From positions 23,407 through 87,406 of the IMG/VR virus record IMGVR_UViG_3300023118_000001: a stretch of 64,000 nt of DNA; one strand, given 5' to 3'. Shown piece after piece: positions 1-64,000 of the stretch. Source of the stretch: a virus. Below the pieces are notes generated by a model, which was not told the DNA's origin, ran no database searches, and was given only the letters and a program-made list of their open reading frames with translations. Position 1 is the stretch's first letter, and every line of letters starts with the position of its first letter. The position numbers and the translations under genes are program-made.

Positions 1-720
1 GAGGCGCTGATCAAAACCTCTGGTGATGCCCAGGCGGTGATCACGGCTGAGCAGGCCAAATACGCTGAGGCTATGGGGACCATGGCCCTGATGGCTGCCA
101 TGGGCTCCGTGTCCAACGTGCTGGGGATGTTTGCCAGTGCAGCGGACGGCGCCTCCAACGCGCAGAAGCTGGCGTTCGTGGCACAGAAAGCGATCTCCGT
201 TGCACAGATCATCATGTACACCGAGGTGGCTGCGGCTCAGGCGATGATGATGTCAGGTAACCCTATGGTGTTGGGCCTGCCGATGGCGACGTTCATCCGC
301 GCCACGGGCTACGCCAACGCCGCGCTTGTAGGTGCCATGGCGATCGGTCAGCTGGCTGGTAGTGGTGGCGGATCTTCTGGCGGCAGTGGTGGCGGCACGC
401 AAATGTACGACACCGGCGGCTACATCCCGTATAACCGGACAGGTATCGTCGGCGAGTACGGTCCAGAGCTGGTATCTGGCCCGGCCCACGTCACCAGTCG
501 TGGTAACAGCGCGTCGAAGCTGGGCGGTGGCGACGGTGCCATGCAGGTTACCCTGGCACCGGTGATCCAGATCACGGTGGAAGGCGGCGGTGGCGGCTCG
601 GAAGCTGACCAGAACAAACAGGCCAAACAGATCGCAGAGGCCTCGCGCGCGTCGGTGATGTCGGTACTGACCGAGCAGATGCGCCCTAACGGCGTCGTCT
701 ACAAATTCGTCAAGGGATAG
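1..720 (+). CDS. Tail tape measure protein, C-terminal end (5' end outside window)
   Basis: The frame is open from the first base, so this is the 3' end of a longer gene; the in-frame GTG at 37 is not taken as its start. About 239 residues are visible: Ala/Met-rich hydrophobic helices, a Gly/Ser linker around residues 130-145, a second Gly-rich stretch, and a polar C-terminal helix. This composition, plus its place directly before homologues of lambda M, L, K, I and J, identifies the distal end of the tape measure, which sets tail length and sits inside the tail tube. The call rests mainly on gene order because the long coiled-coil body is not in the window. Confidence 0.8.
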   Translation, partial: EALIKTSGDAQAVITAEQAKYAEAMGTMALMAAMGSVSNVLGMFASAADGASNAQKLAFVAQKAISVAQIIMYTEVAAAQAMMMSGNPMVLGLPMATFIRATGYANAALVGAMAIGQLAGSGGGSSGGSGGGTQMYDTGGYIPYNRTGIVGEYGPELVSGPAHVTSRGNSASKLGGGDGAMQVTLAPVIQITVEGGGGGSEADQNKQAKQIAEASRASVMSVLTEQMRPNGVVYKFVKG

Positions 721-728
721 GTGAGTAA

Positions 729-1076
729 ATGGATGTTTTCCCAGCGATCGACAACCCTGACTACGGCCTAGAGGATACGCCTGAGGCGGATATCGACGAG
801 GTCAAGATGGGCGACGGCTATGTGTTCCGGCGCCCCAAAGGGTTGAACTACCTGAAATACACCTGGCCGCTGAAGTGGAACACGCTTGAGGTGGCAGACG
901 CCCGCGAGGTCTATGCCTGGCTGAAGGCGCGACTGAAGCTGGTCCCGTTCCACTGGACCCACCCCATCACCGGGGTGGTGTACCAGGTGACCTGCCAGGA
1001 AGTGAAGCTGACCTACAACGAGTTCAACGACGAGATCCTCACAGCCACGTTCGAGCAGGACTTCAACCCGGCGTAA
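729..1076 (+). CDS. Minor tail protein, lambda gpM-like
   Basis: This 115-residue protein starts at an ATG with AGGTGA four bases upstream, eight bases after the tape measure stop. It has the size and place of lambda gpM, a small tail-tip protein. The pattern of an N-terminal VKMGDGY stretch, a central Trp-rich beta region (WPLKWNTL, AWLKARL, FHWTHP) and a C-terminal TFEQDF end is typical of this phage tail family. It is expected to join the tip complex with the L- and J-like proteins. A 67-base gap holding no gene follows it, unlike the overlapping genes downstream. Confidence 0.85.
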   Translation: MDVFPAIDNPDYGLEDTPEADIDEVKMGDGYVFRRPKGLNYLKYTWPLKWNTLEVADAREVYAWLKARLKLVPFHWTHPITGVVYQVTCQEVKLTYNEFNDEILTATFEQDFNPA

Positions 1077-1143
1077 CAGCAGTACCGGCCGGGCAGGGGC
1101 GCTGTTACTATGGCGCCAGATAAGCAAAGTAGACAGGGATGCC

Positions 1144-1845
1144 ATGACTCTTATCGCAACGGACATTCAGGGTCTGGTTCAGGACACGATTGTGACCATG
1201 TTCCAGATCGACGCCAGCAAGGTGGGGGAGGGGCTACTGTGCTTTTCGCCCACCTCCAACAATGGCGTCCCGGTCAAGTTCGGCGGCATCACCTACCCTG
1301 CCCTACCGATCACGGCCGACGGCTTCAAGTGGGTGGGCGACGGCACCCTGCCGCGCCCAACCCTGACGCTGGCTGCCAAGGACCTGATGTTCCTGTCGAT
1401 GGTGGTCAACTCCGGCGACCTGGTGGGCTGCCCTGTCACCCGCATCCGCACCTACGCCAAGTACCTGGACGATGGTGCCTCGCCAAACCCGCAGGCGCTG
1501 TACCTCCCTGAAAACTTCGTGATCGAGCGCAAGTCTTCGCAGAAGCGCACGCTGCTGCAGTTCGAGCTGTCCGTGGCCATGGACCAGCAAGGCCTGATGA
1601 TCCCGGCCAGGCAGGTGCTCCGGGACAGCTGCACTCACCGCTTCCGCTACTGGGCCAACAACCGCTGGAACTACACCGGCGTGACCTGCCCCTACACCGG
1701 AAACGCGATGTTCGAGCCCAACGGCAACCCCACCACTGACCCGACCAAGGCCAAGTGCGGCAAGCGGTTGAGCGACTGCAAGAAACACTTCGGGGCGTAC
1801 TCCACCCTCCCTTTCTATGGCTACCCTGGCGTCGGACGGATCTGA
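1144..1845 (+). CDS. Minor tail protein, lambda gpL-like, with four-cysteine cluster
   Basis: The start is an ATG with AGGG five bases upstream. The 233-residue product matches lambda gpL in length and position. The C-terminal third has four cysteines at about residues 163, 182, 205 and 212, set in short polar contexts (DSCTHRF, VTCPYTG, AKCGKR, SDCKKH). Lambda gpL holds an iron-sulfur cluster in its C-terminal domain, and these four cysteines are the obvious ligands for an equivalent cluster here; that metal content is inferred. The protein should sit between tail tube and tip hub. Its stop overlaps the next start as TGATG, suggesting coupled translation. Confidence 0.9.
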   Translation: MTLIATDIQGLVQDTIVTMFQIDASKVGEGLLCFSPTSNNGVPVKFGGITYPALPITADGFKWVGDGTLPRPTLTLAAKDLMFLSMVVNSGDLVGCPVTRIRTYAKYLDDGASPNPQALYLPENFVIERKSSQKRTLLQFELSVAMDQQGLMIPARQVLRDSCTHRFRYWANNRWNYTGVTCPYTGNAMFEPNGNPTTDPTKAKCGKRLSDCKKHFGAYSTLPFYGYPGVGRI

Positions 1846-2579
1846 TGTTTATCCAATATCTCGAGCAAATTCAGGAAGGCGCCATCGCAGCCTACCCAAA
1901 CGAAGCGGTCTGGTTCATCACCGAGGCCGGCTGCACGGAAGTGGAGAACATCCACGAGCACCCGGACAAATACTTCGCGGTGAAGGATAGCGACCACCGC
2001 CGCGCTATGGCCGAAGGGCTGCTGGCAGTTGTCCACAGCCACCCGGACAACATCGCCGCGCCGTCCTCGCTGGACATGCAGGGGCAGATCAGCACCAACG
2101 TGCCGTGGGGCATCATCGCCACTGACGGCACCGTGGCCCACGACCTGATCTGGTGGGGCAAAGGCGCGCCGAAGCACCCGCTGCTCGGCCGCCCGTTCCG
2201 GCATGGCGTGACGGATTGCTACTCTCTGATCAAGGATTACTACGAGATGGAACTGGGCATCGACCTGCCCGAGTTCCCGCGCGACTGGGAGTGGTGGAAG
2301 GAAGGCCAGCAGAACCTGTTCGAGCAAGGGTTCGAGAAGGCCGGGTTCGAGCGCATCGACGCCAGTGAAGCCAAGCCTGGCGATGTCTGGCTGGCGCGGC
2401 TCGGCGGTGAGATGGACGTGGCCAACCACGGCGGCGTGCTGCTACAGGACGAACTGATGATCCACCAGATCGGCGCCAAAGATCCGGTCGACTTCAGCCG
2501 GCTGTCCGCGCGCGAGCCGATCTACCGTTACATGCCCCACATCACACATTGGCTTCGGTACACAGGGAGTGTGAAATGA
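1845..2579 (+). CDS. Tail tip protein, lambda gpK-like: JAMM peptidase plus NlpC/P60 domain
   Basis: The ATG at 1845 overlaps the previous stop (TGATG); a longer in-frame ORF from 1755 is rejected because it would lie over the gpL-like coding region. The 244-residue protein has an N-terminal JAMM/MPN domain with metal ligands H64, H66, S74 and D77 (HSHPD followed by SSLD). A C-terminal NlpC/P60 domain has nucleophile C125 in VTDCYS and H195 in NHGG. Both active sites look intact. In lambda this protein acts in tail assembly, and its hydrolase domain is thought to cut peptidoglycan or tip proteins during DNA entry. Confidence 0.92.
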   Translation: MFIQYLEQIQEGAIAAYPNEAVWFITEAGCTEVENIHEHPDKYFAVKDSDHRRAMAEGLLAVVHSHPDNIAAPSSLDMQGQISTNVPWGIIATDGTVAHDLIWWGKGAPKHPLLGRPFRHGVTDCYSLIKDYYEMELGIDLPEFPRDWEWWKEGQQNLFEQGFEKAGFERIDASEAKPGDVWLARLGGEMDVANHGGVLLQDELMIHQIGAKDPVDFSRLSAREPIYRYMPHITHWLRYTGSVK

Positions 2580-3172
2580 AAACACTGATGCTCTATGGCA
2601 GCCTGAAAGAAAAATTCCCTGGCGAGTTCAAGATGGACGTCGCCACACCAGGTGAAGCGATCCGCGCGATGTGCATTCAGTTGCCAGGCTTCGAGGCTGA
2701 GATCAAGGCCGGCAACTGGCGCGTCGTGCGCGGCTCCCTGGAAGGCAACGACGAGGTCAGCGAGGAAGGCCTGCAGATGACGCTGGGTAACCAGAACGAG
2801 CTGCACCTGATCCCGGTCATCGAGGGCGCCAACAGTGGCGCGGGCATGATCATCGTCGGCATCGTGATGATCGTGGCTGCCTTCTTCACCGGTGGTACGT
2901 CGATCGCAGCGTGGGGCGCCATGTCGACCATGCTGGCCGGCGCCGGCCTGGGCATGGTGGTCGGCGGTATCATCGCCAGTACCACCAAGATCCCCGGCGC
3001 AGGAGCGAGCGCCAGCGGCAACGAGAGAGAGGCTGACAAAGCCTCGTTCCTGTTCGACGGCCCAACCAACCAATCGACCCAGGGCGTGGCTGTGCCGCGT
3101 GGCTACGGGCGCATGATGATCGGCAGCATCGTGATCAGCGCCGGTCTCTACGCGGAGCCGATGGCCGTATGA
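2576..3172 (+). CDS. Tail assembly protein, lambda gpI-like
   Basis: The start is the ATG at 2576, overlapping the gpK-like stop by four bases. The 198-residue product begins with a ubiquitin-like beta-grasp segment (MKTLMLYGSLKEKF) and has two hydrophobic Gly/Ala-rich segments near residues 85-105 and 117-140. Lambda gpI has the same architecture and size and is needed to start tail-tip assembly while being absent from the virion. The C-terminal region (VAVPRGYGRMMIGS) is a hallmark of this family. The stop overlaps the J-like start as ATGA. Confidence 0.9.
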   Translation: MKTLMLYGSLKEKFPGEFKMDVATPGEAIRAMCIQLPGFEAEIKAGNWRVVRGSLEGNDEVSEEGLQMTLGNQNELHLIPVIEGANSGAGMIIVGIVMIVAAFFTGGTSIAAWGAMSTMLAGAGLGMVVGGIIASTTKIPGAGASASGNEREADKASFLFDGPTNQSTQGVAVPRGYGRMMIGSIVISAGLYAEPMAV

Positions 3173-6100
3173 CTATCGATCAGGGTAAACAGATCCGCGC
3201 CGCGGGCAATCGCCATCCGCTGACCATTGAAGGCGAGTGGAAGGTGCACCCGCTGACATCCGCCATTGAGGGTGCCAAGGGCGCCTCCAAACCGCCTGCC
3301 CAGTACATCCCGGTGGAAGCCCCGCAGTCGCTGCGAAGCAAGGCGCGCGGGCGCATCCTCGACCTGCTGGCGCACGGCCCAATCGTGGGGCTGGTCAACG
3401 GGCTGCAGTCGGTATTCCTGGACAGCACGCCGCTGCAGAACCCTGACGGCACGTTCAACTTCAACGGCATCACCGTCCAGACCCGCGAGGGTTACCCTGA
3501 CCAGGCGTACATCCCCGGCTTCACCGCCGTGGAAAACACCATCGACATCTCGGCCGAGGTGAAATTCGCCACGCCGCTGGTGCGGTCGGTGACCAACAAC
3601 GACGCCAACGCGGTGATCGTGACCCTGGCTGTACAGGGGCTGAGTGAGCAGAAAGCCAACGGCGATATGGCCGGTTACCAGGTTGGCTTTTACATCGACG
3701 TGAAAAACTCCAGCGGTGCCTGGACGGTCACGGCGGGTGACACCATCGTCGGCAAAACCACCACCGCCTACCAACGCTCGGTGCGGGTGCCGCTCAATGG
3801 CGTTGGCCCGTTCGATATCCGTGTGCGCCGCGCGCAGCCGGAGTCCAGCTCGGCCAAGATCCAGGACGATCTGTTTTGGGCCATGATGACCGAGGTCATC
3901 GACGCTCGGCTGTCCTATCCGGACAGCGCTCTGGTGGCGCTGGACGCCGACTCGGAACTGTTCGGCTCCAAGATGCCGGCCCGCTCCTACGACGTGAAGC
4001 TCAGCATCATCCGCATCCCGAGCAACTACGACCCGATCAACCGCACCTACAGCGGGTTTTGGGACGGGCAGTTCAAGATGGCGTGGTCGGACAACCCGGC
4101 CTGGTGCTTCTATGACCTGTCGACCCACCCGGTCATCGGCGCCAACAACCAGTCCGTGGACAAATGGTCGCTGTACCGCATCGCGCAGTATTGCGACGAA
4201 ATGGTGCCCAACGGCTACGGCGGCTGGGAGCCACGGTTCACCTGCAACACGCTGTTCGCCAGCCGTGAAGAAGCCATCGTTGTCCTGAACACCCTGGCCA
4301 GTGTTTTCCGTGGCATGGTCTACTGGGGTTCGGACTCGGTCATGGCCGTGGCCGACATGCCAGGCGATGCGCTGAAGCTGGTCACCCCAGCCAACGTCAC
4401 CTCGGACGGGTTCGAGTACGTCGGCACCTCACTGCGCGAGCGTCACTCCGTAGCCGTGGTGATGTGGAACGACCCGAACGATGAATACAAGCAGGTCCCG
4501 GAGCTGTACGAGGACCCTGAAAGCATCCAGTTGTTCGGTTGGAGAGAGACCCAGGTCACCGCAGCGTGCTGCACCAGCCGAGGCCAGGCACGGCGTCTGG
4601 CCAAGTGGATTCTGTACTCGGAACGGATGGAGACGGAGATCGTTTCCTACACCGCGACAGCTGACCACGCTGACCTGCGCCCAGGCGACTACATCAAGAT
4701 CTCCGACCCGGACCGGGCCGGCGCGCGGTATGGCGGCCGGACACTCGATGGCACAGCCAAGGTCATCACCCTGGACAAGGCACCGAAGCCTGGCGAAGTG
4801 GTCGGGACCTGGTATCTGAACTGCGTCATGCCAAGCGGCGTGATCCAGACCCGCGAGGTGCAGGGTTTCAACGGCGACGTGTGCACCCTGAAGCAGGCGT
4901 TCCCGGAAGTGCCGATCAAGGGCGCCGTGTGGGTCTTGTCCAGCGCCTCGCTGGTGACGCCGATGTACCGGGTGACCTCGGTGGTCGAGCAGGATGACGG
5001 GCTGACCTATCAGATCTCGGCGACCGAGCACAACCCGAACAAGTACAACTTCGTCGAGTTCGACCTGCAGCTGCCCGATACACCGGACAGCACCATCCCG
5101 TCTGGCCCGCTGGCCGGCCCTACGCACATCACCGCGTCGTCGTTCAAGTACGTTGCCGGCGGCACTGAGCACCAGGGTCTGACCGTGAGCTGGAGAGGCG
5201 TGGACGACGTCCGCTGCAACGGTTACATCCTCGAGGCGCGCGACCCGAACGACGTCACCTTCCGCACCATCTACTCCGGCGCCGGCCTGAGCGTGGACGA
5301 GAAGGACATCGTCGACGGCGAGTGGATATTCCGCATCAAGGCCACGACCTCCACCGGACGGACCTCGGAGTGGGTGCAACTGACCGTCAACATCGCAGGC
5401 CTGCTGCTGCCCGCGCCGCCCGACAGCATCCAGGTCGACGTCACCACGTTCGAGATCTCGCTGCGCCCGCGCAGCATCTACCCGGGTGCGATGTATGAGT
5501 TCTGGCGCAGTGATGTGCCGCTGACCATGAACATGGTGGAGTCGAACGCCAGGCGTATCGCCATCGGCACCGACCTGGTGGACGTGGGCCTGAAGCCGAA
5601 AACCACCTACTACTACTACGTGCGAGGCACCAACATCTACGGCGTCTCCCAGTTCGTTGGCGCGCAGGGCACCACCCTGTACAACTTCGAGGACATCCTG
5701 GCTGCGCTGGACGAGGAGATTCGCCGACCAGGTGGGCTGTTCGACGAGATGCTGCAGTCGGCCGCAGCCAACGTCGAGGGCGTGAAGAACGCGCTGGACG
5801 CGCTGAAGACCGACATCCGCATGCAGAAGATGCTGGAAACCATCCGGGATCTGTCGACCAAGGCGCAACTGGAAGGCACCGCAGCGCGCAACATGGTCGA
5901 GGAGATCACCCGCCTGACCGAAGACGAAGCGCTGGTGGCGCGGATCACCACGCTGCAGGCTCAGGTCGACGACGACATCACAGCGTCCCTCGAGGAGATG
6001 CAGTTCGCCATGGCGGCGAACAACGAAGCGATCGCTGGCCAGATCCTGACGATCAAGACGCAGATCAACGACGACATCCTGGCTGCCATGCTGGTCGAGC

Positions 6101-6630
6101 AGACTGCTCGGGTCGACGGTGACGGCGCGCTGTCGCAGCGGATTGAAACCCTGTCGGCGTCGACCGAGGACGACATCGCCACGGTCAAGCAAGAGATCAC
6201 CGCGCAGGCCAACTACACCGACGGCGCCGTCGCGCGCGCGGTCACCACCGCCACGGTCAACGGCAAGTCGGCTGTGTTCGGTATCCAGGTGGCGGACGGT
6301 GTTGCGGAGATCGGTGCGATCGCTGACCGGTTCTACGTCTACAACCCAGTCGGCGGCAGCTACACGCTGGCGTTCGCGGTAGTTGACGGGCGCACGGTAA
6401 TCCAGGACGCTCTGATCCGCGAAGCCTCCATCACCATGGCCAAGATCAGCCAGGCGCTGCAGTCCGACAACTACAAGCCGAACGAAATTGGCTGGCGTCT
6501 GACCAAGGCGGGGGTCTTCGAGATGAACGGCAACACACCAGGTGAGGGCAGCCTGGTGCAAACCAACCAGACCATCACCGTGACCGACGGCGCGGGCACA
6601 CCGCGGGTCAAGCTAGGAAGGCTGAATTGA
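3169..6630 (+). CDS. Central tail fibre / host specificity protein, lambda gpJ-like
   Basis: This 1153-residue protein (lambda gpJ is 1132) starts at an ATG overlapping the previous stop. The first 600 or so residues are the conserved tail hub region that forms the tip ring. Residues about 645-850 contain fibronectin type III-like beta sandwiches, one starting near GPTHITAS and one near APPDSIQV. A helical coiled-coil segment follows (about 840-1010), then a DUF1983-like C-terminal module near residues 1020-1100. The extreme C-terminus is expected to contact the host receptor, as in lambda. It is the last of the lambda-ordered tail genes. Confidence 0.92.
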   Translation: MTIDQGKQIRAAGNRHPLTIEGEWKVHPLTSAIEGAKGASKPPAQYIPVEAPQSLRSKARGRILDLLAHGPIVGLVNGLQSVFLDSTPLQNPDGTFNFNGITVQTREGYPDQAYIPGFTAVENTIDISAEVKFATPLVRSVTNNDANAVIVTLAVQGLSEQKANGDMAGYQVGFYIDVKNSSGAWTVTAGDTIVGKTTTAYQRSVRVPLNGVGPFDIRVRRAQPESSSAKIQDDLFWAMMTEVIDARLSYPDSALVALDADSELFGSKMPARSYDVKLSIIRIPSNYDPINRTYSGFWDGQFKMAWSDNPAWCFYDLSTHPVIGANNQSVDKWSLYRIAQYCDEMVPNGYGGWEPRFTCNTLFASREEAIVVLNTLASVFRGMVYWGSDSVMAVADMPGDALKLVTPANVTSDGFEYVGTSLRERHSVAVVMWNDPNDEYKQVPELYEDPESIQLFGWRETQVTAACCTSRGQARRLAKWILYSERMETEIVSYTATADHADLRPGDYIKISDPDRAGARYGGRTLDGTAKVITLDKAPKPGEVVGTWYLNCVMPSGVIQTREVQGFNGDVCTLKQAFPEVPIKGAVWVLSSASLVTPMYRVTSVVEQDDGLTYQISATEHNPNKYNFVEFDLQLPDTPDSTIPSGPLAGPTHITASSFKYVAGGTEHQGLTVSWRGVDDVRCNGYILEARDPNDVTFRTIYSGAGLSVDEKDIVDGEWIFRIKATTSTGRTSEWVQLTVNIAGLLLPAPPDSIQVDVTTFEISLRPRSIYPGAMYEFWRSDVPLTMNMVESNARRIAIGTDLVDVGLKPKTTYYYYVRGTNIYGVSQFVGAQGTTLYNFEDILAALDEEIRRPGGLFDEMLQSAAANVEGVKNALDALKTDIRMQKMLETIRDLSTKAQLEGTAARNMVEEITRLTEDEALVARITTLQAQVDDDITASLEEMQFAMAANNEAIAGQILTIKTQINDDILAAMLVEQTARVDGDGALSQRIETLSASTEDDIATVKQEITAQANYTDGAVARAVTTATVNGKSAVFGIQVADGVAEIGAIADRFYVYNPVGGSYTLAFAVVDGRTVIQDALIREASITMAKISQALQSDNYKPNEIGWRLTKAGVFEMNGNTPGEGSLVQTNQTITVTDGAGTPRVKLGRLN

Positions 6631-6992
6631 GCAACTGGGGACTGGAAATCAGGAACGGGCAAGGCTTCACAAGCCTTGACCCGGACACCTTCACCGTGAA
6701 GCTGATCGAATCGGTGTGGGTGGGCTGGACCACCATCGACCAAAGTACCGTGATCGACATCCCCATCGAGACCACCTCGGTGGGTGGGGTGTTCGCTGTG
6801 ATCACGATCTACAAGATGATGACAGCGGTGCTGAACCCTGACATGCAGATTTACTTCCAGTCCAACGCGCAGCACCCCCAGTGCCTTCCCGTCGTCGAGG
6901 TTTACCCGGGCATGGTCCGAGTGCGGGGTCAGCCAGTGCCAGGCTCCCGCGCTACCGGTATGATCGTGATCAACCTAATGAAATACCTCTAA
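6627..6992 (+). CDS. Small tail-tip-associated protein, DUF6453-like
   Basis: Translation probably starts at TTG 6627, four bases inside the J-like stop, with AGGAAGG close upstream; no ATG gives a better fit. The 121-residue product opens with a short SNWGLEIRNGQGF pattern that recalls the N-terminus of the next gene product (SYGFSVLGNSGQL). Proteins of this type often follow gpJ in siphophage genomes and are thought to decorate the tail tip or central fibre. No catalytic motif is visible. The family name is from memory of the N-terminal pattern and is tentative. Confidence 0.75.
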   Translation: MSNWGLEIRNGQGFTSLDPDTFTVKLIESVWVGWTTIDQSTVIDIPIETTSVGGVFAVITIYKMMTAVLNPDMQIYFQSNAQHPQCLPVVEVYPGMVRVRGQPVPGSRATGMIVINLMKYL

Positions 6993-7000
6993 GGACTACC

Positions 7001-7831
7001 ATGTCATACGGATTCTCGGTGCTGGGGAACAGCGGTCAGCTGGTGATCGACGAAGACTCGATGATCATGACCCAGGCATTCCGTGGCGACATCATCGTCA
7101 GCCCTAACGGGCTGCTCGGGCCTCAGTACGCCTACGGTTACTGCCACGTCACCTACCCTCAGGTGGTCGCCACCGAGTACCCGCCGTTTGTGTTCGCTGT
7201 GCCGACGCCTGGCGTGGTGCCGTGTGGCCTGGGCACGTTCCTGCATCGCGGCGTGGAAGGGGCATGGACCGGGTTCACGGTGCTGGTGACCAAACACATC
7301 TTCGCCCAAGACGGCTCAGCGATGTACGCAGGGTTCAACACTGGTTGGCAGTACCGGGTCGGCAGCTTCGGGCTGCCAGGTGACAACGGCTACGCCGACT
7401 ACGGCCTGCGCATCATGAATGAGTGGAGCGACATCACTTACGACAGCGCCTGGCCCATCATCAAGTTCCGCGGGCTGATGTCGGCCTGGGTCCTGCAGGA
7501 GTTCACTCGCGGGTACGCGCTGAACAACTACTGGGGCGCTGCAGACGTGTCCGGCGACGAAGACTACGTTCTGGCCAAGGGCACGCATGCCTGGGGCTAC
7601 CCTGACCTCACCCACGGGTTCATGCTCTCTGGCATGGGATCGGTGGCCACCACCGTCGACCGTGGATCTTGGGAGGCTCCGGTGAACGCGGTCGTCACCG
7701 TGGGCTTCCCCGACGGTAACCGAGGCAACCTATGGGCGGTTGCTTTCTTCGGCGCTGCACAACACCCTAGCGGTGATCTCAGCGCAATGCGAAACTGGAA
7801 CCTCCTGACGGCCGACTTCTCCGGCACGTAA
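7001..7831 (+). CDS. Tail-tip or fibre protein of unknown function
   Basis: The start is ATG 7001 with TAAGGA upstream; in-frame codons back to 6881 overlap the previous gene and are rejected. The 276 residues are rich in Gly, Trp and aromatics with no long helix, as expected of a beta-rich virion protein. The first 20 residues share the short GxxVxNxxGxxxxD pattern with the preceding gene product, suggesting a common docking element. I do not recognise the body of the protein. Its place between gpJ and the long fibre gene argues for a virion location. Confidence 0.75.
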   Translation: MSYGFSVLGNSGQLVIDEDSMIMTQAFRGDIIVSPNGLLGPQYAYGYCHVTYPQVVATEYPPFVFAVPTPGVVPCGLGTFLHRGVEGAWTGFTVLVTKHIFAQDGSAMYAGFNTGWQYRVGSFGLPGDNGYADYGLRIMNEWSDITYDSAWPIIKFRGLMSAWVLQEFTRGYALNNYWGAADVSGDEDYVLAKGTHAWGYPDLTHGFMLSGMGSVATTVDRGSWEAPVNAVVTVGFPDGNRGNLWAVAFFGAAQHPSGDLSAMRNWNLLTADFSGT

Positions 7832-7853
7832 GCCAACCACAAGGATGCAGGTA

Positions 7854-8561
7854 ATGGCAGCAGCAGACAATTTCCCAGCGTTTAACGCAGCGGTGGCTGA
7901 GCTTACGCTCAAGGTCCAGGCGCTGATCACCGACGTCAGCGGTGCCCAGGCATCCCTCGGCCCTGAGGTGGCAGCAGCCCTGATCAAACTGGAAGCCGCG
8001 ACCACGGCAGCCAACACCGCCGTGGCTGCCGCGACCACCGCGACCCAGGCCGCCGCCGCGCTGACCGCCCTCAAGGCTGAGTTCGACGCCGCCATCATCA
8101 CGGTCGAGGGATTGACCACCGACGTGGGCACGCTGAACGAGCAGGTCGGCGCAGCCATGGCGCTGATGACCACCACGCAGCTTGCGCTGCAGGCCGCGCT
8201 GGATGAAATCGAAGGCATCTCCGGCAACCTCGCCCAGGTGAAAAAGCTCAGCCTGGCAGCGGTCAGCCCGGCTGGCCACGCCTCGGCGGTGATCAACACC
8301 GCGCACAACGTCGGCAACGGCGGGCTGATGCTGCTCGGCGTCTACTGCACCACGTCCACCCCGCTGCAGATGTACGACGTGCTGATCAAGGTCGGCTCGA
8401 CGATCCTGTACGAGGCGGCCGGCGTGCTGGGTGAACTGAAGGATACCTTCTCGCACTTCGCCATCGCCAGCGGCGTGATGGAAGTCACCCTGACCAACCA
8501 GGGCAACGCAGCCGCCGTGCTGACCCCGACCGTCGTCTTCACGGAGCTGGCCCTCGTATGA
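7854..8561 (+). CDS. Tail fibre protein with Ala-rich coiled-coil N-terminus
   Basis: ATG 7854 is chosen because AAGGA ends eight bases upstream; the ATG at 7845 would have no spacing. The 235-residue product has a long Ala/Thr-rich helical stretch (about residues 1-140, with heptad-like AATTAANTAVAAATTATQ spacing). A beta-rich C-terminal domain of about 90 residues follows. A shaft of trimeric coiled coil with a terminal domain is common in short fibres and chaperone-like fibre partners. Its stop overlaps the next, very large fibre gene by four bases, so the two are probably made together. Confidence 0.75.
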   Translation: MAAADNFPAFNAAVAELTLKVQALITDVSGAQASLGPEVAAALIKLEAATTAANTAVAAATTATQAAAALTALKAEFDAAIITVEGLTTDVGTLNEQVGAAMALMTTTQLALQAALDEIEGISGNLAQVKKLSLAAVSPAGHASAVINTAHNVGNGGLMLLGVYCTTSTPLQMYDVLIKVGSTILYEAAGVLGELKDTFSHFAIASGVMEVTLTNQGNAAAVLTPTVVFTELALV

Positions 8562-11500
8562 GCATCAACACCAACCAAAGCTCCAGCTACATCCACCTGG
8601 CCACCGACATCGCCATCGAAGGGCAGAACTTCGACGAGGTTCGCGCGGAGTGGCGAGACATCCAGAACTTCAACCTGCAGAACACCTTCAACTACGCCGG
8701 CTCCAATCAGACCGGCTCGTGGATTGTGGACGGTGGCGACGGCGCGGCACCGGCAGAGACCCGTGAGAAGCGGGCGTTCTGCACCACCGGCAAGGCCAGC
8801 ATCACGTTCACCGGCACCAGTGTCGCGGTGCGTGCATCGCTGAACCCCGGCTGGGGCGTGGCGTACATCCTGATCGATGGGCAGCTGCCCTCCACGATCC
8901 CGGGCCTGGCCAAGTTCAAGGACATCGTCAGCTCCAACGCCGATGACTTCAGCGCCTGGGGCAACGAGTTCCGCGACCAGGTGGTGGCCGACGGTCTGGC
9001 GCCTGGCACGCACACGCTGGACATCCTCTGCTACACCAACAGCCCGACGGAGTTCTTCATCTTCTCCGGGATCAAGGTCTACTCCTACGCCAACAAAGAC
9101 ATCGACATCAAGGCGTTCTCGCTCAAGACCAGCGAGCGAGTGCAGCCCACCAAACTCAAGCTGTGGACCCAAGGCGTCTCGGCTGAGAACGTGGTACTGA
9201 ATTTTGACGCCAAACTTCTGCACCCGACCACACAGACCTCGCTGGGTAACGTGCTGATCGGCGCGTTGAACGCCAACACAGCCTACGAGCTGTCGTTCGC
9301 CCCCAACCTGCTGGGCACGGAGCCATCGGGGATCATCACCCTGCCGATTGTGATGACAGCCAACGTGGGTGACCCGGACGGCACCAACGTCGGCGAGGTG
9401 GCGCTGGATCTGACCCACACCTCGGACCAGATCACCTACGTCAGCACCAACTGGTGGGAAGACCCAGCCACGCCGACCCTGGCGAGCATGCACGCGACTG
9501 CATCCAAGCAGGCCTGGCTGTCCTTCAACCACACCGGTGACCTGCTCAAGCTGCTGGGCTACGTGGACTTCGGCGCGGCCACGGTGCGCGTGCTGAAGGA
9601 CGCTGTCGAGCGCAACCTGACCTCTTGGAACGTCGGCCAGACCGTGATCAACATCGCCTCCACTGTCGGCATCACTGTCGGCATGATGGCGATCGGTCGC
9701 GGCATTCCTGACAACGTCACAGTGACCGCGGTAACGCCGACCAGTGTGACATTGTCGGCGGCGGTGACCATCAAGGTCACCAACGGCGCCATCGCCTTCG
9801 GCACCGTGCACGGCGTCCTCGACATGAACGAGAACAACGAGGCGCTGCAGGGCACCATGCAGATGCGTCAGCTGGCTGGCTTTGGCGCAACCTACAAAGG
9901 TCGCCTGGTGTTGCAGCCGACGGCGAACAAGACCTTCGGCGTGAACATGATCTACACCCGCCGGACCTACACCTACACCATCGTCACCGAGACGCTTAAC
10001 GCCAAGTTCAGCATCTCCCAGGTCAACCACCTGCCGATCTCCGGCGTCAAGCTGGACGGCGGCAAGATCGCCTACATCGACCCGAACAAGAACGTCTACA
10101 CGCCGCTGGCCAACCCGCCAATCGACAACCGCAACATCAGCGAGGTCAGCATCGAGTACCGGTTCCCGACGTTCCTGTGCTGCTACACAGCCGGCAACAA
10201 GGAGCTGTTCAAGCAGTACGACGTGGTGATCACCGACCCGATGGCGCTGAGCCGCAAGGAAGTGAAAGAGCTGCAGGACCTCGGCATCCAGGTGATCAAC
10301 TACGTGTCCTTCGGCGAAGAGGACGGCGTGCTGTCGAACATTTGGGACAACACCTCGGAACAGGGTCCGCACACTGGCGACGGCACAGGGCCTGGCGGTT
10401 ACGCCGGCTACTACCTGAAGGGTGGCTACGACATGGGCGAGTTCTCGGAGTGCACCAACGACCGCCAGCGCTACGAAGGCGTGAAGGCGTGTGCCTTGAG
10501 CAACCCGAAGTATTACCAGGGCGTGGGGCGCTGCTCGAAGGCCTGTGGCAACGATTCGCGCACCGGGTACAGCGAGTACGAGACCGGGGGCAGCTGCGCC
10601 GCGGGCTTCACCAAGGACAACAACTGGATTCGTGACGCCTCCACAGCGTGCTCGAACAACGCCTGCCCGCAGTTCTCGCCGATGCACAGCGGCTGCACCC
10701 AGTACGTCCAGGCCGAAGGCGTGTGGGGTCAGGATTTCTCAATCCTCGATCACAACGCGCCGGACGAGAACGGGATTTGGGACTCCTTCTACGTCGACGC
10801 GGTGAAGCGCGGGCCTGGCAGCTGGTTCAATAGGCTGCAGGATTACTACCTGCCGCTGGTGTTCAACGAGCCGGTTCCCTACGACGAAGTCCTGACCGTG
10901 GCTCAGCACCCGCTGACCGATGGCTCGCTGATCTACGGCATCCTGATGACCCACGCGCCGATCGATGATCATGAACCCTTCAGCGTGCAGCATGTGGCCA
11001 GCGGCAAGTTCCTGATCCCAGGCCAGCACTTCTCCTACGACCAGAAGATCGGCACCATCATCCTGGCGTTCAACAGCGGTGTGCTGGAGCCGGAAGCGCC
11101 GCCTAACCCTGCCGTCGGCGCGCAGTACCGCGTGAAGTATTCCAAGCGCGGCCTGGGCAGCGACGGGGTGTTCATGGACACCGTCGACACCGTGGACATC
11201 TACCCGCGCGAGGACTACCTGCAGGGGGCGGCTGACCTGATCAACGACCTCAAGCTGCTGTGGCCTGACCGCGCGTTCTGCTCCAACCGTGGGTTCACCA
11301 TCTACGACCGCATGATCCACAGCTGCACCTGGATCATGACCGAGTCGGTGTTCAGCCATTACCACTTCGGCGAGGACTACTACAGCGAGGTCGACGAGGC
11401 TGCGGCTGTGTGGAACGAAGAAGTGGCGGCGATGATTCAGGAGCTTCGCAAGAAGCACACCTTCGACGTGGTCTGCTTGAACTACGCGCCTAACGGCCCT

Positions 11501-11671
11501 GAGGGCGATGCGCTTCGCGCGCGCGTGTACGAGAAGTGTCTGGAGCTGGGCTGGCTGCCCTGGCTGTCGACTATCCTGCTGAACGATCCGCTGCCCAACC
11601 GCCCATTCAATACCGGCAAGGGCTACATCCGGACCAACAACTGGAGGAAGATCAATGTCCGCAATCTATGA
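8558..11671 (+). CDS. Tail fibre/spike with GH114-like glycosidase domain and Cys-rich insertion
   Basis: This 1037-residue protein starts at an ATG overlapping the previous stop. Residues 1-530 are beta-rich virion modules. From about residue 545 the sequence resembles the TIM-barrel glycosidases of the GH114 / TM1410-like group: YDVVITDP (D555, D560), INYVSFGEED (E587, E588), GVFMDTVD (D874), MTESVFS (E929), then VVCLNYAP near 980. GH114 enzymes and the related GH166 PelA domain cleave galactosamine-rich polysaccharides, so this may be a capsule or exopolysaccharide depolymerase. The barrel is split by an eight-cysteine stretch (residues 632-713) and a beta insertion (about 760-865). Exact catalytic residues cannot be assigned by eye. 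Confidence 0.8.
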   Translation: MSINTNQSSSYIHLATDIAIEGQNFDEVRAEWRDIQNFNLQNTFNYAGSNQTGSWIVDGGDGAAPAETREKRAFCTTGKASITFTGTSVAVRASLNPGWGVAYILIDGQLPSTIPGLAKFKDIVSSNADDFSAWGNEFRDQVVADGLAPGTHTLDILCYTNSPTEFFIFSGIKVYSYANKDIDIKAFSLKTSERVQPTKLKLWTQGVSAENVVLNFDAKLLHPTTQTSLGNVLIGALNANTAYELSFAPNLLGTEPSGIITLPIVMTANVGDPDGTNVGEVALDLTHTSDQITYVSTNWWEDPATPTLASMHATASKQAWLSFNHTGDLLKLLGYVDFGAATVRVLKDAVERNLTSWNVGQTVINIASTVGITVGMMAIGRGIPDNVTVTAVTPTSVTLSAAVTIKVTNGAIAFGTVHGVLDMNENNEALQGTMQMRQLAGFGATYKGRLVLQPTANKTFGVNMIYTRRTYTYTIVTETLNAKFSISQVNHLPISGVKLDGGKIAYIDPNKNVYTPLANPPIDNRNISEVSIEYRFPTFLCCYTAGNKELFKQYDVVITDPMALSRKEVKELQDLGIQVINYVSFGEEDGVLSNIWDNTSEQGPHTGDGTGPGGYAGYYLKGGYDMGEFSECTNDRQRYEGVKACALSNPKYYQGVGRCSKACGNDSRTGYSEYETGGSCAAGFTKDNNWIRDASTACSNNACPQFSPMHSGCTQYVQAEGVWGQDFSILDHNAPDENGIWDSFYVDAVKRGPGSWFNRLQDYYLPLVFNEPVPYDEVLTVAQHPLTDGSLIYGILMTHAPIDDHEPFSVQHVASGKFLIPGQHFSYDQKIGTIILAFNSGVLEPEAPPNPAVGAQYRVKYSKRGLGSDGVFMDTVDTVDIYPREDYLQGAADLINDLKLLWPDRAFCSNRGFTIYDRMIHSCTWIMTESVFSHYHFGEDYYSEVDEAAAVWNEEVAAMIQELRKKHTFDVVCLNYAPNGPEGDALRARVYEKCLELGWLPWLSTILLNDPLPNRPFNTGKGYIRTNNWRKINVRNL

Positions 11672-11945
11672 TTTCAGCAACCCGTTCCTGCGGAACATGC
11701 CGATGGTGGCGATCGTGCGCGCGACCAGCAAGAAGAATGGCGAGGTGACCACCACGCCGGACACCCAGTGCCGACGGATCTTTTTCAGGGTCAGTAATAA
11801 CCGGGTGTTCCCGGCGCCGGCCGGGCAGCAGGAGATCATGCACGAGGGTAAGGCGATGGATGCGTTCTACGGCTTCGATAACCTCCGGGAGTTCAACCCG
11901 GAGGAGATCAACGCCTCACACGACGCCAACCCTAAGCCTCGGTAG
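11655..11945 (+). CDS. Small conserved-looking protein downstream of fibre gene
   Basis: The 96-residue ORF starts at ATG 11655 with GGAGGAAG upstream, overlapping the fibre gene by 17 bases, which supports translation. It opens with a hydrophobic/aromatic segment (SAIYDFSNPFLRNMP) and ends in a polar tail rich in Asn and Pro. I do not recognise it. Position suggests a fibre-associated or assembly protein. Its 3' end overlaps the converging dUTPase-like gene by 14 bases. Confidence 0.7.
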   Translation: MSAIYDFSNPFLRNMPMVAIVRATSKKNGEVTTTPDTQCRRIFFRVSNNRVFPAPAGQQEIMHEGKAMDAFYGFDNLREFNPEEINASHDANPKPR

Positions 11946-12369
11946 GCGCGGGCGGTGCGTGCTCAGCAGTGGCAGTGGCGATGTCAATGAAGCGCGCACC
12001 GTGGACCTGAGTCAGGATGCCGTCGGCGATGATATCGCCGTGCTTGATTTGTACGATTGATTTGCCTTCATTCATCAGTTCGATTGTGACTTCCCCGTCA
12101 AAGGCGCTGTCCAACAAACCGACCCGGGTGCCGTGGTGGTTCATGCTGGACAGATCCTGCGCGCGGCGAGGATAAATCTCGATGATCCAGCTGTTCGGGA
12201 CCAGGACTTTAAGTCCGGTGCGGAACAGTGCTTTGCCGCCTGGGCCAATGAATTCGCCTTCGGGGTTTTCTACCAGGGCAGAGAATTGAAAGAACGCTGC
12301 ACCGCCCGTGTTGTTGATCGGGAGAGTTGCATCGGGGTGGAGTTTCTCGGTTTGCATTGCCACAATCAT
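11932..12369 (-). CDS. dUTPase-like protein with degenerate motifs 1, 2 and 5
   Basis: Start ATG 12369 is preceded by AAGGA at nine bases; 145 residues. The trimeric dUTPase fold is visible from motif 3 (GLLDSAFDGEV, the uracil/sugar-binding hairpin with its catalytic Asp) and motif 4 (SIVQIKHGD in place of RxAQ). Motif 1, normally AGxDL, reads AAFFQFS, motif 2 (PRSG) is PRRAQD, and the Gly-rich motif 5 is missing from the C-terminus. It may be a divergent dUTP hydrolase or a dUTPase fold used for another nucleotide or for regulation. It is the only minus-strand gene inside the late region. Confidence 0.8.
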   Translation of the reverse strand: MIVAMQTEKLHPDATLPINNTGGAAFFQFSALVENPEGEFIGPGGKALFRTGLKVLVPNSWIIEIYPRRAQDLSSMNHHGTRVGLLDSAFDGEVTIELMNEGKSIVQIKHGDIIADGILTQVHGARFIDIATATAEHAPPAPTEA

Positions 12370-12454
12370 GCGGGGTAGTCCTTGCAGATGGAAAACGCAA
12401 TGATGGCGTGGACTGCAGCGTGACACAAGACCGACCGGCCTGTGCCGCCTTATG

Positions 12455-12483
12455 TTGTTATAGGGGTGGCAAACAGCTATCCT
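12455..12483 (+). promoter_or_regulatory. Candidate sigma70-type promoter for the lysis genes
   Basis: TTGTTA (12455-12460), a 17-base spacer and TATCCT (12478-12483) lie in the 144-base divergent gap between the dUTPase-like gene and the first holin-like gene. Each box matches the consensus at four of six positions. The location is right for a separate lysis transcript, but the match is modest. Confidence 0.4.
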
Positions 12484-12513
12484 GCGTCACACGTTATAGG
12501 GAAATAGCCGCTG

Positions 12514-12909
12514 ATGATTACTGATCCAGCTTCGAATACAGGGTGGCTGACGGTCTGCTTCGTCTACGCATGGTCAGTAATGGAGCAGCTGCACCCTGGA
12601 TCGGCCATGGGAGCTTCCTTCGGCTGCGTATTTTTCGTCCTCCTGCCAGACCCCGTAGTTACCTCCTTCGTTTCAAAACTTCTTCGCAAAATCGGACTCA
12701 CAGTTGTGTCCTGGGGGTTCGGCTACGCTGTGGGGATTGCATTCTCGAACAGCAGCTCGATGCTGGCAGCGATTATTGGAGCTGCGGTCGCCTCTGGTGT
12801 TCTAGGCGCCATCAACCTGATGGTCAAGAACGACGGCGATTTGCCGCAGTGGATGTCTTCACTGATTAACGCAATCCTACGGTTAAAGCGAGGCGGCGAT
12901 GAACAATGA
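12514..12909 (+). CDS. Holin-like membrane protein 1
   Basis: This 131-residue protein has three or four predicted membrane segments: about residues 11-27, 32-50, 60-78 and 83-104. A short charged C-terminus (LKRGGDEQ) follows. Immediate linkage to a second small membrane protein and an endolysin makes it a holin or antiholin candidate that would release or regulate the lysin. The Shine-Dalgarno match (AGGGA, 11 bases away) is weak, which could keep expression low. I cannot assign it to a named holin family with certainty. Confidence 0.75.
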   Translation: MITDPASNTGWLTVCFVYAWSVMEQLHPGSAMGASFGCVFFVLLPDPVVTSFVSKLLRKIGLTVVSWGFGYAVGIAFSNSSSMLAAIIGAAVASGVLGAINLMVKNDGDLPQWMSSLINAILRLKRGGDEQ

Positions 12910-13216
12910 TCCCACCTACGGGGAAGTGCTACTGAGCATTCGTATTGTGTTTCACATGATCACGTTCTTTTCGGTCATCTGTTACAGCAGCGAATCACGC
13001 ACACGATGGTTCTCCAGTATGTTGGCGTTCTGCCTGGCGGGTTCCTCGCTGGCACTGGCCACACAGTCCTACACCAAGTTCTCCACCATGGCGCCCAACT
13101 CAGAAGTCTGGCTGGTGATCTTCGTCGGAGTGGTCACGATCCTTGTTGTCGCTAACGGCGGCAACGTCGCAAAAGTCCTACACAACACTCGAAAGAGGCT
13201 ACCCTATGGACGCTAA
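12899..13216 (+). CDS. Holin-like membrane protein 2
   Basis: This is a 105-residue protein with three hydrophobic segments (about residues 10-30, 38-55 and 68-87) and a basic C-terminal tail (HNTRKRLPYGR). That is the three-segment layout of class I holins. It overlaps the preceding membrane gene by 11 bases and the endolysin by 11 bases. GAGG lies five bases before its ATG. Two adjacent small membrane proteins before an endolysin often form a holin/antiholin pair; which one makes the lethal hole cannot be told from sequence. Confidence 0.78.
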   Translation: MNNDPTYGEVLLSIRIVFHMITFFSVICYSSESRTRWFSSMLAFCLAGSSLALATQSYTKFSTMAPNSEVWLVIFVGVVTILVVANGGNVAKVLHNTRKRLPYGR

Positions 13217-13748
13217 GACGCTGGCTGCAGCCGTGGGCATTTCCCTGTCCCGGGCCCAACGGTGGGAAGGACCCATCAACGAAGCGCTGAAGTTCGCTGA
13301 CATCACCCTAACCAGATCTATAGCTTCGTTTCTGGCGCAGACCGGGCACGAGAGCAATAGCTTTGAATGGCTCAAAGAGTTCGGCAACGACAAGTACCTC
13401 AGCCGGTATGACACCGGCGCGCTGGCCAAGCGCCTGGGCAACACGCCCGAAGCGGACGGCGACGGGCAGCTGTACGCCGGCCGTGGCCTGATCCAGATCA
13501 CCGGCAAGTACAACTACCAGCAGCTGAGCCAGGCACTGTTCGGAGACGACCGCCTGCTCAAGCACCCCGAGATCCTCGAGGAGTTGAAGTACGCTGCGCT
13601 GTCGGCGGCCTGGTACTGGAAGAAGAACAAGCTGAACAGCCTGTCCAACGACATCCTGGCGCAGACCAAGGCAATCAACGGTGGGCTGACCGGCATTGAG
13701 GATCGCAAGATCCGCATGAGCCGCGCGCTCAAGGCGCTGGGTGCGTGA
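13206..13748 (+). CDS. Endolysin, GH19 chitinase-like lysozyme
   Basis: The start is ATG 13206, with AAAGAGG seven bases upstream; the longer frame from 13143 lies inside the holin gene. The 180-residue protein is a single GH19 catalytic domain: QTGHESNSFEWLKEF carries the two expected glutamates (E49 and about E58), and YAGRGLIQITGKYNY is the family signature. GH19 phage lysins cut the glycan strands of peptidoglycan. There is no signal peptide or membrane anchor, so export depends on the upstream holins. The stop overlaps the Rz start as TGATG. Confidence 0.93.
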   Translation: MDAKTLAAAVGISLSRAQRWEGPINEALKFADITLTRSIASFLAQTGHESNSFEWLKEFGNDKYLSRYDTGALAKRLGNTPEADGDGQLYAGRGLIQITGKYNYQQLSQALFGDDRLLKHPEILEELKYAALSAAWYWKKNKLNSLSNDILAQTKAINGGLTGIEDRKIRMSRALKALGA

Positions 13749-14281
13749 TGTTCGACCTGAAGATCCTGATCATTGCCGTCGGCGCCGCCCTTTTGGGCGG
13801 CGCTGGCGTTGGAGGGTGGGTGGCTTGGGAGATGCGCGACACCCAGGCCAATCTGCAGCTGCTCGATCTGCGCAAGACCTACGACGACGCCACAGCGGCG
13901 GCGCAGCGGGAATCGCACCAGGTGGAGATGAAGCTGCAGGATCAAATCAACGAGCTGGGGAAGAAGACCGGTGAAGAGCAGAACCAGATTGATCACAACG
14001 TCGCTGCTGCTGGTGACAGCACTGGCGGGCTGCTGCAGGCAGCAGCCAAGCGTTTCAGTGCCACCGCCTGTGATCCCGGAGTTGCCCGCCGTGGCCAGGC
14101 AGCAACCTCGGCCGCCTATCTGTATTCCCAGTTGCTTGGAGAATCTCAGCTCCTGGCAAAAGGCCTGGCAGAAGAAGCTGACAGAGCCCGAAGTGCAGGT
14201 GCCTCTTGCGAAGTAGCCTATGATTTGGTGCGTAAGGGATTGAAGGATCTTGCGAAGGGGCCGGCCGTAACCGGTGGGTGA
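13748..14281 (+). CDS. Rz: Inner-membrane spanin subunit, Rz-like
   Basis: The protein starts at ATG 13748 (TGATG with the endolysin stop); GTG 13745 is an alternative. The 177 residues begin with one membrane segment (about residues 6-27), then a long charged helical region. That is the topology of lambda Rz, which sits in the inner membrane and reaches across the periplasm to Rz1. The C-terminal part is Ala- and Leu-rich and may form the coiled coil that drives membrane fusion. A complete Rz1 gene lies inside it in another frame. Confidence 0.88.
   Translation: MFDLKILIIAVGAALLGGAGVGGWVAWEMRDTQANLQLLDLRKTYDDATAAAQRESHQVEMKLQDQINELGKKTGEEQNQIDHNVAAAGDSTGGLLQAAAKRFSATACDPGVARRGQAATSAAYLYSQLLGESQLLAKGLAEEADRARSAGASCEVAYDLVRKGLKDLAKGPAVTGG
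13971..14216 (+). CDS. Rz1: Outer-membrane spanin lipoprotein, Rz1-like (nested in Rz)
   Basis: This 81-residue ORF starts at GTG 13971 and lies wholly inside Rz in a different frame, as in lambda. The N-terminus is a lipoprotein signal: basic MKSRTR, a hydrophobic core, and lipobox LAGC with the lipidated cysteine at residue 21. The mature part is short and Pro-rich (VPPPVIPELP, RPPICIPS), typical of Rz1. It should be anchored in the outer membrane and pair with Rz for the last step of lysis. A second cysteine follows the lipobox directly. Confidence 0.9.
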   Translation: MKSRTRLITTSLLLVTALAGCCRQQPSVSVPPPVIPELPAVARQQPRPPICIPSCLENLSSWQKAWQKKLTEPEVQVPLAK

Positions 14282-14294
14282 AGGTAGATTACAG

Positions 14295-14303
14295 TGGTAT
14301 ATT
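14295..14303 (+). promoter_or_regulatory. Candidate extended -10 promoter for the second fibre cluster
   Basis: TGG followed by TATATT (14298-14303) forms an extended -10 element in the 60-base gap after Rz, 39 bases before the next start codon. There is no convincing -35 box. This could let the second fibre cluster be transcribed independently of the lysis genes. Confidence 0.35.
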
Positions 14304-14341
14304 GCGCTCATATCAAGTAGCAGGACTCACAGGGAGTGTGT

Positions 14342-14662
14342 ATGCAAATCAATCGCGGCGACTCGTTCATGCTCCCGCTGCAGGTTTTCGTCGACAATGC
14401 AGCGCAAGACTGCACCAACTGGCAGGTCTTCGCCTCCTACGGCACGGACGTCAAACGCCTGGGTGACTTCGAGATCGTCTGGCAGGATCGCACGGTCGGC
14501 TCGTTCTTCCTCAGCGCTGAGACTGATACCTGGCCCCTCGGCAACATGAGCTTTGACATCACCTACGTCACCGACGTCGGCCAGGAGATCACCACGCAGC
14601 GTGTGAAGTTCGAAGTGCTGCGCCGCCTGACTCCGGTGCCACTGCCGAGCAACGCGCCATGA
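14342..14662 (+). CDS. Small beta-rich structural protein, fibre cluster 2
   Basis: ATG 14342 follows AGGGAG by five bases; 106 residues. The opening (MQINRGDSFMLPLQ, then FVDNAAQDCTNWQVF) and the steady alternation of polar and hydrophobic residues suggest a small beta-sandwich. Proteins of this shape often serve as base or adaptor of phage fibres. It is the first of five linked genes placed after the lysis cassette. No catalytic residues stand out. The stop overlaps the next start as ATGA. Confidence 0.75.
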   Translation: MQINRGDSFMLPLQVFVDNAAQDCTNWQVFASYGTDVKRLGDFEIVWQDRTVGSFFLSAETDTWPLGNMSFDITYVTDVGQEITTQRVKFEVLRRLTPVPLPSNAP

Positions 14663-14955
14663 TCGTCGCGACCCACACGCCGATCGGCGTCATCACCACC
14701 GAGATCACCGTCACCGATTCTCAAATCCTGATCGTGACCACCGAAGGTGTGTCCACGGCGAGCATGCCCGCGTTCAAGGTAGAGACCCGAGAAGCGGCGC
14801 TGCGTGGGCCACGCGGTCCCAGCGCCGTGGAGGCGCAGATCAGCGCTGACCCTGACAACCGTCTGAAGCCAGGTAGTGACGGCGGGCTGTACGTCGCCGA
14901 CAACCTAGACCCCAACCCGCTTGACCACTACCTATTAGAACGAGGGATCATCTAA
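14659..14955 (+). CDS. Small protein with collagen-like GPRGP segment, fibre cluster 2
   Basis: This is a 98-residue protein. The first 55 residues are Thr/Val/Ile-rich beta strands, followed by LRGPRGPSAVEAQI, a short collagen-like linker common in phage fibre adaptors. The end, SDGGLYVADN then a Pro/Asn-rich tail, resembles linkers that join fibre subunits. It overlaps both neighbours (ATGA with the gene before, one base with the gene after), so the cluster is translationally linked. Function is inferred from context only. Confidence 0.72.
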   Translation: MIVATHTPIGVITTEITVTDSQILIVTTEGVSTASMPAFKVETREAALRGPRGPSAVEAQISADPDNRLKPGSDGGLYVADNLDPNPLDHYLLERGII

Positions 14956-15449
14956 TGTCTTTGGAAACCAAACTGGTAGCGTTTGCTGCCGCCAACGGCG
15001 CTGACATCAAGCTGCTGAACTCCCGCATCGGTGCGCTGGCCAACCTGCCAACCACCGCCAAAGACAACGTGGTCAACGCGATCGTCGAGTTGTACGGCCT
15101 GCTGGGTTCAGCGGGTGCGGTGATCGACGATGGCGCGGGCGACGGTGCGACCTCGGTCACCTGGTCGGCGAACAAGATCTACGACATGATCGAAGCGGCC
15201 AAGGCCGCCGTGAAGTCGGACATCCTCGGCGGTGCCAGCGCAGCCTTCGACACGCTGAAGGAACTGCAGGACCTGATCACCGGCGACGAGAGCATCGTCT
15301 CCGCGCTGATCACCAAGGTCGGCGAGAAGGTCAGCTTCGCTGAAGCCCAGGCGCTGACCACAGCGCAGAAGCTGCAGGCCTGCACCAACATCGGCATTGG
15401 CAACCCGGAAGTGGACCTGGTGGCTGCGTACAACGCTGCCAAGGCCTAA
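14955..15449 (+). CDS. Tail fibre adaptor-type protein A
   Basis: This is a 164-residue protein starting at ATG 14955 after GAGGGATC. It opens MSLETKLVAFAAANGADIKLL, closely echoed by the next gene (MSLASRVLEYVQAAGADVKSL), so the two share an N-terminal helical docking module. The rest is Ala-rich helix, with an AFDTLKELQDLI segment and a C-terminal stretch of the kind seen near the ends of phage fibre shafts. Likely a fibre subunit built on a shared attachment helix. Confidence 0.75.
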   Translation: MSLETKLVAFAAANGADIKLLNSRIGALANLPTTAKDNVVNAIVELYGLLGSAGAVIDDGAGDGATSVTWSANKIYDMIEAAKAAVKSDILGGASAAFDTLKELQDLITGDESIVSALITKVGEKVSFAEAQALTTAQKLQACTNIGIGNPEVDLVAAYNAAKA

Positions 15450-15452
15450 GTC

Positions 15453-15962
15453 GTGAGCCTGGCCAGCAGAGTCCTGGAGTACGTCCAGGCCGCGGGCGCT
15501 GACGTCAAATCCCTGATCAGCGGGCTGGCTGACAAAGTCGACAAAGTCGCAGGGAAGGGGCTCAGCGCCAACGACTACACCACGACCGAGAAGGACAAGC
15601 TCGCGGCCTTGATGCCGGCCGGCCGTGAGAAACTGGTGGTCATCGCGGCTGCCACAGGCACGGTGACGCTGAACCTGGCGCTGTCGAACAACTTCGAACT
15701 GACGCTGACCGGCAACACCACCATCGCGCTGTCCAACATCCCGACCATTCCAGCCGGCGAGGTGTACTGGTTCACGGTGCGGGTGATCTCGGGCGGGACC
15801 AAGTACACGCTGGCCTGGGCAACCACGCCGCTGGTGCTGACCTGGCTGAACACCACGGCCGGCGCACCAGGTGACAGTGCTTTGGCAGGCAAGGTAGTGG
15901 AGTTCCTGATGTCGACCAGCAACGGCACCACTGGCTACGCGCGTAAGGCGTCGGGCAATTGA
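15453..15962 (+). CDS. Tail fibre adaptor-type protein B with beta-rich C-terminus
   Basis: The start is GTG 15453 with AAGG eight bases upstream; 169 residues. The N-terminal 35 residues resemble those of the preceding gene product. The remainder is a Thr/Leu-rich beta domain (TGTVTLNLALSNNFELT, then NTTIALSNIPTIP), like C-terminal domains found on fibre proteins of several phages. The stop overlaps the next gene. The pair looks like a duplicated docking module joined to different distal domains. Confidence 0.75.
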   Translation: MSLASRVLEYVQAAGADVKSLISGLADKVDKVAGKGLSANDYTTTEKDKLAALMPAGREKLVVIAAATGTVTLNLALSNNFELTLTGNTTIALSNIPTIPAGEVYWFTVRVISGGTKYTLAWATTPLVLTWLNTTAGAPGDSALAGKVVEFLMSTSNGTTGYARKASGN

Positions 15963-16600
15963 GTTTCGCCATGGCGCTGTTCGGGTGCGTGCCACCGTCA
16001 GGCGGACCCGCTGTGGGCGATTCCTTCGGCGGTGGCATCTTCATTGGCAAGCTCACGATCAACGGGCTGATCTACAACATCATCGCGGCGCCGAAGGCTA
16101 CAGGGCAGCCGTCCGTGGTGGGCCTCTACAAGAACACTCCGGAAGTCTTCACCGGTGCAACGTCGACCAACGACGGGCTGCTGATCCGCGACAACATGAT
16201 TGCGGCCGGCATCGAGAAGTTCCCGATGCAGCAGTGGTGCAACGCGCTGACCATCGGAGGGAAGACCGACTGGGTGCTGCCTCCAAAGGACTGGATGGAA
16301 CTGGCCTACCGCGTGGCCAAGCCAACCACAGCCACCAACGTGACCACGTCAGGGCGTAACACAAGCAGCATCCCTCCTACGACGGTCAACTACACAACGA
16401 CCAACCCTGCACAGACACCTGTGACTGCGCTGAGGTCGGGCGGGGCTCAATCTTTCAGCAGTGATTATTATGCGTGCGCAACCGCTGGCACCACTGCAGG
16501 CACATACCTGCTGAAGCGGATGACAACTGGCGCTGATTATTCCGAAGCTTACGAATACGATCACATCTACCGGGCGTTCCGGTGTGAACTCGCAGCGTAG
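15959..16600 (+). CDS. DUF1566-like distal fibre / receptor-binding protein
   Basis: The start is TTG 15959, overlapping the previous stop, or ATG 15971; no strong ribosome site favours either. The 213-residue product contains GKTDWVLPPKDWMELAYR and ends YRAFRCELAA, both marks of the DUF1566 (C-type-lectin-like) fold that often presents variable surface loops. A Thr/Asn/Ser-rich stretch (about residues 120-165) would be the variable face. As the last gene of the fibre cluster it is the best receptor-binding candidate there. A 22-base palindrome follows. Confidence 0.75.
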   Translation: MSFAMALFGCVPPSGGPAVGDSFGGGIFIGKLTINGLIYNIIAAPKATGQPSVVGLYKNTPEVFTGATSTNDGLLIRDNMIAAGIEKFPMQQWCNALTIGGKTDWVLPPKDWMELAYRVAKPTTATNVTTSGRNTSSIPPTTVNYTTTNPAQTPVTALRSGGAQSFSSDYYACATAGTTAGTYLLKRMTTGADYSEAYEYDHIYRAFRCELAA

Positions 16601-16608
16601 TAGGGGAA

Positions 16609-16630
16609 GAGGGCAGCGATCGCTGCCCTC
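16609..16630. terminator. Perfect 22-base palindrome between converging transcription units
   Basis: GAGGGCAGCGATCGCTGCCCTC lacks a loop but could form an 8-9 bp hairpin. It lies in the 37-base gap between the last plus-strand gene and the end of the long minus-strand block, the right place for a two-way terminator. There is no T-run on either side. The inner 18 bases recur at 22782-22799. Confidence 0.6.
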
Positions 16631-16637
16631 GGTGTTG

Positions 16638-17363
16638 CTAGGCGTGGGTCCAGTAGAACTGACCTTTCAGCCTCATGCCTTCCGGCGTGACGTACTCCAT
16701 GATGCCGTCGCGATCGCGCAAGTGTTGGGTACGCTGCGCCTTGACCACGATGTCTTCGTCGCAAACGGCGTCACCGGTGAAGCGGGTGCCGGCCGGGATC
16801 TTGATCAGCAGTGGGCTCTCCACCGGAGGCAGCGGGCTGCTTGGCGGGTTCCAGTGAGTCTCCTCGCCGGCGCCGTTCATCACTACCCTCACACCGACTG
16901 ACGTGGGCTCAGCAAGCTCCTCGATGAAGGCCAACTCAAGCACGCCGTCCTCAAGAATTCTGAACCGGCCTGTCGAGCAGCTCAGCGTCTTCGCAGCGTA
17001 CCCGACGGCGCCATAGCTGTTGCGGGGTATACGAGCATAGCCAAAAGGCCTGCCAGGCTCCATGTCCTTGTTGGGGATGCCGGTGAAAACGATGTCGGGA
17101 TAGACCACCCGCGCTGCGTAGTCCACGCCCTGCGAGATCAGGCGTTCAGAGCCTTCTTCGATCATCCGCAGTGCAACAACCTGAACCGCCTCGCACACCA
17201 AAGGCTCCTTGCCGAACTTCTTCAGCTGCTCCAGCACATGGGTAACGCTGCGCTGCGAGGAGAGGTGCAACAACTCCTCCCGTAGCTGTTCCAGGTTCAA
17301 CACCAGATAAGAGAGCGCTGTCAGGCGCTCCCGTTCCTGCTCCAGCGCATTGAAATCCATCAT
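16638..17363 (-). CDS. Protein of unknown function at the end of the minus-strand block
   Basis: This 241-residue protein starts ATGATG at 17363/17360, overlapping the upstream stop. The N-terminal 75 residues are helical and Leu-rich (LNLEQLREELLHL, then HVLEQLKKFG), and the C-terminal half is beta-rich with Gly/Pro turns. No motif is recognised. It is the last gene of the leftward block, so it may lie at the end of a long transcript that stops at the palindrome at 16609. Confidence 0.75.
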   Translation of the reverse strand: MMDFNALEQERERLTALSYLVLNLEQLREELLHLSSQRSVTHVLEQLKKFGKEPLVCEAVQVVALRMIEEGSERLISQGVDYAARVVYPDIVFTGIPNKDMEPGRPFGYARIPRNSYGAVGYAAKTLSCSTGRFRILEDGVLELAFIEELAEPTSVGVRVVMNGAGEETHWNPPSSPLPPVESPLLIKIPAGTRFTGDAVCDEDIVVKAQRTQHLRDRDGIMEYVTPEGMRLKGQFYWTHA

Positions 17364-17578
17364 GCGTCATCCTCCAGCATTGCCAACACTTCAAACTCGA
17401 CCTCGACGCCCTCGGCATGCTCCACCTTAAGCTCGCCGATGCCGCCAGGCATGGTGAAAACGTAACCGCCATCCGTGATCTTGCCCTTCACCTCGCGGCT
17501 GTGACCGCCAGGGGTGGTGAAGATGACAGTGGCACCGTCATTCCCTTTCCCGAGCTTTTCCAAGCTGATTTTCCACAT
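17360..17578 (-). CDS. Small hypothetical protein
   Basis: ATG 17578 has GAGG seven bases upstream and is preferred over ATG 17593, which would overlap the neighbour. The 72-residue product (MWKISLEKLGKGNDGATV) alternates short beta strands with Gly turns and ends in an acidic tail (LEDDA). It may be a small beta-barrel. Function is unknown; its stop overlaps the next start. Confidence 0.65.
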   Translation of the reverse strand: MWKISLEKLGKGNDGATVIFTTPGGHSREVKGKITDGGYVFTMPGGIGELKVEHAEGVEVEFEVLAMLEDDA

Positions 17579-17580
17579 GT

Positions 17581-18045
17581 TCAGTCCTCGCATTTTACGT
17601 GGTAGATGGTTTCGTTGCGGTCGCGGTAGGCCTTGGCCTGTGCGGACAGCTCGGCCTGGATTTCGCTGCGCGTCTTGACCGAGCCGTCAGCGTTGGTGTT
17701 GAACGGGTTCAGCGTTTGCATGAACTCCTTCGTCCGGGTGCACTTATTGCCGCACTTTCCACACGGCGCCGTGGTCTTGTGGGTCAGCTTGACCACTTCA
17801 AAGGTGTGTCGAGTGGTACGCATAAGTCTCTCCGCATGACAGATTGAAACTGAGGACATCTGGCTGTGCTCGATGTACAGCTGCCCGTCACCAGGCACAT
17901 CGACCGCTACAGGCTCATCGGCGTAGCGCCGGATCATCCCCTTCCAGACCACCTCACCACCGTCATCGGTGGTGAACGTGATCTCGGTCGGGGCGATCAG
18001 TTGGCCACACTGAAAGTGGGCCTGGGAGATCACGAGCTTGTGCAT
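17581..18045 (-). CDS. Hypothetical protein with cysteine cluster
   Basis: This is a 154-residue protein. The N-terminal 90 residues are beta-rich with two short Asp/Gly-rich turns. A cluster APCGKCGNKCTRTKEF (about residues 93-108) gives CxxCxxxC spacing that could bind zinc, followed by a helical, Gln/Ala-rich C-terminus. It sits one base from the SbcC-like stop and may be co-expressed with the recombination genes. I do not recognise the family. Confidence 0.7.
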   Translation of the reverse strand: MHKLVISQAHFQCGQLIAPTEITFTTDDGGEVVWKGMIRRYADEPVAVDVPGDGQLYIEHSQMSSVSICHAERLMRTTRHTFEVVKLTHKTTAPCGKCGNKCTRTKEFMQTLNPFNTNADGSVKTRSEIQAELSAQAKAYRDRNETIYHVKCED

Positions 18046-18046
18046 A

Positions 18047-20311
18047 TCAGTCCCCCACGTTCACAATGTTTTCCGCCAGAGCCTGGTCGGTCTCGCGGTG
18101 AGTGATCAGCAGCACCTGCTTGGCACTGCCGGCGATCATCGCAGCCAGGGAGGCTGCGTTGTGCTCACGGCACGACTCAGTCGGCTCGTCGAAGCTGAGC
18201 AAGCTGTCCTTGCCGTACAGCGCCCGGGCCAGGCCCACACGCAGCGAGACGCCGATCATGGCCTTCTGCGCACCCGAAGCCGAAGCCGTGGGAGCGAGCA
18301 CGCCGTCCTCCTCGTAGAAGAAGTCGCCCTCGTCGTTGGTCACCTTGGTGATGGTGTCCTTCGACGCGGTGCGCACCAGGCGGGTGGCCACGCCCATGAT
18401 GGTGTCCCACACTTCCTTCAGGTACTGCTGGCGGCGATCGCGCAGGAACTGCACCAGGCGGGCGTACTTCTTGGCCAGCTTGGTGAACTCCAGGGCCTTG
18501 ACCGCCTTCTCTTTGTGGCTGTCGCACTTGGCTTCAGCTGCAGCGACCAACTGGGTGTGCATGCGGACTTCGGACTTGGCCTCGCTGATGGCGAAGGTCA
18601 GGGCCTGCTTGCGGGTGTTGAACGTGGTCAGCGCGTCCTGATAGTCCGCCTCAGCCTTCACCGCTGCAGCCAGTTCATCGTCGGTCGGCGGCTCAGGCAT
18701 GGCCTCCAGCTCGTCGTTGAGCAGCTGCAGAGTGACCTCGTTCTCCAGCAGCGCCTTCTCAGCCTTGGCCAGGGCTTCCTTGTCGGTGTTGAACACCGAG
18801 TTGGCTTCGTTGATACCCTTGAGCTTGGCGTTCAGGTCAGCGTAGGCCTCACGGCTGGAGGCCAGTTCTGCAGTGGCTTCGTCAAGCTCCTTCTGGATCA
18901 CTTCAGCGCTGCGCAGCGCTGCCAGGGCGGTAGTGTTGGCCTTGTGACCTTCGAGGGCCTTGTCCAGCGCGGCGGCTGCAGCGTTGTAGGCTGCGTGTTT
19001 TTCGACGCGGCTCTTCAGGTCGGCCTTCACGTTGTTTATCGAGGCCTGATAGTCAGCGGCGGACTTCTTGCAGGTCTCCCAGTAGACGCGCGCCTCCTCA
19101 GCTTCTGCAGCCAGCTTAGCAGGGTCGTGCTCCTCCTTGGCTCGGTTGCAAGTAGGGCACACAGCGCCGTCAGCCAGCTTCAGCAGGTTGTCGTAGGCGC
19201 CCTTGGCTTTGCCGACGGCTTCCTGACGGGTAGCGAGTTCCACCTCAGCTGCCGGAATATCGATGTTCATCTTGTCGATGACAAATTGGTTGCTATCTTC
19301 GTTGAACTCGACCCAGTCAGCGTTGAATTCCACCTGCCGGGTGTCCAGCACCAGATCCGACTCGTCGGTGTCCTGCTGCACAGCCCTGCGGTGCGAAGCC
19401 TCGTCCTGCAGGTTCTTTTCCTTGACCGCCAGCTCGCCGCCAGCAGTTTTGGACTGCTGCAATTTAGCCTGCAGCGCTGCAGCGTCCTGCAGTTCACGAC
19501 CTTCGAGCCGGGCCTGGGCCTCGGTGACGCGCTCCTGCATGTTTTTGACCTGAACCTCGGCCACGCCAATCTTGTTGGACAGGGTGTCGACGTCGCGGAT
19601 CGCCTGACGCATCGCTTCGGACGACGCCGGCTTGGCCAGGCTGAACTCGCCGTGTGTCACCAGGTCGGACTCAGCGACTTCAACCGCAGTGGTGGCTAGC
19701 TTCAGGGCTTCCTGGGCGCTGTCACGCTCGGCGGCTGCGGCGGCGATGTCTTCTTCCGCCACGGTGTTGGCATCGGCGTGGCTGTTGTTCAGTGTGGCCT
19801 GGCGCTGGGCCTCGGCCTGCACCTTGTCGATCAGGTCGACGCCGGCGAACTCTTCGACCTTGCGGTTCAGCGCTGCAGCGCCGAAGTCCAGGATGCCGGC
19901 CGAGGAGCCCTGCTTTGATTGCACGAACAGGTTCCAGTCCTTGGCCTTCAGGCCGAGCAGCGACTCGATCTCGGCGGTGACCGGCGTGCTGCCGTTGGCC
20001 ACGATGGTGTCTGCCTGGCCTTCCACCATGCGCAGCAGCTTGGCAGTGGTGCCGGTGCGGGTGACATGGTAGGTGCCGCAAGGCAGTTGGAAGGTCAGCT
20101 CGATGCTGAACTTGGTCTGGCCCCAGGTGGGGATGTTTTCTTTCTTGCCAGGCACGACGGTGACGCCGAACAGGGCAGCTTCGATGGCTTGCAGGGTGGT
20201 CGATTTACCGCGGGCGTTGTCGCCCGCAATCACGTTCAGGCCTTTGGTGAACAGGCAGCTGAAGTTGCCCAACTTCTTGAAGTTGGTAGTGACGAGTTTT
20301 AACAGACGCAT
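18047..20311 (-). CDS. SbcC/Rad50-type recombination ATPase, T4 gp46-like
   Basis: ATG 20311 follows AGGAGG; 161 upstream in-frame bases are excluded. The 754-residue SMC-like protein has Walker A GDNARGKST (residues 30-38) and long Ala/Glu/Lys-rich coiled coils. A zinc-hook CPTC (C385, C388) sits midway, a signature-like SASGAQKAMIG near 684, and Walker B LLSFDEPTES near 704. With the SbcD-like gene just upstream it should form the gp46/gp47 nuclease complex that resects DNA ends in recombination-dependent replication. After the Walker B Glu the usual D-loop is changed (DEPTESCREHN). All other parts look intact. Confidence 0.92.
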   Translation of the reverse strand: MRLLKLVTTNFKKLGNFSCLFTKGLNVIAGDNARGKSTTLQAIEAALFGVTVVPGKKENIPTWGQTKFSIELTFQLPCGTYHVTRTGTTAKLLRMVEGQADTIVANGSTPVTAEIESLLGLKAKDWNLFVQSKQGSSAGILDFGAAALNRKVEEFAGVDLIDKVQAEAQRQATLNNSHADANTVAEEDIAAAAAERDSAQEALKLATTAVEVAESDLVTHGEFSLAKPASSEAMRQAIRDVDTLSNKIGVAEVQVKNMQERVTEAQARLEGRELQDAAALQAKLQQSKTAGGELAVKEKNLQDEASHRRAVQQDTDESDLVLDTRQVEFNADWVEFNEDSNQFVIDKMNIDIPAAEVELATRQEAVGKAKGAYDNLLKLADGAVCPTCNRAKEEHDPAKLAAEAEEARVYWETCKKSAADYQASINNVKADLKSRVEKHAAYNAAAAALDKALEGHKANTTALAALRSAEVIQKELDEATAELASSREAYADLNAKLKGINEANSVFNTDKEALAKAEKALLENEVTLQLLNDELEAMPEPPTDDELAAAVKAEADYQDALTTFNTRKQALTFAISEAKSEVRMHTQLVAAAEAKCDSHKEKAVKALEFTKLAKKYARLVQFLRDRRQQYLKEVWDTIMGVATRLVRTASKDTITKVTNDEGDFFYEEDGVLAPTASASGAQKAMIGVSLRVGLARALYGKDSLLSFDEPTESCREHNAASLAAMIAGSAKQVLLITHRETDQALAENIVNVGD

Positions 20312-20333
20312 GGCGCCTCCTATATGGGATAAG

Positions 20334-20347
20334 TCGCTAGTTAGCGA
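20334..20347 (-). repeat. TCGCTA-GT-TAGCGA inverted repeat at a stop codon
   Basis: A perfect 6-base inverted repeat with a 2-base centre spans the TAA of the 84-residue gene and lies just before the SbcC-like gene. Related copies occur at 24101-24116 and 62178-62191, also at minus-strand gene ends. It may form a small mRNA hairpin. Confidence 0.5.
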
Positions 20348-20595
20348 GAGTACACGTTGCGGATGGCTACAGCCAGCGGGCTGATGTTCAGGTTGATTGG
20401 CCGGGGGTTGGGATCGCGCTGAGCCTCCAGCGCCTCCCGCAGCCAGTTCATGCTTTGCTCGCTCTTGCCGCACTGGCTGAAGTTGCGAGCGACGACGCTG
20501 TACCGGTCCGATGGCGTGCTTTCACGGATCAGCCGACCCACCGCAAAGGGCGCGGCGCGCCCTTCGATGAAAGCCTGCATGCTGTACGGGTTCAC
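20341..20595 (-). CDS. Small hypothetical protein upstream of SbcC-like gene
   Basis: This 84-residue ORF starts in a four-base ATGA overlap with the MazG-like gene, which supports it. It contains RLIRESTPSDRYSVVARNFSQ and a basic helical middle, then a Pro/Asn-rich C-terminal part (DPNPRPINLNISP). Its stop codon lies inside the inverted repeat at 20334-20347. No family is recognised. Confidence 0.65.
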   Translation of the reverse strand: MNPYSMQAFIEGRAAPFAVGRLIRESTPSDRYSVVARNFSQCGKSEQSMNWLREALEAQRDPNPRPINLNISPLAVAIRNVYSR

Positions 20596-21188
20596 AGCGC
20601 TTCCACCGCAGCCATGTACTCCCCGAAGTCTTCACTCTGGTGGTGGGAGTAGGCCAGCTTCTTGATGAAGGCCTTATGGATCGCAGCGTCGGCAGCCTGC
20701 GCCACCTCGGCGGCCACTTCCACGCCCTGAGCAAGCTCCGGCAGGTCGATGTCGACCAGCATGGCAGCTGCCTTCACGTCGAACAGCTCGCGGATCAGCG
20801 CCTCTCGGTTGGTCTCCATGCTGTGGCCATACGGGCTGCAGCTGTCGAAGCCGTGGCGCTTGATTTTCATTATCGACTGGATCACCTCAGCGCACTCCTC
20901 AGCGAGGATGTCCAGTCGCTCGGCCTGGGCCGGGGTCAGCTCGTTGAAGTGGGCGTCAGCCAGCTGACCAATCCACGGCGCCGGCTCCTCGCTTTGTGGG
21001 CGAAGGAACAGTTCCGCCTTGCCGGCCGCACGCTCAAGGCGCTCGATGTCACCCTCGGGCAGTAAACCTTTTGAGGTCAGTTCGTCCACCTCTGCCACCA
21101 GATCCTCGAGTATGTCCGCCACCGCGTTGGTGGCGCCGGGGATGCCCTGCGCGATGTTGCAGTAACCGTTGAATCGGAAATTGTTCAT
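20592..21188 (-). CDS. MazG-like nucleotide pyrophosphohydrolase domain protein (1)
   Basis: This is a 198-residue protein. The C-terminal half carries an all-alpha NTP-PPase pattern: LAEECAEVIQSIMKIKR (EExxE-like metal site) and RELFDVKAAAMLV (ExxD). Such phage proteins hydrolyse dNTPs or alarmone-related nucleotides. The N-terminal 80 residues form an extra helical region. A second MazG-like protein is encoded at 31768-32376. The start overlaps the upstream stop by four bases. Substrate cannot be predicted. Confidence 0.78.
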   Translation of the reverse strand: MNNFRFNGYCNIAQGIPGATNAVADILEDLVAEVDELTSKGLLPEGDIERLERAAGKAELFLRPQSEEPAPWIGQLADAHFNELTPAQAERLDILAEECAEVIQSIMKIKRHGFDSCSPYGHSMETNREALIRELFDVKAAAMLVDIDLPELAQGVEVAAEVAQAADAAIHKAFIKKLAYSHHQSEDFGEYMAAVEAL

Positions 21189-21523
21189 CCGGCGTACCCC
21201 TGGTCAGCGTTGTAGATGTAGGACGGCTGCTCGAAGATGTTCAGCACGCCTTCGTGGACGGTGTGGGTTTCGGCCGGACCAAAGTTGCAGCTGTCGGTGC
21301 GGATGGCGTAGTTGATCTGGCAGCCGGCGATGGTCATGTTGCCGCACTCGACGTACCAGTTGGTGGAGTGAGCGTTGGTCTTCAGGCCCAGCGTCTCCGT
21401 GGCGTCCATGACCGAGTTGACGGTGCCGAACACAGCCTTGTACTGCCGACCGTCCGGCGCGGTGAACCAGTTGTGGGTGGTGATCAGGGCTGTCTTACCG
21501 ATTTGCAGGTTTTTAGGCGTCAT
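21185..21523 (-). CDS. Hypothetical protein
   Basis: This is a 112-residue protein with AAGGAAG ten bases before ATG 21523. It is beta-rich with paired aromatic/His residues (THNWFTAPDGRQY, STNWYVECGNM) and three cysteines, and reads like a compact beta-sandwich. Start and stop both overlap neighbours by four bases, placing it firmly in the operon. I do not recognise its function. Confidence 0.7.
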   Translation of the reverse strand: MTPKNLQIGKTALITTHNWFTAPDGRQYKAVFGTVNSVMDATETLGLKTNAHSTNWYVECGNMTIAGCQINYAIRTDSCNFGPAETHTVHEGVLNIFEQPSYIYNADQGYAG

Positions 21524-21654
21524 GCGGACTTCCTTTTAAAGTAATTAGGGCATTCAGGCTGGTAGCAGCCTCGCGATAGTGACCAGAAGGTTCGGCGCCG
21601 GGTCCCGCTCCCGCAGAGTGGACACGGGCTGCCGCAGCCTGTTCCCACACGCAT
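21520..21654 (-). CDS. Small zinc-ribbon protein (44 residues)
   Basis: ATG 21654 to TGA 21520 encodes 44 residues with CPLCGSGTRRRTFW and CYQPEC: two cysteine pairs separated by a basic/aromatic loop, as in small zinc fingers that bind nucleic acid or proteins. Its TGA overlaps the next ATG (ATGA). This coupling fills what would otherwise be a 142-base gap between genes and is the best evidence that it is real. Confidence 0.65.
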   Translation of the reverse strand: MRVGTGCGSPCPLCGSGTRRRTFWSLSRGCYQPECPNYFKRKSA

Positions 21655-21665
21655 CAGCGGAGGCT

Positions 21666-22766
21666 TCAAGCTTCCACCTTCGCCACCAACTGGTTGAACA
21701 GCGGCAGCAGGTCACTGCCGGCCAGGTCCTTCGAGATACGCGTCTGCAGATCCTCGACGATCACGCCTTCGATGTCGGTGTCGACATCCTGCAGCGAGTC
21801 CTTGATGTCGACCTTGTTGCGCACGGCGAACAGGTCGTTACAGTTCTGCAGCTCGCCGGATGCTTGTGTATCCCCCGGTGCATCGCAGGCCTGGTAGTTG
21901 CCAGCCTTCCAGATCTCGCGGATGAACTCGCTGACCTCCACCGCGTTGGCCACGCTGTCGGTGCCGGTGACGTCAACGAACTGGACGCCTGTGAGATCCG
22001 GGATGTCGCTGCCCAGCTTGATCTCGCGGTAGCGGTCAGCCTCGGACCACACGCACTCCTTGGTCAGGGTCGCGGTCTCCAGCTCCAGGTGGTAGATGAA
22101 CTTGTCACCGATGTCGTGGAAGCTGGTCGGGTGAGTGTTGCCCAGGACCACGACCTGGCCGCCGAGGTCAGTGGAACCGTTGTGCTCGTGGCCGATGAAG
22201 ATGAAGTCGAACGCTGCGATCAGTTCCTGGGCCAGTTCACGGCGCAGGTTCAGCGTGTTGTCCTCGGTGGCCAGGTTAAAATCGTAGTTGCAGTGCAGGA
22301 ACAGGTAGCTGGCCAGGCCGTCGCGGTTCTCAGCGGCGTGCGCTGCAGCTTCCCGCATGGCCACCTCGAAGACTTCCTGCGAGGCGTGGTGCGGCACGAA
22401 GTACATCGACTCGAAGTTGTCGAAGAACGGATCGGTCAGGTTCGGCGTGGCAATGATCGGCAGACCTTGCTGCTTGAGCAGGCGCAGCGTGGACAACGTG
22501 CCCTCGCGGTTGGTCTCGTCATGGTTGCCAGCCAAAACCCATTGGCACTTCTCGGCCACGTCGAAGGCCTGGCCGATGATGACCTCGCTGTTGGTCGACT
22601 TGTCCAGCAAGTCGCCGACGCAGACCTTGGGGAAGTCACCGGTGTTGACGATGGCCATGGCCTGCCAGTAAAGCTCTTGCTGCAGCTTGGCAGATGATTC
22701 GCGAGTGGTGTGTGCTTGCCGCGCCGTCCCCAGGTGGGGGTCGGTGAAGATGGTGATGTTTTTCAT
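21666..22766 (-). CDS. SbcD/Mre11-type nuclease, T4 gp47-like
   Basis: ATG 22766 follows GAGGA at six bases; 366 residues. Calcineurin-like phosphoesterase motifs run in order: TDPHLG (D9, H11), a GD segment (VCVGDLLD), GNHDE, a further His motif around LFLHCNYD, and GHEHNG. These are the two-metal ligands of Mre11/SbcD nucleases. The partner ATPase gene is three genes downstream. Together they process DNA ends for recombination and recombination-primed replication. The C-terminal 120 residues would hold the capping and ATPase-binding region. Confidence 0.92.
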   Translation of the reverse strand: MKNITIFTDPHLGTARQAHTTRESSAKLQQELYWQAMAIVNTGDFPKVCVGDLLDKSTNSEVIIGQAFDVAEKCQWVLAGNHDETNREGTLSTLRLLKQQGLPIIATPNLTDPFFDNFESMYFVPHHASQEVFEVAMREAAAHAAENRDGLASYLFLHCNYDFNLATEDNTLNLRRELAQELIAAFDFIFIGHEHNGSTDLGGQVVVLGNTHPTSFHDIGDKFIYHLELETATLTKECVWSEADRYREIKLGSDIPDLTGVQFVDVTGTDSVANAVEVSEFIREIWKAGNYQACDAPGDTQASGELQNCNDLFAVRNKVDIKDSLQDVDTDIEGVIVEDLQTRISKDLAGSDLLPLFNQLVAKVEA

Positions 22767-22780
22767 GCGCAGTCCTCGGT

Positions 22781-22800
22781 GGGGCAGCGATCGCTGCCCC
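22781..22800. repeat. Perfect 20-base palindrome, second copy
   Basis: GGGGCAGCGATCGCTGCCCC lies between the 39-residue membrane protein gene and the SbcD-like gene. Its inner 18 bases equal those of the palindrome at 16609-16630. No T-run follows on either strand, so it could be a weak terminator, an mRNA-processing or stability hairpin, or a protein-binding site. Confidence 0.55.
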
Positions 22801-22808
22801 GGTGGAGA

Positions 22809-22928
22809 TCAGAAAAGGTTCTTGACGAATTTCATCAGCGAGTAAATCAGGGTCAGAGCCCCATACGCGCTGACGATGCCCAACACGACGCCGAATGCCA
22901 GGTTCATGCCTTTGAGGATGTCTTTCAT
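22809..22928 (-). CDS. Small membrane protein (39 residues)
   Basis: ATG 22928 overlaps the ligase stop (TGATG). The product starts MKDILKGM and has one strong membrane segment (about residues 9-31, LAFGVVLGIVSAYGALTLIYS) before a basic end (KFVKNLF). It is too short for most gene finders, but the coupling to the ligase gene supports expression. Role unknown; small phage membrane proteins can affect host membrane or superinfection. Confidence 0.6.
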   Translation of the reverse strand: MKDILKGMNLAFGVVLGIVSAYGALTLIYSLMKFVKNLF

Positions 22929-24076
22929 CACAGTGGCTCGTACCAGCACTTGGCTGTGGCGATGTTGGGGATGCCGTCCGGCGTGAAGCCGAAGTGGGCG
23001 ATGGTCAGCATGCGGTCCATGTTCTCGCCGCGCACCAGGGCTTCCCACTCGGCGTGCTTCTCAGCTGCATTGCCGTGGGCGGTGGCCTTGGCAGTCTTGA
23101 TGCCAGCTGGCGTATCAACTTCGTAGATGAACTTCGGCACCTGGTAGGTGACGCCCTTCACTACCTGCTGCTCAGCCAGTTCCCAGGCCACGACCTTCAC
23201 TTCGAAGTCGGTGAAGTCCTTCACCTTGACGCAGTGCTTGGTGCGCTTGCCGTCGCGGTAGCCTGCACGGCCCCAGCGCAGGATGCTGCCCTCGTAGCCT
23301 TCAGCGACCCACTTGCGGTGCAGGACCATGGCTTCGGCCATGCTGCGAACCCGCACGGTCTCGACCAGCTGGATGCGGATGTCGAGGTTGGTGGTGTTGG
23401 CGAAGGCTTGCTCGACAGCCGCGAATCGCTCCTCGAACGGCTTGTCGCTGACCGAGTCGTAGATGCAGTAGGTCAGCTGCAGCGAGTCTTCGCGCGGCTT
23501 GGTGATCAGGCTGCCGATAGCCTGCAGGGTCATGCCGTGGACGTACAGCTCACCGTCAAGGTGCAGGTCAGCGAACGCCGCCTGCGCATCCAGGGCGTCC
23601 TGAATGTGCTGGACGTTGTGGGCCTTACCGCCGCGGCTGTAGATGAACCCCTCTTTCAGGCAGCGGTGACCGTCGAACTTACGCTGCAGGAAGGCGGTGT
23701 CCCAGTCGACCTCGTCCATGTTTACGTCTTGCATCTTCTCAGCCAGTTGCGGCTTCTTCTTTCCCAGGCCGTTGGTGACTGGCGCCGCCGCGTCGGCGAT
23801 GTCTTCGACGTATCCGCCGAGGATTTGCTTCTTCCAGCGGGACTCGGCTTCAGCGATGGCCTGCTGAAAGTCGGAGGTCTCGTTGGCCTTGCCTTTGTTC
23901 TTACCTTTGACCGAGGCGATCTTCTCAGTTACAGCCCCTCCTTCTGACTTGGCGAAGGTGATAACCAGCCGGGCACTGTCATCTTCCAAGCCTTGGGCAT
24001 CTACCTGCCACCAGCCAATGGTCTTGCCGAGGTTTTTGTACAAGCGTTTGGTGGAGAGGAGTACGTTGTTGGTCAT
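22928..24076 (-). CDS. ATP-dependent DNA ligase
   Basis: ATG 24076 follows AAGGA at seven bases; 382 residues. Residues 1-100 resemble a WGR-like region (GWWQVDAQG). The nucleotidyltransferase core follows: motif I KFDGHR (adenylated K133), motif III-type DGELYV, motif IV EGSILR and motif V VKVKDF. A C-terminal OB-like region completes it. It seals nicks in replicating or recombining DNA. Length and motifs are normal for a phage ligase, and every catalytic motif is present. Confidence 0.9.
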   Translation of the reverse strand: MTNNVLLSTKRLYKNLGKTIGWWQVDAQGLEDDSARLVITFAKSEGGAVTEKIASVKGKNKGKANETSDFQQAIAEAESRWKKQILGGYVEDIADAAAPVTNGLGKKKPQLAEKMQDVNMDEVDWDTAFLQRKFDGHRCLKEGFIYSRGGKAHNVQHIQDALDAQAAFADLHLDGELYVHGMTLQAIGSLITKPREDSLQLTYCIYDSVSDKPFEERFAAVEQAFANTTNLDIRIQLVETVRVRSMAEAMVLHRKWVAEGYEGSILRWGRAGYRDGKRTKHCVKVKDFTDFEVKVVAWELAEQQVVKGVTYQVPKFIYEVDTPAGIKTAKATAHGNAAEKHAEWEALVRGENMDRMLTIAHFGFTPDGIPNIATAKCWYEPL

Positions 24077-24100
24077 GGATCAGTCCTTATAAAGTGAAAC

Positions 24101-24116
24101 CCCGCTAGTTAGCGGG
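24101..24116 (-). terminator. Hairpin overlapping the resolvase-like gene stop
   Basis: CCCGCTA-GT-TAGCGGG pairs seven bases; on the minus strand it is followed by GTTTCACTTTAT, a weak T-rich tail, before the ligase gene. The TAA stop (24111-24109) is inside it. It could slow or partly end transcription between the two genes. Related to the repeats at 20334 and 62178. Confidence 0.45.
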
Positions 24117-24630
24117 ATTTGTTCAGTGTATCCGCATAAGTTGGGATGCGGAAGTAGTCCACCAGGTAATCAACCACGCGCTGATGCTGCAGCCTGTTGA
24201 TCACCCCGACGCTGGGCCAGGTGGCGAGGAGAAACTGCTTGTCGATCCGGCTGTTGTCGTGAATTGCCATGCCGTCCCACAACTGGATAACCCCCAGCTG
24301 CGCATCCCAAAACAGGATGTAGTAGGGGATGCCCAGCAGGGCCCGGAACCGGCCGATGGCGCCGCGCTGCGATGGCCGCACGGCGTCCTTGGGCATTGAG
24401 TGATGCTTCTCGCTGGCCTTGACCTCGAGGAAGCACAGCCGCTGCCCTTCATGCAGGTTCTGGCATTGAGCCGGCAAGCCCAGCAGGTAATCGCTGGGCT
24501 GCTCGGCGACGATGGAGCCGGCGGCACCGGTGTCGGTCAGGCGGTGGTAGCTGACAAGCCGCTGCGTGAACAGCAGCTTGAACACCTGCACCATCTCCTT
24601 CTCGAACACCTTGCCGATGCTCGCCGCCAT
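24109..24630 (-). CDS. PD-(D/E)XK nuclease, probable Holliday junction resolvase type
   Basis: This is a 173-residue protein whose start overlaps the dNMP kinase stop (TGATG). Motifs in order: an N-terminal Glu in KVFEKEMVQVF, TGAAGS with PSDYLLG (the Asp), and CFLEVKASEKH (the ExK pair), then QRGAIGRF. This order fits RecU-like and related resolvases in the PD-(D/E)XK superfamily. In a phage with gp46/gp47-like genes it would trim branched recombination intermediates before packaging. Other PD-(D/E)XK roles, such as a structure-specific nuclease, remain possible. Confidence 0.78.
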   Translation of the reverse strand: MAASIGKVFEKEMVQVFKLLFTQRLVSYHRLTDTGAAGSIVAEQPSDYLLGLPAQCQNLHEGQRLCFLEVKASEKHHSMPKDAVRPSQRGAIGRFRALLGIPYYILFWDAQLGVIQLWDGMAIHDNSRIDKQFLLATWPSVGVINRLQHQRVVDYLVDYFRIPTYADTLNKSR

Positions 24631-25262
24631 CAGTGACCTTCCAGCTCGGACACCAGATCCATCAGCTTCATGTCGAAGTCGTACAGCGACCCGTCATTGA
24701 CGATGGTGTGGGTGACGAAGTGGCGGCTGATACCCCGCTCGCTTTCGTGGTTAACGATGCCCACATTGGCCACCGCTGCCTTCAGCTTTTCAGTCACCGT
24801 GCTGTGCTCCAGAGGTCTCACGATCTCCAGGATGACACCGCCGTGGATCTGCAGGTACTCAGCCTCGCTGTCGAAGCGGACGTCGCTGAGGACCATCCCC
24901 TTGATCAGATCCTCGCCGTTCACCTTCAGGTTAGAGAACCTGCTAGAGTCAGCCTCGAACGGGCATCCAGCTTCGACCCACTTGCGCTTCTTCTCCACCA
25001 GGTTGACCCACACCTGGGGGTTCATCAGCTCGCGACCCCACTCAGTGCCGAGGGTTTGCATCATCACCCGGTACGACTTGCAGGTTTCAGGGCAGATGCC
25101 CGAGCGATCGCCTTCGTGGAAGTGGTCGCCGAAGACCGACTTCAGCATGGTCTTCAGCGGTTCCGCGAAAGCGTATTTGTACAGGTCCATATGCCTGGCC
25201 AGATAGGCAGCTGCGTGGTCTTTACCGGACCTGGCCAGTCCGGTCACGCCGATCAGCTTCAT
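24630..25262 (-). CDS. Deoxynucleoside monophosphate kinase
   Basis: ATG 25262 overlaps the exonuclease stop by four bases; an upstream ATG at 25286 is rejected. The 210 residues open MKLIGVTGLARSGKDHAA, the P-loop of phage dNMP kinases (GxxxxGKD). An acceptor region LKTMLKSVFGD and a lid-like basic segment follow, with Asp/Arg in VLSDVRFDSEAEYL. The enzyme would phosphorylate dNMPs, including products of ThyX and the dUTPase-like protein, for DNA synthesis. T4 gp1 and T5 dNMP kinases are similar in size. Confidence 0.88.
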   Translation of the reverse strand: MKLIGVTGLARSGKDHAAAYLARHMDLYKYAFAEPLKTMLKSVFGDHFHEGDRSGICPETCKSYRVMMQTLGTEWGRELMNPQVWVNLVEKKRKWVEAGCPFEADSSRFSNLKVNGEDLIKGMVLSDVRFDSEAEYLQIHGGVILEIVRPLEHSTVTEKLKAAVANVGIVNHESERGISRHFVTHTIVNDGSLYDFDMKLMDLVSELEGH

Positions 25263-26005
25263 ATCGCCTGCGCCAAGCGGAGGCACAGCGCTTCACGAAG
25301 CTCGGCCGAGAACTCCATGTCGCACTTGTCGCTAAGCAGCCATTTGCAGTAATCCTGCTTCAGGTTTTTCACCTTGCTGCCCTTCTCCTTGCCGAAGCCG
25401 ATCTTCATTTCAAGGGTGCCGTCGTCACCCTTCATCCAGACCATCAGCTCGTCGAGGCTGTCGACCTTGGCCCAGCCGAACAGCGGCTTGATGCACTTGA
25501 GGGTGGCGTCGACGTCGACCGAGGCGTCGTGAGCGCCATTCATGGGCTCGCCCATGATGTGCTCATAGAACGCGGTCAGCTTGGCGCTGGGCCACTTGTG
25601 TTCGGTCTTCAGCTTACGGGCTGCCTTCATCAGGTCAATCGACTTCGGCGCGCGGAAACCTACCCGGGCAGCGATGCGGTTGTCGAAGGTGGCGCTGTTG
25701 TAGCCGATGACCGCGTCCAGGTTCATCTCGTTGACCGTGGCCATCTGCTCGGCCAGGTACGGTTCCCACGGCTTTTCATCCAGCAGGTCATGGGCGTAGT
25801 AGCCATGGACCTTGGAGGCCTCGGGGTGAATCTCCATACCAGGGTTCAGCAGCGTGAGGTCCTGGTCGTGGATGTCGTAGCTGCCATCCTGTTGCAGGGT
25901 CACGATCCACAGGGCTGACTGCAGAACGCCGCAACTGCCAGCGTCCACCCCGGTGGTTTCATAGTCGTGAGCCAGCGCTCTGACACTTTGTCCATTGAAG
26001 CTCAT
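25259..26005 (-). CDS. DnaQ-type 3'-5' exonuclease (DEDDh)
   Basis: ATG 26005 follows AAGGA; 248 residues. Exo I is HDYETTG (D, E), Exo II lies in IGYNSATFDNRI (D), and Exo III is GAHDASVDVDAT (H, D), a full DEDDh set. This arrangement resembles exonuclease I / DnaQ-like single-strand exonucleases. The C-terminal 80 residues are charged and helical. It is encoded beside the polymerase, which already has its own proofreading domain, so this enzyme may act in recombination or host DNA degradation instead. Confidence 0.87.
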   Translation of the reverse strand: MSFNGQSVRALAHDYETTGVDAGSCGVLQSALWIVTLQQDGSYDIHDQDLTLLNPGMEIHPEASKVHGYYAHDLLDEKPWEPYLAEQMATVNEMNLDAVIGYNSATFDNRIAARVGFRAPKSIDLMKAARKLKTEHKWPSAKLTAFYEHIMGEPMNGAHDASVDVDATLKCIKPLFGWAKVDSLDELMVWMKGDDGTLEMKIGFGKEKGSKVKNLKQDYCKWLLSDKCDMEFSAELREALCLRLAQAI

Positions 26006-26008
26006 GGG

Positions 26009-26362
26009 TTATTCCTTACCGGTTGAGAAAAATTGTTTGTGAATGGCCGGCCAGCGGCGCCGGAACATCTCGACGCGGCGGGCCATCAGGCTTTCGTTGT
26101 GCTTGGCGTCCCGCAGCTGTTTACGCAGTTCCTCAAGTTCGTCTTCCAACTCCTTGACGTAGCTGTCGTTGTAGCTGCGATCCTCACAGCGTAAATCCGC
26201 CGAGGTGCCGACGAAGAAAGGCTCGCCAGGCCGTTTGATCCCCATCGGGATCGCCTTGCCTGGCTCGATGGTGTTGACGGGGCCCTGGATGGGCGGATCA
26301 GGGAGGCTGCTGACAGCCTCCTTGAATTTCTCCCACCAGTCGTTAATCGGCGACGACTTCAA
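26009..26362 (-). CDS. Hypothetical coiled-coil protein overlapping the polymerase 3' end
   Basis: TTG 26362 has an exact AGGAGG five bases upstream and gives 117 residues; ATG 26389 is possible but lacks that site. The gene overlaps the polymerase end by 20 bases. The N-terminal half is Pro/Gly-rich, the C-terminal half a charged coiled coil (VKELEDELEELRKQLRDAKH) ending in a basic segment. It could be a small polymerase partner, but that rests on position only. Confidence 0.7.
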   Translation of the reverse strand: MKSSPINDWWEKFKEAVSSLPDPPIQGPVNTIEPGKAIPMGIKRPGEPFFVGTSADLRCEDRSYNDSYVKELEDELEELRKQLRDAKHNESLMARRVEMFRRRWPAIHKQFFSTGKE

Positions 26363-29300
26363 ACTCCACCTCCTCTTCCCCGTCTTCATCCATCTCGACA
26401 TAACCCGCCTTGCGGATCGGATCGAACGGCTGCAGAAGGTCAACTTCCCAAATGCTGCGGGCTTCCTCAATGGAGCGAGCAACGAAGGCCTCGACGTTTT
26501 CACGGCTGATGTTACGACCCAGCTCGTGCACTCTACCCCAGTCCGGCCCAATGGAGAACTCCGGTACTTGGCGGACTTTGTGCCCTGGCGGGGTCGACTC
26601 TTCCATGAAGCGGCCGACCTCTTGGCAGTAGTCGTACACGTCGTCCTTGTGAACCCAGGCCACCACTTCGTCGTAGATCGGAGCAAAGAACACCATGTTC
26701 AGTCTGTCCATGATGCCGCTCTCGGCGATCCGGGTCAGCACGATGCGCAACATCTGCGCTGCAGTGCCCTGGATCGTCGCGTTGGTGCCCTGGCGGTGCT
26801 GACGGGCGACCTTGCCGCTGTCCTCGCTGAAGATGTCGTTGGTGGCGTGACGCTTGGTCCCGAAGGCTGTCAGCGTGAAGCCGTTCTTGGTCATGAATTC
26901 GCCGGTCTCGGCCTGCCACGGACGAATCCGGGTGTACAGGTCGAAGGTGCCATCGAGCAGCTTCTTGGCTTCTTCCACCGGCACGATCAGGTTGCGAGAC
27001 AGCGTGCCAGCGCCAGCGCCGTAGGCCATACCGAAGTTTACGGTCTTGGCCTTGCCGCGGATGGCGACGGTGATCTTGTTCAGCTTGTGGTCCGGGTCAT
27101 CCTTGGCCTCGACGAAGTCCTCATAGGACATTTTCGCGATGCCGGAGCCTGTCATGCTGTGCAAGTCTTTCTCGTTGGCCGGGTCGTAGACCGACATCAT
27201 CACCGGATCGTTGGCGAGGTTCGCCATCAGCCGGATCTCTTGCCCGTTGAAGTCGATCGCCACGCAGACGTGGTCCGGGGTTGGCGGAATGAAGATGGTC
27301 CGCATGACCTTGCCTTCGCCGCGCTTGGCCACCTGCAGGATGTTCATCGAGCTGCCAGTTGGCCGGGTGGTGTCGGTGCCTGCGTCGGTGATGATCGGGT
27401 GGACCTTGCCGTCGCGGTGACGCCACATCGGGTACTTGACGTGGTACAGGCTGCAGCGGGTGTTGGCCGACTTCACTCGACGAAGGATGGTCAGCGCATC
27501 ACGCTGCCAGCAGTCCTCTAGGACGTCGTTCGCCAGCGCCGTGAGGATAGCCTGCTCGTCGGTAGACGGGCCTGCTTCCTTGATGCCGACGGCCATCCGG
27601 CCCTTACCCACCTGCTTGCCGCGCAGCTTGACCGGGATACCGATCTTGCAATACAGCAGGTGCTGCATCTGCACCGGGCTGCCGACGTTCAGCGGGTCGC
27701 CAAACGCCACGATGCTCGGCTTGATGCCGGCCGTGCGCTGCACCAGGTTGCCGAACTGCTCGTACAGCATCTCGGCCATGTCCACCTTCTTCCAGTCCAG
27801 GTCGTCCTGTGAAGCCTCGGCCTTCTTGCGCAGATCGGTGATCTTCATCGCGCCGCCGGTGACCGCCGAAGACATGAGCTTGACGAATTCACGCTGTGCA
27901 TCATTGAGCGGCCATTCATCCTCGAAGCCCGCGCAGCCCGCCTCGTAGTACCACTCGCTGATCGCCTTCTGTGTCAGCTTCTCCAGAGGCGGCAGGCCCA
28001 GGGCTTCGATAGCCGGTGCCAGCTGCTTCTCGGTGAAAGCGAACGACGGCATGACCATCTCTTCTCGGTACGGGGTGTATTGGCAGGCTGCTTCCAGCTT
28101 CTTGCGCCACTCAGCGACCTTGGTGCCGGCCACTTCGGTGTCGCCGTCGGCCTTCTTCTTCGCCGAGCGGAAGATGTAATCCTTCTCGGCGTCGATCAGC
28201 GTCTTGCAGCCCGCGGTGATGTTGCCGGTGACGTTCTTCTCCAGGATGGCGCGAAGCTCCAGCATGCCCTCCTCGATGGTCTTCAGGTCCTGGGCATGAA
28301 TGCGCTTCTGCGCGGCCCAGTTCATGTCGACGCCGGCCACGTAGGCCCGCTGCAGCACCTCGGTAGGCTTCACAGCCCACCGCTGGTAGAAGTCCCACTG
28401 CCCGTCCAGCTTGAGCATCAGCTTCAGCAGGTCGTGCAGGTGACCGGTCACCAGGCTGTCGTCGGTGCCGTAGGTGAAGACTTCGTCAGCCGACAGCTCA
28501 CACATCATGCTGACGCCTTGGCCGTCGTTACCGGCTGCCAGGGTGTCCTGGAACGATGTCTGCTCATACGCCAGGTAGTTCAGGGAGATCGCCTTGAGGC
28601 CTGCCTCCATGTTCTCGTCGTAGAAGCGCTGCATCATCCGGGTGTCCTGGATGTCGGTCAGCCAGGTGTTCAGGTTGGTCTGCGTGACCACGCCTTCGAA
28701 CAAAGCGTTGTGCGCCACCCGCTGGGTGTGCTTGCCGGCGAACTCAAGGATCTCCAGCACCACTGCCTTGTCCACGTTGTGCGAGTCGCGGTGATCTACC
28801 GGGATGTAGATCACGTTTTCCAGGTGGCGGCCGAACTGGAACGAAGCGCCGGCCAGCTCCTGGCTGAGCATGTCGACGAAGGGGCCGGACTTGGCGATAC
28901 GGAAATCGCGGATCGGGTCCTTGTCGGAGGATTCATAGTCGAACGCGGTGAGGTCGCCGGCCTTGATCTCGGCGAAGATCGCCTCCTTCATGTCTTCCCA
29001 ATTGGTGGCGTCGACAATCATCGGCACCGGCATCAGGTGGCTGTACTCAGCGTCCCACATATCCTCGCAGCCGACTTCCTTCAGGCACTCGTACAGCAGC
29101 GCCGGGTTCGGTACGCGCTTGTGGACCTTGGGCTTGACCAGCTTGCGCAGCCGTGGCTTCCAGCACAGTTCAGGCTTCAGGTTGGCCAGGCGCCAGCCCA
29201 TCCGCCAGTCGCTGAACGCGTTGCGCAGCTTGATCAGATTCTTGTCGCCGGACGCTTCGATGGATTCGTCCAGCAGGTCAGTGTTACCGGTGTTGACTAT

Positions 29301-30002
29301 CGCAGCCAGCTCGTCCAGGCCGTCGATGCCGACCGCCGCTGCCAGCTTGTGGATGGCTGCCGGGCCCATGCCCTTGACGCCGGAGTAGTTGTCCGAGCTG
29401 TCGCCGATGATCGACTTGATGAAGCTGGTCAGCCGGTAGGGCAAGCCTGCCAGGTCGTGACCTTCAGGGTAGACGCCGTCTTCGCCGCGCGGGGCGTAGT
29501 GGGCCACGCCCTTGATATGGACGATGGTGTCTTCGTCCACCAGCACCAGCATGTCTTCGTCGACGGTGTGGATGTCCTTCGGACCCTTGACCATCTGGCA
29601 GATCCAGCCCATCAGGTCATCCGCTTCGACGCCGTCCACGAACATCTGTGTGGCGCCGATCGCGGAGAAAAACTTCTTCGCCCAAATCATCAGCTCTTTG
29701 TACTGAGCGATCTCGATAGGGCTTTTGTTCTTGTCGTCCTTGGACGCCTGGCCTTTGTACTCAGGGTAAATGCCCAGGCGGTAGGCCTTGCCAGCATCGT
29801 GGGCGACCAGCATTTCACGGGGAGAACCCCCACCCTCAAGGATGGGGCGAATGTAGCGGGTCAGAAAGTCCGCTGCACCGGCCTGCCAATCGGCAAACCG
29901 GCGATCGAGCTTCGCACAGTGCAGCGACTTGTCGCTGACACCGTAGTAGGCGTGCTTTACGCACGCCCTGAAGTCGATGATCTGAAGGGGTTGATCGGCC
30001 AT
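26343..30002 (-). CDS. DNA polymerase I, family A, with fused 5' nuclease and 3'-5' exonuclease
   Basis: This 1219-residue protein starts at ATG 30002 with AGGAG upstream. Residues 1-300 form a FEN-type 5' nuclease (EADDLMGW, TVDEDMLVLVD, GDSSDNYSGVKGMGP). Residues about 345-510 form the proofreading domain: FDYESSD (Exo I), AHNALFEG/DIQDTRMM (Exo II) and YGTDDS (Exo III). The polymerase domain carries NVGSPVQMQ, TTRPTGSS, motif A AIDFNGQEIR (near 916), motif B KTVNFGMAYG (near 987) and motif C IYDEV (near 1109). Motif C has Tyr where Pol I has His. It is the replicative polymerase; the fused 5' nuclease is more like bacterial Pol I than most phage enzymes. Confidence 0.95.
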   Translation of the reverse strand: MADQPLQIIDFRACVKHAYYGVSDKSLHCAKLDRRFADWQAGAADFLTRYIRPILEGGGSPREMLVAHDAGKAYRLGIYPEYKGQASKDDKNKSPIEIAQYKELMIWAKKFFSAIGATQMFVDGVEADDLMGWICQMVKGPKDIHTVDEDMLVLVDEDTIVHIKGVAHYAPRGEDGVYPEGHDLAGLPYRLTSFIKSIIGDSSDNYSGVKGMGPAAIHKLAAAVGIDGLDELAAIVNTGNTDLLDESIEASGDKNLIKLRNAFSDWRMGWRLANLKPELCWKPRLRKLVKPKVHKRVPNPALLYECLKEVGCEDMWDAEYSHLMPVPMIVDATNWEDMKEAIFAEIKAGDLTAFDYESSDKDPIRDFRIAKSGPFVDMLSQELAGASFQFGRHLENVIYIPVDHRDSHNVDKAVVLEILEFAGKHTQRVAHNALFEGVVTQTNLNTWLTDIQDTRMMQRFYDENMEAGLKAISLNYLAYEQTSFQDTLAAGNDGQGVSMMCELSADEVFTYGTDDSLVTGHLHDLLKLMLKLDGQWDFYQRWAVKPTEVLQRAYVAGVDMNWAAQKRIHAQDLKTIEEGMLELRAILEKNVTGNITAGCKTLIDAEKDYIFRSAKKKADGDTEVAGTKVAEWRKKLEAACQYTPYREEMVMPSFAFTEKQLAPAIEALGLPPLEKLTQKAISEWYYEAGCAGFEDEWPLNDAQREFVKLMSSAVTGGAMKITDLRKKAEASQDDLDWKKVDMAEMLYEQFGNLVQRTAGIKPSIVAFGDPLNVGSPVQMQHLLYCKIGIPVKLRGKQVGKGRMAVGIKEAGPSTDEQAILTALANDVLEDCWQRDALTILRRVKSANTRCSLYHVKYPMWRHRDGKVHPIITDAGTDTTRPTGSSMNILQVAKRGEGKVMRTIFIPPTPDHVCVAIDFNGQEIRLMANLANDPVMMSVYDPANEKDLHSMTGSGIAKMSYEDFVEAKDDPDHKLNKITVAIRGKAKTVNFGMAYGAGAGTLSRNLIVPVEEAKKLLDGTFDLYTRIRPWQAETGEFMTKNGFTLTAFGTKRHATNDIFSEDSGKVARQHRQGTNATIQGTAAQMLRIVLTRIAESGIMDRLNMVFFAPIYDEVVAWVHKDDVYDYCQEVGRFMEESTPPGHKVRQVPEFSIGPDWGRVHELGRNISRENVEAFVARSIEEARSIWEVDLLQPFDPIRKAGYVEMDEDGEEEVEFEVVAD

Positions 30003-30005
30003 TTA

Positions 30006-30281
30006 TTACTCCTGAATGTGGAGGGCGTGAACCACAATGCCCCCGCCGTGGAGGAGCACCGTGCCAAGGTTTTGGTAATACTTGTCAGCCTCCAGCTCCT
30101 CGCCGGTGACTGCGACGTAGATGTGCTCTTCGACCACCGCTTTGGTGTCGTCGACCTGGGTCCACAGCTGCAGGGGCTTGGCCTGTCCAGGCTGGTGTGC
30201 GACCTGGTAGTTGAATATCCCGCCAGGAACATGGATCACGTTCATGCCGACGTCCAGGCCGTACTTGAGCATTGCTTTCAT
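30006..30281 (-). CDS. Small hypothetical protein before the polymerase gene
   Basis: ATG 30281 follows GGAGG at seven bases; 91 residues. Gly- and Val-rich strands (NVIHVPGGIFNYQV, EEHIYVAVTGEEL) suggest a compact beta protein. It sits three bases from the polymerase start and two from the upstream exonuclease, so it belongs to the replication operon. I do not recognise it. Confidence 0.7.
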   Translation of the reverse strand: MKAMLKYGLDVGMNVIHVPGGIFNYQVAHQPGQAKPLQLWTQVDDTKAVVEEHIYVAVTGEELEADKYYQNLGTVLLHGGGIVVHALHIQE

Positions 30282-30283
30282 GG

Positions 30284-30892
30284 TTAAACCTCCGGGTAGC
30301 GTTCAAAGACCAGCTGCAGGCACTGGGCCTGGTAGCGGGCATCTTCCAAGGCATCGTGCAGCGTGCCCCGTTCCAACGGGAATTCGACCCCGCGTTTCTC
30401 AGCGAAGTCCACCATCGTGCGCTGATCACGGACATGATTGTAGCGGTAGGGCAGCGCGATGCCTTCGCGCTTGAACCCTTCTTCCAGCCACACGCTGTCA
30501 CGGTCACCGCGCACCCACAGTTCACCAGTGAAGTTCGAGGTGCGGCCGATTACCTTGGTGTCAGCCTGCAGCCACTGCCAGAAGGCTCGCAGCGCGTTAC
30601 CCAGGTTCAGCCCGCCACGACCTTCCAGCGCTCCCTCGCGGGCCACCTGGCCTTGTTCCAGCCACCAGTAGAAGGTGTCAGCGTCGATTGGCGCCTGGCC
30701 TTTGAGGTCGATGGTGACGTGGAACTCATGGCTGATGCTGTTGATCTTTTCATCGTTCATGATCATGCAGGAGTCGGTGGGTTTGAAACGCACCGCGCCG
30801 ATCGCGATGATCGGCGAGTTGGGTCCCATCCCGGCGGTCTCAAGGTCGACCGAGACGGGGAGTTCAGCTAGGTTTTCGAAGTACATGATCAC
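30284..30892 (-). CDS. DEDDh 3'-5' exonuclease, Rv2179c-like
   Basis: The start is GTG 30892 (GTGA overlap with thyX) or ATG 30886. The 200 or so residues carry Exo I PVSVDLETAG, an Exo II region in NFTGELWVRGDRDSVWLE, and Exo III GTLHDALEDARYQAQ. The layout fits the Rv2179c-like group of phage and bacterial exoribonucleases/exonucleases. This is the second free-standing DEDDh enzyme in the window. It may act on RNA or short single strands; substrate cannot be told from sequence. Confidence 0.85.
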   Translation of the reverse strand: MIMYFENLAELPVSVDLETAGMGPNSPIIAIGAVRFKPTDSCMIMNDEKINSISHEFHVTIDLKGQAPIDADTFYWWLEQGQVAREGALEGRGGLNLGNALRAFWQWLQADTKVIGRTSNFTGELWVRGDRDSVWLEEGFKREGIALPYRYNHVRDQRTMVDFAEKRGVEFPLERGTLHDALEDARYQAQCLQLVFERYPEV

Positions 30893-31578
30893 ACCGCCGT
30901 GAGTGCTTTCCAGCTGTAAGGGAACAGGCGTTCCATGATGGGGCCGATGCCGGTGAACAGGTCATTGACCTCGCCTTGGGCATGGCTGTCGGTGCGCTTG
31001 ATCCAGGCCTGGGCGTAAGCATAGAGGCTGCCGGTCCAGTACCAGTTCACTTCGCAGCCCTGTGGGAGAACGAAGCGGGCCTGCTCTGGCGCCACGCCGT
31101 TTTCTACCATCCGCTCGTAAAAACTGATCATGCCTTCACAGGCCCGGATGTAGTCCTCTCGGATCAGATCGCTGCTAGGGTGAGGGCCGGCGCTGCCCTG
31201 CTTGACCTTGTCGCCATCCGGTGCCTGGCGGAACACATCCGGCACGAACAGCACCGGCCGGCCACTGATGTAGCGGCGGCTCTCTTCGTTCTCGACGAAG
31301 CCGACCTTGTGCTTGAAGCACTGGGTGCGGATCGGCACCGGCGCCGACATGCGCAGGGTGATCGAGGTGTGAGCGAAGGGGGTCCAGTGTTCGTGGGAGG
31401 CCAGGTACTGGATCAGTGCCTCGTGGCTGCGTACCTTCTGGCCAGTAGCCTTTTCGTGCTGCTCAGCTTCTGCCCGGGTAATGAAGTGGGAGACTTCAAC
31501 GTCGTTGGCGAAACTGACTTTGGCAGCCTTCACCACCGACAGGTCGTTGCCCATATGGTCTACGTACAGTGCGTGCAT
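30889..31578 (-). CDS. thyX: Flavin-dependent thymidylate synthase (ThyX) with altered signature
   Basis: ATG 31578 follows AAGGAG; 229 residues. ThyX converts dUMP to dTMP with methylene-tetrahydrofolate, NADPH and FAD. Family marks: HTSITLRM, the signature region CFKHKVGFVENEESRRY and EQARFVLPQG. The usual RHRxxSxNxxSxRY reads KHKVGFVENEESRRY, so both arginines of RHR are lysines and the first Ser is Gly. The ESRRY part and the ARxxLP segment are kept. It may be active with changed flavin/nucleotide contacts, or use a modified pyrimidine. It sits among the replication genes after a hairpin terminator. Confidence 0.9.
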   Translation of the reverse strand: MHALYVDHMGNDLSVVKAAKVSFANDVEVSHFITRAEAEQHEKATGQKVRSHEALIQYLASHEHWTPFAHTSITLRMSAPVPIRTQCFKHKVGFVENEESRRYISGRPVLFVPDVFRQAPDGDKVKQGSAGPHPSSDLIREDYIRACEGMISFYERMVENGVAPEQARFVLPQGCEVNWYWTGSLYAYAQAWIKRTDSHAQGEVNDLFTGIGPIMERLFPYSWKALTAV

Positions 31579-31601
31579 CGTGTTGCTCCTTGAATAAAGA
31601 A

Positions 31602-31618
31602 CCCCGCCTATGGCGGGG
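31602..31618 (-). terminator. Rho-independent terminator
   Basis: CCCCGCC-TAT-GGCGGGG forms a 7-bp GC stem; on the minus strand TTCTTTATTC follows. It lies between the 43-residue membrane protein gene and thyX and should end or attenuate the transcript from the right. Confidence 0.7.
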
Positions 31619-31636
31619 CACGGTGGCGCGGGGGTG

Positions 31637-31768
31637 TTACTCAGCAGGCCAGGCGCTGAACACCAACGTCAGAACGATGGCGACGTACATGGCCCACACC
31701 TGCTGGGTGTAGACGGAGTAGAGAAGGGATATGGACGCCAGCACTGCTGCGACCTTGATCACCTTCAT
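31637..31768 (-). CDS. Small membrane protein (43 residues)
   Basis: ATG 31768 overlaps the MazG-like stop (TAATG) and TAA ends at 31637. The product starts MKVIKVAAVLASISLLYS and has two hydrophobic segments (about residues 6-20 and 25-39) with little between. A GC-rich terminator follows 19 bases later. It is unrecognised; the coupling and defined terminator support it as a real gene. Confidence 0.6.
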   Translation of the reverse strand: MKVIKVAAVLASISLLYSVYTQQVWAMYVAIVLTLVFSAWPAE

Positions 31769-32376
31769 TACTGGCCAGCAGGCTTGTCAGCGCGTTCCTG
31801 AGCAGCCTTGTCGCTGTAGCCGTTCTTGTAACGCTTGCCCAGCAGCTTGACCTTGTTGGCCAGCAGGGCTTCTTCCATGTGGGTTTCGATGCCGTTCAGC
31901 AGGCCCACGATGTAGAAGGTGGCATCGCCCGCTTCTTCGCGGATGTTCTCGCCGTCCAGCTGACCGCCGAGGATGTGCTTGACCACCGCTTCCAACATTT
32001 CGGCAGCTTCCCCTGCCAGGCCGATCGCCATGTGCAGCATGTGCAACTTGTCAGCATCGAGTTCGTCGAAGGCCTGGGCCAAGCCCTGGCTGCTTGGCAG
32101 CCGAGCGTAGACCACGTCCGGCACCGCCGAGGCAGGCTTGTTGTAGACGACCTGCTTCTTCAGCGCGTCCAGCTCGTTGCCCTTGTCGATGATCTTGCAG
32201 CTCAGCTGCAGGATGTGCAGGAAGCCGGAGAACTTCAGGGTTTCCTTGATGGCTTCACCCGGCTTGGCCAGGTTGGTGACCATCTGATCGAACGGGGTGT
32301 TGACGATGACCTCGCGGTGATCTGGTTCGAACTCGAGTAGCATCGGGGAATTCAGGTCGTTGTTAGGGAAGGTCAT
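31768..32376 (-). CDS. MazG-like nucleotide pyrophosphohydrolase (2)
   Basis: ATG 32376 follows AAGGA; 202 residues. The C-terminal 100 residues show a clear MazG pattern: GLAGEAAEMLEAVVKH, then REEAGDATFYIVGLL, and NKVKLLGKRY, giving the four acidic metal ligands on two helices. The N-terminal 95 residues are an extra domain. MazG enzymes hydrolyse NTPs/dNTPs, and in phages may alter (p)ppGpp or remove damaged or host nucleotides. A terminator at 32401 lies just upstream of it. Confidence 0.85.
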   Translation of the reverse strand: MTFPNNDLNSPMLLEFEPDHREVIVNTPFDQMVTNLAKPGEAIKETLKFSGFLHILQLSCKIIDKGNELDALKKQVVYNKPASAVPDVVYARLPSSQGLAQAFDELDADKLHMLHMAIGLAGEAAEMLEAVVKHILGGQLDGENIREEAGDATFYIVGLLNGIETHMEEALLANKVKLLGKRYKNGYSDKAAQERADKPAGQ

Positions 32377-32400
32377 GGGTAGTCCTTAGGAAATTTTGGG

Positions 32401-32433
32401 AATAAAAAGCCCGGCAAGTTTCCCGGCCGGGCT
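32401..32433 (-). terminator. Rho-independent terminator
   Basis: AGCCCGGC (32408-32415), a 10-base loop and GCCGGGCT (32426-32433); on the minus strand TTTTTATT follows. It lies directly after the gene at 32452-33369 and should end that short transcript. Confidence 0.8.
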
Positions 32434-32451
32434 CACTGGCAGGCTGCGGTG

Positions 32452-33369
32452 TTACTCAGCCGCTGCCATAGCGTTTTGGTCACCGATGGCGGTGAAGTTC
32501 CAAGGGCGGAACGCCTTGTCACCAGTGCCAACTTTCTTGCCCACGGTGCAGCGGATAACCAGATCAGCCGGATCGCACTTGAACTTGCGCAGACCAACAA
32601 CCATGGCACCCGACAGACGCGCCTTCGAAGCCGGCGGAATGGACAGGGAAACAACGTGGTCGTTGTATTCGTCGTCGCGGTTCTTCAGCTGAGACATGGC
32701 TTCGATGTATTCCTTGATGTCCAGAGGTTCATCAGGAGTGCCGTAGCCATCTTCCAGCCACTTGTCCAAGGTTTCCTTGGAGCTGGTCTCGTCGGTGAAG
32801 AACGAGCCATCTTTGTGGTAGCTGTAGAACATCTCAGCCCCTTCACCAGCGTACTGGCGAACCACGTAGATGTTGCGGGTGTTCAGCACCACCAGGTCAA
32901 GGCTTTCGCCCAGCGAGATTTCTTCACTGCCCAGCTGGAACTTGGCTTCGTGCAGCTTTAGGCGGTCGAACGACATGCCGGTGACGGTCAGGCCTTCGTA
33001 GCCTTGGGCAGCCATGTCCTGGGTGAACTTCTCGGAAGCCGAGGCGTGACGCTCAGCGTTGGTCACAACGCCAGTGTTTTCAGACTTGACAGCCACTTCC
33101 TTGGCTTCTGGTTTCGCTTCAGGCTTGGCTTCGGTCTTGGCCTCGGCCTCGACTTCTGGCTCGACTTCAGGTTTGGCGTCTTCCTTCTCAGGCTTGACGT
33201 CGTTAACCAGTTCGCCCTGGGCCGGGGCATCGTCCTTGACGTCGTTGCTGGTATCCGGGGTAACTTCGGCGGCTGCCTTGGTTTCCACGTCCTTGACGGT
33301 TTCTTTTACCGCGTCGGCCGCTTTGGTTTCGGCGGTGTCTACAGGTGCTGCTGCGCGTTTAAGAGCCAT
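32452..33369 (-). CDS. Acidic-tailed protein, possible single-strand DNA-binding role
   Basis: ATG 33369 (AGAG nine bases upstream) is preferred over ATG 33375; 305 residues. Residues 1-95 are low-complexity Lys/Glu/Ala/Pro with KPEAKPEAK repeats, and the rest is a folded beta-rich domain (YEGLTVTGMSFDRL, YVVRQYAGEGAEMF, VIRCTVGKKVG). It has its own strong promoter and terminator, so high expression is likely. Position beside the helicase and primase and the need for abundant product suggest an SSB-like protein, but no SSB motif is recognised. A scaffold or structural role is also possible. Confidence 0.72.
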   Translation of the reverse strand: MALKRAAAPVDTAETKAADAVKETVKDVETKAAAEVTPDTSNDVKDDAPAQGELVNDVKPEKEDAKPEVEPEVEAEAKTEAKPEAKPEAKEVAVKSENTGVVTNAERHASASEKFTQDMAAQGYEGLTVTGMSFDRLKLHEAKFQLGSEEISLGESLDLVVLNTRNIYVVRQYAGEGAEMFYSYHKDGSFFTDETSSKETLDKWLEDGYGTPDEPLDIKEYIEAMSQLKNRDDEYNDHVVSLSIPPASKARLSGAMVVGLRKFKCDPADLVIRCTVGKKVGTGDKAFRPWNFTAIGDQNAMAAAE

Positions 33370-33470
33370 GATCATTATCTCTGTCAGTGTGGGGTATCAG
33401 TATGGTTTCAGTATCAGCTTCATCTTCATCTTCATCGGCAACTAGCGAGGAATCCACTAGCGCAGGCTGA

Positions 33471-33500
33471 TTTATACAGAGCCTGCTAGCCCTCTGTCAA
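33471..33500 (-). promoter_or_regulatory. Strong sigma70-type promoter with inverted repeat around the -10 box
   Basis: On the minus strand TTGACA (33500-33495), an 18-base spacer and TATAAA (33476-33471). The -35 box overlaps the helicase stop. An inverted repeat, AGCCTGCTAG at 33480-33489 and CTAGCGCAGGCT at 33457-33468, surrounds the -10 box and looks like an operator. The start site would be near 33464, about 95 bases before the gene it serves. Confidence 0.75.
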
Positions 33501-35230
33501 CCGAGCAGTTCGAAGAGCAGATCGTGCTTGTCCTTGATCGCTCGGTTATTGCTTTCTTCATTGGCCAACAGCGCCTTGAAGTTCTTATCCGACAGCGTGC
33601 CCCTCACTCGCATGAAGTACACGTTGACGATGTTCTGCTGCCCTTTACGGTCAGCCCTGGCGATGGCCTGCTTGGCAGCCTTCGGTGAGGTCGGGCATTC
33701 GTAAAAGATAATGTAGCCTGCCACCTGCAGGTTCAGCCCGGCGCCGCCGGACACCCATTGGATGACAATGGTGTCGCATTCATCGTCGTACAGGAACTTG
33801 TCGATCTGTGCCTGGCGATCCGGGATGCCGCCGTAGACGATCGCCACCTTGCGGTGAGCGAACTGCATGGCGAGCCCTTCAATGGCCTGGCGGTAGAACG
33901 CAAAGATGATCAGCTTGCGCTTGGGGCCCGGGTTGATGGAAGCCACCAGATCCCCGGTGGCCCTGGCCAGCTCGTCGCACTCCGTGAGGGTGGGGTCGAA
34001 CTTGCTCGGGCAGCTTATCAGCTGCAGGGCCAGGTGGCGCAGCGCTGAAGAGTTGTCCGGCGCCAGCACCAGGTCACCCAGCACGGCGAAGCGGTCGTTG
34101 ATCACCTGCCGGTACAGCTTCAGGTGGCGACCGGACAGCTTGACCGGCACCTCGCTGATGATTGGCTCCGGCATGCTGATAACGTCGCGCTTCTGCACCC
34201 GGTGGGCGTTCTTCCACAGCGACTCGTAGATCTTCTCGGTGTCGAAGTAGCCCACGATCTGCTTGATCTTCTTCGACTTCCCGTTGGGCAGCGGGATGCT
34301 GAACTCTTCCTGCTCACAGTGCTGCCGGATGAACGAGGCTTTGTTCAGGTAGGCGTCAGGGTTGATCAGCCGGATCAGGCCGTAGGCGTTGTGCAGCTTG
34401 GTGGGGATGGGGGTGCCGGTGAGGATGTACAGGGCGATGTCACCCTTCATCCGCATCGACATCTCGGCCACCGACTCCGACAGGATTGACTCCATCCCAC
34501 ACAGCGCGTCACCCTCGTCGAAGAACAGGACGTTGTAGCCCTGCTCCTTGAGCAACAGCTGCTTGGGGTTCTTCGCCTTGCCGGCCTTGTTGATCTGCCG
34601 GCCGTCGCGGGTGTAGGGCTGAGCATCCGGCCAGCGCGGGTCGCCCTTCTTGCGGCCGGGCTTATCAGGCTCGCCATTCTCACCAGGGATATCAGGCTCG
34701 TCCGCCTCCAGATGAAAGCTGGTTGCGAACTCTAATTCGTTACCTAAGTTGTTGGTATCCCTGATTTTCCAGTGATTATTCCCGATCTTTTTCATCGGGT
34801 GTTTGTCGTTGTACAGGCGGTAGATGTCGTAGGACAGGACCAAGATGTCTGGCCAGCCCTCGACGTCCCACACCTGCTCCTTTTTCTTCTTCTGCGTGGC
34901 GGTACAGTCCAGGTGGTCGATCTTCAGCCGCTTCCCGATGCCGGGGAAGAACAGTTCGAACTCGGCCATGAACTGCGGGATCAAGCCAGGCAGCGTGGTG
35001 AAGACGACACGGTTGCCCATGGCAGCCATGAAGATGGCGTGGACCTGAGCGGGGTACGTCTTGCCTGCCCCGGGCTCAGAAAAATCCCCGTAACGATCGT
35101 TCCAGGGATATTTTTTGATCATGTCGAGTTGATGATTCATCGGCCAGAACGGCAAGGGGATCTGGCTGAACCAGTCGGGGTGGTTGCCCACCCCGACTGC
35201 GACCATCAAGTCATGGAGACTTGACTGCAT
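33497..35230 (-). CDS. SNF2-like SF2 helicase / ATPase
   Basis: This is a 577-residue protein starting at ATG 35230 (TGATG overlap). Motif I GDFSEPGAGKT, motif II VLFFDEGD (DEGD in place of DEAH/DEGH), motif III LTGTPIP, motif V WVSGGAGLNLQ and motif VI AIARADRKGQQ define a SNF2/Rad54-type superfamily 2 ATPase. A charged insertion (about residues 180-230) separates motifs Ia and II. Phage SNF2 proteins act in replication restart, branch migration or origin melting. The gene forms a unit with the primase and a small zinc protein. Confidence 0.88.
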   Translation of the reverse strand: MQSSLHDLMVAVGVGNHPDWFSQIPLPFWPMNHQLDMIKKYPWNDRYGDFSEPGAGKTYPAQVHAIFMAAMGNRVVFTTLPGLIPQFMAEFELFFPGIGKRLKIDHLDCTATQKKKKEQVWDVEGWPDILVLSYDIYRLYNDKHPMKKIGNNHWKIRDTNNLGNELEFATSFHLEADEPDIPGENGEPDKPGRKKGDPRWPDAQPYTRDGRQINKAGKAKNPKQLLLKEQGYNVLFFDEGDALCGMESILSESVAEMSMRMKGDIALYILTGTPIPTKLHNAYGLIRLINPDAYLNKASFIRQHCEQEEFSIPLPNGKSKKIKQIVGYFDTEKIYESLWKNAHRVQKRDVISMPEPIISEVPVKLSGRHLKLYRQVINDRFAVLGDLVLAPDNSSALRHLALQLISCPSKFDPTLTECDELARATGDLVASINPGPKRKLIIFAFYRQAIEGLAMQFAHRKVAIVYGGIPDRQAQIDKFLYDDECDTIVIQWVSGGAGLNLQVAGYIIFYECPTSPKAAKQAIARADRKGQQNIVNVYFMRVRGTLSDKNFKALLANEESNNRAIKDKHDLLFELLG

Positions 35231-35457
35231 CAGGTGACCCTCTGCGCTCGGCTGCGCTGAATCTTTTCATGGTCATCCCGGCAATCCACGTCGCAGAAGC
35301 GAAGCTGATCAGCCAGGGGTTCGTGACAGTTGTGGCAGTGGCCGATGTAGGCCAGCTGCACCAGTGGTTTCTTTCGTGCCTGGCGTAGCTGCTCCTGCAG
35401 AATGATCTCCTGCTCCAGCACCGCCCGGTCGACCGGGTCTGCGATATTTTCCATCAT
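35230..35457 (-). CDS. Small zinc-ribbon protein, DUF2116-like
   Basis: This is a 75-residue protein; ATGATG start overlapping the primase stop. The helical N-terminal half (DPVDRAVLEQEIILQEQL) is followed by IGHCHNCHEPL and LRFCDVDCRDDHEK, two CxxC/CxxxC knuckles in the order seen in small DksA/TraR-like and DUF2116 zinc proteins. It could bind RNA polymerase or a replication protein. The zinc site is clear; the role is not. Confidence 0.75.
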   Translation of the reverse strand: MMENIADPVDRAVLEQEIILQEQLRQARKKPLVQLAYIGHCHNCHEPLADQLRFCDVDCRDDHEKIQRSRAQRVT

Positions 35458-38345
35458 GCCGTTGCGGCCTCCGTTTCGCGTTTGAAGTTGTTCATCGTGG
35501 TGCCCTTGTCCGTAAGCTTCTTGGCGTTGATGACGTACACCTCGACCTCCGGGTTCTCCGGGTGCTGCTCTATGCGGTCGAAGTAGACCTCACCCTCAAG
35601 CAGCTGGCTGAGTTGCTGGAACTGGCGGATGACGGGCATCTCGCCGATGCTTTTGGAGTAAGCGTGGTAGCGCGGCAGGCAGGACTGCAACACCAGGTAC
35701 AGCGAGTCGCCCTGACGCCAGTAATGCTTGCCTGGCAGCAGACGCATGCGCTCCTCGAAGGTCTCGTCGGCCAGGGTATTCATCGCCCCCAGCACGCGGT
35801 CCACTTCCGAGGCCGACTTGCCACGCTCGACTTCAGTGACGCGGCCGCCCAGGTAGGTGATCAGTTCACGCTCAAGGCGCTGCACTTCCTCCACGCCACC
35901 CACTTTGAACTCTTCCATGGTGTGGATCAGCATGTGCAGCCCGGTCAGGCAGCACTGCATGCCCCAACGTGGTCGGTCTTCCATGCCCTTGTGGATCAGG
36001 TCCGACTTGCTGTGCAGGATCTTCAGCAGCGCGGTAGGGGAGGTCCCCAGTGCCACGGTCACCAGCGCCCGGGCCATCCGGGTGTAGGCTGAGCGGTTCT
36101 GCACCGCGGTACGGTAGCTGTCGCGGTAGTGCTGGTTCAGCAGCGACTTGGCTTGCAGGCGAATTTCCACCGAACGGCTGCGCAGGGCAGGCGAGGTGGC
36201 CGACTGCTCACTGGTGTAAACGAGAGGGGCCGAGACCCGGTCCTCGCTCACGGTCAGCTCACGGTCGCTGCCGATCTTGCCACGCTGGATAGGTGCGTGG
36301 CTCCAGGCCGCCTTGAGGATGCCCAGGATCTGTCCGTAGCGGTTGTTGCCCAGCTGGATCGGGTTCACTTCTTCGATCAGCCGGGGCACCGTGGTGCTGC
36401 TGCTCACATACTTGGTCAGCGGGAACAGCGTGCCGACCTCCACGTTCTGCAGCTCGGCCTTGGTGTAGTCGATGCCGTTGATGTTCGCCATCAGCATGGC
36501 CAGGCAGGACTTGCCTGCACCAGCGTTGCCGTAGATGTTCATCAGGGGGAACTGAGGCTCTTCGAACTGGATGTGCTCACGGAAGTGGCACGAGACGAAC
36601 CAGCCCAGCATCATCGCTACCTGCACCGGCTCATTGACGTTGCACAGCGCTCGCATGGCGATCGCCAGCTGCTCGTCATCCGGTAGGGGGTTACTTGCGT
36701 TGATCAACGCAGGCGACTGCCGCGCATTGCCGTCGAAGCGGTACGGGCTGCGATTACCCAGGTTGGTAATGGCGTTGCCTGCCTCGACGTAGTGCGCAAT
36801 CGTGCCCTTGTCACCACGCTCCAGCACAATGCCGCAGACGTTTGCACGAATCATTTTGTCCAACTCCTTATCTTCGGCCTTGTCCCTTGAGAACTTCAGC
36901 AGGGCCACAAGCAATTTTTGGATCTCGCCGTCACCGGCAAAGACTGCAGCGTCCCGGCCCTTGACGGCCGAGATCAGGTCACGCTTGGAACTCCACGACC
37001 GCTCCGGCAGGGAGATTTCCACCACCTCGGAGCTGCCGTCGACGATCAATCTGCCGACCAACTCCTTGCGCTCGGTGTTACGCCAGCTGGTGTGCCCCTT
37101 GTCATTGGTATAGGGCTCCAACTCAAACACTTCCAGCTTGGGCCAGAAAGTAAAGTTGGTGAGCTGCCGGCTGCTGTCCTCCCCCACCAGGTAATAGCCG
37201 CTGGCATCCCAGCGAATACGCACTGCGGAGTTGAACTGGTCGACCGTCTCCTGGGTAGTCTCGCCGCTGGCCACGTCTGCACGGCAGATGGGGCACTGGC
37301 GGCAAGGGCTGCCGATGGTGGCGATCAGCGCGCCGGGGGCGAACTTGATGGAGCCACTGAAGGTGCGGTGCAGCTGACCCTGGACGTGCTTGAGGCGTTC
37401 GGTTTCGGAAGGACGGCTGCTCGACTCGACGTTCTTTACGAACGGGCGAACCAGCAACTCCATGTACTCCTTCTCCTCCGACTTGTCGTAGCGCGCAGCG
37501 ATGTAAGCAGCCAGCTGCATGGCAGCCTGGTTCCAGTTCGAGTTGCCCGAGTCACCGTCGGTGATCAGCTTCTCGATGCAGCCAGGGATGCCTTCCCATT
37601 CCCGCATGGCTTCGCGAGGCACCACGCAGGCTGCACTCATGGCCTTGACCTTGCGGCCGGCGGCAACTTTGGCAGCCTTGAGCAGCTGCTCAGCCTTGGC
37701 GAAGCTGATGTTCTTGCCAGGCTGCGGGGTGGCCAGCACAGGGCGAGGCGCAGCCACGATGGCGTGGTACTCCTCGCTGTCCATGTCAGCCAACTCGTTC
37801 GGCGTGGTGCCGACCTTGTAGGTGCCGCTGCCTGGGCGGGGAACGCCTTCGCAACGCCACATACGGCCACGGCCGCAGGAGTAAACCGACTCGTCCAGGC
37901 TGCACGGCGATTCCAAGCCGGCGCCCTTGAGGACGGTCAGCATGATCTCGCGGTAGATCATCGGCAGGAACTTCGTCGGCTTTTTAACGCCAAACACCTG
38001 AGCCGGGATCGTGATGTGTACACCCTTGCCGCCTGACAGCCAGCAGTGGATGAATTCAGCGGGGATGTCCAGCTTGTTCATCAGGTAATCGATCACCGCG
38101 TTGACGTCGGCCAGTACGTGGTCTATGTCGTCAGCGTCGTCGAAGTCAAAGTACATCGGCCCCATGTACAGCACGGTTTCGACGGCGTTCATGCCGTTTT
38201 CCGTGACGTCTTCGGGGTTTTGGTCAACCATCAGGACAGTCTTGAACGCAGGAGGACCCGGGAGATCAGCTTTCTGCAGCTGCTCCTCTGTATACATCCG
38301 CCATGGTTCCTTCTTGTCCGGTCTGAACTGAAGGAAATGATACAT
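35454..38345 (-). CDS. Replicative primase-helicase: AEP-type primase fused to P-loop ATPase
   Basis: This 963-residue protein starts at ATG 38345 after AAGGA. The N-terminal 200 residues hold archaeo-eukaryotic primase motifs: MYFDFDDAD (catalytic acids), LSGGKGVHI (SGGxGxH), and a basic RGRMWRCEG. A cysteine site CRQCPIC lies near residue 350. The C-terminal half is a P-loop ATPase with Walker A NIYGNAGAGKS (about residues 605-615) and a likely Walker B in VPRLIEEVN. It would unwind the fork and lay primers for the polymerase. Fusions of this type occur in phages and plasmids; motif III assignments are approximate. Confidence 0.86.
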   Translation of the reverse strand: MYHFLQFRPDKKEPWRMYTEEQLQKADLPGPPAFKTVLMVDQNPEDVTENGMNAVETVLYMGPMYFDFDDADDIDHVLADVNAVIDYLMNKLDIPAEFIHCWLSGGKGVHITIPAQVFGVKKPTKFLPMIYREIMLTVLKGAGLESPCSLDESVYSCGRGRMWRCEGVPRPGSGTYKVGTTPNELADMDSEEYHAIVAAPRPVLATPQPGKNISFAKAEQLLKAAKVAAGRKVKAMSAACVVPREAMREWEGIPGCIEKLITDGDSGNSNWNQAAMQLAAYIAARYDKSEEKEYMELLVRPFVKNVESSSRPSETERLKHVQGQLHRTFSGSIKFAPGALIATIGSPCRQCPICRADVASGETTQETVDQFNSAVRIRWDASGYYLVGEDSSRQLTNFTFWPKLEVFELEPYTNDKGHTSWRNTERKELVGRLIVDGSSEVVEISLPERSWSSKRDLISAVKGRDAAVFAGDGEIQKLLVALLKFSRDKAEDKELDKMIRANVCGIVLERGDKGTIAHYVEAGNAITNLGNRSPYRFDGNARQSPALINASNPLPDDEQLAIAMRALCNVNEPVQVAMMLGWFVSCHFREHIQFEEPQFPLMNIYGNAGAGKSCLAMLMANINGIDYTKAELQNVEVGTLFPLTKYVSSSTTVPRLIEEVNPIQLGNNRYGQILGILKAAWSHAPIQRGKIGSDRELTVSEDRVSAPLVYTSEQSATSPALRSRSVEIRLQAKSLLNQHYRDSYRTAVQNRSAYTRMARALVTVALGTSPTALLKILHSKSDLIHKGMEDRPRWGMQCCLTGLHMLIHTMEEFKVGGVEEVQRLERELITYLGGRVTEVERGKSASEVDRVLGAMNTLADETFEERMRLLPGKHYWRQGDSLYLVLQSCLPRYHAYSKSIGEMPVIRQFQQLSQLLEGEVYFDRIEQHPENPEVEVYVINAKKLTDKGTTMNNFKRETEAATA

Positions 38346-38348
38346 GGC

Positions 38349-38594
38349 TTAATCCTTGGTCATGGCTGCCTGAGTGAGTCGTTTGACCAGGGTACGGCCG
38401 TCCTTATTGAAGGCGCTGAAGTCCTCGAGGTTGACCAGGCCACGGCGGGCCAGGGCGTCCTTGAACAGGGTGATGTTGTAGACCGGGTCCATCTCAACGG
38501 CGCCCCCAATTTCCAGCGCGTTGTAGAGTTCAGCCAATTTTCCGTAGTCGATTGAGGTCCTCGGCGAGCGACCTTCTTCTGGAACGACTTTCAT
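38349..38594 (-). CDS. Small hypothetical protein between helicase and primase
   Basis: ATG 38594 with AGGAG six bases upstream is preferred over TTG 38624, which would overlap the helicase stop; 81 residues. A helical protein with a charged start (MKVVPEEGRSPRT) and a basic end (GRTLVKRLTQAAMTKD). It lies three bases from the primase. No family is recognised; it could be a helicase or primase accessory factor. Confidence 0.7.
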   Translation of the reverse strand: MKVVPEEGRSPRTSIDYGKLAELYNALEIGGAVEMDPVYNITLFKDALARRGLVNLEDFSAFNKDGRTLVKRLTQAAMTKD

Positions 38595-38620
38595 GTGCGG
38601 CTCCTGTGGCTGGGTGTAGT

Positions 38621-39949
38621 TCAAGCCTTGAAACCCAGCTTGTTGATGATCAATTCTTCGCGTGGCCGGCTAAACGCCACGTACAAAAGCCGCTGCCGTT
38701 CACTGCGCAGAGGGTTCTCCAGCAGATCTTTGACATCGACCATGACGCGTTTGAATGTGCTGCCCTGGCTGCGATGGACCGTGATGCAGTAGCAATACTT
38801 CAGGTCGGCAAACAGGTCCTTGAACTGGTGAAGCTGCTTCCACACCCAGCTGGCGTTGCCACCCTTCTCCTTAATCCCTAGGGCTTTCTCGGTCAGCTTG
38901 TTGGTGTGTTGACGATAGCGCTCAAACTCGTCTTCGTGAAGGACGTGGGCAAAAACTTGAGCGACGTCAGCATACACAGGATGCAGGGTCAGCAGCCACG
39001 TCTTCCACTTGGTGCTGCTGTTCTCGTCGAACATGTAACTTTCCGACACCGCAGCTACGATGGACTCCTCGTCCGTCGCCAGCACGGTCTCGCCTTCCTT
39101 CTGGATCGGGCTGCCCAGCACCAGGCGCTCACCGACTTCGAAGCGTTTGGCCTCGCTGCCGTATATTTTGGCGCGAATGGCGTTGTTGATATCGTTGACC
39201 CGGTAGTTGCGCCAAGCCAGGACCCGGACGTCTTCCAGGTCTGTGGTCAGATCGAACTGCTCGACCACCGCCTTGAGGAAATCACCGGGGCGCAGCAGCG
39301 TCACGTTGTGCTCAGGCTTGAAGTCGAAGTTGTAGGTGGTGTTGTTCTTGATCGCCTCACGCAGTGGGTGGGTGATCTGCAGGATGCCGTTGGGCGTCCC
39401 GTCAGGGTTGTTCTGCTGGCGCTCGACCTGGGTCAGCTCAGCGGTGGGGAACAGGGTGAAGGCCAGCGACTGCTTCTCCTTCACCGGCGGCAGCTGCATG
39501 TTGTCGCCCATCAGGAGGCAGAACACCTTGGCGTTCTCCATCTCGGGGATCATGTAGTTGAACAGGAACACCTCACCCAGCATGGAGGCTTCGTCGCAGA
39601 CCACCATGTCGTAGTCGCCGACGACGCTTTCACGCACCTGGGCGGCGTACTTCTTCTCGTCGGTGGGCATCAGCGACAGGCCGAGGGCGCTGTGAGCGGT
39701 GCGAAAGCCCATCTTGTCCATGTTCAGGCCGTAAGCCCGGGCAGCCTTCTCCAGCTGCTTGACGGCCTTGTTGGTCGGCGCCATGAACAGAACTTTCTGC
39801 TCGTCTTCGATCATCAGTTTGGCGATCTCCATCACGGAGAACGTCTTGCCGGTGCCGCCTTCACCGATGATGGTGTAGCCTGGCGCACCCTCTTCGTAGG
39901 CGTCCAGTGCGCCGTTCACGGCAATGGTCTGGCCAGTGTTTAGTCCCAT
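38621..39949 (-). CDS. SF1 DNA helicase, Dda/RecD-like
   Basis: ATG 39949 has AAGG eight bases upstream; GTG 39958 would have none. The 442 residues carry Q-motif GLNTGQTIAVNG, Walker A IIGEGGTGKTF, motif Ia MAPTNKAVKQL, motif II VVCDEASM, motif III MGDNMQLPPV, and C-terminal motifs ITVHRSQGSTF and YVAFSRPREEL. This is the layout of T4 Dda, a 5'-3' helicase that moves along single strands at forks and origins. All motifs look intact. Confidence 0.92.
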   Translation of the reverse strand: MGLNTGQTIAVNGALDAYEEGAPGYTIIGEGGTGKTFSVMEIAKLMIEDEQKVLFMAPTNKAVKQLEKAARAYGLNMDKMGFRTAHSALGLSLMPTDEKKYAAQVRESVVGDYDMVVCDEASMLGEVFLFNYMIPEMENAKVFCLLMGDNMQLPPVKEKQSLAFTLFPTAELTQVERQQNNPDGTPNGILQITHPLREAIKNNTTYNFDFKPEHNVTLLRPGDFLKAVVEQFDLTTDLEDVRVLAWRNYRVNDINNAIRAKIYGSEAKRFEVGERLVLGSPIQKEGETVLATDEESIVAAVSESYMFDENSSTKWKTWLLTLHPVYADVAQVFAHVLHEDEFERYRQHTNKLTEKALGIKEKGGNASWVWKQLHQFKDLFADLKYCYCITVHRSQGSTFKRVMVDVKDLLENPLRSERQRLLYVAFSRPREELIINKLGFKA

Positions 39950-39957
39950 GGTTGTCA

Positions 39958-39982
39958 CCTTATATGCTTATATGCTTATAGG
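39958..39982. repeat. 8-base tandem repeat before the Dda-like gene
   Basis: CTTATATG is repeated twice, followed by CTTATAGG, in the leader just upstream of the Dda-like gene. On the minus strand this reads as repeated CATATAAG ending in the AAGG ribosome site. It may be a spacer, an AT-rich promoter element or a slippage-prone site. Confidence 0.6.
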
Positions 39983-40009
39983 ATGGGCACGATAAAGAAC
40001 CGTGCCCAT
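39983..40009 (-). terminator. Hairpin between small ORF and Dda-like gene
   Basis: ATGGGCACG and CGTGCCCAT pair over nine bases with a nine-base loop. On the minus strand CCTATAAG follows and there is no T-run, so it is a weak terminator or an mRNA-stabilising hairpin. It marks the left edge of the accessory gene run. Confidence 0.5.
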
Positions 40010-40013
40010 TTGG

Positions 40014-40340
40014 TCAATGCTTGCGGGAAAAAATATCCACTACGGTAGTGCTTGACGGGGGCCGCATTGGCATGCCAAGCCGAGGGAACTCTCGAATGTG
40101 CAGGCACAGTCCAAATCGGTGCACCAGCTCCTCCTTTGGTAGCTTCTCGGCGAACAGCTTGCTGAACGCGATGTAGCCTTCACGCAACTGGTCGACGGTG
40201 AACGACTCGATGCCCTCAGGTGTGAGGTACACCTCCAGCACCGCGAGGTAGGCTTCGATCAGCGTTCGCTGAGCATTGATGTCCCCCGTGTCACCACGGT
40301 CGCGGCCTAACATCAGCAGCTGGGTTTTTAGTTTTTCCAC
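40014..40340 (-). CDS. Hypothetical helical protein
   Basis: The start is GTG 40340 with GAAGGAG upstream; 108 residues. Mostly helical (AQRTLIEAYLAVLEVYL, LREGYIAFSKLFAEKLP) with a Pro-rich stretch and a His/Lys end. No motif is seen. A hairpin at 39983-40009 follows directly. Confidence 0.7.
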   Translation of the reverse strand: MEKLKTQLLMLGRDRGDTGDINAQRTLIEAYLAVLEVYLTPEGIESFTVDQLREGYIAFSKLFAEKLPKEELVHRFGLCLHIREFPRLGMPMRPPSSTTVVDIFSRKH

Positions 40341-40376
40341 GGTAGCTCCTTCAGGGCCTAGGGCCGGTGTTTCGGG

Positions 40377-41174
40377 TTAGTTCGGGATGCCGGTCAGCAG
40401 CATTTCTTTGGCGCGGTTCACCAGCGCTGGGTCTGCCACCTGCTTGGTGTTGCGGACCTTCTTGGTAAATTCCTGCGGCAGGAACTGCACGGCTTCAGGG
40501 AACTGGTCTTCCAGCTGCTTCAGCGTGCGCACCGAGGTGAGGATGGTGGTCAGGTCGTCGAACATATCACCGCCGGCCTTGATCACGTCCATGAAGGCGT
40601 TCATCAGGCGGCTCACGTCCTTGCTCAGGTGGAACGCTGAGTCGGAGTAGGGCAGGCGCGGGTCGTTGATGAACTTGTCCAGCACGTCAGGGTGGAAGAC
40701 ACGGTCCAGGCCCTTGACGCTTGGCAGGTCCGGGTGGCTGCACTTCCAGTAGTAGGACACGTCGTAGCTGCCGACATAGAGGACAGTGAAGTTCAGGAAC
40801 CCGCCCCACTCAGCGGACACCGCCTTGCGAACCGCGTGCCACTTTTTGGCGTCCGCTTCGCGCAGTTTGGTGGAAGTGGAGTAGGAGATGGTAACCCTGC
40901 CCAGCGGGGTATGGAGGGTTGAATTGTCCGACTCGCGCAGGGTGACCATCTGGATGTCGCCCTTCATACTGTTGAAGACGCCCTCCTGAATCAGGTCAGC
41001 CCAGCGTTCCTGCGGCACCTCGGGGATGACCTGCTGGATGTGCTTGGCGAACAGCTGGCGCCACAGCTTGTTCAGCGCCTTGGCTGCCTTGGTGGTCGAC
41101 GATGCCTGGCGCTTGGAAGCATGGCGGATCATCGAGTGGATCAGGTCGTCTTTGATTGCTTGGGTAATGTTCAT
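40377..41174 (-). CDS. Unknown protein, possibly Nmad5-like (nucleotide-modification associated)
   Basis: ATG 41174 overlaps the upstream stop (ATGA); 265 residues. Helical start (LIHSMIRHASKRQ), a beta-rich middle (GRVTISYS, FLNFTVLYVGSY), and a C-terminal LKQLEDQFPEAVQFLPQEF segment that recalls the Nmad5 family, which is linked to base or nucleotide modification in phages. The resemblance is from memory of one short motif and needs a profile search. Its neighbour on the right is the polymerase fragment. Confidence 0.65.
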   Translation of the reverse strand: MNITQAIKDDLIHSMIRHASKRQASSTTKAAKALNKLWRQLFAKHIQQVIPEVPQERWADLIQEGVFNSMKGDIQMVTLRESDNSTLHTPLGRVTISYSTSTKLREADAKKWHAVRKAVSAEWGGFLNFTVLYVGSYDVSYYWKCSHPDLPSVKGLDRVFHPDVLDKFINDPRLPYSDSAFHLSKDVSRLMNAFMDVIKAGGDMFDDLTTILTSVRTLKQLEDQFPEAVQFLPQEFTKKVRNTKQVADPALVNRAKEMLLTGIPN

Positions 41175-41542
41175 TCGAGTCCCTTGTAGACGGTGTTGAA
41201 GTGGTTGGTGAGGACGGTGTACAGCTTGTCCGGTTGGGTGACGCCCAGCTTGTGGCAGATCTGAGCCTTCTCTTCGTCGGTCCAGATCGCCATCAGCAGC
41301 TTCTCGCTGGGCACCTCCCACATCGCGCCGGGGGTGTACAGCATGGCGAAGTTCATCGACTTGCCCACGTTGTTGCGCTGGGGCTTGGTTACGCTGCTGT
41401 AGGGAATGCGCATCATCACCGCGGTGGTGATGGTGTGGATGTCCAGCAGCGCGCTGGTCGGCTTGAACGGAGTGTCCCCGTGCTTGGCCATGTGATCGAG
41501 GACGCGCTGCTCCAGGGATGCGTAGTCGGTGGGTTCGTTCAC
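41171..41542 (-). CDS. Family A DNA polymerase fragment (motif A to motif B only)
   Basis: This is a 123-residue protein, ATGA-coupled on both sides. D6YASLEQRVLDHM resembles Pol I motif A (DYSQIELR), LDIHTITT matches the DIHxxTA segment, and QRNNVGKSMNFAMLYTPG matches motif B (R56, K61, Y69). Spacing agrees with E. coli Pol I: motif A Asp to DIH 28 residues (27 in Pol I), DIH to the motif B Arg 22 (22). There is no motif C, thumb or exonuclease part, so it cannot polymerise alone. It differs from the full polymerase at 26343-30002, so it is not a recent copy of it. Confidence 0.75.
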   Translation of the reverse strand: MNEPTDYASLEQRVLDHMAKHGDTPFKPTSALLDIHTITTAVMMRIPYSSVTKPQRNNVGKSMNFAMLYTPGAMWEVPSEKLLMAIWTDEEKAQICHKLGVTQPDKLYTVLTNHFNTVYKGLE

Positions 41543-41973
41543 TTGTGTGCTCCAGGATCTTTGACGTGTTCGTCAAACAGTTTCTTGTGGCGGCGGGCGA
41601 ACCGCGCCGTGTGGGCGATGGCGTACAGCAGTGCTGCAGCCAGCGGGATCGGGTAGAACTTGATGGCCAGGTAGATGGCGGCCGGCGCGCAGAAGATCAG
41701 GAACACCGTCTGCATGGCCAGGTCATACTTGTCCTTGTTGTGGCCCTTGCCGTTGATGAAGCGGTACTCGCTGTCGCCATCTGGCTTGTAGCCAAGCAGC
41801 CGGGCCACGAACAAGAGCATCGGGCTGAACCCCTTGTGCTCCTTGTCATCGACCCAGGCCAGTGCCGAAGCGACCAGCTTTGACAGTGGGAACATCAGCC
41901 CATAGACCACGCCCAGCGCGAGGCCCAAAAACAGCAGGGCAAAGAACTTTTGGATGACGTCGAGTTCATTCAC
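41539..41973 (-). CDS. Membrane protein of unknown function
   Basis: This is a 144-residue protein with an N-terminal hydrophobic stretch of about 35 residues (FFALLFLGLALGVVYGLMFPLS). One or two more hydrophobic segments follow a polar loop (VFLIFCAPAAIYLAI, IPLAAALLYAIAH), and the C-terminus is basic (FARRHKKLF). Likely inner membrane. The start overlaps the upstream stop by four bases. Phage early membrane proteins often inhibit cell division or block superinfection, but nothing here is specific. Confidence 0.7.
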   Translation of the reverse strand: MNELDVIQKFFALLFLGLALGVVYGLMFPLSKLVASALAWVDDKEHKGFSPMLLFVARLLGYKPDGDSEYRFINGKGHNKDKYDLAMQTVFLIFCAPAAIYLAIKFYPIPLAAALLYAIAHTARFARRHKKLFDEHVKDPGAHK

Positions 41974-42386
41974 TTCAGGTACTCCTTACGAATGCGCCGC
42001 AGCGCGGTGGCATGGCTCAGGCCGGGCCAGCCGTACAGCCTGGCCTTGCCGTCGTCCATGATGTAGATGTACTCGGTCCAGGTGTACGGATCGTTCAGGC
42101 TCAGCGCTCTGTCAACGCGCCTGGCGATCCGTAACCGGGTCGTATCGTTGCTACCCGCTGACAGCAGTTCAAACATCCCGCGCTGCGCCAGCGGCGTGAA
42201 GGTCACCGACGGGAAGCGCGGGTCCTTGGCGAACTCGATCAGATCCGTGTACCGCACCGAGCGTTTCTTTTCCCAGGTAAACAGCTGCGCTTCCAAAGCC
42301 TTACGATGCTTTATTGATGTTGCTTCAAGCAGCGACTGACCCGGTCTGGCCGGCCAGGTAAGCTGCAATATCGTATTCACGTTCAC
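41970..42386 (-). CDS. Hypothetical protein
   Basis: The start is uncertain: GTG 42386 has GAGGA eight bases upstream and gives 138 residues, while an ATG at 42434 lies deep inside the neighbour. It is basic and helical (LLEATSIKHRKALEAQLF, RIARRVDRALSLND), with a C-terminal aromatic stretch (TWTEYIYIMDDG) and a basic end. It overlaps the upstream gene by about 60 bases. Function unknown. Confidence 0.62.
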   Translation of the reverse strand: MNVNTILQLTWPARPGQSLLEATSIKHRKALEAQLFTWEKKRSVRYTDLIEFAKDPRFPSVTFTPLAQRGMFELLSAGSNDTTRLRIARRVDRALSLNDPYTWTEYIYIMDDGKARLYGWPGLSHATALRRIRKEYLK

Positions 42387-42924
42387 GCTGCTGATCCTCG
42401 GTCCGCTTAGGGACAAACACCCACGCCTGTACAAAGGCGCCTTCGTTGATGGTCATCACCTCGGGGTTGTCGTCCAGTGCAACGACGTGACTGACCCCTT
42501 CGGCGATCCCTACCGCCCGCTCTCTGGCGTCGGCGATTTCCAGCTTGTTGCGCATCTGGCGCAGGTTCAGCTTGAACAGCTTGTTGATCGGGAACCGCTG
42601 GCCCAGGTCCTGCAGGTGCTGCAGGTCCTGGTCCGACCACTCACCTTTGGGGCGAGTGAAATCCACGAAGAACTTGCCCAGGCGGGACCGCCAGTGTTGC
42701 GGTTCCGCCTGCATCAGTTTCATCAAGGCCAGGCACTGGTCCACGGACATCTCACCGCAGCGGGTGACCGGCACGATGCGGTAGGTGCCCAGCTTTTCCG
42801 GCAGGGCGCGCACCTCGGCGTACTCGACGGCCTGTTCCTCGCTGCTGAACTTCGGCCCCGGTGCCCAGTAGCCGCGCTTGCGCCACTGCACCTGGTGGGT
42901 GAAGGGTTTGAATGCTTTCGGCAT
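42325..42924 (-). CDS. Hypothetical protein
   Basis: ATG 42924 sits three bases after the upstream stop; 199 residues. It opens with a basic, Trp-rich region (HQVQWRKRGYWAPGPKF) and a SSEEQAVEYAEVRAL helix. The middle is LCALM-type helices and the end a beta-rich segment followed by a Glu/Arg-rich helix (KRTEDQQREREYDIAAYL). No motif is recognised. Confidence 0.7.
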   Translation of the reverse strand: MPKAFKPFTHQVQWRKRGYWAPGPKFSSEEQAVEYAEVRALPEKLGTYRIVPVTRCGEMSVDQCLALMKLMQAEPQHWRSRLGKFFVDFTRPKGEWSDQDLQHLQDLGQRFPINKLFKLNLRQMRNKLEIADARERAVGIAEGVSHVVALDDNPEVMTINEGAFVQAWVFVPKRTEDQQREREYDIAAYLAGQTGSVAA

Positions 42925-42926
42925 GA

Positions 42927-43325
42927 CTACTCCCCGAACAATTCCAGCAGGTTGTCCAGCGGTGCGTTGAGGTCCACTCCCCACAGCAGTGACTTGCTGG
43001 CTCCGGTGGCGAACACATGCTGTAGGGCGAACATCAGGCTGCGCAGTGCTGCCTCATGCTCGGGGTTCATGCCGGCCGGCGTCTTCTGATCGAGCAGCTT
43101 CTGCGCCTTGTCCCGCTCGAGCCAGATGATGAAAGCCATCTTCTGCATGCGAGGGTTGCCGGTCAGTACCGAGCCGTGATCCAGGTCAACCTGCGTCACG
43201 AAGGACACGCGGTTACCTCCACCTTGCCGCTTCGACAAGGTCTGGAAGTCCGACATGCATTGGTCAAGTGCCTGGAGATCCAGGTCATGGTCGCTCATGA
43301 CCATGTTTTGAATTGATACACCCAT
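42927..43325 (-). CDS. Hypothetical protein
   Basis: ATG 43325 follows GAGGT at five bases; 132 residues. An acidic start (SDHDLDLQALDQCM) is followed by a Gly-rich beta segment (RQGGGNRVSFVTQVDLD), a basic strand (MAFIIWLERDKAQKL), and a helical C-terminus ending in LELFGE. Reads as a small alpha/beta protein. No family recognised. Confidence 0.68.
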   Translation of the reverse strand: MGVSIQNMVMSDHDLDLQALDQCMSDFQTLSKRQGGGNRVSFVTQVDLDHGSVLTGNPRMQKMAFIIWLERDKAQKLLDQKTPAGMNPEHEAALRSLMFALQHVFATGASKSLLWGVDLNAPLDNLLELFGE

Positions 43326-43333
43326 GGGGCACC

Positions 43334-43792
43334 TCAGATAACAAGTACAGGTTTGGCGGTGTCACCGTCGAAGCCGGCGCCGAGGGCCAGCACCAGGTCG
43401 ATGGCACGTTCGCAGGCGTCTTCGTCGGTCAGCGGTACGGCTGACTCGATGACGACGTAGTGGTTGAAGTGGTGGTAGCCAGGTCGTACTGGCCGGGGGT
43501 TCAAGAACTTGACCACCTTGGTCACCACCACCTGCTCAAACTCCCAGCAGCGCATGTTGTGGAAGTGGCCGCCGTAGTGGTGGTTGTCGCTGTGCAGGTG
43601 GTAGTCCTCAGGATCGAACCCCGCCTCCACCATGCGCCACTCTTCCCCGGTGTCGTCGTTCGGGTGGGAAAAAGTAAGTTCACCGTCGCCCGGATCAGTG
43701 AACACCACGCGGTAGTCCACACACTTGGGTGTGCCACGGTAAACGTGCAGGCCTTCGGCGAGCAGCGTTTTGATCTGTTCAATCTGTAGCAT
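43334..43792 (-). CDS. Histidine-rich hypothetical protein
   Basis: This 152-residue protein overlaps the upstream gene by 14 bases. A central stretch is very rich in His (EDYHLHSDNHHYGGHFHNM, and PGYHHFNHYVV), together with acidic residues, and may bind a metal ion. The N-terminal 40 residues are alpha/beta (IEQIKTLLAEGLHVYRG). The histidine clustering is the only clue to function. Confidence 0.68.
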   Translation of the reverse strand: MLQIEQIKTLLAEGLHVYRGTPKCVDYRVVFTDPGDGELTFSHPNDDTGEEWRMVEAGFDPEDYHLHSDNHHYGGHFHNMRCWEFEQVVVTKVVKFLNPRPVRPGYHHFNHYVVIESAVPLTDEDACERAIDLVLALGAGFDGDTAKPVLVI

Positions 43793-44351
43793 TCTTCACC
43801 GCCTGCATGTCAACGATCAGTTGGTCGATAGGGTTGCGTGGCTCACCTTCAGCCGTTGGCAGCCCACGGGTCACCTGCATCTCACGGAGCAGGTGCGGCT
43901 GATCAGGCGATGACAAGACGTACAGCAACTTCTTCAGCGCCTCCCGGTCTACCGGGCAGATGGTCTGGAAGTAGCCTTGACGCTGCAGCGCGTGGAACAG
44001 GGCCAGCACAAGCGCGTCAGAGACGGCTTCGTTATCCCCTACGCGCTTGATCAGCTCTGCCATCAGCGTGGTGTTGGTGACCTCGTCGTTCACCTCCCAC
44101 ACGTCCTTGATCCGCCCGTTCTTCAGCATCTCGATCAGGCTTTCTCGGGTCCGCTCGCTGACCTTACTGCCTTCGCAGAGCCGTTCCAGCAGCCGGTCAC
44201 CCAGCAGCGCGGTCGGTGCGTTCTCGCTGTTCTTGCGCCGCTCCTGCAGCTCGTCGCACAGGAGGATGACGTCGCCGAAGCCATACGTTTGATCGTTGTC
44301 TTCGGCCGCCGCGCGGATGGCGGCGATGTGTTTGTCACTGAGTCTTGGCAT
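43779..44351 (-). CDS. Hypothetical helical protein
   Basis: ATG 44351 follows GGAGAGGA; 190 residues. The opening MPRLSDKHIAAIRAAAEDND and later LLCDELQERRKNSE and LLERLCEGSK segments give a mostly alpha-helical, acidic protein with no membrane segment. The long in-frame extension back to 44567 is excluded because it lies over the upstream gene. Function unknown. Confidence 0.7.
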   Translation of the reverse strand: MPRLSDKHIAAIRAAAEDNDQTYGFGDVILLCDELQERRKNSENAPTALLGDRLLERLCEGSKVSERTRESLIEMLKNGRIKDVWEVNDEVTNTTLMAELIKRVGDNEAVSDALVLALFHALQRQGYFQTICPVDREALKKLLYVLSSPDQPHLLREMQVTRGLPTAEGEPRNPIDQLIVDMQAVKNATD

Positions 44352-44946
44352 TGTCCTCTCCCGGTACAATTCCACAGGTGCAGCGCGCCGTGTACTTCTT
44401 GACGGCGACGTTGGCCGACACACTGGCCGACTGCTTGCGGATCTTTCCGTTGGCGATGCACACGCAGACCGTCTCGAAGACGTCGCGCATGATTTCGTTT
44501 TTGGTCTTGGGGATGGCGAACGCTCGGCGCTCACCCTCGTAGGTGGCTTCCATCCCGAAGCGCTCACCCTTGGACGGGTCGATCATCCGCCAGCCGGTGA
44601 AGTCCTCGTCGCGGTAGGCGTGGATGAACACCAGGCTGCCTTCAGGCACCGGCCGACCAGACTCGATGATCCGCCAGCCTGGTGGTGGTGGTGGCACATC
44701 CAGCACTGGGCCGGCTCGCATGGTGCGGTAGCGAGCGTAGGCCTTGTTGCGATCACGTTCGCTACCGTGCTCCACCCACTCCCACACCGGGCGGCCATTG
44801 CTGACCATGCTGCGGCCAAAACTGCGCATCTGCTGGCGCACCATCAGCACGCCCTTGACGTACTTCTCGTCGCCTTCCTTCAGCTTGCGAGGCGGTGAGC
44901 CCCGGCGCGCGGTGTAGGTGATGCTGTCAATTCGTGGTTCTATCAT
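44335..44946 (-). CDS. Hypothetical protein with Pro-rich linker and C-terminal CxC
   Basis: ATG 44946 overlaps the upstream stop (ATGA); 203 residues. A basic N-terminal region (TYTARRGSPPRKLKEG) precedes a helical, Arg-rich middle, a DVPPPPPGWR linker, and a beta domain. The C-terminus has VCVCIANGK and ARCTCGIVPG, two paired-cysteine sites that could hold zinc. No family recognised. Confidence 0.68.
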   Translation of the reverse strand: MIEPRIDSITYTARRGSPPRKLKEGDEKYVKGVLMVRQQMRSFGRSMVSNGRPVWEWVEHGSERDRNKAYARYRTMRAGPVLDVPPPPPGWRIIESGRPVPEGSLVFIHAYRDEDFTGWRMIDPSKGERFGMEATYEGERRAFAIPKTKNEIMRDVFETVCVCIANGKIRKQSASVSANVAVKKYTARCTCGIVPGEDNAKTQ

Positions 44947-45203
44947 GCAGCGCGCTCCCGCAGAGGCTTCAAGCCTCTGGTGCAGAACCCCAGTCGTCTG
45001 AGGTTTTTGGCGATCTTGTTGGCTTTTTTCCACAGCAGGTCCTTTGCTTCGCGCAACGCTGCCGGCTGGAACTCCGGGTGGTACGTGCCGCAGACCTGCA
45101 CCGTGAAGTGCCCAGGCTCCTGGATCTTGGCGTACAGGTCATAGACCTTGAAATACTGGTTCAGCAGTTCGCCAATCAACTTATGCTGTCTTAACGTCAC
45201 CAT
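44943..45203 (-). CDS. Small hypothetical protein
   Basis: ATG 45203 follows GGAGG at six bases; 86 residues. A compact basic protein (MVTLRQHKLIGELLNQYF) with a C-terminal Lys/Arg-rich helix (WKKANKIAKNLRRLG). Charge suggests nucleic acid binding, but no known fold is evident. Overlaps neighbours on both sides. Confidence 0.66.
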   Translation of the reverse strand: MVTLRQHKLIGELLNQYFKVYDLYAKIQEPGHFTVQVCGTYHPEFQPAALREAKDLLWKKANKIAKNLRRLGFCTRGLKPLRERAA

Positions 45204-45525
45204 CGACGGCCTCCTTGACCAGCACACGGATGTCCCGGCCAGTGATGGTGACGTCACGGCCACGCAGCTTGGAGGTCACGCGGTACTTGTCGGCGCGCTC
45301 GTCGTAGCTGATGACCCGGCCCTTGTCCTGCACGCCGCGGATGTCCCAGGTGACTACCTGGCCCACCTCGATGTCCGGCACCGGGTGGCCGGCACTCTTC
45401 AGGGCGATGTCGATCGCCTTGCGGAAGTTGCGGGCCGACAGGTTGAACATCTCTGTCGACTGTTTCTCCAGCGTGGCGACCTGCTCAGCGCTGAGCACCA
45501 CACCTTTATGGATCAGTTGGAGCAT
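45181..45525 (-). CDS. Hypothetical protein
   Basis: ATG 45525 follows GGAGG at seven bases; 114 residues. The N-terminal 50 residues are helical (SAEQVATLEKQSTEMF, ARNFRKAIDIALKSA). The rest is a small beta-barrel-like domain (GQVVTWDIRGVQDKGRVISYD, YRVTSKLRGRDVTITGRDI), possibly an SH3-like or KOW-like nucleic-acid-binding fold. That comparison is by eye. Confidence 0.68.
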   Translation of the reverse strand: MLQLIHKGVVLSAEQVATLEKQSTEMFNLSARNFRKAIDIALKSAGHPVPDIEVGQVVTWDIRGVQDKGRVISYDERADKYRVTSKLRGRDVTITGRDIRVLVKEAVDGDVKTA

Positions 45526-46334
45526 GGCGTACCCTCCAGGTCTGCAATTTTCTGAGTGAGGTCGTCGATCTCTTCGCAGATCTCGTCGTACTCGCCTTCG
45601 CCTGTGTCACCGGTCATGGTGCCGTGCTGGTCGGCACGCTCCTGCAGATGGCTGCGGCGTTCACGCAGCTGCTCAGCCATCATCTCGCCGACCTTGGTTT
45701 CAGGCAGTTCGATAGCCTTCGGTGCGCACTCGGTGCACGCCACTTCAATCGGCTGCCCTTCGTGGTCCTTGTCGGTGGTGGTCAGGACCTTGGTGCCTTC
45801 ACAGGCCGCGCAGACGCCGAACATCTGGTCCAACAAAGCGACCTGCTCCGGCGTTGCCGTGGCGCTGAAGGTCGCCGTGCCTGGCGTACCCATGCCGCGC
45901 AGCTTGTCCAGCGCCTCGGTGTTGCGGTAGGTCTCGGTCATCGTGCCGCTCACCTCGTACTTGCCCAGGTCGATCTTGCTGATCTGCATCTGCGCGCCAA
46001 GCATGGCGCTCAGGAAATTGCCGACGCCGACCTTGCGGTGCACCAGGTGATACAGCGCGGCGTGGGCAATCTTCTTCACCACACCGCTCTGCAGGGTCAC
46101 CACGTTGCTGGTGGTCAGGCGGTTACCGGCGTGGCGGATGTTCGCCTTGGTGTCGAAGCCGGTGCTCAGTTCGCTGATCGCCAGCGGAGCGTTGAAGCCC
46201 TTGGCGTGGCCAGCTTCGATGTGCAGGGCGAACTCCAGGTCCATGCCACCGATGTTCTGCTTCCATTGGTGGTAGCAGGGTGCGTCTACCAGGCCTGCCA
46301 GAGTGCGGACCTGAACTACTGATTGCGCTTTCAT
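45513..46334 (-). CDS. Hypothetical protein with zinc-finger-like segment
   Basis: ATG 46334 follows AAGGA at six bases; 273 residues. The N-terminal 170 residues are mixed alpha/beta. FGVCAACEGTKVL and VACTECAPKA (about residues 175-205) give a CxxC pair of pairs like half a DnaJ zinc finger. A charged helical C-terminus follows (LRERRSHLQERADQH, then EICEEIDDLTQKI). It could bridge nucleic acid or protein partners. Coupled to the gene upstream of it by four bases. Confidence 0.7.
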   Translation of the reverse strand: MKAQSVVQVRTLAGLVDAPCYHQWKQNIGGMDLEFALHIEAGHAKGFNAPLAISELSTGFDTKANIRHAGNRLTTSNVVTLQSGVVKKIAHAALYHLVHRKVGVGNFLSAMLGAQMQISKIDLGKYEVSGTMTETYRNTEALDKLRGMGTPGTATFSATATPEQVALLDQMFGVCAACEGTKVLTTTDKDHEGQPIEVACTECAPKAIELPETKVGEMMAEQLRERRSHLQERADQHGTMTGDTGEGEYDEICEEIDDLTQKIADLEGTPCSN

Positions 46335-46765
46335 ACCCATTCCTTACTGTCCATCCAGCGGTTGATGTCGTACTTCATGGAGGGGGAGACCTTGTGGTCA
46401 TCGAGGGCGGCTGCCATCCAGTCACCGACCAGCGCGTCTTCCTTGGTGGCGGTCGCGGTCTTGGCCGGCACGCCGAGGATCTCGACCTTGGTGATACGGC
46501 TGCGGTTGGTCTTGCGGTTGTTGATTACAGCCTGCCAACTGGCACGAACCTGCATGGCGAACTCAAGGTTCGGCGCAGTTTCAAAGGTCGTTTCGCCGTT
46601 GGCCTGGGTCAGCTGAACCCCGAGGGGCTCAGTGATCTCGACGTTGCACAGCGCTGACTGGCTGTGCCACCACTCGGCATGCGTCTTGGCCCGCTTGATG
46701 TCGGTGAACCACTCGACGTGGCCCGGCAGGTTGCCGTTGGTATTGTTTGCGGTGACCTTGATCAT
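46331..46765 (-). CDS. Hypothetical protein next to the methyltransferase
   Basis: ATG 46765 overlaps the methyltransferase stop (TAATG); 144 residues. Alpha/beta protein with a Trp/His-rich helix (KRAKTHAEWWHSQSALC) and a basic segment (NNRKTNRSRITKVEIL). Tight coupling suggests a role linked to methylation or a companion function such as a restriction partner, yet no nuclease motif is visible. Confidence 0.7.
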   Translation of the reverse strand: MIKVTANNTNGNLPGHVEWFTDIKRAKTHAEWWHSQSALCNVEITEPLGVQLTQANGETTFETAPNLEFAMQVRASWQAVINNRKTNRSRITKVEILGVPAKTATATKEDALVGDWMAAALDDHKVSPSMKYDINRWMDSKEWV

Positions 46766-48870
46766 TAGGCGCTCTCTGCCATGTCACGCTGGAGGGCCCA
46801 GCGTGGGATGTTTGCTGATACCAGTGCGCGGGCCAGGCCCGGCGGCACCGAGTTGCCCACCATGCGAACCTGTGCATGCTTGGGTAATTTCTTTCCGGTG
46901 GACGGCACGATGAACTCGTGGATGTAGTCGGCCGGGAAACCCTGGCAGCGGTACAGTTCGTGCGGCTCCAGCATTCGCATGCCGATGTCGACGATCTGAT
47001 AGTCCTGCCCCTTGATAGTGACCAGACCGAAGCGCGCCTTGGCGGTGATGGTGTCCAGCGGCTCGTCGCAGCTAACCGCGCCTCCGGTGCCGTAGAACTT
47101 GATCATGAAGGCCTGCACCGCGGCGTAGTGGTTGCCCTGGGCACCGATGGTGTCCAGTGGGCGGTCCAATGCCTGTCCGTGCTGGCAGGTGCCTTTGAGT
47201 TTGATCAGGCTGCTGGCCACGACGGCGGACTTGCCGCCACCACCTGCAGTGATCACACCCAGCGGTTCATCCGCCGCATGCCCGACGCTGTTGCCGAAGT
47301 CGCGCTGGATGTGGGCCACTTCAATGGCTTCGTCCAGGTCGTGCTCGGCCAGCGTGCATTCCAGCACCGCGTTGTGGTCAGTAGCTGTGATGGTAGGCAG
47401 CGGCTTGTCCAGTGTCTGGCCTACGACCCCGGTGTAATGCTTGAGCAGTGCGGCGACCTGAATGTGCCGCGCCTTGCTGGTCACCACCGACAATGGCTCG
47501 TCCAAAGAGCGCGAGGTATCCCCGGTGCTCTGGTGGTCGATGGTGGCGATGCAACCTGCCTGCATAAGCGGCTGCAGTGTGGTTTCCAGCACGCCGAGGG
47601 CGTGAGGTGCACCAGCGGGGCGGGCTGCACCGCCGCCGGCTGTGATGCAGGGCAGCGGGGTGTTCATGCTACTGCCACCCGACTCGCCGCGGAACTTCAT
47701 CACCGCTGCAGCGGACAGCTGCGCTTCCACCACACCGAAGCGGGTGGCGCCGGCCATGACGGTGTCGATCGGTGCATCCGCTGCCTGGCCTACGCTGTTC
47801 TGGTTGAACTTGGTCAGCGATACCGCCGCGAGCCCCGTGCCCAGCTTGCTGGTGATGGTCTGGATCGGCTCGTCCAGCGACTGCCCACGGAACTGGTCGT
47901 AGGCGTGGTTGGTTTTCACCAGGAACGCATCGTCGCCTGCGCCGATAACAAATTTCTGGATGCCTTTGAAGATGCGGGCCAGGGTCTTCTCGGCCAGCGG
48001 CTTCTTGCGGTCGAAGATCGACGGGCAGGGAAGGCTGAAGTCGAGGTTGTCACCGGCCGTCTTCCACGGCTGCAGCTTGCCCGGGTGGGCTCGCATGAAC
48101 TTCTTGTCAGCGTGGGTAGGCTCAGGCCAGATGATTGGCAGCCCGTCCTTGCGGGCCATCAGGAAGAAGCGGTTGCGGGTGGTGGGGTCGCCGTAGTCGC
48201 AGGCGTTCAGCCCCTTGTCGCGCCACTCCACCTGATAACCTGCTTCACGCAGCTGGCGAACGAACTGCCTGAAGGTTTTGCCGGCGCGCTTCTTGTCCGG
48301 CACCAGCGCCTGGTCCCAGTAGCGGACCTGCTCACCCGGTTCGCTGACCACCTCGTTCATCACGGGGTCACCGTTCTTGTCCTTCTTGACCGGGTCAGCC
48401 ACCAGTTTGATCACCCGCTTGGTGACCTTGCAGCGCTTGGCGATCAGCGGGCCCCAGCCGGTGAATTCCTTCACGTTCTCCATGAAGACCATGGCCATGT
48501 CGGACTGACCGACCCACTTCTTCACGATCCAGGCCAGGCCACGGATGACCTTCTTCACCGGCTTGCCGCCCTTGGCGACAGAGAAGTGAGTGCAGTCGGG
48601 GCTGAACCAGCCCATCAAAGCCGGCTGGCGATTCGTTGCTTGGCGGATGTTGATTTCCCACACCGACTCGTTGAAGTGCTGAGTGGTCGGGTGGTTTTTC
48701 TCGTGCATCATCAGCGCTTCGGCGTTGTGATTCACTGCGATGTCGGGGGAGAAGCCATTGGCTTGGGCGATGCCGGTGGATGCACCACCGCCGCCTGCAA
48801 AGTTGTCGACGACCAGGCCGCCGAGCCAGCGATACCCGGCGGGCACCGGGTACATGTTGATGTCTTGCAT
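46765..48870 (-). CDS. C5-cytosine DNA methyltransferase with eightfold internal repeat
   Basis: ATG 48870 follows AAGGA; 701 residues, about twice a standard enzyme. Motif I VVDNFAGGGGASTG, motif IV SPDCTHFS (catalytic Cys), motif VI MENVKEF, motif VIII DPTTRNRFFLMA and motif X VRMVGNSVPP are all present in normal order. Between VIII and X, residues about 330-620 hold eight variants of [SAT]xDEPLxTIT (such as SLDEPIQTIT, TLDKPLPTIT, SCDEPLDTIT). This is where target recognition domains lie. Likely protects phage DNA from restriction; the repeats may give several target sites. Confidence 0.92.
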   Translation of the reverse strand: MQDINMYPVPAGYRWLGGLVVDNFAGGGGASTGIAQANGFSPDIAVNHNAEALMMHEKNHPTTQHFNESVWEINIRQATNRQPALMGWFSPDCTHFSVAKGGKPVKKVIRGLAWIVKKWVGQSDMAMVFMENVKEFTGWGPLIAKRCKVTKRVIKLVADPVKKDKNGDPVMNEVVSEPGEQVRYWDQALVPDKKRAGKTFRQFVRQLREAGYQVEWRDKGLNACDYGDPTTRNRFFLMARKDGLPIIWPEPTHADKKFMRAHPGKLQPWKTAGDNLDFSLPCPSIFDRKKPLAEKTLARIFKGIQKFVIGAGDDAFLVKTNHAYDQFRGQSLDEPIQTITSKLGTGLAAVSLTKFNQNSVGQAADAPIDTVMAGATRFGVVEAQLSAAAVMKFRGESGGSSMNTPLPCITAGGGAARPAGAPHALGVLETTLQPLMQAGCIATIDHQSTGDTSRSLDEPLSVVTSKARHIQVAALLKHYTGVVGQTLDKPLPTITATDHNAVLECTLAEHDLDEAIEVAHIQRDFGNSVGHAADEPLGVITAGGGGKSAVVASSLIKLKGTCQHGQALDRPLDTIGAQGNHYAAVQAFMIKFYGTGGAVSCDEPLDTITAKARFGLVTIKGQDYQIVDIGMRMLEPHELYRCQGFPADYIHEFIVPSTGKKLPKHAQVRMVGNSVPPGLARALVSANIPRWALQRDMAESA

Positions 48871-48910
48871 CAAAAATCCTTAGGCGCCACGGGGCGTCCT
48901 TGTCGTGTGG

Positions 48911-49261
48911 TTAAATTCCGATTTCTTTCAGCCAGACCACCACGATCTGTCTGATGTCCTCAGCTTTAAGATCCCAGGTTGTCAGGTGTTCCACCAGTCG
49001 GTCAGCCAGGCTGTCTTTATCAGCCAGTGAAAGCAGTTCGTACCAGACCAAGCCGTCCCAGTCGTCCGGGCTTTCACGGTGCATGGTGACGATGTACTCC
49101 AGCGCCAGTTCCGCGGCCAGACCGAAGTCACCCAGTTCCGGCACCGGCACCCGCATCACGTCGCCTTCCGGCACCAAGTCAGGCTTCTCGTTGCACACCA
49201 CCATGGCTGCCGTCAGGCAGACCAAGTCAGCCTTGTCGACCTCGCGTTCGTTCAGGATCAT
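48911..49261 (-). CDS. Hypothetical acidic protein
   Basis: ATG 49261 with GAGGTG close upstream; 116 residues. Strongly acidic (EREVDKADLVC, PDLVPEGDVMRV, SPDDWDGLVW), helical, ending in VVVWLKEIGI. Acidic small proteins in phages can mimic DNA or bind host factors. No specific family recognised. An 83-base gap with a small hairpin precedes it. Confidence 0.66.
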   Translation of the reverse strand: MILNEREVDKADLVCLTAAMVVCNEKPDLVPEGDVMRVPVPELGDFGLAAELALEYIVTMHRESPDDWDGLVWYELLSLADKDSLADRLVEHLTTWDLKAEDIRQIVVVWLKEIGI

Positions 49262-49290
49262 AGTGCACCTCGTTGAATCGTGCACGCAGA

Positions 49291-49312
49291 TACCTCGCCA
49301 AGTGGCGAAGTA
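49291..49312. other. Imperfect hairpin in an 83-base gap
   Basis: TACCTCGCCA-AG-TGGCGAAGTA pairs nine of ten positions. It lies between the genes at 48911-49261 and 49346-49651, with no T-run. It may be a weak terminator or an operator. Nothing else is seen in the gap. Confidence 0.4.
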
Positions 49313-49345
49313 TCCTATGCAATTGGGTTGGATGGCTAGGGGTAT

Positions 49346-49651
49346 TTACAGCCAGCTTCGGATGATGTCGATGACGCTGCGGCCCTTCTTGGTACTGGGC
49401 GGTGCGCTGTGGGAAGTGCTGATCTGTACACGGCAGCCGGTTGGGCTCCACTGCCACGCCTCGCGAAGCATCAGTGCAGTGACGATGTTCTTGGGCATGA
49501 CCATCGGCCCGCTGGTGGCCTCGTCGTAGCGCAGCAGTGATGGGCCGTGCTCTTTCAGCATGGCGTCCAGCGTCTCGATCTGCTTGAGCGCCGACGCCTG
49601 GATGCACTCGACAGCGTCCCTTCGGATTTCCTGCAAGCGTTCCTCGTTCAT
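49346..49651 (-). CDS. Hypothetical protein
   Basis: This is a 101-residue protein, ATGA-coupled to the upstream gene. N-terminal helix (NEERLQEIRRDAVECI), a middle SLLRYDEATSGPMVM segment and a Ser/Pro/Lys-rich end. Likely soluble and helical. No motif recognised. Confidence 0.66.
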   Translation of the reverse strand: MNEERLQEIRRDAVECIQASALKQIETLDAMLKEHGPSLLRYDEATSGPMVMPKNIVTALMLREAWQWSPTGCRVQISTSHSAPPSTKKGRSVIDIIRSWL

Positions 49652-49998
49652 TTATAAAACCTCGCCTTTGGAAAGCGCTCCAGCACTTTCAGCTTCGCGT
49701 CACGGCGGGTGACGCCCCGGACAAACATCTCGATGTGCACCAGGTCGTCGCCGACCTCGCCGTAGTACCAGGCCCGGTACATCCAGCCGGTGCGCGGCGT
49801 TGCGCAGCCCCAGTAGGTGCCACTCTTGTCGCAGTAGGCGCCGCACGGCGACATCTTCAGCAGTGACAGGTGCAGCGTGCCGCTGAAGTCGTCAGGTGCC
49901 TCGTGGGTGCTACTCATGCCCATCGGCGCGCCGCGACTCATGTTGCGCATCGTCAGCGCTTCAGGCTGCTTGGACTTGGGGTAGGTCTGTGTTTGCAT
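49648..49998 (-). CDS. Hypothetical protein
   Basis: ATG 49998 follows GGAG; 116 residues. Met/Pro-rich N-terminus, a central cysteine pair (SPCGAYCDKSG) followed by WGCATPRTGW, and an aromatic strand (RAWYYGEVGDD). The close cysteines could bind metal. Overlaps the next gene by four bases. Function unknown. Confidence 0.66.
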   Translation of the reverse strand: MQTQTYPKSKQPEALTMRNMSRGAPMGMSSTHEAPDDFSGTLHLSLLKMSPCGAYCDKSGTYWGCATPRTGWMYRAWYYGEVGDDLVHIEMFVRGVTRRDAKLKVLERFPKARFYK

Positions 49999-49999
49999 T

Positions 50000-50197
50000 T
50001 CAGCTCCGAGGAACGGGGGTTGGGTCTTTCTCTGGCAGTGCGATCACTGCGTGGTTGTAGGACTTGAAGCCGCACTGCTGAGCAGCGGCCTCAAGGGATT
50101 TGAAGTGGTTCAGGGGCTCACCCTTGGCCCGCGCCTCGCGGCGCAGGTTGCGGGCAATCTGTAGAACCCTGGCCACCGAACGGGCGGGCTCAGACAT
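50000..50197 (-). CDS. Small protein with GFKSYNHA motif
   Basis: ATG 50197 has AGGAGG five bases upstream and is favoured over GTG 50203; 65 residues. A basic helix (ARNLRREARAKGEP) is followed by SLEAAAQQCGFKSYNHAVIAL, which mirrors HRQALEQTAQLAGYSSYEEAFKAL-type text at the end of the preceding gene. The two look like copies of one helical domain. Related short domains occur in phage proteins of unknown function. Confidence 0.68.
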   Translation of the reverse strand: MSEPARSVARVLQIARNLRREARAKGEPLNHFKSLEAAAQQCGFKSYNHAVIALPEKDPTPVPRS

Positions 50198-50537
50198 CGT
50201 CACCTCCTAGCGCCTTGAAGGCTTCCTCGTAGCTGCTGTAACCAGCCAGCTGTGCGGTTTGTTCCAGTGCTTGGCGGTGGGTCATGTCGACGCCGGCCAG
50301 GCGCGCTGCCTTCTTGGCCTTGTTCGCCACCCGCTTGATGCCCCGCAGGGTCAAGGCCAGACCGTTCGATTTCATTCGGGCCTCCCTTTCGTTTGAAGAA
50401 GTGAAAAAAATTTTTGTGAATTTTCGGAATTGGTCATAGTCAGCCTCTATAACCTCCGTCCATTGTTCTGGTGGCTCTCTATCACCCGGATCAATAGTGC
50501 GGGTCATCCGGGTGTTGGGGTTAACGAAGAACCGCAT
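50190..50537 (-). CDS. Hypothetical protein with possible internal start
   Basis: The full ORF gives 115 residues from ATG 50537, 17 bases inside the upstream gene and with a weak ribosome site. A second in-frame ATG at 50375 has AGGGAGG five bases upstream and would give a 61-residue product covering only the C-terminal domain (EQTAQLAGYSSYEEA). Both forms may be made. The N-terminal half is acidic/aromatic, the C-terminal half basic (GIKRVANKAKKAARL). Confidence 0.62.
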   Translation of the reverse strand: MRFFVNPNTRMTRTIDPGDREPPEQWTEVIEADYDQFRKFTKIFFTSSNEREARMKSNGLALTLRGIKRVANKAKKAARLAGVDMTHRQALEQTAQLAGYSSYEEAFKALGGDDV

Positions 50538-50973
50538 CGTTGGTCACCGACCAGTCGCCGTAGTAGTTACCGTCGAAGAACACCATGTCGCCGTCCATCT
50601 GGATCAGCTGCTCGGTGTAGGTGTCGCCGGTGTAGGTGACCACCACGATGCCGTCCTTCTTGAGGATGATCGCGTCACCGCTGGGATGGACGTGGCCATC
50701 CACACTGTCGGCCGCGAAGCCGTGGTCTTCCATCTCCTCGTCCTTGTCGACCCGGCCGTGGAACAACTTCAACTGCAGCTGGTGACCGTCGAACTCCGGC
50801 CGGATCAGCACGCTGTCGGGCTGGACACGCAGGGAGCAGAAGGGGTCATGCCCCTCGCTGCCCAGGCGCAGGCTGCTGCAGTAGGTCACTGCCACGTAGT
50901 TGCCGCGTTTCAGTTCCACTTCCATCATGGGCTGGAGCGCGTTAAACAGTTTACATTTGGCTGCTAAGTTCAT
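50521..50973 (-). CDS. Hypothetical beta-rich protein
   Basis: This is a 150-residue protein starting in an ATGA overlap. Alternating strands with Gly/Asp turns (KRGNYVAVTYCSSL, GDAIILKKDGIVVVTYTGD, GDMVFFDGNYYGDW) suggest a beta-sandwich or barrel. A His/Asp-rich loop (GHVHPSGDA) is a possible metal site. No family recognised. Confidence 0.67.
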   Translation of the reverse strand: MNLAAKCKLFNALQPMMEVELKRGNYVAVTYCSSLRLGSEGHDPFCSLRVQPDSVLIRPEFDGHQLQLKLFHGRVDKDEEMEDHGFAADSVDGHVHPSGDAIILKKDGIVVVTYTGDTYTEQLIQMDGDMVFFDGNYYGDWSVTNDAVLR

Positions 50974-51161
50974 GCTTTTCCACCGTTTGCCAGGAATTTA
51001 CCGATTCTAACTTTGGCGCCGTGCACGGTCGGAACCGGCCGGGCCTTGTCACCTTCATACCGCTGCACGCTGACTTCCTCGCACCGTTTGGTGCGATTCC
51101 AGCAGGTGTGGATGAACCCACCGCGGTAGCCGAAGGTATGGAACGTGTCTTTATCGTCCAT
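50970..51161 (-). CDS. Small hypothetical protein
   Basis: ATG 51161, two bases after the upstream stop; 63 residues. Reads MDDKDTFHTFGYRGGFIH, then TCWNRTKRCEEVSVQRY and a basic end. Resembles the small one-domain beta proteins common in phage accessory regions. Function unknown. Confidence 0.62.
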   Translation of the reverse strand: MDDKDTFHTFGYRGGFIHTCWNRTKRCEEVSVQRYEGDKARPVPTVHGAKVRIGKFLANGGKA

Positions 51162-51163
51162 GG

Positions 51164-51433
51164 TCAGTCCTCGAGGAGCAGCGTGACGCCGTGGCGCGAC
51201 CCGCCCAGGCCACTGCGGCACAGTTCACATTCCTGCCAGCTGAACTCGTCGTAGCCAGAGCCTTCCGGGTCATCCTCGGTCGGCGCTACGCCGTGGACGA
51301 AGTGACCTTTGCGGCCGCCCAGCTCCCGTTCTACGCCGTCTTCACAGGCGTCGTAGTCCGCAAGATCAGCGTCTCCGATGTACAGCGAGCAGTCCTCGCA
51401 GACGCTGTACTCAATGGTGTCGACGACGCTCAC
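51164..51433 (-). CDS. Hypothetical protein with two CxxC pairs
   Basis: GTG 51433 overlaps the upstream stop (GTGA); 89 residues. YSVCEDCSLYIGDADLADYDAC near the start and WQECELCRSGLGG near the end give two CxxC pairs, a zinc-ribbon-like layout, with a very acidic linker between. The C-terminal RHGVTLLLED is short. Such small metal proteins recur throughout this region. Confidence 0.66.
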   Translation of the reverse strand: MSVVDTIEYSVCEDCSLYIGDADLADYDACEDGVERELGGRKGHFVHGVAPTEDDPEGSGYDEFSWQECELCRSGLGGSRHGVTLLLED

Positions 51434-51750
51434 GAGAACACCTGCCCGACCACCACCGTCTCCATGTCCTTGCTGATGCTGATGACCACGCCGTGGAAGG
51501 CCGACTGCCCTGCCACGCCGCCCCAGCCACCCTTGTCCAGCGCGCCGTCGTGCTGGACCCTGGTGAACTCGTCGAAGTCCCACACGTTACCCTTGAAGCG
51601 GAAGCCGTTGAAGTCGGCCTGCTGGTCCTCGGTTTCGATATGGTCGAGTTCTTTCTGCTCGGCCTCCGTCAAATCGCTCCAGCCGACCACCGGCCGTGGC
51701 TGCAGGTTGGTCTTGACGACCGTCCCGTCTAACAATTTCTTCTGTGGCAT
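51430..51750 (-). CDS. Hypothetical protein
   Basis: ATG 51750 follows AGGAG; 106 residues. A Lys-rich start (MPQKKLLDGTVVKT), an acidic helix (LTEAEQKELDHIETEDQQ), then a Phe/Asp-rich strand region (GNVWDFDEFTRVQHDG) and a beta end. No motif recognised. Coupled to the next gene by GTGA. Confidence 0.66.
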   Translation of the reverse strand: MPQKKLLDGTVVKTNLQPRPVVGWSDLTEAEQKELDHIETEDQQADFNGFRFKGNVWDFDEFTRVQHDGALDKGGWGGVAGQSAFHGVVISISKDMETVVVGQVFS

Positions 51751-51761
51751 GAGAGGAACTC

Positions 51762-51959
51762 CTAGGGGTGTTTGCTCTGCGCCATGATGATGCTGACGCA
51801 GGTGTCAGTGAACAGGCATGCCTGGCCGATGGGAGCCGTCAGCTTCCAGATCTCGGCCGGCGTGTAACGCAGGTTGGTGTAGGGGTTTTTGCCTACGAGG
51901 TCATCGTCGCTGAGGAGGATGGCTCCCGGCACCCATGCGGTGAAATCTGTTCTAACCAT
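51762..51959 (-). CDS. Small hypothetical protein overlapping its neighbour
   Basis: ATG 51959 with GGAG nine bases upstream; 65 residues beginning MVRTDFTAWVPGAILLSDDD and including NPYTNLRYTPAEIWKL. It overlaps the 3' end of the upstream gene by 67 bases in another frame. Both frames look coding, so this may be a genuine overlap or one of the two ends is misplaced. Confidence 0.58.
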   Translation of the reverse strand: MVRTDFTAWVPGAILLSDDDLVGKNPYTNLRYTPAEIWKLTAPIGQACLFTDTCVSIIMAQSKHP

Positions 51960-52117
51960 TCTTGAACGCTCCGGCGCGTCACGATCGGGCATTGCTGCTT
52001 GCGGTCGGCCATGCGCATGGCTTTGATGAAGGTGTGGCACTCGCCTTGGGTGCCTTGGTAGGCCTGTGCCCAACCTGTGGATAACTTGACCATGACGCGG
52101 TGTTGCTTGTGCTTCAT
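51893..52117 (-). CDS. Small basic hypothetical protein
   Basis: ATG 52117 is ATGA-coupled to the upstream stop; 74 residues. Basic start (MKHKQHRVMVKLSTGW) and helical middle (CHTFIKAMRMADRKQQCP), then a Ser-rich tail. The last 22 codons overlap another ORF. A small DNA- or RNA-binding protein is possible from charge alone. Confidence 0.6.
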   Translation of the reverse strand: MKHKQHRVMVKLSTGWAQAYQGTQGECHTFIKAMRMADRKQQCPIVTRRSVQEWLEQISPHGCREPSSSATMTS

Positions 52118-52788
52118 ACCCGGTCACCTTCCTCAGTGAACTCGACCTCGTTGGCTACCAGGCTTTCTTCCACAGCCTCGTCGCTGGTCAGGTAGTCGTA
52201 GGACTTCTCCAGCTGGCTGTAAATCCAGTCCATGAAGTCGCGGAGCAGCTGGCTGACGTCTTCTTCGGCGTCACCGATGTCGCGATAGGTGTGTTCACAG
52301 TCGGTCACCTCGATGCCGGTGCAGCCGCTGTGCTGGTAATGGCCGTATTGTTTGACCGTCGCCTCCAGCCGGTAGAAGTGTCGACGCTGGACGTCCTGCA
52401 GGCCCTTGCAGATGCGCTGCAGTTCGGCGTTGCCTTCCTGAATCACCCACACACCGTCCTGCTGGAAGTCCTGATGTTTGGCCGGCGCCGCTGCCTTCAG
52501 TGCCTTCAGCGCGCCTTTCTTGTAGCTGTAGGTGCCTTCAAAACAGGCGCCGTCACCCTGGCTGCTGAAGCCACTGAAAAAGATGGCTGGCCGGCCACTG
52601 CCTCGGCGATCGCCAATCTCGATGCCCATGATGCCGGCCATCATGACCGCGTCGTCGTAGACGGCGTCCCACCATTCGTGGTCGGTGTTCCAGTCGTAGT
52701 TCTTTTCTATGGCGCGCTTCTTCGCCTCGTCGCTCAGCTGATCGAACTTGAAAACCGGTGTCTCGATAGTGCGGTGTGAAGTACCCAT
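52114..52788 (-). CDS. Conserved-looking phage protein of unknown function
   Basis: ATG 52788 follows CGGAG; 224 residues. The opening ETPVFKFDQLSDEAKKRAIEK and the segment FFSGFSSQGDGACFEGTYSY are recognisable from phage hypothetical proteins; the remainder is Gln/Glu-rich with a C-terminal acidic helix. A hairpin at 52827-52849 lies just upstream, so it may start a transcription unit. The biochemical role is not known to me. Confidence 0.75.
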   Translation of the reverse strand: MGTSHRTIETPVFKFDQLSDEAKKRAIEKNYDWNTDHEWWDAVYDDAVMMAGIMGIEIGDRRGSGRPAIFFSGFSSQGDGACFEGTYSYKKGALKALKAAAPAKHQDFQQDGVWVIQEGNAELQRICKGLQDVQRRHFYRLEATVKQYGHYQHSGCTGIEVTDCEHTYRDIGDAEEDVSQLLRDFMDWIYSQLEKSYDYLTSDEAVEESLVANEVEFTEEGDRV

Positions 52789-52826
52789 AGTTGTCTCCGT
52801 TTTGCTATTTCAGATGGCTCAAGTGA

Positions 52827-52849
52827 CAGGGCACTCAGCGAGTGCCCTG
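52827..52849 (-). terminator. Hairpin terminator candidate
   Basis: CAGGGCACT-CAGCG-AGTGCCCTG forms a perfect 9-bp GC-rich stem with a 5-base loop in the 68-base gap. On the minus strand TCACTTG follows, so the T-tract is poor. It lies just after the stop at 52857 and is a likely transcript end. Confidence 0.6.
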
Positions 52850-52856
52850 CCTTGAA

Positions 52857-53222
52857 TCAGCTGTCCATCGGCACATCGCCCATGCACACCGAAACAATCG
52901 GCTCGCCGTTGCCGTTGTAGACGCCGAGCAAGGCCGTCTTCCACTCGCTGGTCTCGGGGATGCTGGTGCCGTCTTCGTCGGTGAGCAGCATGTACTTGCC
53001 GTGTGGCAGCTGTTTCATCAGCGCCATGTTGCCGCCTCCTGTGGTGTACTCGACGAAGCCGTACTCCTTGGGGCTGACCTCGAACCGGCCGCAGTCGGAC
53101 AAGAACGGGTTGCGAATCTGCATGCCCCCTTCTTCGAAGGTCAGGGCGTCCGGGACGTAGGGCACCTTTACCGTGGTGCCACTGGGCAGGTAAAGGGTAA
53201 CAACGCGCTTAAAGTAGGACAT
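52857..53222 (-). CDS. Hypothetical beta-rich protein
   Basis: ATG 53222 overlaps the upstream gene by 14 bases; 121 residues. Short strands and Gly turns throughout (RVVTLYLPSGTTVKVPYV, EYTTGGGNMALMKQL, GKYMLLTDEDG). No cysteine pair or catalytic motif. A hairpin terminator follows, so this ends a unit. Confidence 0.67.
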   Translation of the reverse strand: MSYFKRVVTLYLPSGTTVKVPYVPDALTFEEGGMQIRNPFLSDCGRFEVSPKEYGFVEYTTGGGNMALMKQLPHGKYMLLTDEDGTSIPETSEWKTALLGVYNGNGEPIVSVCMGDVPMDS

Positions 53223-53448
53223 CGGCTGCCTCCTTCCGGCTGCTGATCCAGTTGAAAATCCGCCGCAACACATAGCTGCGGATCATGCTGACGATGGTGA
53301 AGATGGCGACGATCGCCATGTTGCTGTGCAGCGGCAGGTCATACCCGAACAGCGGGAAGACCACGGCCTGTACCAGCACCGAGAGCCAGAAGCCCACCAG
53401 CATGTTGATCGTCGTTTCCACCAGGCTGCCGAGACGGCTCTGGCTCAT
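53209..53448 (-). CDS. Small membrane protein, DUF7220-like
   Basis: This is a 79-residue protein, ATGA-coupled. MSQSRLGSLVETTINM precedes a hydrophobic segment (LVGFWLSVLVQAVVFPLF) and a second (MAIVAIFTIVSMIRSYV), then RRIFNWISSRK. This two-segment pattern is widespread in phage accessory regions and known as DUF7220. Inner membrane; role unknown. Confidence 0.75.
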   Translation of the reverse strand: MSQSRLGSLVETTINMLVGFWLSVLVQAVVFPLFGYDLPLHSNMAIVAIFTIVSMIRSYVLRRIFNWISSRKEAADVLL

Positions 53449-53705
53449 TGCTCCTCCAGTTTGGTGGCAGCCACGATCTCGGCGATCAGGGCTGGGTGGG
53501 CGAAGTAGTTGCCGTTGACGCGGATCACCTGGCGGCTCGGCACCTGGGTGGTGACGTACTTAACTTTCTTCATCGGCCGCCATGGTCGGCTGAACAGCCG
53601 CTCCGACCAGGTGCGCGGCACCTCTTCGGTGCTGGCCTCGGTCATCAGGGGGTTTTCGATGAATCGTTCACCTTTGATAAAGATGTGAGGTTCGTGGGCT
53701 GCCAT
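53445..53705 (-). CDS. Small hypothetical protein
   Basis: This is an 86-residue protein with TGATG coupling to the upstream stop. Opening AAHEPHIFIKGERF, a Trp/Arg-rich centre (SERLFSRPWRPMKKVKY), then a strand/helix end (HPALIAEIVAATKLEEQ). No family recognised. Confidence 0.66.
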   Translation of the reverse strand: MAAHEPHIFIKGERFIENPLMTEASTEEVPRTWSERLFSRPWRPMKKVKYVTTQVPSRQVIRVNGNYFAHPALIAEIVAATKLEEQ

Positions 53706-53815
53706 CAGGCCTCCTTGTACTTAGATTGCAGGCGGTAGGGGATCGGGACGCCTGGGTAGCGCCATATCTTCTTGGGTGGTCGGCTCGATCCGTACATGCC
53801 GTAGTAGCTGGCCAT
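53705..53815 (-). CDS. Very small basic protein (36 residues)
   Basis: ATG 53815 to TGA 53705. The start overlaps the upstream stop (TAATG) and the stop overlaps the next start (TGATG). The peptide begins MASYYGMYGSSRPPKK and is Tyr/Pro/Lys-rich. Only the perfect chain of overlaps supports it; no function can be assigned. Confidence 0.58.
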   Translation of the reverse strand: MASYYGMYGSSRPPKKIWRYPGVPIPYRLQSKYKEA

Positions 53816-54153
53816 TAGGATCGCTCCTTGAATTCACGGATCAGCTGGCGCAGCGTGACCACCGAGGACACACCGTCCATGTCGGGGATCATGTCGCCGG
53901 CCATGCCGTCCAGCTCGCTGATGGCGCGCTCAGCTGCCTCGACCATGTCCCGCTCGAACGACGGCTGGATGGACAGATCGACTTTGATGCCGCCCACGTC
54001 GAAGACGCAGGCGCTGTCCGGCTCGCCGTCGGCGATACGCGGCTGGAAGTAGCCCTCGGCCACCGACTGCGCGATGAAGCGCGGCAGTGTGCCCAGCTTC
54101 ACCTCCACGTCGGTGGTCCAGGTGACCCGGACGGTTTCGGTTTGGTAACTCAT
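53815..54153 (-). CDS. Hypothetical protein
   Basis: This is a 112-residue protein, ATGA-coupled. A beta-rich start (ETVRVTWTTDVEVKLG), an acidic middle and a helical C-terminal half (FERDMVEAAERAISEL, LRQLIREFKERS). No motif recognised. Confidence 0.66.
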   Translation of the reverse strand: MSYQTETVRVTWTTDVEVKLGTLPRFIAQSVAEGYFQPRIADGEPDSACVFDVGGIKVDLSIQPSFERDMVEAAERAISELDGMAGDMIPDMDGVSSVVTLRQLIREFKERS

Positions 54154-54353
54154 GGCGTGTCCTCGAACTCGGCGCCGTGCACCTCGCTCAGATGCCGCTT
54201 GGCCTCAGCTAGCGTTGCGAAGGCGTTGCAGGCGGTGCCGTTGTGGAAGGTCGCCCACGGCTTGGATGGCGACCAGTCGGGGTCGTAAGTGGCGCGGTGC
54301 GCACCGCACTTGCTGCGCACCGTGTCACCGGGTTTAAGTTTTGACAGGGTCAT
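54150..54353 (-). CDS. Small hypothetical protein
   Basis: This is a 67-residue protein overlapping the upstream gene by 20 bases. TLSKLKPGDTVRSKCGAH opens it, then a Trp/Pro-rich centre and a helix with His/Glu (LAEAKRHLSEVHGAEF). One Cys/His set (CGAH with later HLSEVH) could bind zinc, though the spacing is loose. Confidence 0.64.
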   Translation of the reverse strand: MTLSKLKPGDTVRSKCGAHRATYDPDWSPSKPWATFHNGTACNAFATLAEAKRHLSEVHGAEFEDTP

Positions 54354-55296
54354 CGACAGGCTCCCAGGTGAAGCATCCGGTGGATTCGATGGCCGCCTTG
54401 AACTCGGCCACCATGGCGGGCAGTCGCGCCTCCAGCAGTGCTGTCAGCTCGTCCTTGGGCAGCGACAGCTGCTCGTCGGTGGCGTCTGGCCAGATGCCGC
54501 AGCTGCGGGCGGCGGCGAAGTCGCGCTCCTTGCCCTCGCTGCGGCCGGTGACGATCTTGATCACCTTGATGTTGCTCTCGTACTTAATGAGGGCAGCGGC
54601 GAACTCTTCGGCCTCGGCGCGGCTATCGAACGGCGCCTTGTACCAATCGCCAGTCCAGTCATCGAAGCTGTACTTGGGCGAGAACTTGTAGTCGGAGCTG
54701 CCTGGCCTGGCCACGTAAGGCACCTCGACCACGTCGAAGTTCTTGCGCTGTGGGTTGGACTTCGGCGTGTCTGCGCGGTGATCCAGCGCCGCTATCAGCC
54801 ATGACAAAAAGCCTCGCTCCTTGATGCTGAAGGTGATCGGGAAGTCGCCGAACTGCAGACGCTCGGTCCAGCTGTTCGGCTCGCCTTTGAGGCGGCCGTT
54901 GTGATCCCGGTTCGAGGCGTGGAACACCGTGTTGGCCACGTAGTGCATCGGGCTGTCGCTCGACATGAGATGCCACTTGATCAGGTGCTTCAGCTCCGGG
55001 AAGACTGCGGCGATTTCGTCGTGGACACAGCCGCAGAAGTCCCAGTCACGGGCCTTCCACTTGTCGTACCAGCCGTGGCCGATCACCGCGAAGCTGTTGT
55101 GCCCGTTCTTGCAGTTGTCGTCGAAGCGGACCTCGGCGTGCATCAGGATCTTTTCGCCCTTGACCGTCTTGGTGCGGCGCTCGCTGACCCACTTCTGGTG
55201 CATGAACAAGCCGGGCTTGCCGTCGCGGCCACCCTTGCCCCATGGGATGACGGTGAGCGTGCCAGGCACGCCGCACAAAGTTGCTTTGGTTTCCAT
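54334..55296 (-). CDS. Unknown protein, long member of a tandem paralogue pair
   Basis: ATG 55296 follows AAGGA; 320 residues. It shares three blocks with the gene just upstream: LCGVPGTLTVI near the N-terminus, FPELKHLIKWHL followed by PMHYVANTVFHA in the middle, and LTALLEARLPAMVAEFKAAI near the end. The extra 140 residues lie between the second and third blocks. An acidic/aromatic, probably soluble protein. The family is not known to me; duplication and length difference suggest domain gain or loss. Confidence 0.72.
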   Translation of the reverse strand: METKATLCGVPGTLTVIPWGKGGRDGKPGLFMHQKWVSERRTKTVKGEKILMHAEVRFDDNCKNGHNSFAVIGHGWYDKWKARDWDFCGCVHDEIAAVFPELKHLIKWHLMSSDSPMHYVANTVFHASNRDHNGRLKGEPNSWTERLQFGDFPITFSIKERGFLSWLIAALDHRADTPKSNPQRKNFDVVEVPYVARPGSSDYKFSPKYSFDDWTGDWYKAPFDSRAEAEEFAAALIKYESNIKVIKIVTGRSEGKERDFAAARSCGIWPDATDEQLSLPKDELTALLEARLPAMVAEFKAAIESTGCFTWEPVDDPVKT

Positions 55297-55312
55297 TGCT
55301 GAGTCCTTTTGG

Positions 55313-55849
55313 TTACGGGTGAAGTTTCAGGCCGGTAGCGGCCAGATCGTCACGGAATTTCTGTTGAAGGGCTGGGAGGCGCTCACGCAAGGCCACCTCC
55401 AGATAGACCGGTGCACCGAGCATTAAATGCTCCGGCGCGTCCAGCCATAGCGCTGTTTTTCGAGCCAGCTCCAGATCCCCCACCGCCGCTCGGTAAAGGG
55501 TGTTCTCGATGTAGTACATCGGCACGCCGTCTGCACAGAGGTGCCACTTCACCAGGTGTGCGATCTCGGGCCAGAATTTGACGGCCTCCTCAATGCCCAG
55601 TGGGCCGCTGACCCCGTCGAAGTTGTAGCGCATGCTGAAGTGGTTGGCCTTGTTGCTGGGGTGACCTCGCTCATAAGCGATGCAGATGTCAAAACGGCCG
55701 CCTTCCTTCTTGAACTCGCGGCTGGCGAAGAACTCCTGACGCTCCCACAGGCCGTCGGCGCCGGCCACTTGAATCAGGTGGCCCGGGATGCCGCACAGGG
55801 TGTGCGGCTTGGCCTTGCTGATGTCGCTGCTTTTCATCCAGTAGTTCAT
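55313..55849 (-). CDS. Unknown protein, short member of a tandem paralogue pair
   Basis: ATG 55849 follows GGAG at six bases; 178 residues. Matching blocks with the downstream neighbour: LCGIPGHLIQV, WPEIAHLVKWHL with PMYYIENTLYRA, and LRERLPALQQKFRDDL. The conserved W-H-L and paired aromatic residues suggest a binding pocket or catalytic site. Only 16 bases separate it from the longer copy. Confidence 0.72.
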   Translation of the reverse strand: MNYWMKSSDISKAKPHTLCGIPGHLIQVAGADGLWERQEFFASREFKKEGGRFDICIAYERGHPSNKANHFSMRYNFDGVSGPLGIEEAVKFWPEIAHLVKWHLCADGVPMYYIENTLYRAAVGDLELARKTALWLDAPEHLMLGAPVYLEVALRERLPALQQKFRDDLAATGLKLHP

Positions 55850-55852
55850 CCC

Positions 55853-56209
55853 CTACTCCTCCATGAACAGGAAATAGGCGTAGACGCTCTCTTGGCCGTC
55901 CTCGCTGTCTTCCTCGAGGTCCATGAACATTGGCGTCTGGTCGTCGCCACCTTCAGCGGTCAAGGCCAGCTCGCTCACCGCCAGCCGCGCCGCAGCGAAC
56001 CAGACCTCGTCGTCTTCCTGAGGTGTGTCGCTGCCCATCACCGGGCCGTTGTTCAGCTCGCTGATCAGTTCGGCCTTGAGTTCACCGAAGGTCATGCCGC
56101 GGTGCACGGTGACTTGGATGTGCGGCGTTGGATGGCCGCCCCAAAAGCTTGGCAGACAGGTGTCGATGTGGTGCGCAGCCAGCCGCACACCCTGTTTCAT
56201 TCGTTCCAT
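55853..56209 (-). CDS. Hypothetical acidic protein
   Basis: ATG 56209 follows GAGGA; 118 residues. First gene after the terminator at 56242. A His-rich N-terminal half (AHHIDTCLPSFWGGHPTPHIQ) and a very acidic C-terminus (MDLEEDSEDGQESVYAYFLFMEE). Unrecognised; the acidic end could mimic nucleic acid. Confidence 0.66.
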   Translation of the reverse strand: MERMKQGVRLAAHHIDTCLPSFWGGHPTPHIQVTVHRGMTFGELKAELISELNNGPVMGSDTPQEDDEVWFAAARLAVSELALTAEGGDDQTPMFMDLEEDSEDGQESVYAYFLFMEE

Positions 56210-56241
56210 TACTCAGTCCTCATGTGGTTCAGTCGATTCGA

Positions 56242-56270
56242 AAATATGCCCCGGCATCCGGGGCATATTT
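56242..56270. terminator. Strong hairpin terminator after the YadA-like gene
   Basis: AAATATGCCCCGG-CAT-CCGGGGCATATTT is a perfect 13-bp stem with a 3-base loop, symmetric enough to act on both strands. It lies 12 bases after the YadA-like stop (56282) and ends that transcript on the minus strand, where the stem itself closes with TTT. Confidence 0.8.
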
Positions 56271-56281
56271 GCAAAGCGCTG

Positions 56282-57160
56282 TTACTTGAAGCGATAGGTG
56301 CCGCTGACCACGCCGCCAGTCACACTGGAGGAGGAAGTCAGGGCGGCGTTCAGGAAGACATTTTCAGAGACCGCGCCGCCGACACCAATGGCCAGGGCCT
56401 GAGCCCCGCCGATGGTTGCCGCCGATACCGCCGCTTGGAAGCCACATTCCTGGCCAGTGCAGAACTGTTGACCGGCGACCGCCAGTGCAGCGGCTGCCAT
56501 GTTCTTGGCTTCTTTGATGTCACGGCTGTTCTTGTTGATCTGCGATTGCTGGCTGTCAAGCCGGCCGCCCAGGCGCTGGTCCATGTCGGTGGCGTAGTTC
56601 TGCAGGTCTTGGATCTGCCCGTCCTGACGAATATTGGTCGTGGTCGAGGTGTTGATCTGCGTCTGCTGCGCCGCGTTGACGTCGTTGATGGTTGCGATAT
56701 CGCCGCGCACCGCCTTCACCGCACCGTTGGTTTCACGGATACCGGCTTCGGCGCCGTCGAGGCGCACCGCGTTGTTGATGGAGCGGTTATCGGTCACCGT
56801 GGCGCGCTGCTCAATGCCATCGGCTCGCACCGCACCGGCATCGGCCTTCTCGTTGGCGATTTGCGCCGCCTGCTGGGCCCCGGTAGCGGTTTGCTGCGCG
56901 GTGTTGGCTTTCTGGTCCACGGCCTTGATCTGGCCCTGCACCTGATTGTTCACACCGTTCTGCGTGTTGACGTTTTTGGTGATCTGCCCCTGCAGGTTCT
57001 TGTCGGCGTCGGCGCGGATACCGGCTTCGGCTTTCAGTTCGCCCTTGGTGGCGTGGTTTTTACCGTTGTCATCGTGATGACCCCAGCCCGTGGCCGAAGC
57101 CCCGCAGGAGACGAAGGCAGCGGCCATGGCCAAGGCCAGGAAGACGTTTTTCGATTGCAT
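56282..57160 (-). CDS. YadA-like trimeric autotransporter with signal peptide
   Basis: ATG 57160 has GGAG six bases upstream; in-frame upstream codons run through tandem repeats and are rejected. The 292 residues begin with a Sec-type signal peptide (MQSKNVFLALAMAAAFVS, likely cut near ASA-TG). Residues 30-210 form a long coiled-coil stalk rich in Ala, Asn, Gln and Asp. The last 70 residues match the YadA membrane anchor: AAAALAVAG, ATIGGAQALAIGVGG, SENVFLNAALTSSSS, GTYRF. The protein should trimerise as a 12-strand barrel in the outer membrane. It ends with Lys after the usual final Phe. It may block adsorption by other phages or change host adhesion. Confidence 0.86.
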   Translation of the reverse strand: MQSKNVFLALAMAAAFVSCGASATGWGHHDDNGKNHATKGELKAEAGIRADADKNLQGQITKNVNTQNGVNNQVQGQIKAVDQKANTAQQTATGAQQAAQIANEKADAGAVRADGIEQRATVTDNRSINNAVRLDGAEAGIRETNGAVKAVRGDIATINDVNAAQQTQINTSTTTNIRQDGQIQDLQNYATDMDQRLGGRLDSQQSQINKNSRDIKEAKNMAAAALAVAGQQFCTGQECGFQAAVSAATIGGAQALAIGVGGAVSENVFLNAALTSSSSVTGGVVSGTYRFK

Positions 57161-57192
57161 GTGTTGCTCCATAATGGTCAGGTTTTTGTTGA

Positions 57193-57224
57193 TACAGCGG
57201 GTGGTACAGCGGGTGGTACAGCGG
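57193..57224. repeat. 12-base tandem repeat in the YadA-like leader
   Basis: TACAGCGGGTGG occurs at 57193-57204 and 57205-57216 with a partial third copy (TACAGCGG) at 57217-57224. It fills most of the 64-base gap between the upstream stop and the YadA-like start, where regulatory sites would lie. The repeat count could vary by slippage. Confidence 0.7.
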
Positions 57225-57530
57225 TTATTCGGACTCACCGTCATGGGTGAGGCATTTGAGTTTGCTGATCTGATCGAGCAGCGTGTTCTGGCGGACCTGC
57301 GACTCGGCGCGGTCAGTCTGCAACGCCTCCTCGAGGACCTTGATCTTGACCGCGGTGATGTCGATGGTGTCGGGCACCTCGACCTCGACTTCGACTTCCT
57401 GTACCAGCGCTTCGCTGCGGTACTTGATGTCACCGGTGTCCGGGTTCCAGCGGCTCAGGGCATACTGCGGCTTGCCGTCGTGGGTCCGGGTGATGCCGAC
57501 GCACAGGTACATCTTGAATTTCTGTTTCAT
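57225..57530 (-). CDS. Hypothetical protein
   Basis: ATG 57530 follows AAGGA; 101 residues. MKQKFKMYLCVGITRTHDG suggests a beta start; YRSEALVQEVEVEVEVPD is a striking alternating Glu/Val strand; the C-terminal 40 residues are helical. No motif recognised. It ends directly at the tandem repeat. Confidence 0.66.
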   Translation of the reverse strand: MKQKFKMYLCVGITRTHDGKPQYALSRWNPDTGDIKYRSEALVQEVEVEVEVPDTIDITAVKIKVLEEALQTDRAESQVRQNTLLDQISKLKCLTHDGESE

Positions 57531-57545
57531 AGTCCGAAGTCCTTA

Positions 57546-57812
57546 TTACAGGTGGGGTTTTTCCTCACCGAGTTCGCTGGCGACCCCGGTGTGGATGCTG
57601 ATGGCGTGCCATTTTCCGGCTTGGTAGCGCCACATGGCCATGCTGCGCTGCACGGTGGGCGGCGACATGCCTGGCAGGTTGGGTGATTCGTGGAACAGGG
57701 TTACCCGGCCTTCACCGGCGGCTTCCACCGCGTCGATGCAGACCTGCACCGTGTCCTCGACCGTTTGGTAGCGGCCTTCTTGGTAGAAGGCCGCCTCGAA
57801 AATGCGTCCCAT
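57546..57812 (-). CDS. Hypothetical protein
   Basis: ATG 57812 follows AGGAG; 88 residues. Alpha start (GRIFEAAFYQEGRYQ, TVEDTVQVCIDAVEAA), a Pro-rich loop (HESPNLPGMSPPT), and a Trp-containing beta end. No family recognised; a compact alpha/beta protein. Confidence 0.66.
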   Translation of the reverse strand: MGRIFEAAFYQEGRYQTVEDTVQVCIDAVEAAGEGRVTLFHESPNLPGMSPPTVQRSMAMWRYQAGKWHAISIHTGVASELGEEKPHL

Positions 57813-57821
57813 GGTTCGCTC

Positions 57822-58292
57822 CTACAGGGTGCCGGCCAGTACCAGGCCGGCGTAGACGACTGGCTCGTTTTCCATGCCGTCTGCGATGGTTTTGAGTGCC
57901 TTGCCCAGGTGTTCGGCCAGCAGGAATTGCTGCCGGTACAGGGCATATTGCGGCGTCGGCCACATGGTCGACTGGCCTGTGCATTCGTGGCAGTTGTAGG
58001 TCAGCTGCTTGATGCCACTGCTGCTTGATGCACCTCCGGCGCCGCAGATAATGCAGCGGTACTGCTGGCCCTGATTGGGCCCGGCATAGTGCGACTGCCA
58101 CGTCACGTTGTCGTGACTGAACATCCCCTTCCACTCCGGCATTTCACCCTGCCGGGTTCGCTCCCACCGCTTGAGCAGGACCTCGGCGGCGGTTTCCGGC
58201 GAGGTGCCGAGGGCGTCGGCCAGTCCACCCAGGCTTGTGCGGATCTCGTCTGCGAGCCGCTTGACCTGAGCCTTGCGTTCTTCGTCGTTCAT
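57822..58292 (-). CDS. Hypothetical zinc-ribbon protein
   Basis: ATG 58292 overlaps the upstream stop (ATGA), so earlier in-frame codons are rejected; 156 residues. The N-terminal 60 residues are helical and charged (NDEERKAQVKRLADEI). The centre carries QYRCIICGAGGAS and TYNCHECTGQST, a CxxC...CxxC ribbon with an 18-residue loop. The C-terminal 40 residues are a hydrophobic helix pair. A DNA- or RNA-polymerase-binding role is possible. Confidence 0.7.
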   Translation of the reverse strand: MNDEERKAQVKRLADEIRTSLGGLADALGTSPETAAEVLLKRWERTRQGEMPEWKGMFSHDNVTWQSHYAGPNQGQQYRCIICGAGGASSSSGIKQLTYNCHECTGQSTMWPTPQYALYRQQFLLAEHLGKALKTIADGMENEPVVYAGLVLAGTL

Positions 58293-58483
58293 CGAACCAT
58301 CCTCCCGTGACTGATCACCTGCCACGTTTGATCGAACGGCGCCGTGGCCACCACTTCGTGGCTGACCGGGCCGCAGATATTTTCAATCAGGTCGCTGATG
58401 GTCTTGGTGAGCGCAGAGGCCTGGTCCTTGTCGAGCACGGCCTTGATCTCCACCGAGACGGTGGTGCGCACTTCATTGCTCAT
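58289..58483 (-). CDS. Small hypothetical protein
   Basis: This is a 64-residue protein, ATGA-coupled on both sides. Beta-alpha-beta text (NEVRTTVSVEIKAVLDKD, ALTKTISDLIENICG, then TWQVISHG). Reads like a small ferredoxin-like fold. No function can be given. Confidence 0.65.
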   Translation of the reverse strand: MSNEVRTTVSVEIKAVLDKDQASALTKTISDLIENICGPVSHEVVATAPFDQTWQVISHGRMVR

Positions 58484-58716
58484 GCGCCCTCCTTAATCTC
58501 GCCAACCAGCGTGGAATCGACGAAGTTCAAGCGGTCGTCGATACCGCACTCAGGTGTTTCGTAGCCCGCCTCGGCGATCGCAAATTTTTCTGCGGCGCCG
58601 TGGTCCCAGGCCCGCACCGGCCACATCGTGGGGCAGGAATGCAGGGCGCCATCGACGACCACCACGAACAGCTGTGGGCCTTCGCCGAGGGTCGGTACAA
58701 GTTTGATTTTGGTCAT
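58480..58716 (-). CDS. Small hypothetical protein
   Basis: This is a 78-residue protein, ATGA-coupled to the LytTR-type gene. Opening TKIKLVPTLGEGPQLFVVVVDG, then SCPTMWPVRAW and an acidic helical end. No motif recognised; tight coupling to the regulator gene upstream is its only contextual clue. Confidence 0.65.
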   Translation of the reverse strand: MTKIKLVPTLGEGPQLFVVVVDGALHSCPTMWPVRAWDHGAAEKFAIAEAGYETPECGIDDRLNFVDSTLVGEIKEGA

Positions 58717-59108
58717 GCGACCTCCTTGAGCAGCGCCTTTACCTTGCGTGTTAGGCGGCGGCTCACCGGGATTTTATGGGCGAGCAGGCCCATCCGATCG
58801 CCGTAGCGGACGTTGGTCAGGATCTCGATGACCCACGTCGATCCCTCTCGCCAGTGGCTCAGGCCAGGCAGCAAGTCGTTGGGCACCAGATAGCTGCGGT
58901 GCACCATGGTCACCTTGCCGGCCAGCGTGGCCTCGATTTCATGCAGCGGGACATTGAGGACGAACGAGCCGGAGGTTTTGGTATAGGCCACCACCGCCTT
59001 GTGCTCGGCTTGAAAGAACGCGATGTTCTCGATCGGCGTTCGGATGAACACGCCGAGGCGGTAGGCCTCGACGTGCTCGGTGGTTACTGCGTCGGGGTTG
59101 CGCTTCAT
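58713..59108 (-). CDS. LytTR-type DNA-binding protein
   Basis: This is a 131-residue protein, ATGA-coupled to the upstream gene. From residue 25: IENIAFFQAEHKAVVAYTKTSG, VPLHEIEATL, VTMVHRSYLVPNDLL, and KIPVSRRLTRKVKALL. This is the LytTR beta-fold order, including the strongly conserved HRSYLV and PVSRR. LytTR domains bind direct repeats at promoters, usually as the output part of response regulators; here there is no receiver domain, only 24 preceding residues. It is a likely phage transcription regulator for phage or host genes. Confidence 0.85.
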   Translation of the reverse strand: MKRNPDAVTTEHVEAYRLGVFIRTPIENIAFFQAEHKAVVAYTKTSGSFVLNVPLHEIEATLAGKVTMVHRSYLVPNDLLPGLSHWREGSTWVIEILTNVRYGDRMGLLAHKIPVSRRLTRKVKALLKEVA

Positions 59109-59302
59109 TGGTCAGCCCATCCTGTCAGTGTGTAGGTGTCGGTCCAGTCCTTTTCGCACCCGTTGCAGCCGACTTTCTGGAAGGCCTTGCCTTGGTCGAT
59201 GATGACGGGGCCACCTTCGATGTCCGTGTCACCGCAGAAGGGGCAGACGTTGCCACCCTTGGCGACATATTCCTCGCTGGTTAGCAGGTTACCTTGACTC
59301 AT
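59105..59302 (-). CDS. Small zinc-ribbon protein
   Basis: This is a 65-residue protein. GGNVCPFCGDTDIEGG and VGCNGCEKDWTDTYTL give CxxC...CxxC with a 24-residue loop, a classic small zinc ribbon followed by a Trp/Tyr-rich end. Such proteins are frequent in phage accessory regions and often named only by this motif. Follows the upstream gene by three bases. Confidence 0.75.
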   Translation of the reverse strand: MSQGNLLTSEEYVAKGGNVCPFCGDTDIEGGPVIIDQGKAFQKVGCNGCEKDWTDTYTLTGWADQ

Positions 59303-59305
59303 TGC

Positions 59306-59593
59306 TTACTCCTTGAGCAGTGCGTCTAGGCACTGCATCAGCTGCTTGTGGTACTTCTGTGTGGGCGGCACGCAGTGGTCGTCCAGCAACTCCGGTGCCC
59401 GCTGGTCCTCGCACATCCACCACAGTGGCTTGGGGTTGGTCCAGAGGTGATGCACCAGGTCGCCGTGCAGCCTGCCCACCCAATCCTCCAGCACCGGGCT
59501 GGCCCAAACGATCACACCGTTCAAGGTGTACCAGTGGGAGGCTTGAGGCGGACCTTGCTTGCCCTTGCGCCAGTAGACTTGGTAGTGGGCCAT
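59306..59593 (-). CDS. Hypothetical protein
   Basis: This is a 95-residue protein starting two bases after the upstream stop. Rich in Trp and His (MAHYQVYWRKGKQGP, ASHWYTLNGVIVWAS, HHLWTNPKPLWWMC), ending in a helical KQLMQCLDALLKE. The aromatic density suggests a ligand- or protein-binding surface. No family recognised. Confidence 0.66.
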   Translation of the reverse strand: MAHYQVYWRKGKQGPPQASHWYTLNGVIVWASPVLEDWVGRLHGDLVHHLWTNPKPLWWMCEDQRAPELLDDHCVPPTQKYHKQLMQCLDALLKE

Positions 59594-59595
59594 GG

Positions 59596-59817
59596 CTACA
59601 CCTTGGCGTTGTAGGCTTCGACGATGGCGTCTGCTGCCCAGCGGTGTTTGTCGTACTCGGCCTGCACCTCGCCGATGAACACTGGCGCCACCTCACCCAG
59701 GCACAGGTCGAATTCAGAGTCTTCGCTGCCCTCCAACTTGAAGGTGAACCCGTACTCGATGCAGCCGCTGGCACGGGAAGACGCGTAAGTTTCGTGGTGC
59801 ATCCTCAGGAGGTCCAT
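59596..59817 (-). CDS. Small hypothetical protein
   Basis: ATG 59817 overlaps the upstream stop (TAATG); 73 residues. MDLLRMHHETYASSRASGC, an acidic strand (LEGSEDSEFDLCLGEV) and a C-terminal helix (EYDKHRWAADAIVEAY). Function unknown. Confidence 0.65.
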   Translation of the reverse strand: MDLLRMHHETYASSRASGCIEYGFTFKLEGSEDSEFDLCLGEVAPVFIGEVQAEYDKHRWAADAIVEAYNAKV

Positions 59818-60080
59818 TAGATGAACCCCTTGAAATCCACGTCGATACGCAGTGGCCGGGACTCGTAGAAGAACGTGCCGTTGCAGTAAGGGCACGTCGC
59901 CAGGCTGTCCCACATCTCACCGCTGCCCTTGGCCGGGCGGGCAATCTTCAGCTGGTGATCACAGTCCTCGTTGGGGCAGTCGATCTCGTGGTGGGCCTTG
60001 GTGTTGCAGCGCTGCCAGTAAGCCTCGTAGCGCTTGATGGATTCGGCCTTGTCGGCCGGTTTGCGCAGGTCGTTGTTCAT
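59817..60080 (-). CDS. Small zinc-finger protein
   Basis: ATG 60080 overlaps the upstream stop by four bases; 87 residues. A charged helix (ADKAESIKRYEAYWQRC), then IDCPNEDCDHQLKI and LATCPYCNGTFF, giving Cx4C and CxxC pairs typical of a zinc ribbon, then a beta end (PLRIDVDFKGFI). Likely nucleic-acid or protein binding. Confidence 0.7.
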   Translation of the reverse strand: MNNDLRKPADKAESIKRYEAYWQRCNTKAHHEIDCPNEDCDHQLKIARPAKGSGEMWDSLATCPYCNGTFFYESRPLRIDVDFKGFI

Positions 60081-60265
60081 TCGACCTCCTCGGCGTAGTC
60101 CGCCTCGACCTGGGTTACGGTGTCCCCGTCCACTTCCCAATAGCTGGCCGCGCTTGGGGCGTTCTTCACCGCCAGTTCCATGGCCTCGTCTTCGTCAGCC
60201 GCCTCGACCTCGAGGCTGTAACGCAGATCGATCCGTGCGTTCATTTCTACCTTGTATTTAGGCAT
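60077..60265 (-). CDS. Small acidic protein
   Basis: ATG 60265 two bases after the upstream stop; 62 residues. MPKYKVEMNARIDLRYSLEV is a clean beta-strand start, then DEDEAMELAVKNAP helix, then an acidic end (EADYAEEVE). This alternation recalls small phage proteins that bind host enzymes. Nothing specific recognised. Confidence 0.65.
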   Translation of the reverse strand: MPKYKVEMNARIDLRYSLEVEAADEDEAMELAVKNAPSAASYWEVDGDTVTQVEADYAEEVE

Positions 60266-60266
60266 G

Positions 60267-60371
60267 TCAGCGATACCCGTCCAGACCATCGTTGTGAGGG
60301 CAGGTCCCGACCGGGACCTGAGCGTTTGCCGGAGGCTCTTGGCGGGCCGGGCGGTTATAGGGGTTGTTCAC
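60267..60371 (-). CDS. Very small Pro-rich protein (34 residues)
   Basis: GTG 60371 has AAGGAGG four bases upstream and overlaps the previous stop (GTGA); TGA ends at 60267. The peptide is Asn/Pro/Arg-rich (NNPYNRPARQEPPANAQ) and ends GTCPHNDGLDGYR. The exact coupling and strong ribosome site are the case for expression. Confidence 0.58.
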   Translation of the reverse strand: MNNPYNRPARQEPPANAQVPVGTCPHNDGLDGYR

Positions 60372-60703
60372 GATGCCTCCTTGACGATCTTGCGAAGCGC
60401 GGCGTGGAAGTGAGCCAAGTCCAGCATATCCTCGGCGTGATCGTTGCCACCCATCCAGTTCCACTTGCCGCTGTAGATGTTCAGGCGATCACCCAGGCCC
60501 AGCTTGCGGGCTTCGACATGATCGAAGAAGCGGGTGCAGATGCAGCAGTCGTCACCGATGCTGATCCACAGGGCTCGGCCCTTGGTGTTGATGGTGTGGC
60601 TGTAACTGGTGACGTTGTTTTCCAGCGGCACCGCGCCGAGGTCAGTGATGATCTTCAGCGCGGCGGCCTGGTAGGCGGCGATTTCCTTTTTAGTTCGGTT
60701 CAT
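60368..60703 (-). CDS. Hypothetical protein
   Basis: ATG 60703 follows AAGGG at eight bases and lies 14 bases inside the upstream gene; 111 residues. Opening MNRTKKEIAAYQAAALKII, a beta middle with WISIGDDCCICTRFF (a Cys cluster), and a His/Asp-rich helical end (GNDHAEDMLDLAHFHAAL). The Cys/His content could bind metal. No family recognised. Confidence 0.67.
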   Translation of the reverse strand: MNRTKKEIAAYQAAALKIITDLGAVPLENNVTSYSHTINTKGRALWISIGDDCCICTRFFDHVEARKLGLGDRLNIYSGKWNWMGGNDHAEDMLDLAHFHAALRKIVKEAS

Positions 60704-61637
60704 CAGGCTTGCCCTTGTTGTTCCCCTTCCACACCTTGAAGTCGACCTTGTCGGTGCGGGTCGTGGTGAATGTGTAGGTGGTCTCGCCAACGTCGCTGAG
60801 CAGCTCAAGCCACACGTATTCGTCACGGTAGGCGAGGACTTGGCACAGGTGGGGCGCTGTGCTGTGGAAGCCCCATATGGTGTTGTGCGGCGTGACCCAG
60901 CAAGTGGTGCCTACCGGTGGGTTGCCGGTGCCGTCCCACACTTTGGTGAGGATCTCGATCTTCTCCTCAGGCTTGAGCAGCCCGCCCACGAACTGGGCGG
61001 TCACCTTCTCAGGCTCGGCGTAGGCCAGGCAGACGCTGGTCAGCGTCTGCTCACTGATACCTTTGTCCAGTGCGTGCTTCCAGGCCGACTTGACGGCCGT
61101 CTCCAGCGACCCGGTGCCCTTCACACCCTCAGTCATGCAGCGCCAGCCCACGGCGGCTGTAAAAGCGAACGTGTAACCGGCGCTTTCCAGCGTGTTTTTC
61201 ATCGCGTCGATGGGTAAAGGCTCGACACTTAACGAGACATACGTCTCCTGCATCTTGCGCACGTCGATGGTCAGGCCGGCGCTGATCATCTTGCTGATCA
61301 TCTGCTCCAGCTGTGACTGCGCCGCTCGATACTCGCGGCCCTCAAGCCCCTTGAGGATGTTCTGCTCGCTGGGATTGAGTTTGCGCTGCTGGCGCTGCGC
61401 CTCGTCCAGCTGCACCCGCTTCAGCGTCCCATCCCACTCGCGGATCGCATCACGCCAGGCAGCCTCCTGAGAAGGCTGCAAGGCACTCACCCGGTTGCCA
61501 CGCATGTAACGCCAGTAGCAGATCCCGTAGGACTTGCCCGAGCTGTTCATGCCGTTGATACCAGTGCCCACCACCTCGAAGCCGATCTGTTGCAGCTCCT
61601 CGACGCGGGCCTGTTCTTGTTCGGTTAGTTTGGCCAT
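60690..61637 (-). CDS. Hypothetical protein
   Basis: ATG 61637 follows AAGGA; 315 residues. A helical, Gln/Glu-rich N-terminal half (QARVEELQQIGFEVVG, EAQRQQRKLNPSEQNI, LEQMISKMISAG), a DUF-like middle with FAFTAAVGWRCMTEG, and a beta C-terminus (EYVWLELLSDVGETTYTF). No catalytic motif found. Second gene from the right in the minus-strand block after the 62171 and 61641 genes, so probably early expressed. Confidence 0.7.
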   Translation of the reverse strand: MAKLTEQEQARVEELQQIGFEVVGTGINGMNSSGKSYGICYWRYMRGNRVSALQPSQEAAWRDAIREWDGTLKRVQLDEAQRQQRKLNPSEQNILKGLEGREYRAAQSQLEQMISKMISAGLTIDVRKMQETYVSLSVEPLPIDAMKNTLESAGYTFAFTAAVGWRCMTEGVKGTGSLETAVKSAWKHALDKGISEQTLTSVCLAYAEPEKVTAQFVGGLLKPEEKIEILTKVWDGTGNPPVGTTCWVTPHNTIWGFHSTAPHLCQVLAYRDEYVWLELLSDVGETTYTFTTTRTDKVDFKVWKGNNKGKPDEPN

Positions 61638-61640
61638 TTC

Positions 61641-62114
61641 TTAGTCCTTTTCTGGTTGTAACTCGTTGTTCTTCTGTGAGATTTGAGGGAAAACCTTTCT
61701 CACAGGCTCCTTTAAAGCCTTCACTTTGTCGGTGTGCCCGTCCATCTTCAGAACCTGCCAGCGAATCCATCTGTAGGCCTCGACATGGTCAGCGAACCGC
61801 TTGTAAATGATGCTCACCGCCGTGTGCCCAGGCTCCCATCGGCCGCGCAACGTCTTCATCTCCAGCCCCAGGAACGCGGCGATTGCCGCCTCCCCCACAT
61901 ACACCTCGCCGTCTGCGGCGGTGAACTGCATGTAGCCGCGCTGGTGGTTCCAGATGAACCCGTAAGCATTGAACCGGGCGTCATAACAGGCCACGTCCCG
62001 AAAGAGTGAATACAGCAGATCACGACCGTGCAGTGCGCCTTTGCGGTCATGAACTTCGCCCATCAGGCAGTCGATCATCTCCCAGTGGGGGCGGATCAGC
62101 GGTTGGTTTTTCAT
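61641..62114 (-). CDS. Hypothetical protein
   Basis: ATG 62114 with AAGG eight bases upstream is preferred over ATG 62141; 157 residues. Alpha/beta start (PLIRPHWEMIDCLMGE), a RDLLYSLFRDVACYDARFNAYGF segment with many aromatics, YMQFTAADGEVYVGE, then a basic helix region (LRGRWEPGHTAVSIIYKRF) that could bind DNA. No named domain. Confidence 0.68.
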   Translation of the reverse strand: MKNQPLIRPHWEMIDCLMGEVHDRKGALHGRDLLYSLFRDVACYDARFNAYGFIWNHQRGYMQFTAADGEVYVGEAAIAAFLGLEMKTLRGRWEPGHTAVSIIYKRFADHVEAYRWIRWQVLKMDGHTDKVKALKEPVRKVFPQISQKNNELQPEKD

Positions 62115-62170
62115 GATAACGACCTTGGGAACCTCACCCATTTGTGAGGATAGAGTGTCGGACCTAAGCC

Positions 62171-63463
62171 TTATTTGTCGCTACTTAGCGAGAGAGGCTT
62201 GTACTTGTAGACGGGGAGTCCGTCCCCGGTTGTGCGCAGGACATACAGCTGACTCTTGCTGAGCGTGGTGCTCCAGAGAGGCCAGGCAGTCGACTTCAGG
62301 CGCCTTGCCCGACGGGTGTCCCGCTCCTTAATACGCAGGGATAAAGCATCACCGCGCAGCTCAGACTCACATTTGAACTGAGCCTGCATCTCGATCATGT
62401 CGATCGCCCGGTCAACCTCGTCTGCCTTAATGAACGTCTCACCGCGCCGCTCGGCGTCCTGCACTGCAAAGCTAGTCCAGTTTGCGATGGATATCCCGGT
62501 TAGTAGCGAGATTCCGACCAGCGCTTCAGCGCTCATTTTGTCGTTGTAGGAGATGCGCTGGATGATCTTTCGAGCCATCAGGACCTCACCGTCAGCCACC
62601 GCGTCATCCGGCCGGCCACTAATGTCCAGCTTTTCCCACTCCTGCTCGAACACTTTACGAACCGCACGCCAGTAGTTGACGTCGTTCAGGTTGATCGGGT
62701 GGCGTCCAACCGCAGCGAGTTCGGTCATCTCGCCACCTTGCGGGTCCATCAGCAGCTCGGCTTCAGCGATCACCTTGTCCTTCCACGACAGCAGCAGGCG
62801 GTGCAGCGAGTCGCCGTAAGCGCCGTCCTTGATTAGGAGTTTGGCGTAGCTGCCCCCGCGCGGCAGGTTCAGCAGGAAGTCCTGACGCTGGCTGAGGTGG
62901 TTGAACTTGCGAGTGGTCCTGAGCAGAGTCGGGTCCTCGTGGCGAATGCCAGGCCCGAAGCCCACGTTTGACAGCGCCTTCTGCAGGGTCAGCGCCTTGG
63001 GCGGATCGGGGAAGAACTCCATGACCTCGAGCGCCCTGTAGCACAACTCCTCCACCGCCTTGGTGGTGACGCCGCCCAACAGGTAAGGGACCAGGCAGGG
63101 GCTGACCGGGCCATAGGTGGCCAGATCCTGCCGAGGGCCCAGCGCGCCCTTTATCAGCTGCTCGCAGTAGATGCCCAGCACCCTGTCGCTGTAGCGCACC
63201 GGGCCAATAAGACTGCGGTAGACCTCAGGCGAGTTCTGCGTGGTGGCTTGGAGCAGGCCGTTGGCGAAGTAGTTGGCGGCGGTGATCATCTCGGCGCTGT
63301 CGCTGTCTAGGCGAGTGCCGGTGATTCGAAGGCTGGCTTGAACGTCGCCCAGCGGGGTATAGCAGGCCAGTCCGTTGGTGCGCTTACGCTTGACGGAGCG
63401 GTCTACGCCGCGGGGTTTGGTCAGTTCGGCCACCTGATAGGGGGTCAGCTTTTTAAACTGCAC
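62171..63463 (-). CDS. Unknown 430-residue protein, first gene of the leftward block
   Basis: GTG 63463 has AAAAGGAG eight bases upstream and is preferred over the in-frame ATG 63529. The product begins MQFKKLTPYQVAELTKPRG and is mainly helical and basic, with LNLPRGGSYAKLL, then KIIQRISYNDKMSAEALVGISLLTGI (a weak hydrophobic helix) and an Arg-rich end (KERDTRRARRLKST). No polymerase, nuclease or DNA-binding signature is recognised. Being first after the non-coding region, it is probably expressed early. Confidence 0.72.
   Translation of the reverse strand: MQFKKLTPYQVAELTKPRGVDRSVKRKRTNGLACYTPLGDVQASLRITGTRLDSDSAEMITAANYFANGLLQATTQNSPEVYRSLIGPVRYSDRVLGIYCEQLIKGALGPRQDLATYGPVSPCLVPYLLGGVTTKAVEELCYRALEVMEFFPDPPKALTLQKALSNVGFGPGIRHEDPTLLRTTRKFNHLSQRQDFLLNLPRGGSYAKLLIKDGAYGDSLHRLLLSWKDKVIAEAELLMDPQGGEMTELAAVGRHPINLNDVNYWRAVRKVFEQEWEKLDISGRPDDAVADGEVLMARKIIQRISYNDKMSAEALVGISLLTGISIANWTSFAVQDAERRGETFIKADEVDRAIDMIEMQAQFKCESELRGDALSLRIKERDTRRARRLKSTAWPLWSTTLSKSQLYVLRTTGDGLPVYKYKPLSLSSDK
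62178..62191 (-). repeat. TCGCTA-CT-TAGCGA inverted repeat near a gene end
   Basis: A third member of the TCGCTAnnTAGCGA group, five codons before the stop of the gene at 62171-63463. The other two (20334, 24101) contain the stop codon itself. Confidence 0.45.
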
Positions 63464-64000
63464 TGTATGTACTCCTTTTACGAGTTTTTCGGCGTTTTTG
63501 AGGCCCGCCGGAGGGCGAATATATAACAAAACGCAGAAAAAGGGTACGGGGACTTAGACGAAAAAATCGAAAAATTATAATCCCCAAAAAGTTTCGAGGG
63601 TATCTGTGTGCGCAAATAGGTGGGAGTGAATCTCGTCCACTGTTTGCGCGGCGCTGACGTTTTCGGCCAACTATAATTCTTGGATAACTTTTACCCTTTA
63701 TTTGTAGGGTAGGCTGAGGGGAAGGGTATATGGGAAAATGAGGGGGTAGGTGTCTGCGACGGGGTTGGTGAGCACGGCGCCGTGGGTTTTGTATAAGCTG
63801 AGGAGCTTAACCACAGTATGAAAATGTGCTGAAACCCTAGAACAATTTACGAGAACACCTACCAGTATTAGGTTTGTTGAAAGTGGCTGAAACTGGCGAT
63901 TTATATCAGGGTCTCAGCAGCAATCCATACTCCCCTCACAGCGATCCCTTATATCTCCCCCATACCCCCTCTATACCCCCTCTTCTTGTTAACTCTGTAA
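63464..64000. other. Non-coding region upstream of the leftward gene block; possible origin or early promoters
   Basis: No open frame of useful length or tRNA is seen on either strand. It is AT-richer than the rest. It has TATAAT matches at 63576-63581 and 63672-63677 (plus) and 63579-63574 (minus), none with a good -35 box. On the minus strand TGT-TATATA near 63526 could be an extended -10 for the 62171 gene. ATACCCCCTCT is tandemly repeated (63962-63983) beside other C-rich runs. TAAGCT-GAGG-AGCTTA forms a small hairpin at 63794-63809. The window ends here, so the region may continue. Confidence 0.5.

Follow-up and report, generated by a model that had tools for sequence, protein, structure and literature searches.

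A divergent YadA-type adhesin gene carried by an apparently virulent siphovirus of Pseudomonas: predicted surface display and a stalk module found in phages of different hosts

Results

The window, by which we mean the whole stretch of 64,000 nucleotides analysed here, covers bases 23407-87406 of an 87,406-base IMG/VR record. On its minus strand, an open reading frame at 56282-57160 (stop included) encodes a trimeric-autotransporter-like protein of 292 aa with homologues in other phages. Start (ATG at 57160) and stop (at 56282) were read from the sequence and the list of open reading frames, and the frame lies where the first-pass annotation had put it. A Shine-Dalgarno-like GGAG (57167-57170, minus strand) is found six bases before the ATG; no promoter was detected in a sigma-70 scan. 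The intergenic space immediately upstream of the gene contains 2.7 perfect tandem copies of the 12-bp unit TACAGCGGGTGG (57193-57224), possibly a regulatory or slippage element. Directly after the stop, an inverted repeat (56234-56278, minus strand) folds into a terminator-like hairpin of −29.5 kcal/mol (z −5.5). A strong terminator had been claimed at this place and the folding energy bears the hairpin out, though its T-run counts four bases only; a simple terminator scan did not have it among its listed sites. Gene order and strand suggest that the gene belongs to the early region.

A simple heuristic assigned to residues 1-23 (57092-57160, minus strand) the design of a Sec-type signal peptide, with a net positive N-terminus, a hydrophobic core of 2.55 on the Kyte-Doolittle scale and a predicted cleavage between ASA and T. 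By the same heuristic this design was common to all 17 related phage proteins tested. A lipoprotein reading, with FVSC before a G, was rejected: Cys19 is not conserved, position −3 is a Phe and the Sec site fits better. Five relatives (L002, L022, L023, L026 and L028) have in common, behind the signal peptide, an N-terminal segment with a Y[TA].GNSVA-like motif; this segment, possibly a tip domain, is absent from the window protein.

From residue 39 to residue 231 (56468-57046, minus strand), the AF2 model is mostly helical (helices 39-116, 135-172 and 182-231) and the hydrophobic residues peak at a period of 3.5, a value reached by none of 2000 shuffles. Periodicity and helical model together indicate that the coiled-coil stalk noted at the outset is left-handed and spans at most about 190 residues; its length of about 29 nm is an estimate at 0.15 nm per residue. 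No known head or stalk domain was found in a Pfam search that included the YadA head, in agreement with the earlier remark that a recognisable head is missing. Head domains are common but not universal in trimeric autotransporter adhesins (TAAs) of the type Vc kind. The full-length AF2 monomer model was poor (pLDDT 51), a score that might be anticipated if a trimeric protein is modelled as a single chain.

In TAAs, a barrel of 12 strands is built from three chains, each of which supplies a helix and four strands to the anchor. Modelled by AF2 as a single chain, residues 212-292 (56285-56527, minus strand) adopted a helix and four strands with a pLDDT of 75. When this predicted anchor was compared with the PDB by Foldseek, the top five matches were the anchors of Hia, Hia, AtaA, Hia and YadA (E 4.8e-5 to 7.8e-3), and these stood well apart from the next match, at E 0.17. 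The Pfam profile PF03895 (YadA_anchor) gave 19.1 bits (E 0.0014) for the window protein and 20.2 bits for the gene in a six-frame search, both below the curated cut-off of 22.7, which is a detection threshold and not a property of the protein; in the six-frame search seven phage relatives scored at or over it. All 11 related anchors of the same class as that of the window protein (class A) matched PF03895 individually, with a best E of 9.5e-6, and none of nine controls did (eight shuffled copies and one reversed). A class A profile matched the canonical phage anchors in a profile comparison (E 3.3e-5, probability 72). The profile of the canonical phage anchors in turn retrieved YadA (2lme) from the PDB at E 1.3e-10; the window's own anchor class alone did so only at E 0.041. 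The first-pass annotation had called the anchor convincing and had stated beforehand that failure of the C-terminus to match the anchor profile would speak against it. A match was found but stayed under the threshold; the anchor is real, and the fold and the relatives, set against the controls, support it better than does its own Pfam score.

In TAAs the beta-signal closes with an aromatic residue. The protein ends in YRFK, that is, with an aromatic residue in penultimate position and Lys as the last one. The lysine after the phenylalanine had been noted as a peculiarity; it is there, but probably not a defect, and it recurs in relatives: L022, L023, L024 and L026 end in YRLK (TYRLK in four relatives), the others in F or W. 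A Cys-x4-Cys pair (residues 234 and 239, 56444-56461) lies where the anchor helix meets the first strand and is also present in L022, L023 and L026. Such a pair is unusual in an anchor through which the passenger must pass.

The sub-threshold Pfam score, the extra C-terminal lysine and the Cys pair could raise the suspicion that the C-terminal match arose by an accident of composition and that the protein, an exported coiled coil rich in Ala/Gly/Ser, remains in the periplasm. A chance Ala/Gly match was rejected on the controls. The uniform response of the relatives to PF03895, the specificity of the fold matches for TAA anchors and the occurrence of the same stalk module in proteins with undoubted anchors further argue against such an accident, which we regard as extremely improbable.

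This stalk module, residues 96-148 (56717-56875, minus strand), is 90% identical over 48 residues to a relative with a canonical anchor, L010, and 54-80% identical to several other phage adhesins. Phage adhesins with the same module carry canonical anchors that score 47-64 bits with PF03895. In simple pair counts, which do not constitute a formal test, the module showed a pS of 0.64-0.91 (0.81 against L010) and a pN of 0.06-0.16 (0.06 against L010), the pN of the anchor being higher at 0.25-0.31. The module thus appears to be under strong purifying selection, which suggests a role beyond that of a spacer.

The record shares about 80% DNA identity with the Pseudomonas phages Lana and PMBT3 over parts of its right half; identity to the counterparts in these phages is 82-83% for the DNA polymerase and 49-69% for tail fibre J. 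A search of the record for a tyrosine integrase was negative. The source phage is apparently a virulent Pseudomonas siphovirus. PF03895 had no match in Lana or PMBT3. The gene directly downstream of the adhesin gene (55853-56209) is orthologous to Lana gp104 as numbered in the Lana record (Lana 74452-74814), and the next match upstream is the C-terminus of 57822-58325, at Lana 75110-75199. Between these flanks, the window phage has the adhesin gene and two small open reading frames (57225-57530 and 57546-57812) in place of a single, different small gene in Lana. Absence from both relatives, with the Lana flank conserved, identifies the adhesin gene as an accessory gene (moron). Nearby, tandem paralogues of unknown function (54334-55296 and 55313-55849, phrog_17696) are adjacent in Lana too.

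Searches for relatives revealed two anchor classes in the family, class A of the window protein and the canonical class B. By tblastn of a phage collection, the anchor matched the Pseudomonas phages POR1, ZRG1 and ZQG1, where class A proteins are annotated as hypothetical, and the stalk module matched 15G/15b and the Erwinia phages Bue1 and phiEa2809. In IMG/VR, where contigs carry class A as well, two loci were found with the whole protein and seven with the anchor alignment, one contig being common to both; canonical anchors were found at 23 loci. A dUTPase-like gene repeatedly adjoins canonical adhesin genes in otherwise different phages (L010, L019 from AAM22 and L020 from Fifi011). At the loci examined, the adhesin gene was the sole early gene of the window matched within the relatives' flanks, which spanned about 3-4 kb if the contig was long enough, and the gene therefore occupies differing contexts. 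Relatives of the gene reside in unrelated phage genomes: the larger class A contigs, of 84-93 kb, have neither DNA polymerase nor tail J in common with the window phage. Their class A loci have a GC content of 40-42%, against 61% for the window locus; the window gene has the GC content of its own phage and is thus not a fresh import. A plasmid or bacterial source was rejected: no relative was found among the plasmids searched, nor, with either anchor class, in two scans of bacterial species genomes that used short peptide patterns and may miss distant relatives, the scan for canonical anchors being based on an alignment of four of them.

Discussion

The window protein shares with the bacterial TAAs YadA, Hia, AtaA and EibD the signal peptide, the coiled-coil stalk and the C-terminal anchor of one helix and four strands. 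Its stalk motif RLDSQQ.QIN resembles EibD (2xzr), at a non-significant E of 0.22. It differs from the bacterial proteins in being phage-encoded and short, with no recognised head, and in its divergent anchor, which scores below the Pfam cut-off, has the additional lysine at its end and carries the Cys pair at the junction of helix and strand.

Closer to it in architecture are yadA homologues of other phages: those named 'agglutinating adhesin' in phiEco32, FSL SP-058/076 and SKML-39, the 'STEC autoagglutinating adhesin' of Bue1 and phiEa2809, and the PF03895 genes of N4-like phages. Several homologues of this kind also possess the stalk module of the window protein. In public databases, proteins of phiEco32, SKML-39 and further phages are annotated as adhesins of the YadA kind, and fold matches in BFVD include proteins of phiEco32, SP-076 and SKML-39. 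Those whose sequences we compared carry the canonical class B anchor, whereas the window protein belongs to class A. In the virulent Salmonella phages FSL SP-058/076, yadA homologues were described in 2013 away from the tail genes and beside a dUTPase gene (PMC3728262), and a report of 2023 describes PF03895 in 19 genomes of N4-like phages (PMC10654107). Homologues of yadA in phages have thus been known since at least 2013, and the window gene is a divergent addition to them. The present analysis adds the class A anchor, its Cys pair and final lysine, the mosaic stalk module and the existence of natural relatives that lack the gene. A paper on the jumbo phage CBB makes no mention of an adhesin. 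For phage TAAs we found annotations only and no functional test in the literature.

In type Vc secretion, a signal peptide and an anchor fold of this type lead to surface display. By this established knowledge, the product is probably displayed as a YadA-type trimeric autotransporter adhesin on the surface of the infected cell. The proposal of the first-pass annotation to this effect was strengthened by anchor fold, signal peptide, coiled coil, distance from the tail genes and homologues; the sub-cut-off anchor score, the poor full-length model and the non-aromatic last residue count against it. The protein would be made during infection and exported by the Sec system of the host. Three copies would then build one common barrel of 12 strands in the outer membrane, from which a coiled-coil fibre of the estimated length would project.

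Tail fibres often contain trimeric coiled coils, and the protein might instead be a fibre or spike of the virion. A YadA-domain structural protein of the cyanophage S-SZBM1, named after YadA as is the family of the window protein, was indeed detected in virions by mass spectrometry (PMC9146016). Whereas that protein resides in virions, the window protein is predicted to be exported and membrane-anchored, and its gene lies about 45 kb from the tail genes, with tail fibre J encoded on the opposite strand (3169-6630). The close relatives Lana and PMBT3 manage without the gene. In the Pantoea phage MED16, the homologue gp62 is missing from the authors' list of virion proteins established by mass spectrometry (PMC8306585), which may be taken as weak evidence against a role in the virion. 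On gene position, signal peptide and the MED16 proteome we rejected a structural protein of the virion, and consider it very unlikely.

The first-pass annotation had suggested superinfection exclusion, receptor masking or altered aggregation as likely effects. As for the benefit to the phage, we tentatively favor adhesion of infected cells to their neighbours, or clumping, through the conserved stalk module, as the most likely among the possibilities. Clumping of this kind would bring new hosts near the burst. It is in line with TAAs of the Eib group, which mediate homotypic cell-to-cell contact and the formation of cell chains (PMC12511318), although a head is needed there and none was recognised here. 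Two papers on Eib proteins contained nothing on a prophage location. Adhesion is further favored by the nature of the conserved part, a stalk module that recurs in phages with different hosts.

The main rival is a block of superinfection or adsorption, in which a brush of displayed fibres would cover receptors or capture the tail fibres of other phages. Surface display is likely from signal peptide and anchor fold, a stalk of the estimated 29 nm could rise above the lipopolysaccharide, the phage, which has no integrase, carries the gene as an accessory, and the tips differ between phages. However, the best-conserved part outside the anchor is again the module found in phages of different hosts, which fits a common function better than a receptor-specific masking, and we know of no homologous exclusion protein. 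We therefore rank this block second in likelihood, and rather doubtful. It is conceivable, if still somewhat short of probable, that unrelated virulent lineages share a mosaic fibre family whose stalk module either joins infected cells to others or blocks competing phages.

The divergent anchor class and a module that passes between phages of different hosts with a near-constant protein sequence direct attention to a specific, testable site, and Lana and PMBT3, which are devoid of the adhesin, provide natural controls. If this picture of a shared fibre family is right, a lytic phage would remodel the outer surface of its host within one infection cycle for its own spread. The repeated carriage of a true outer-membrane adhesin by lytic phages would imply a benefit within a single infection cycle.
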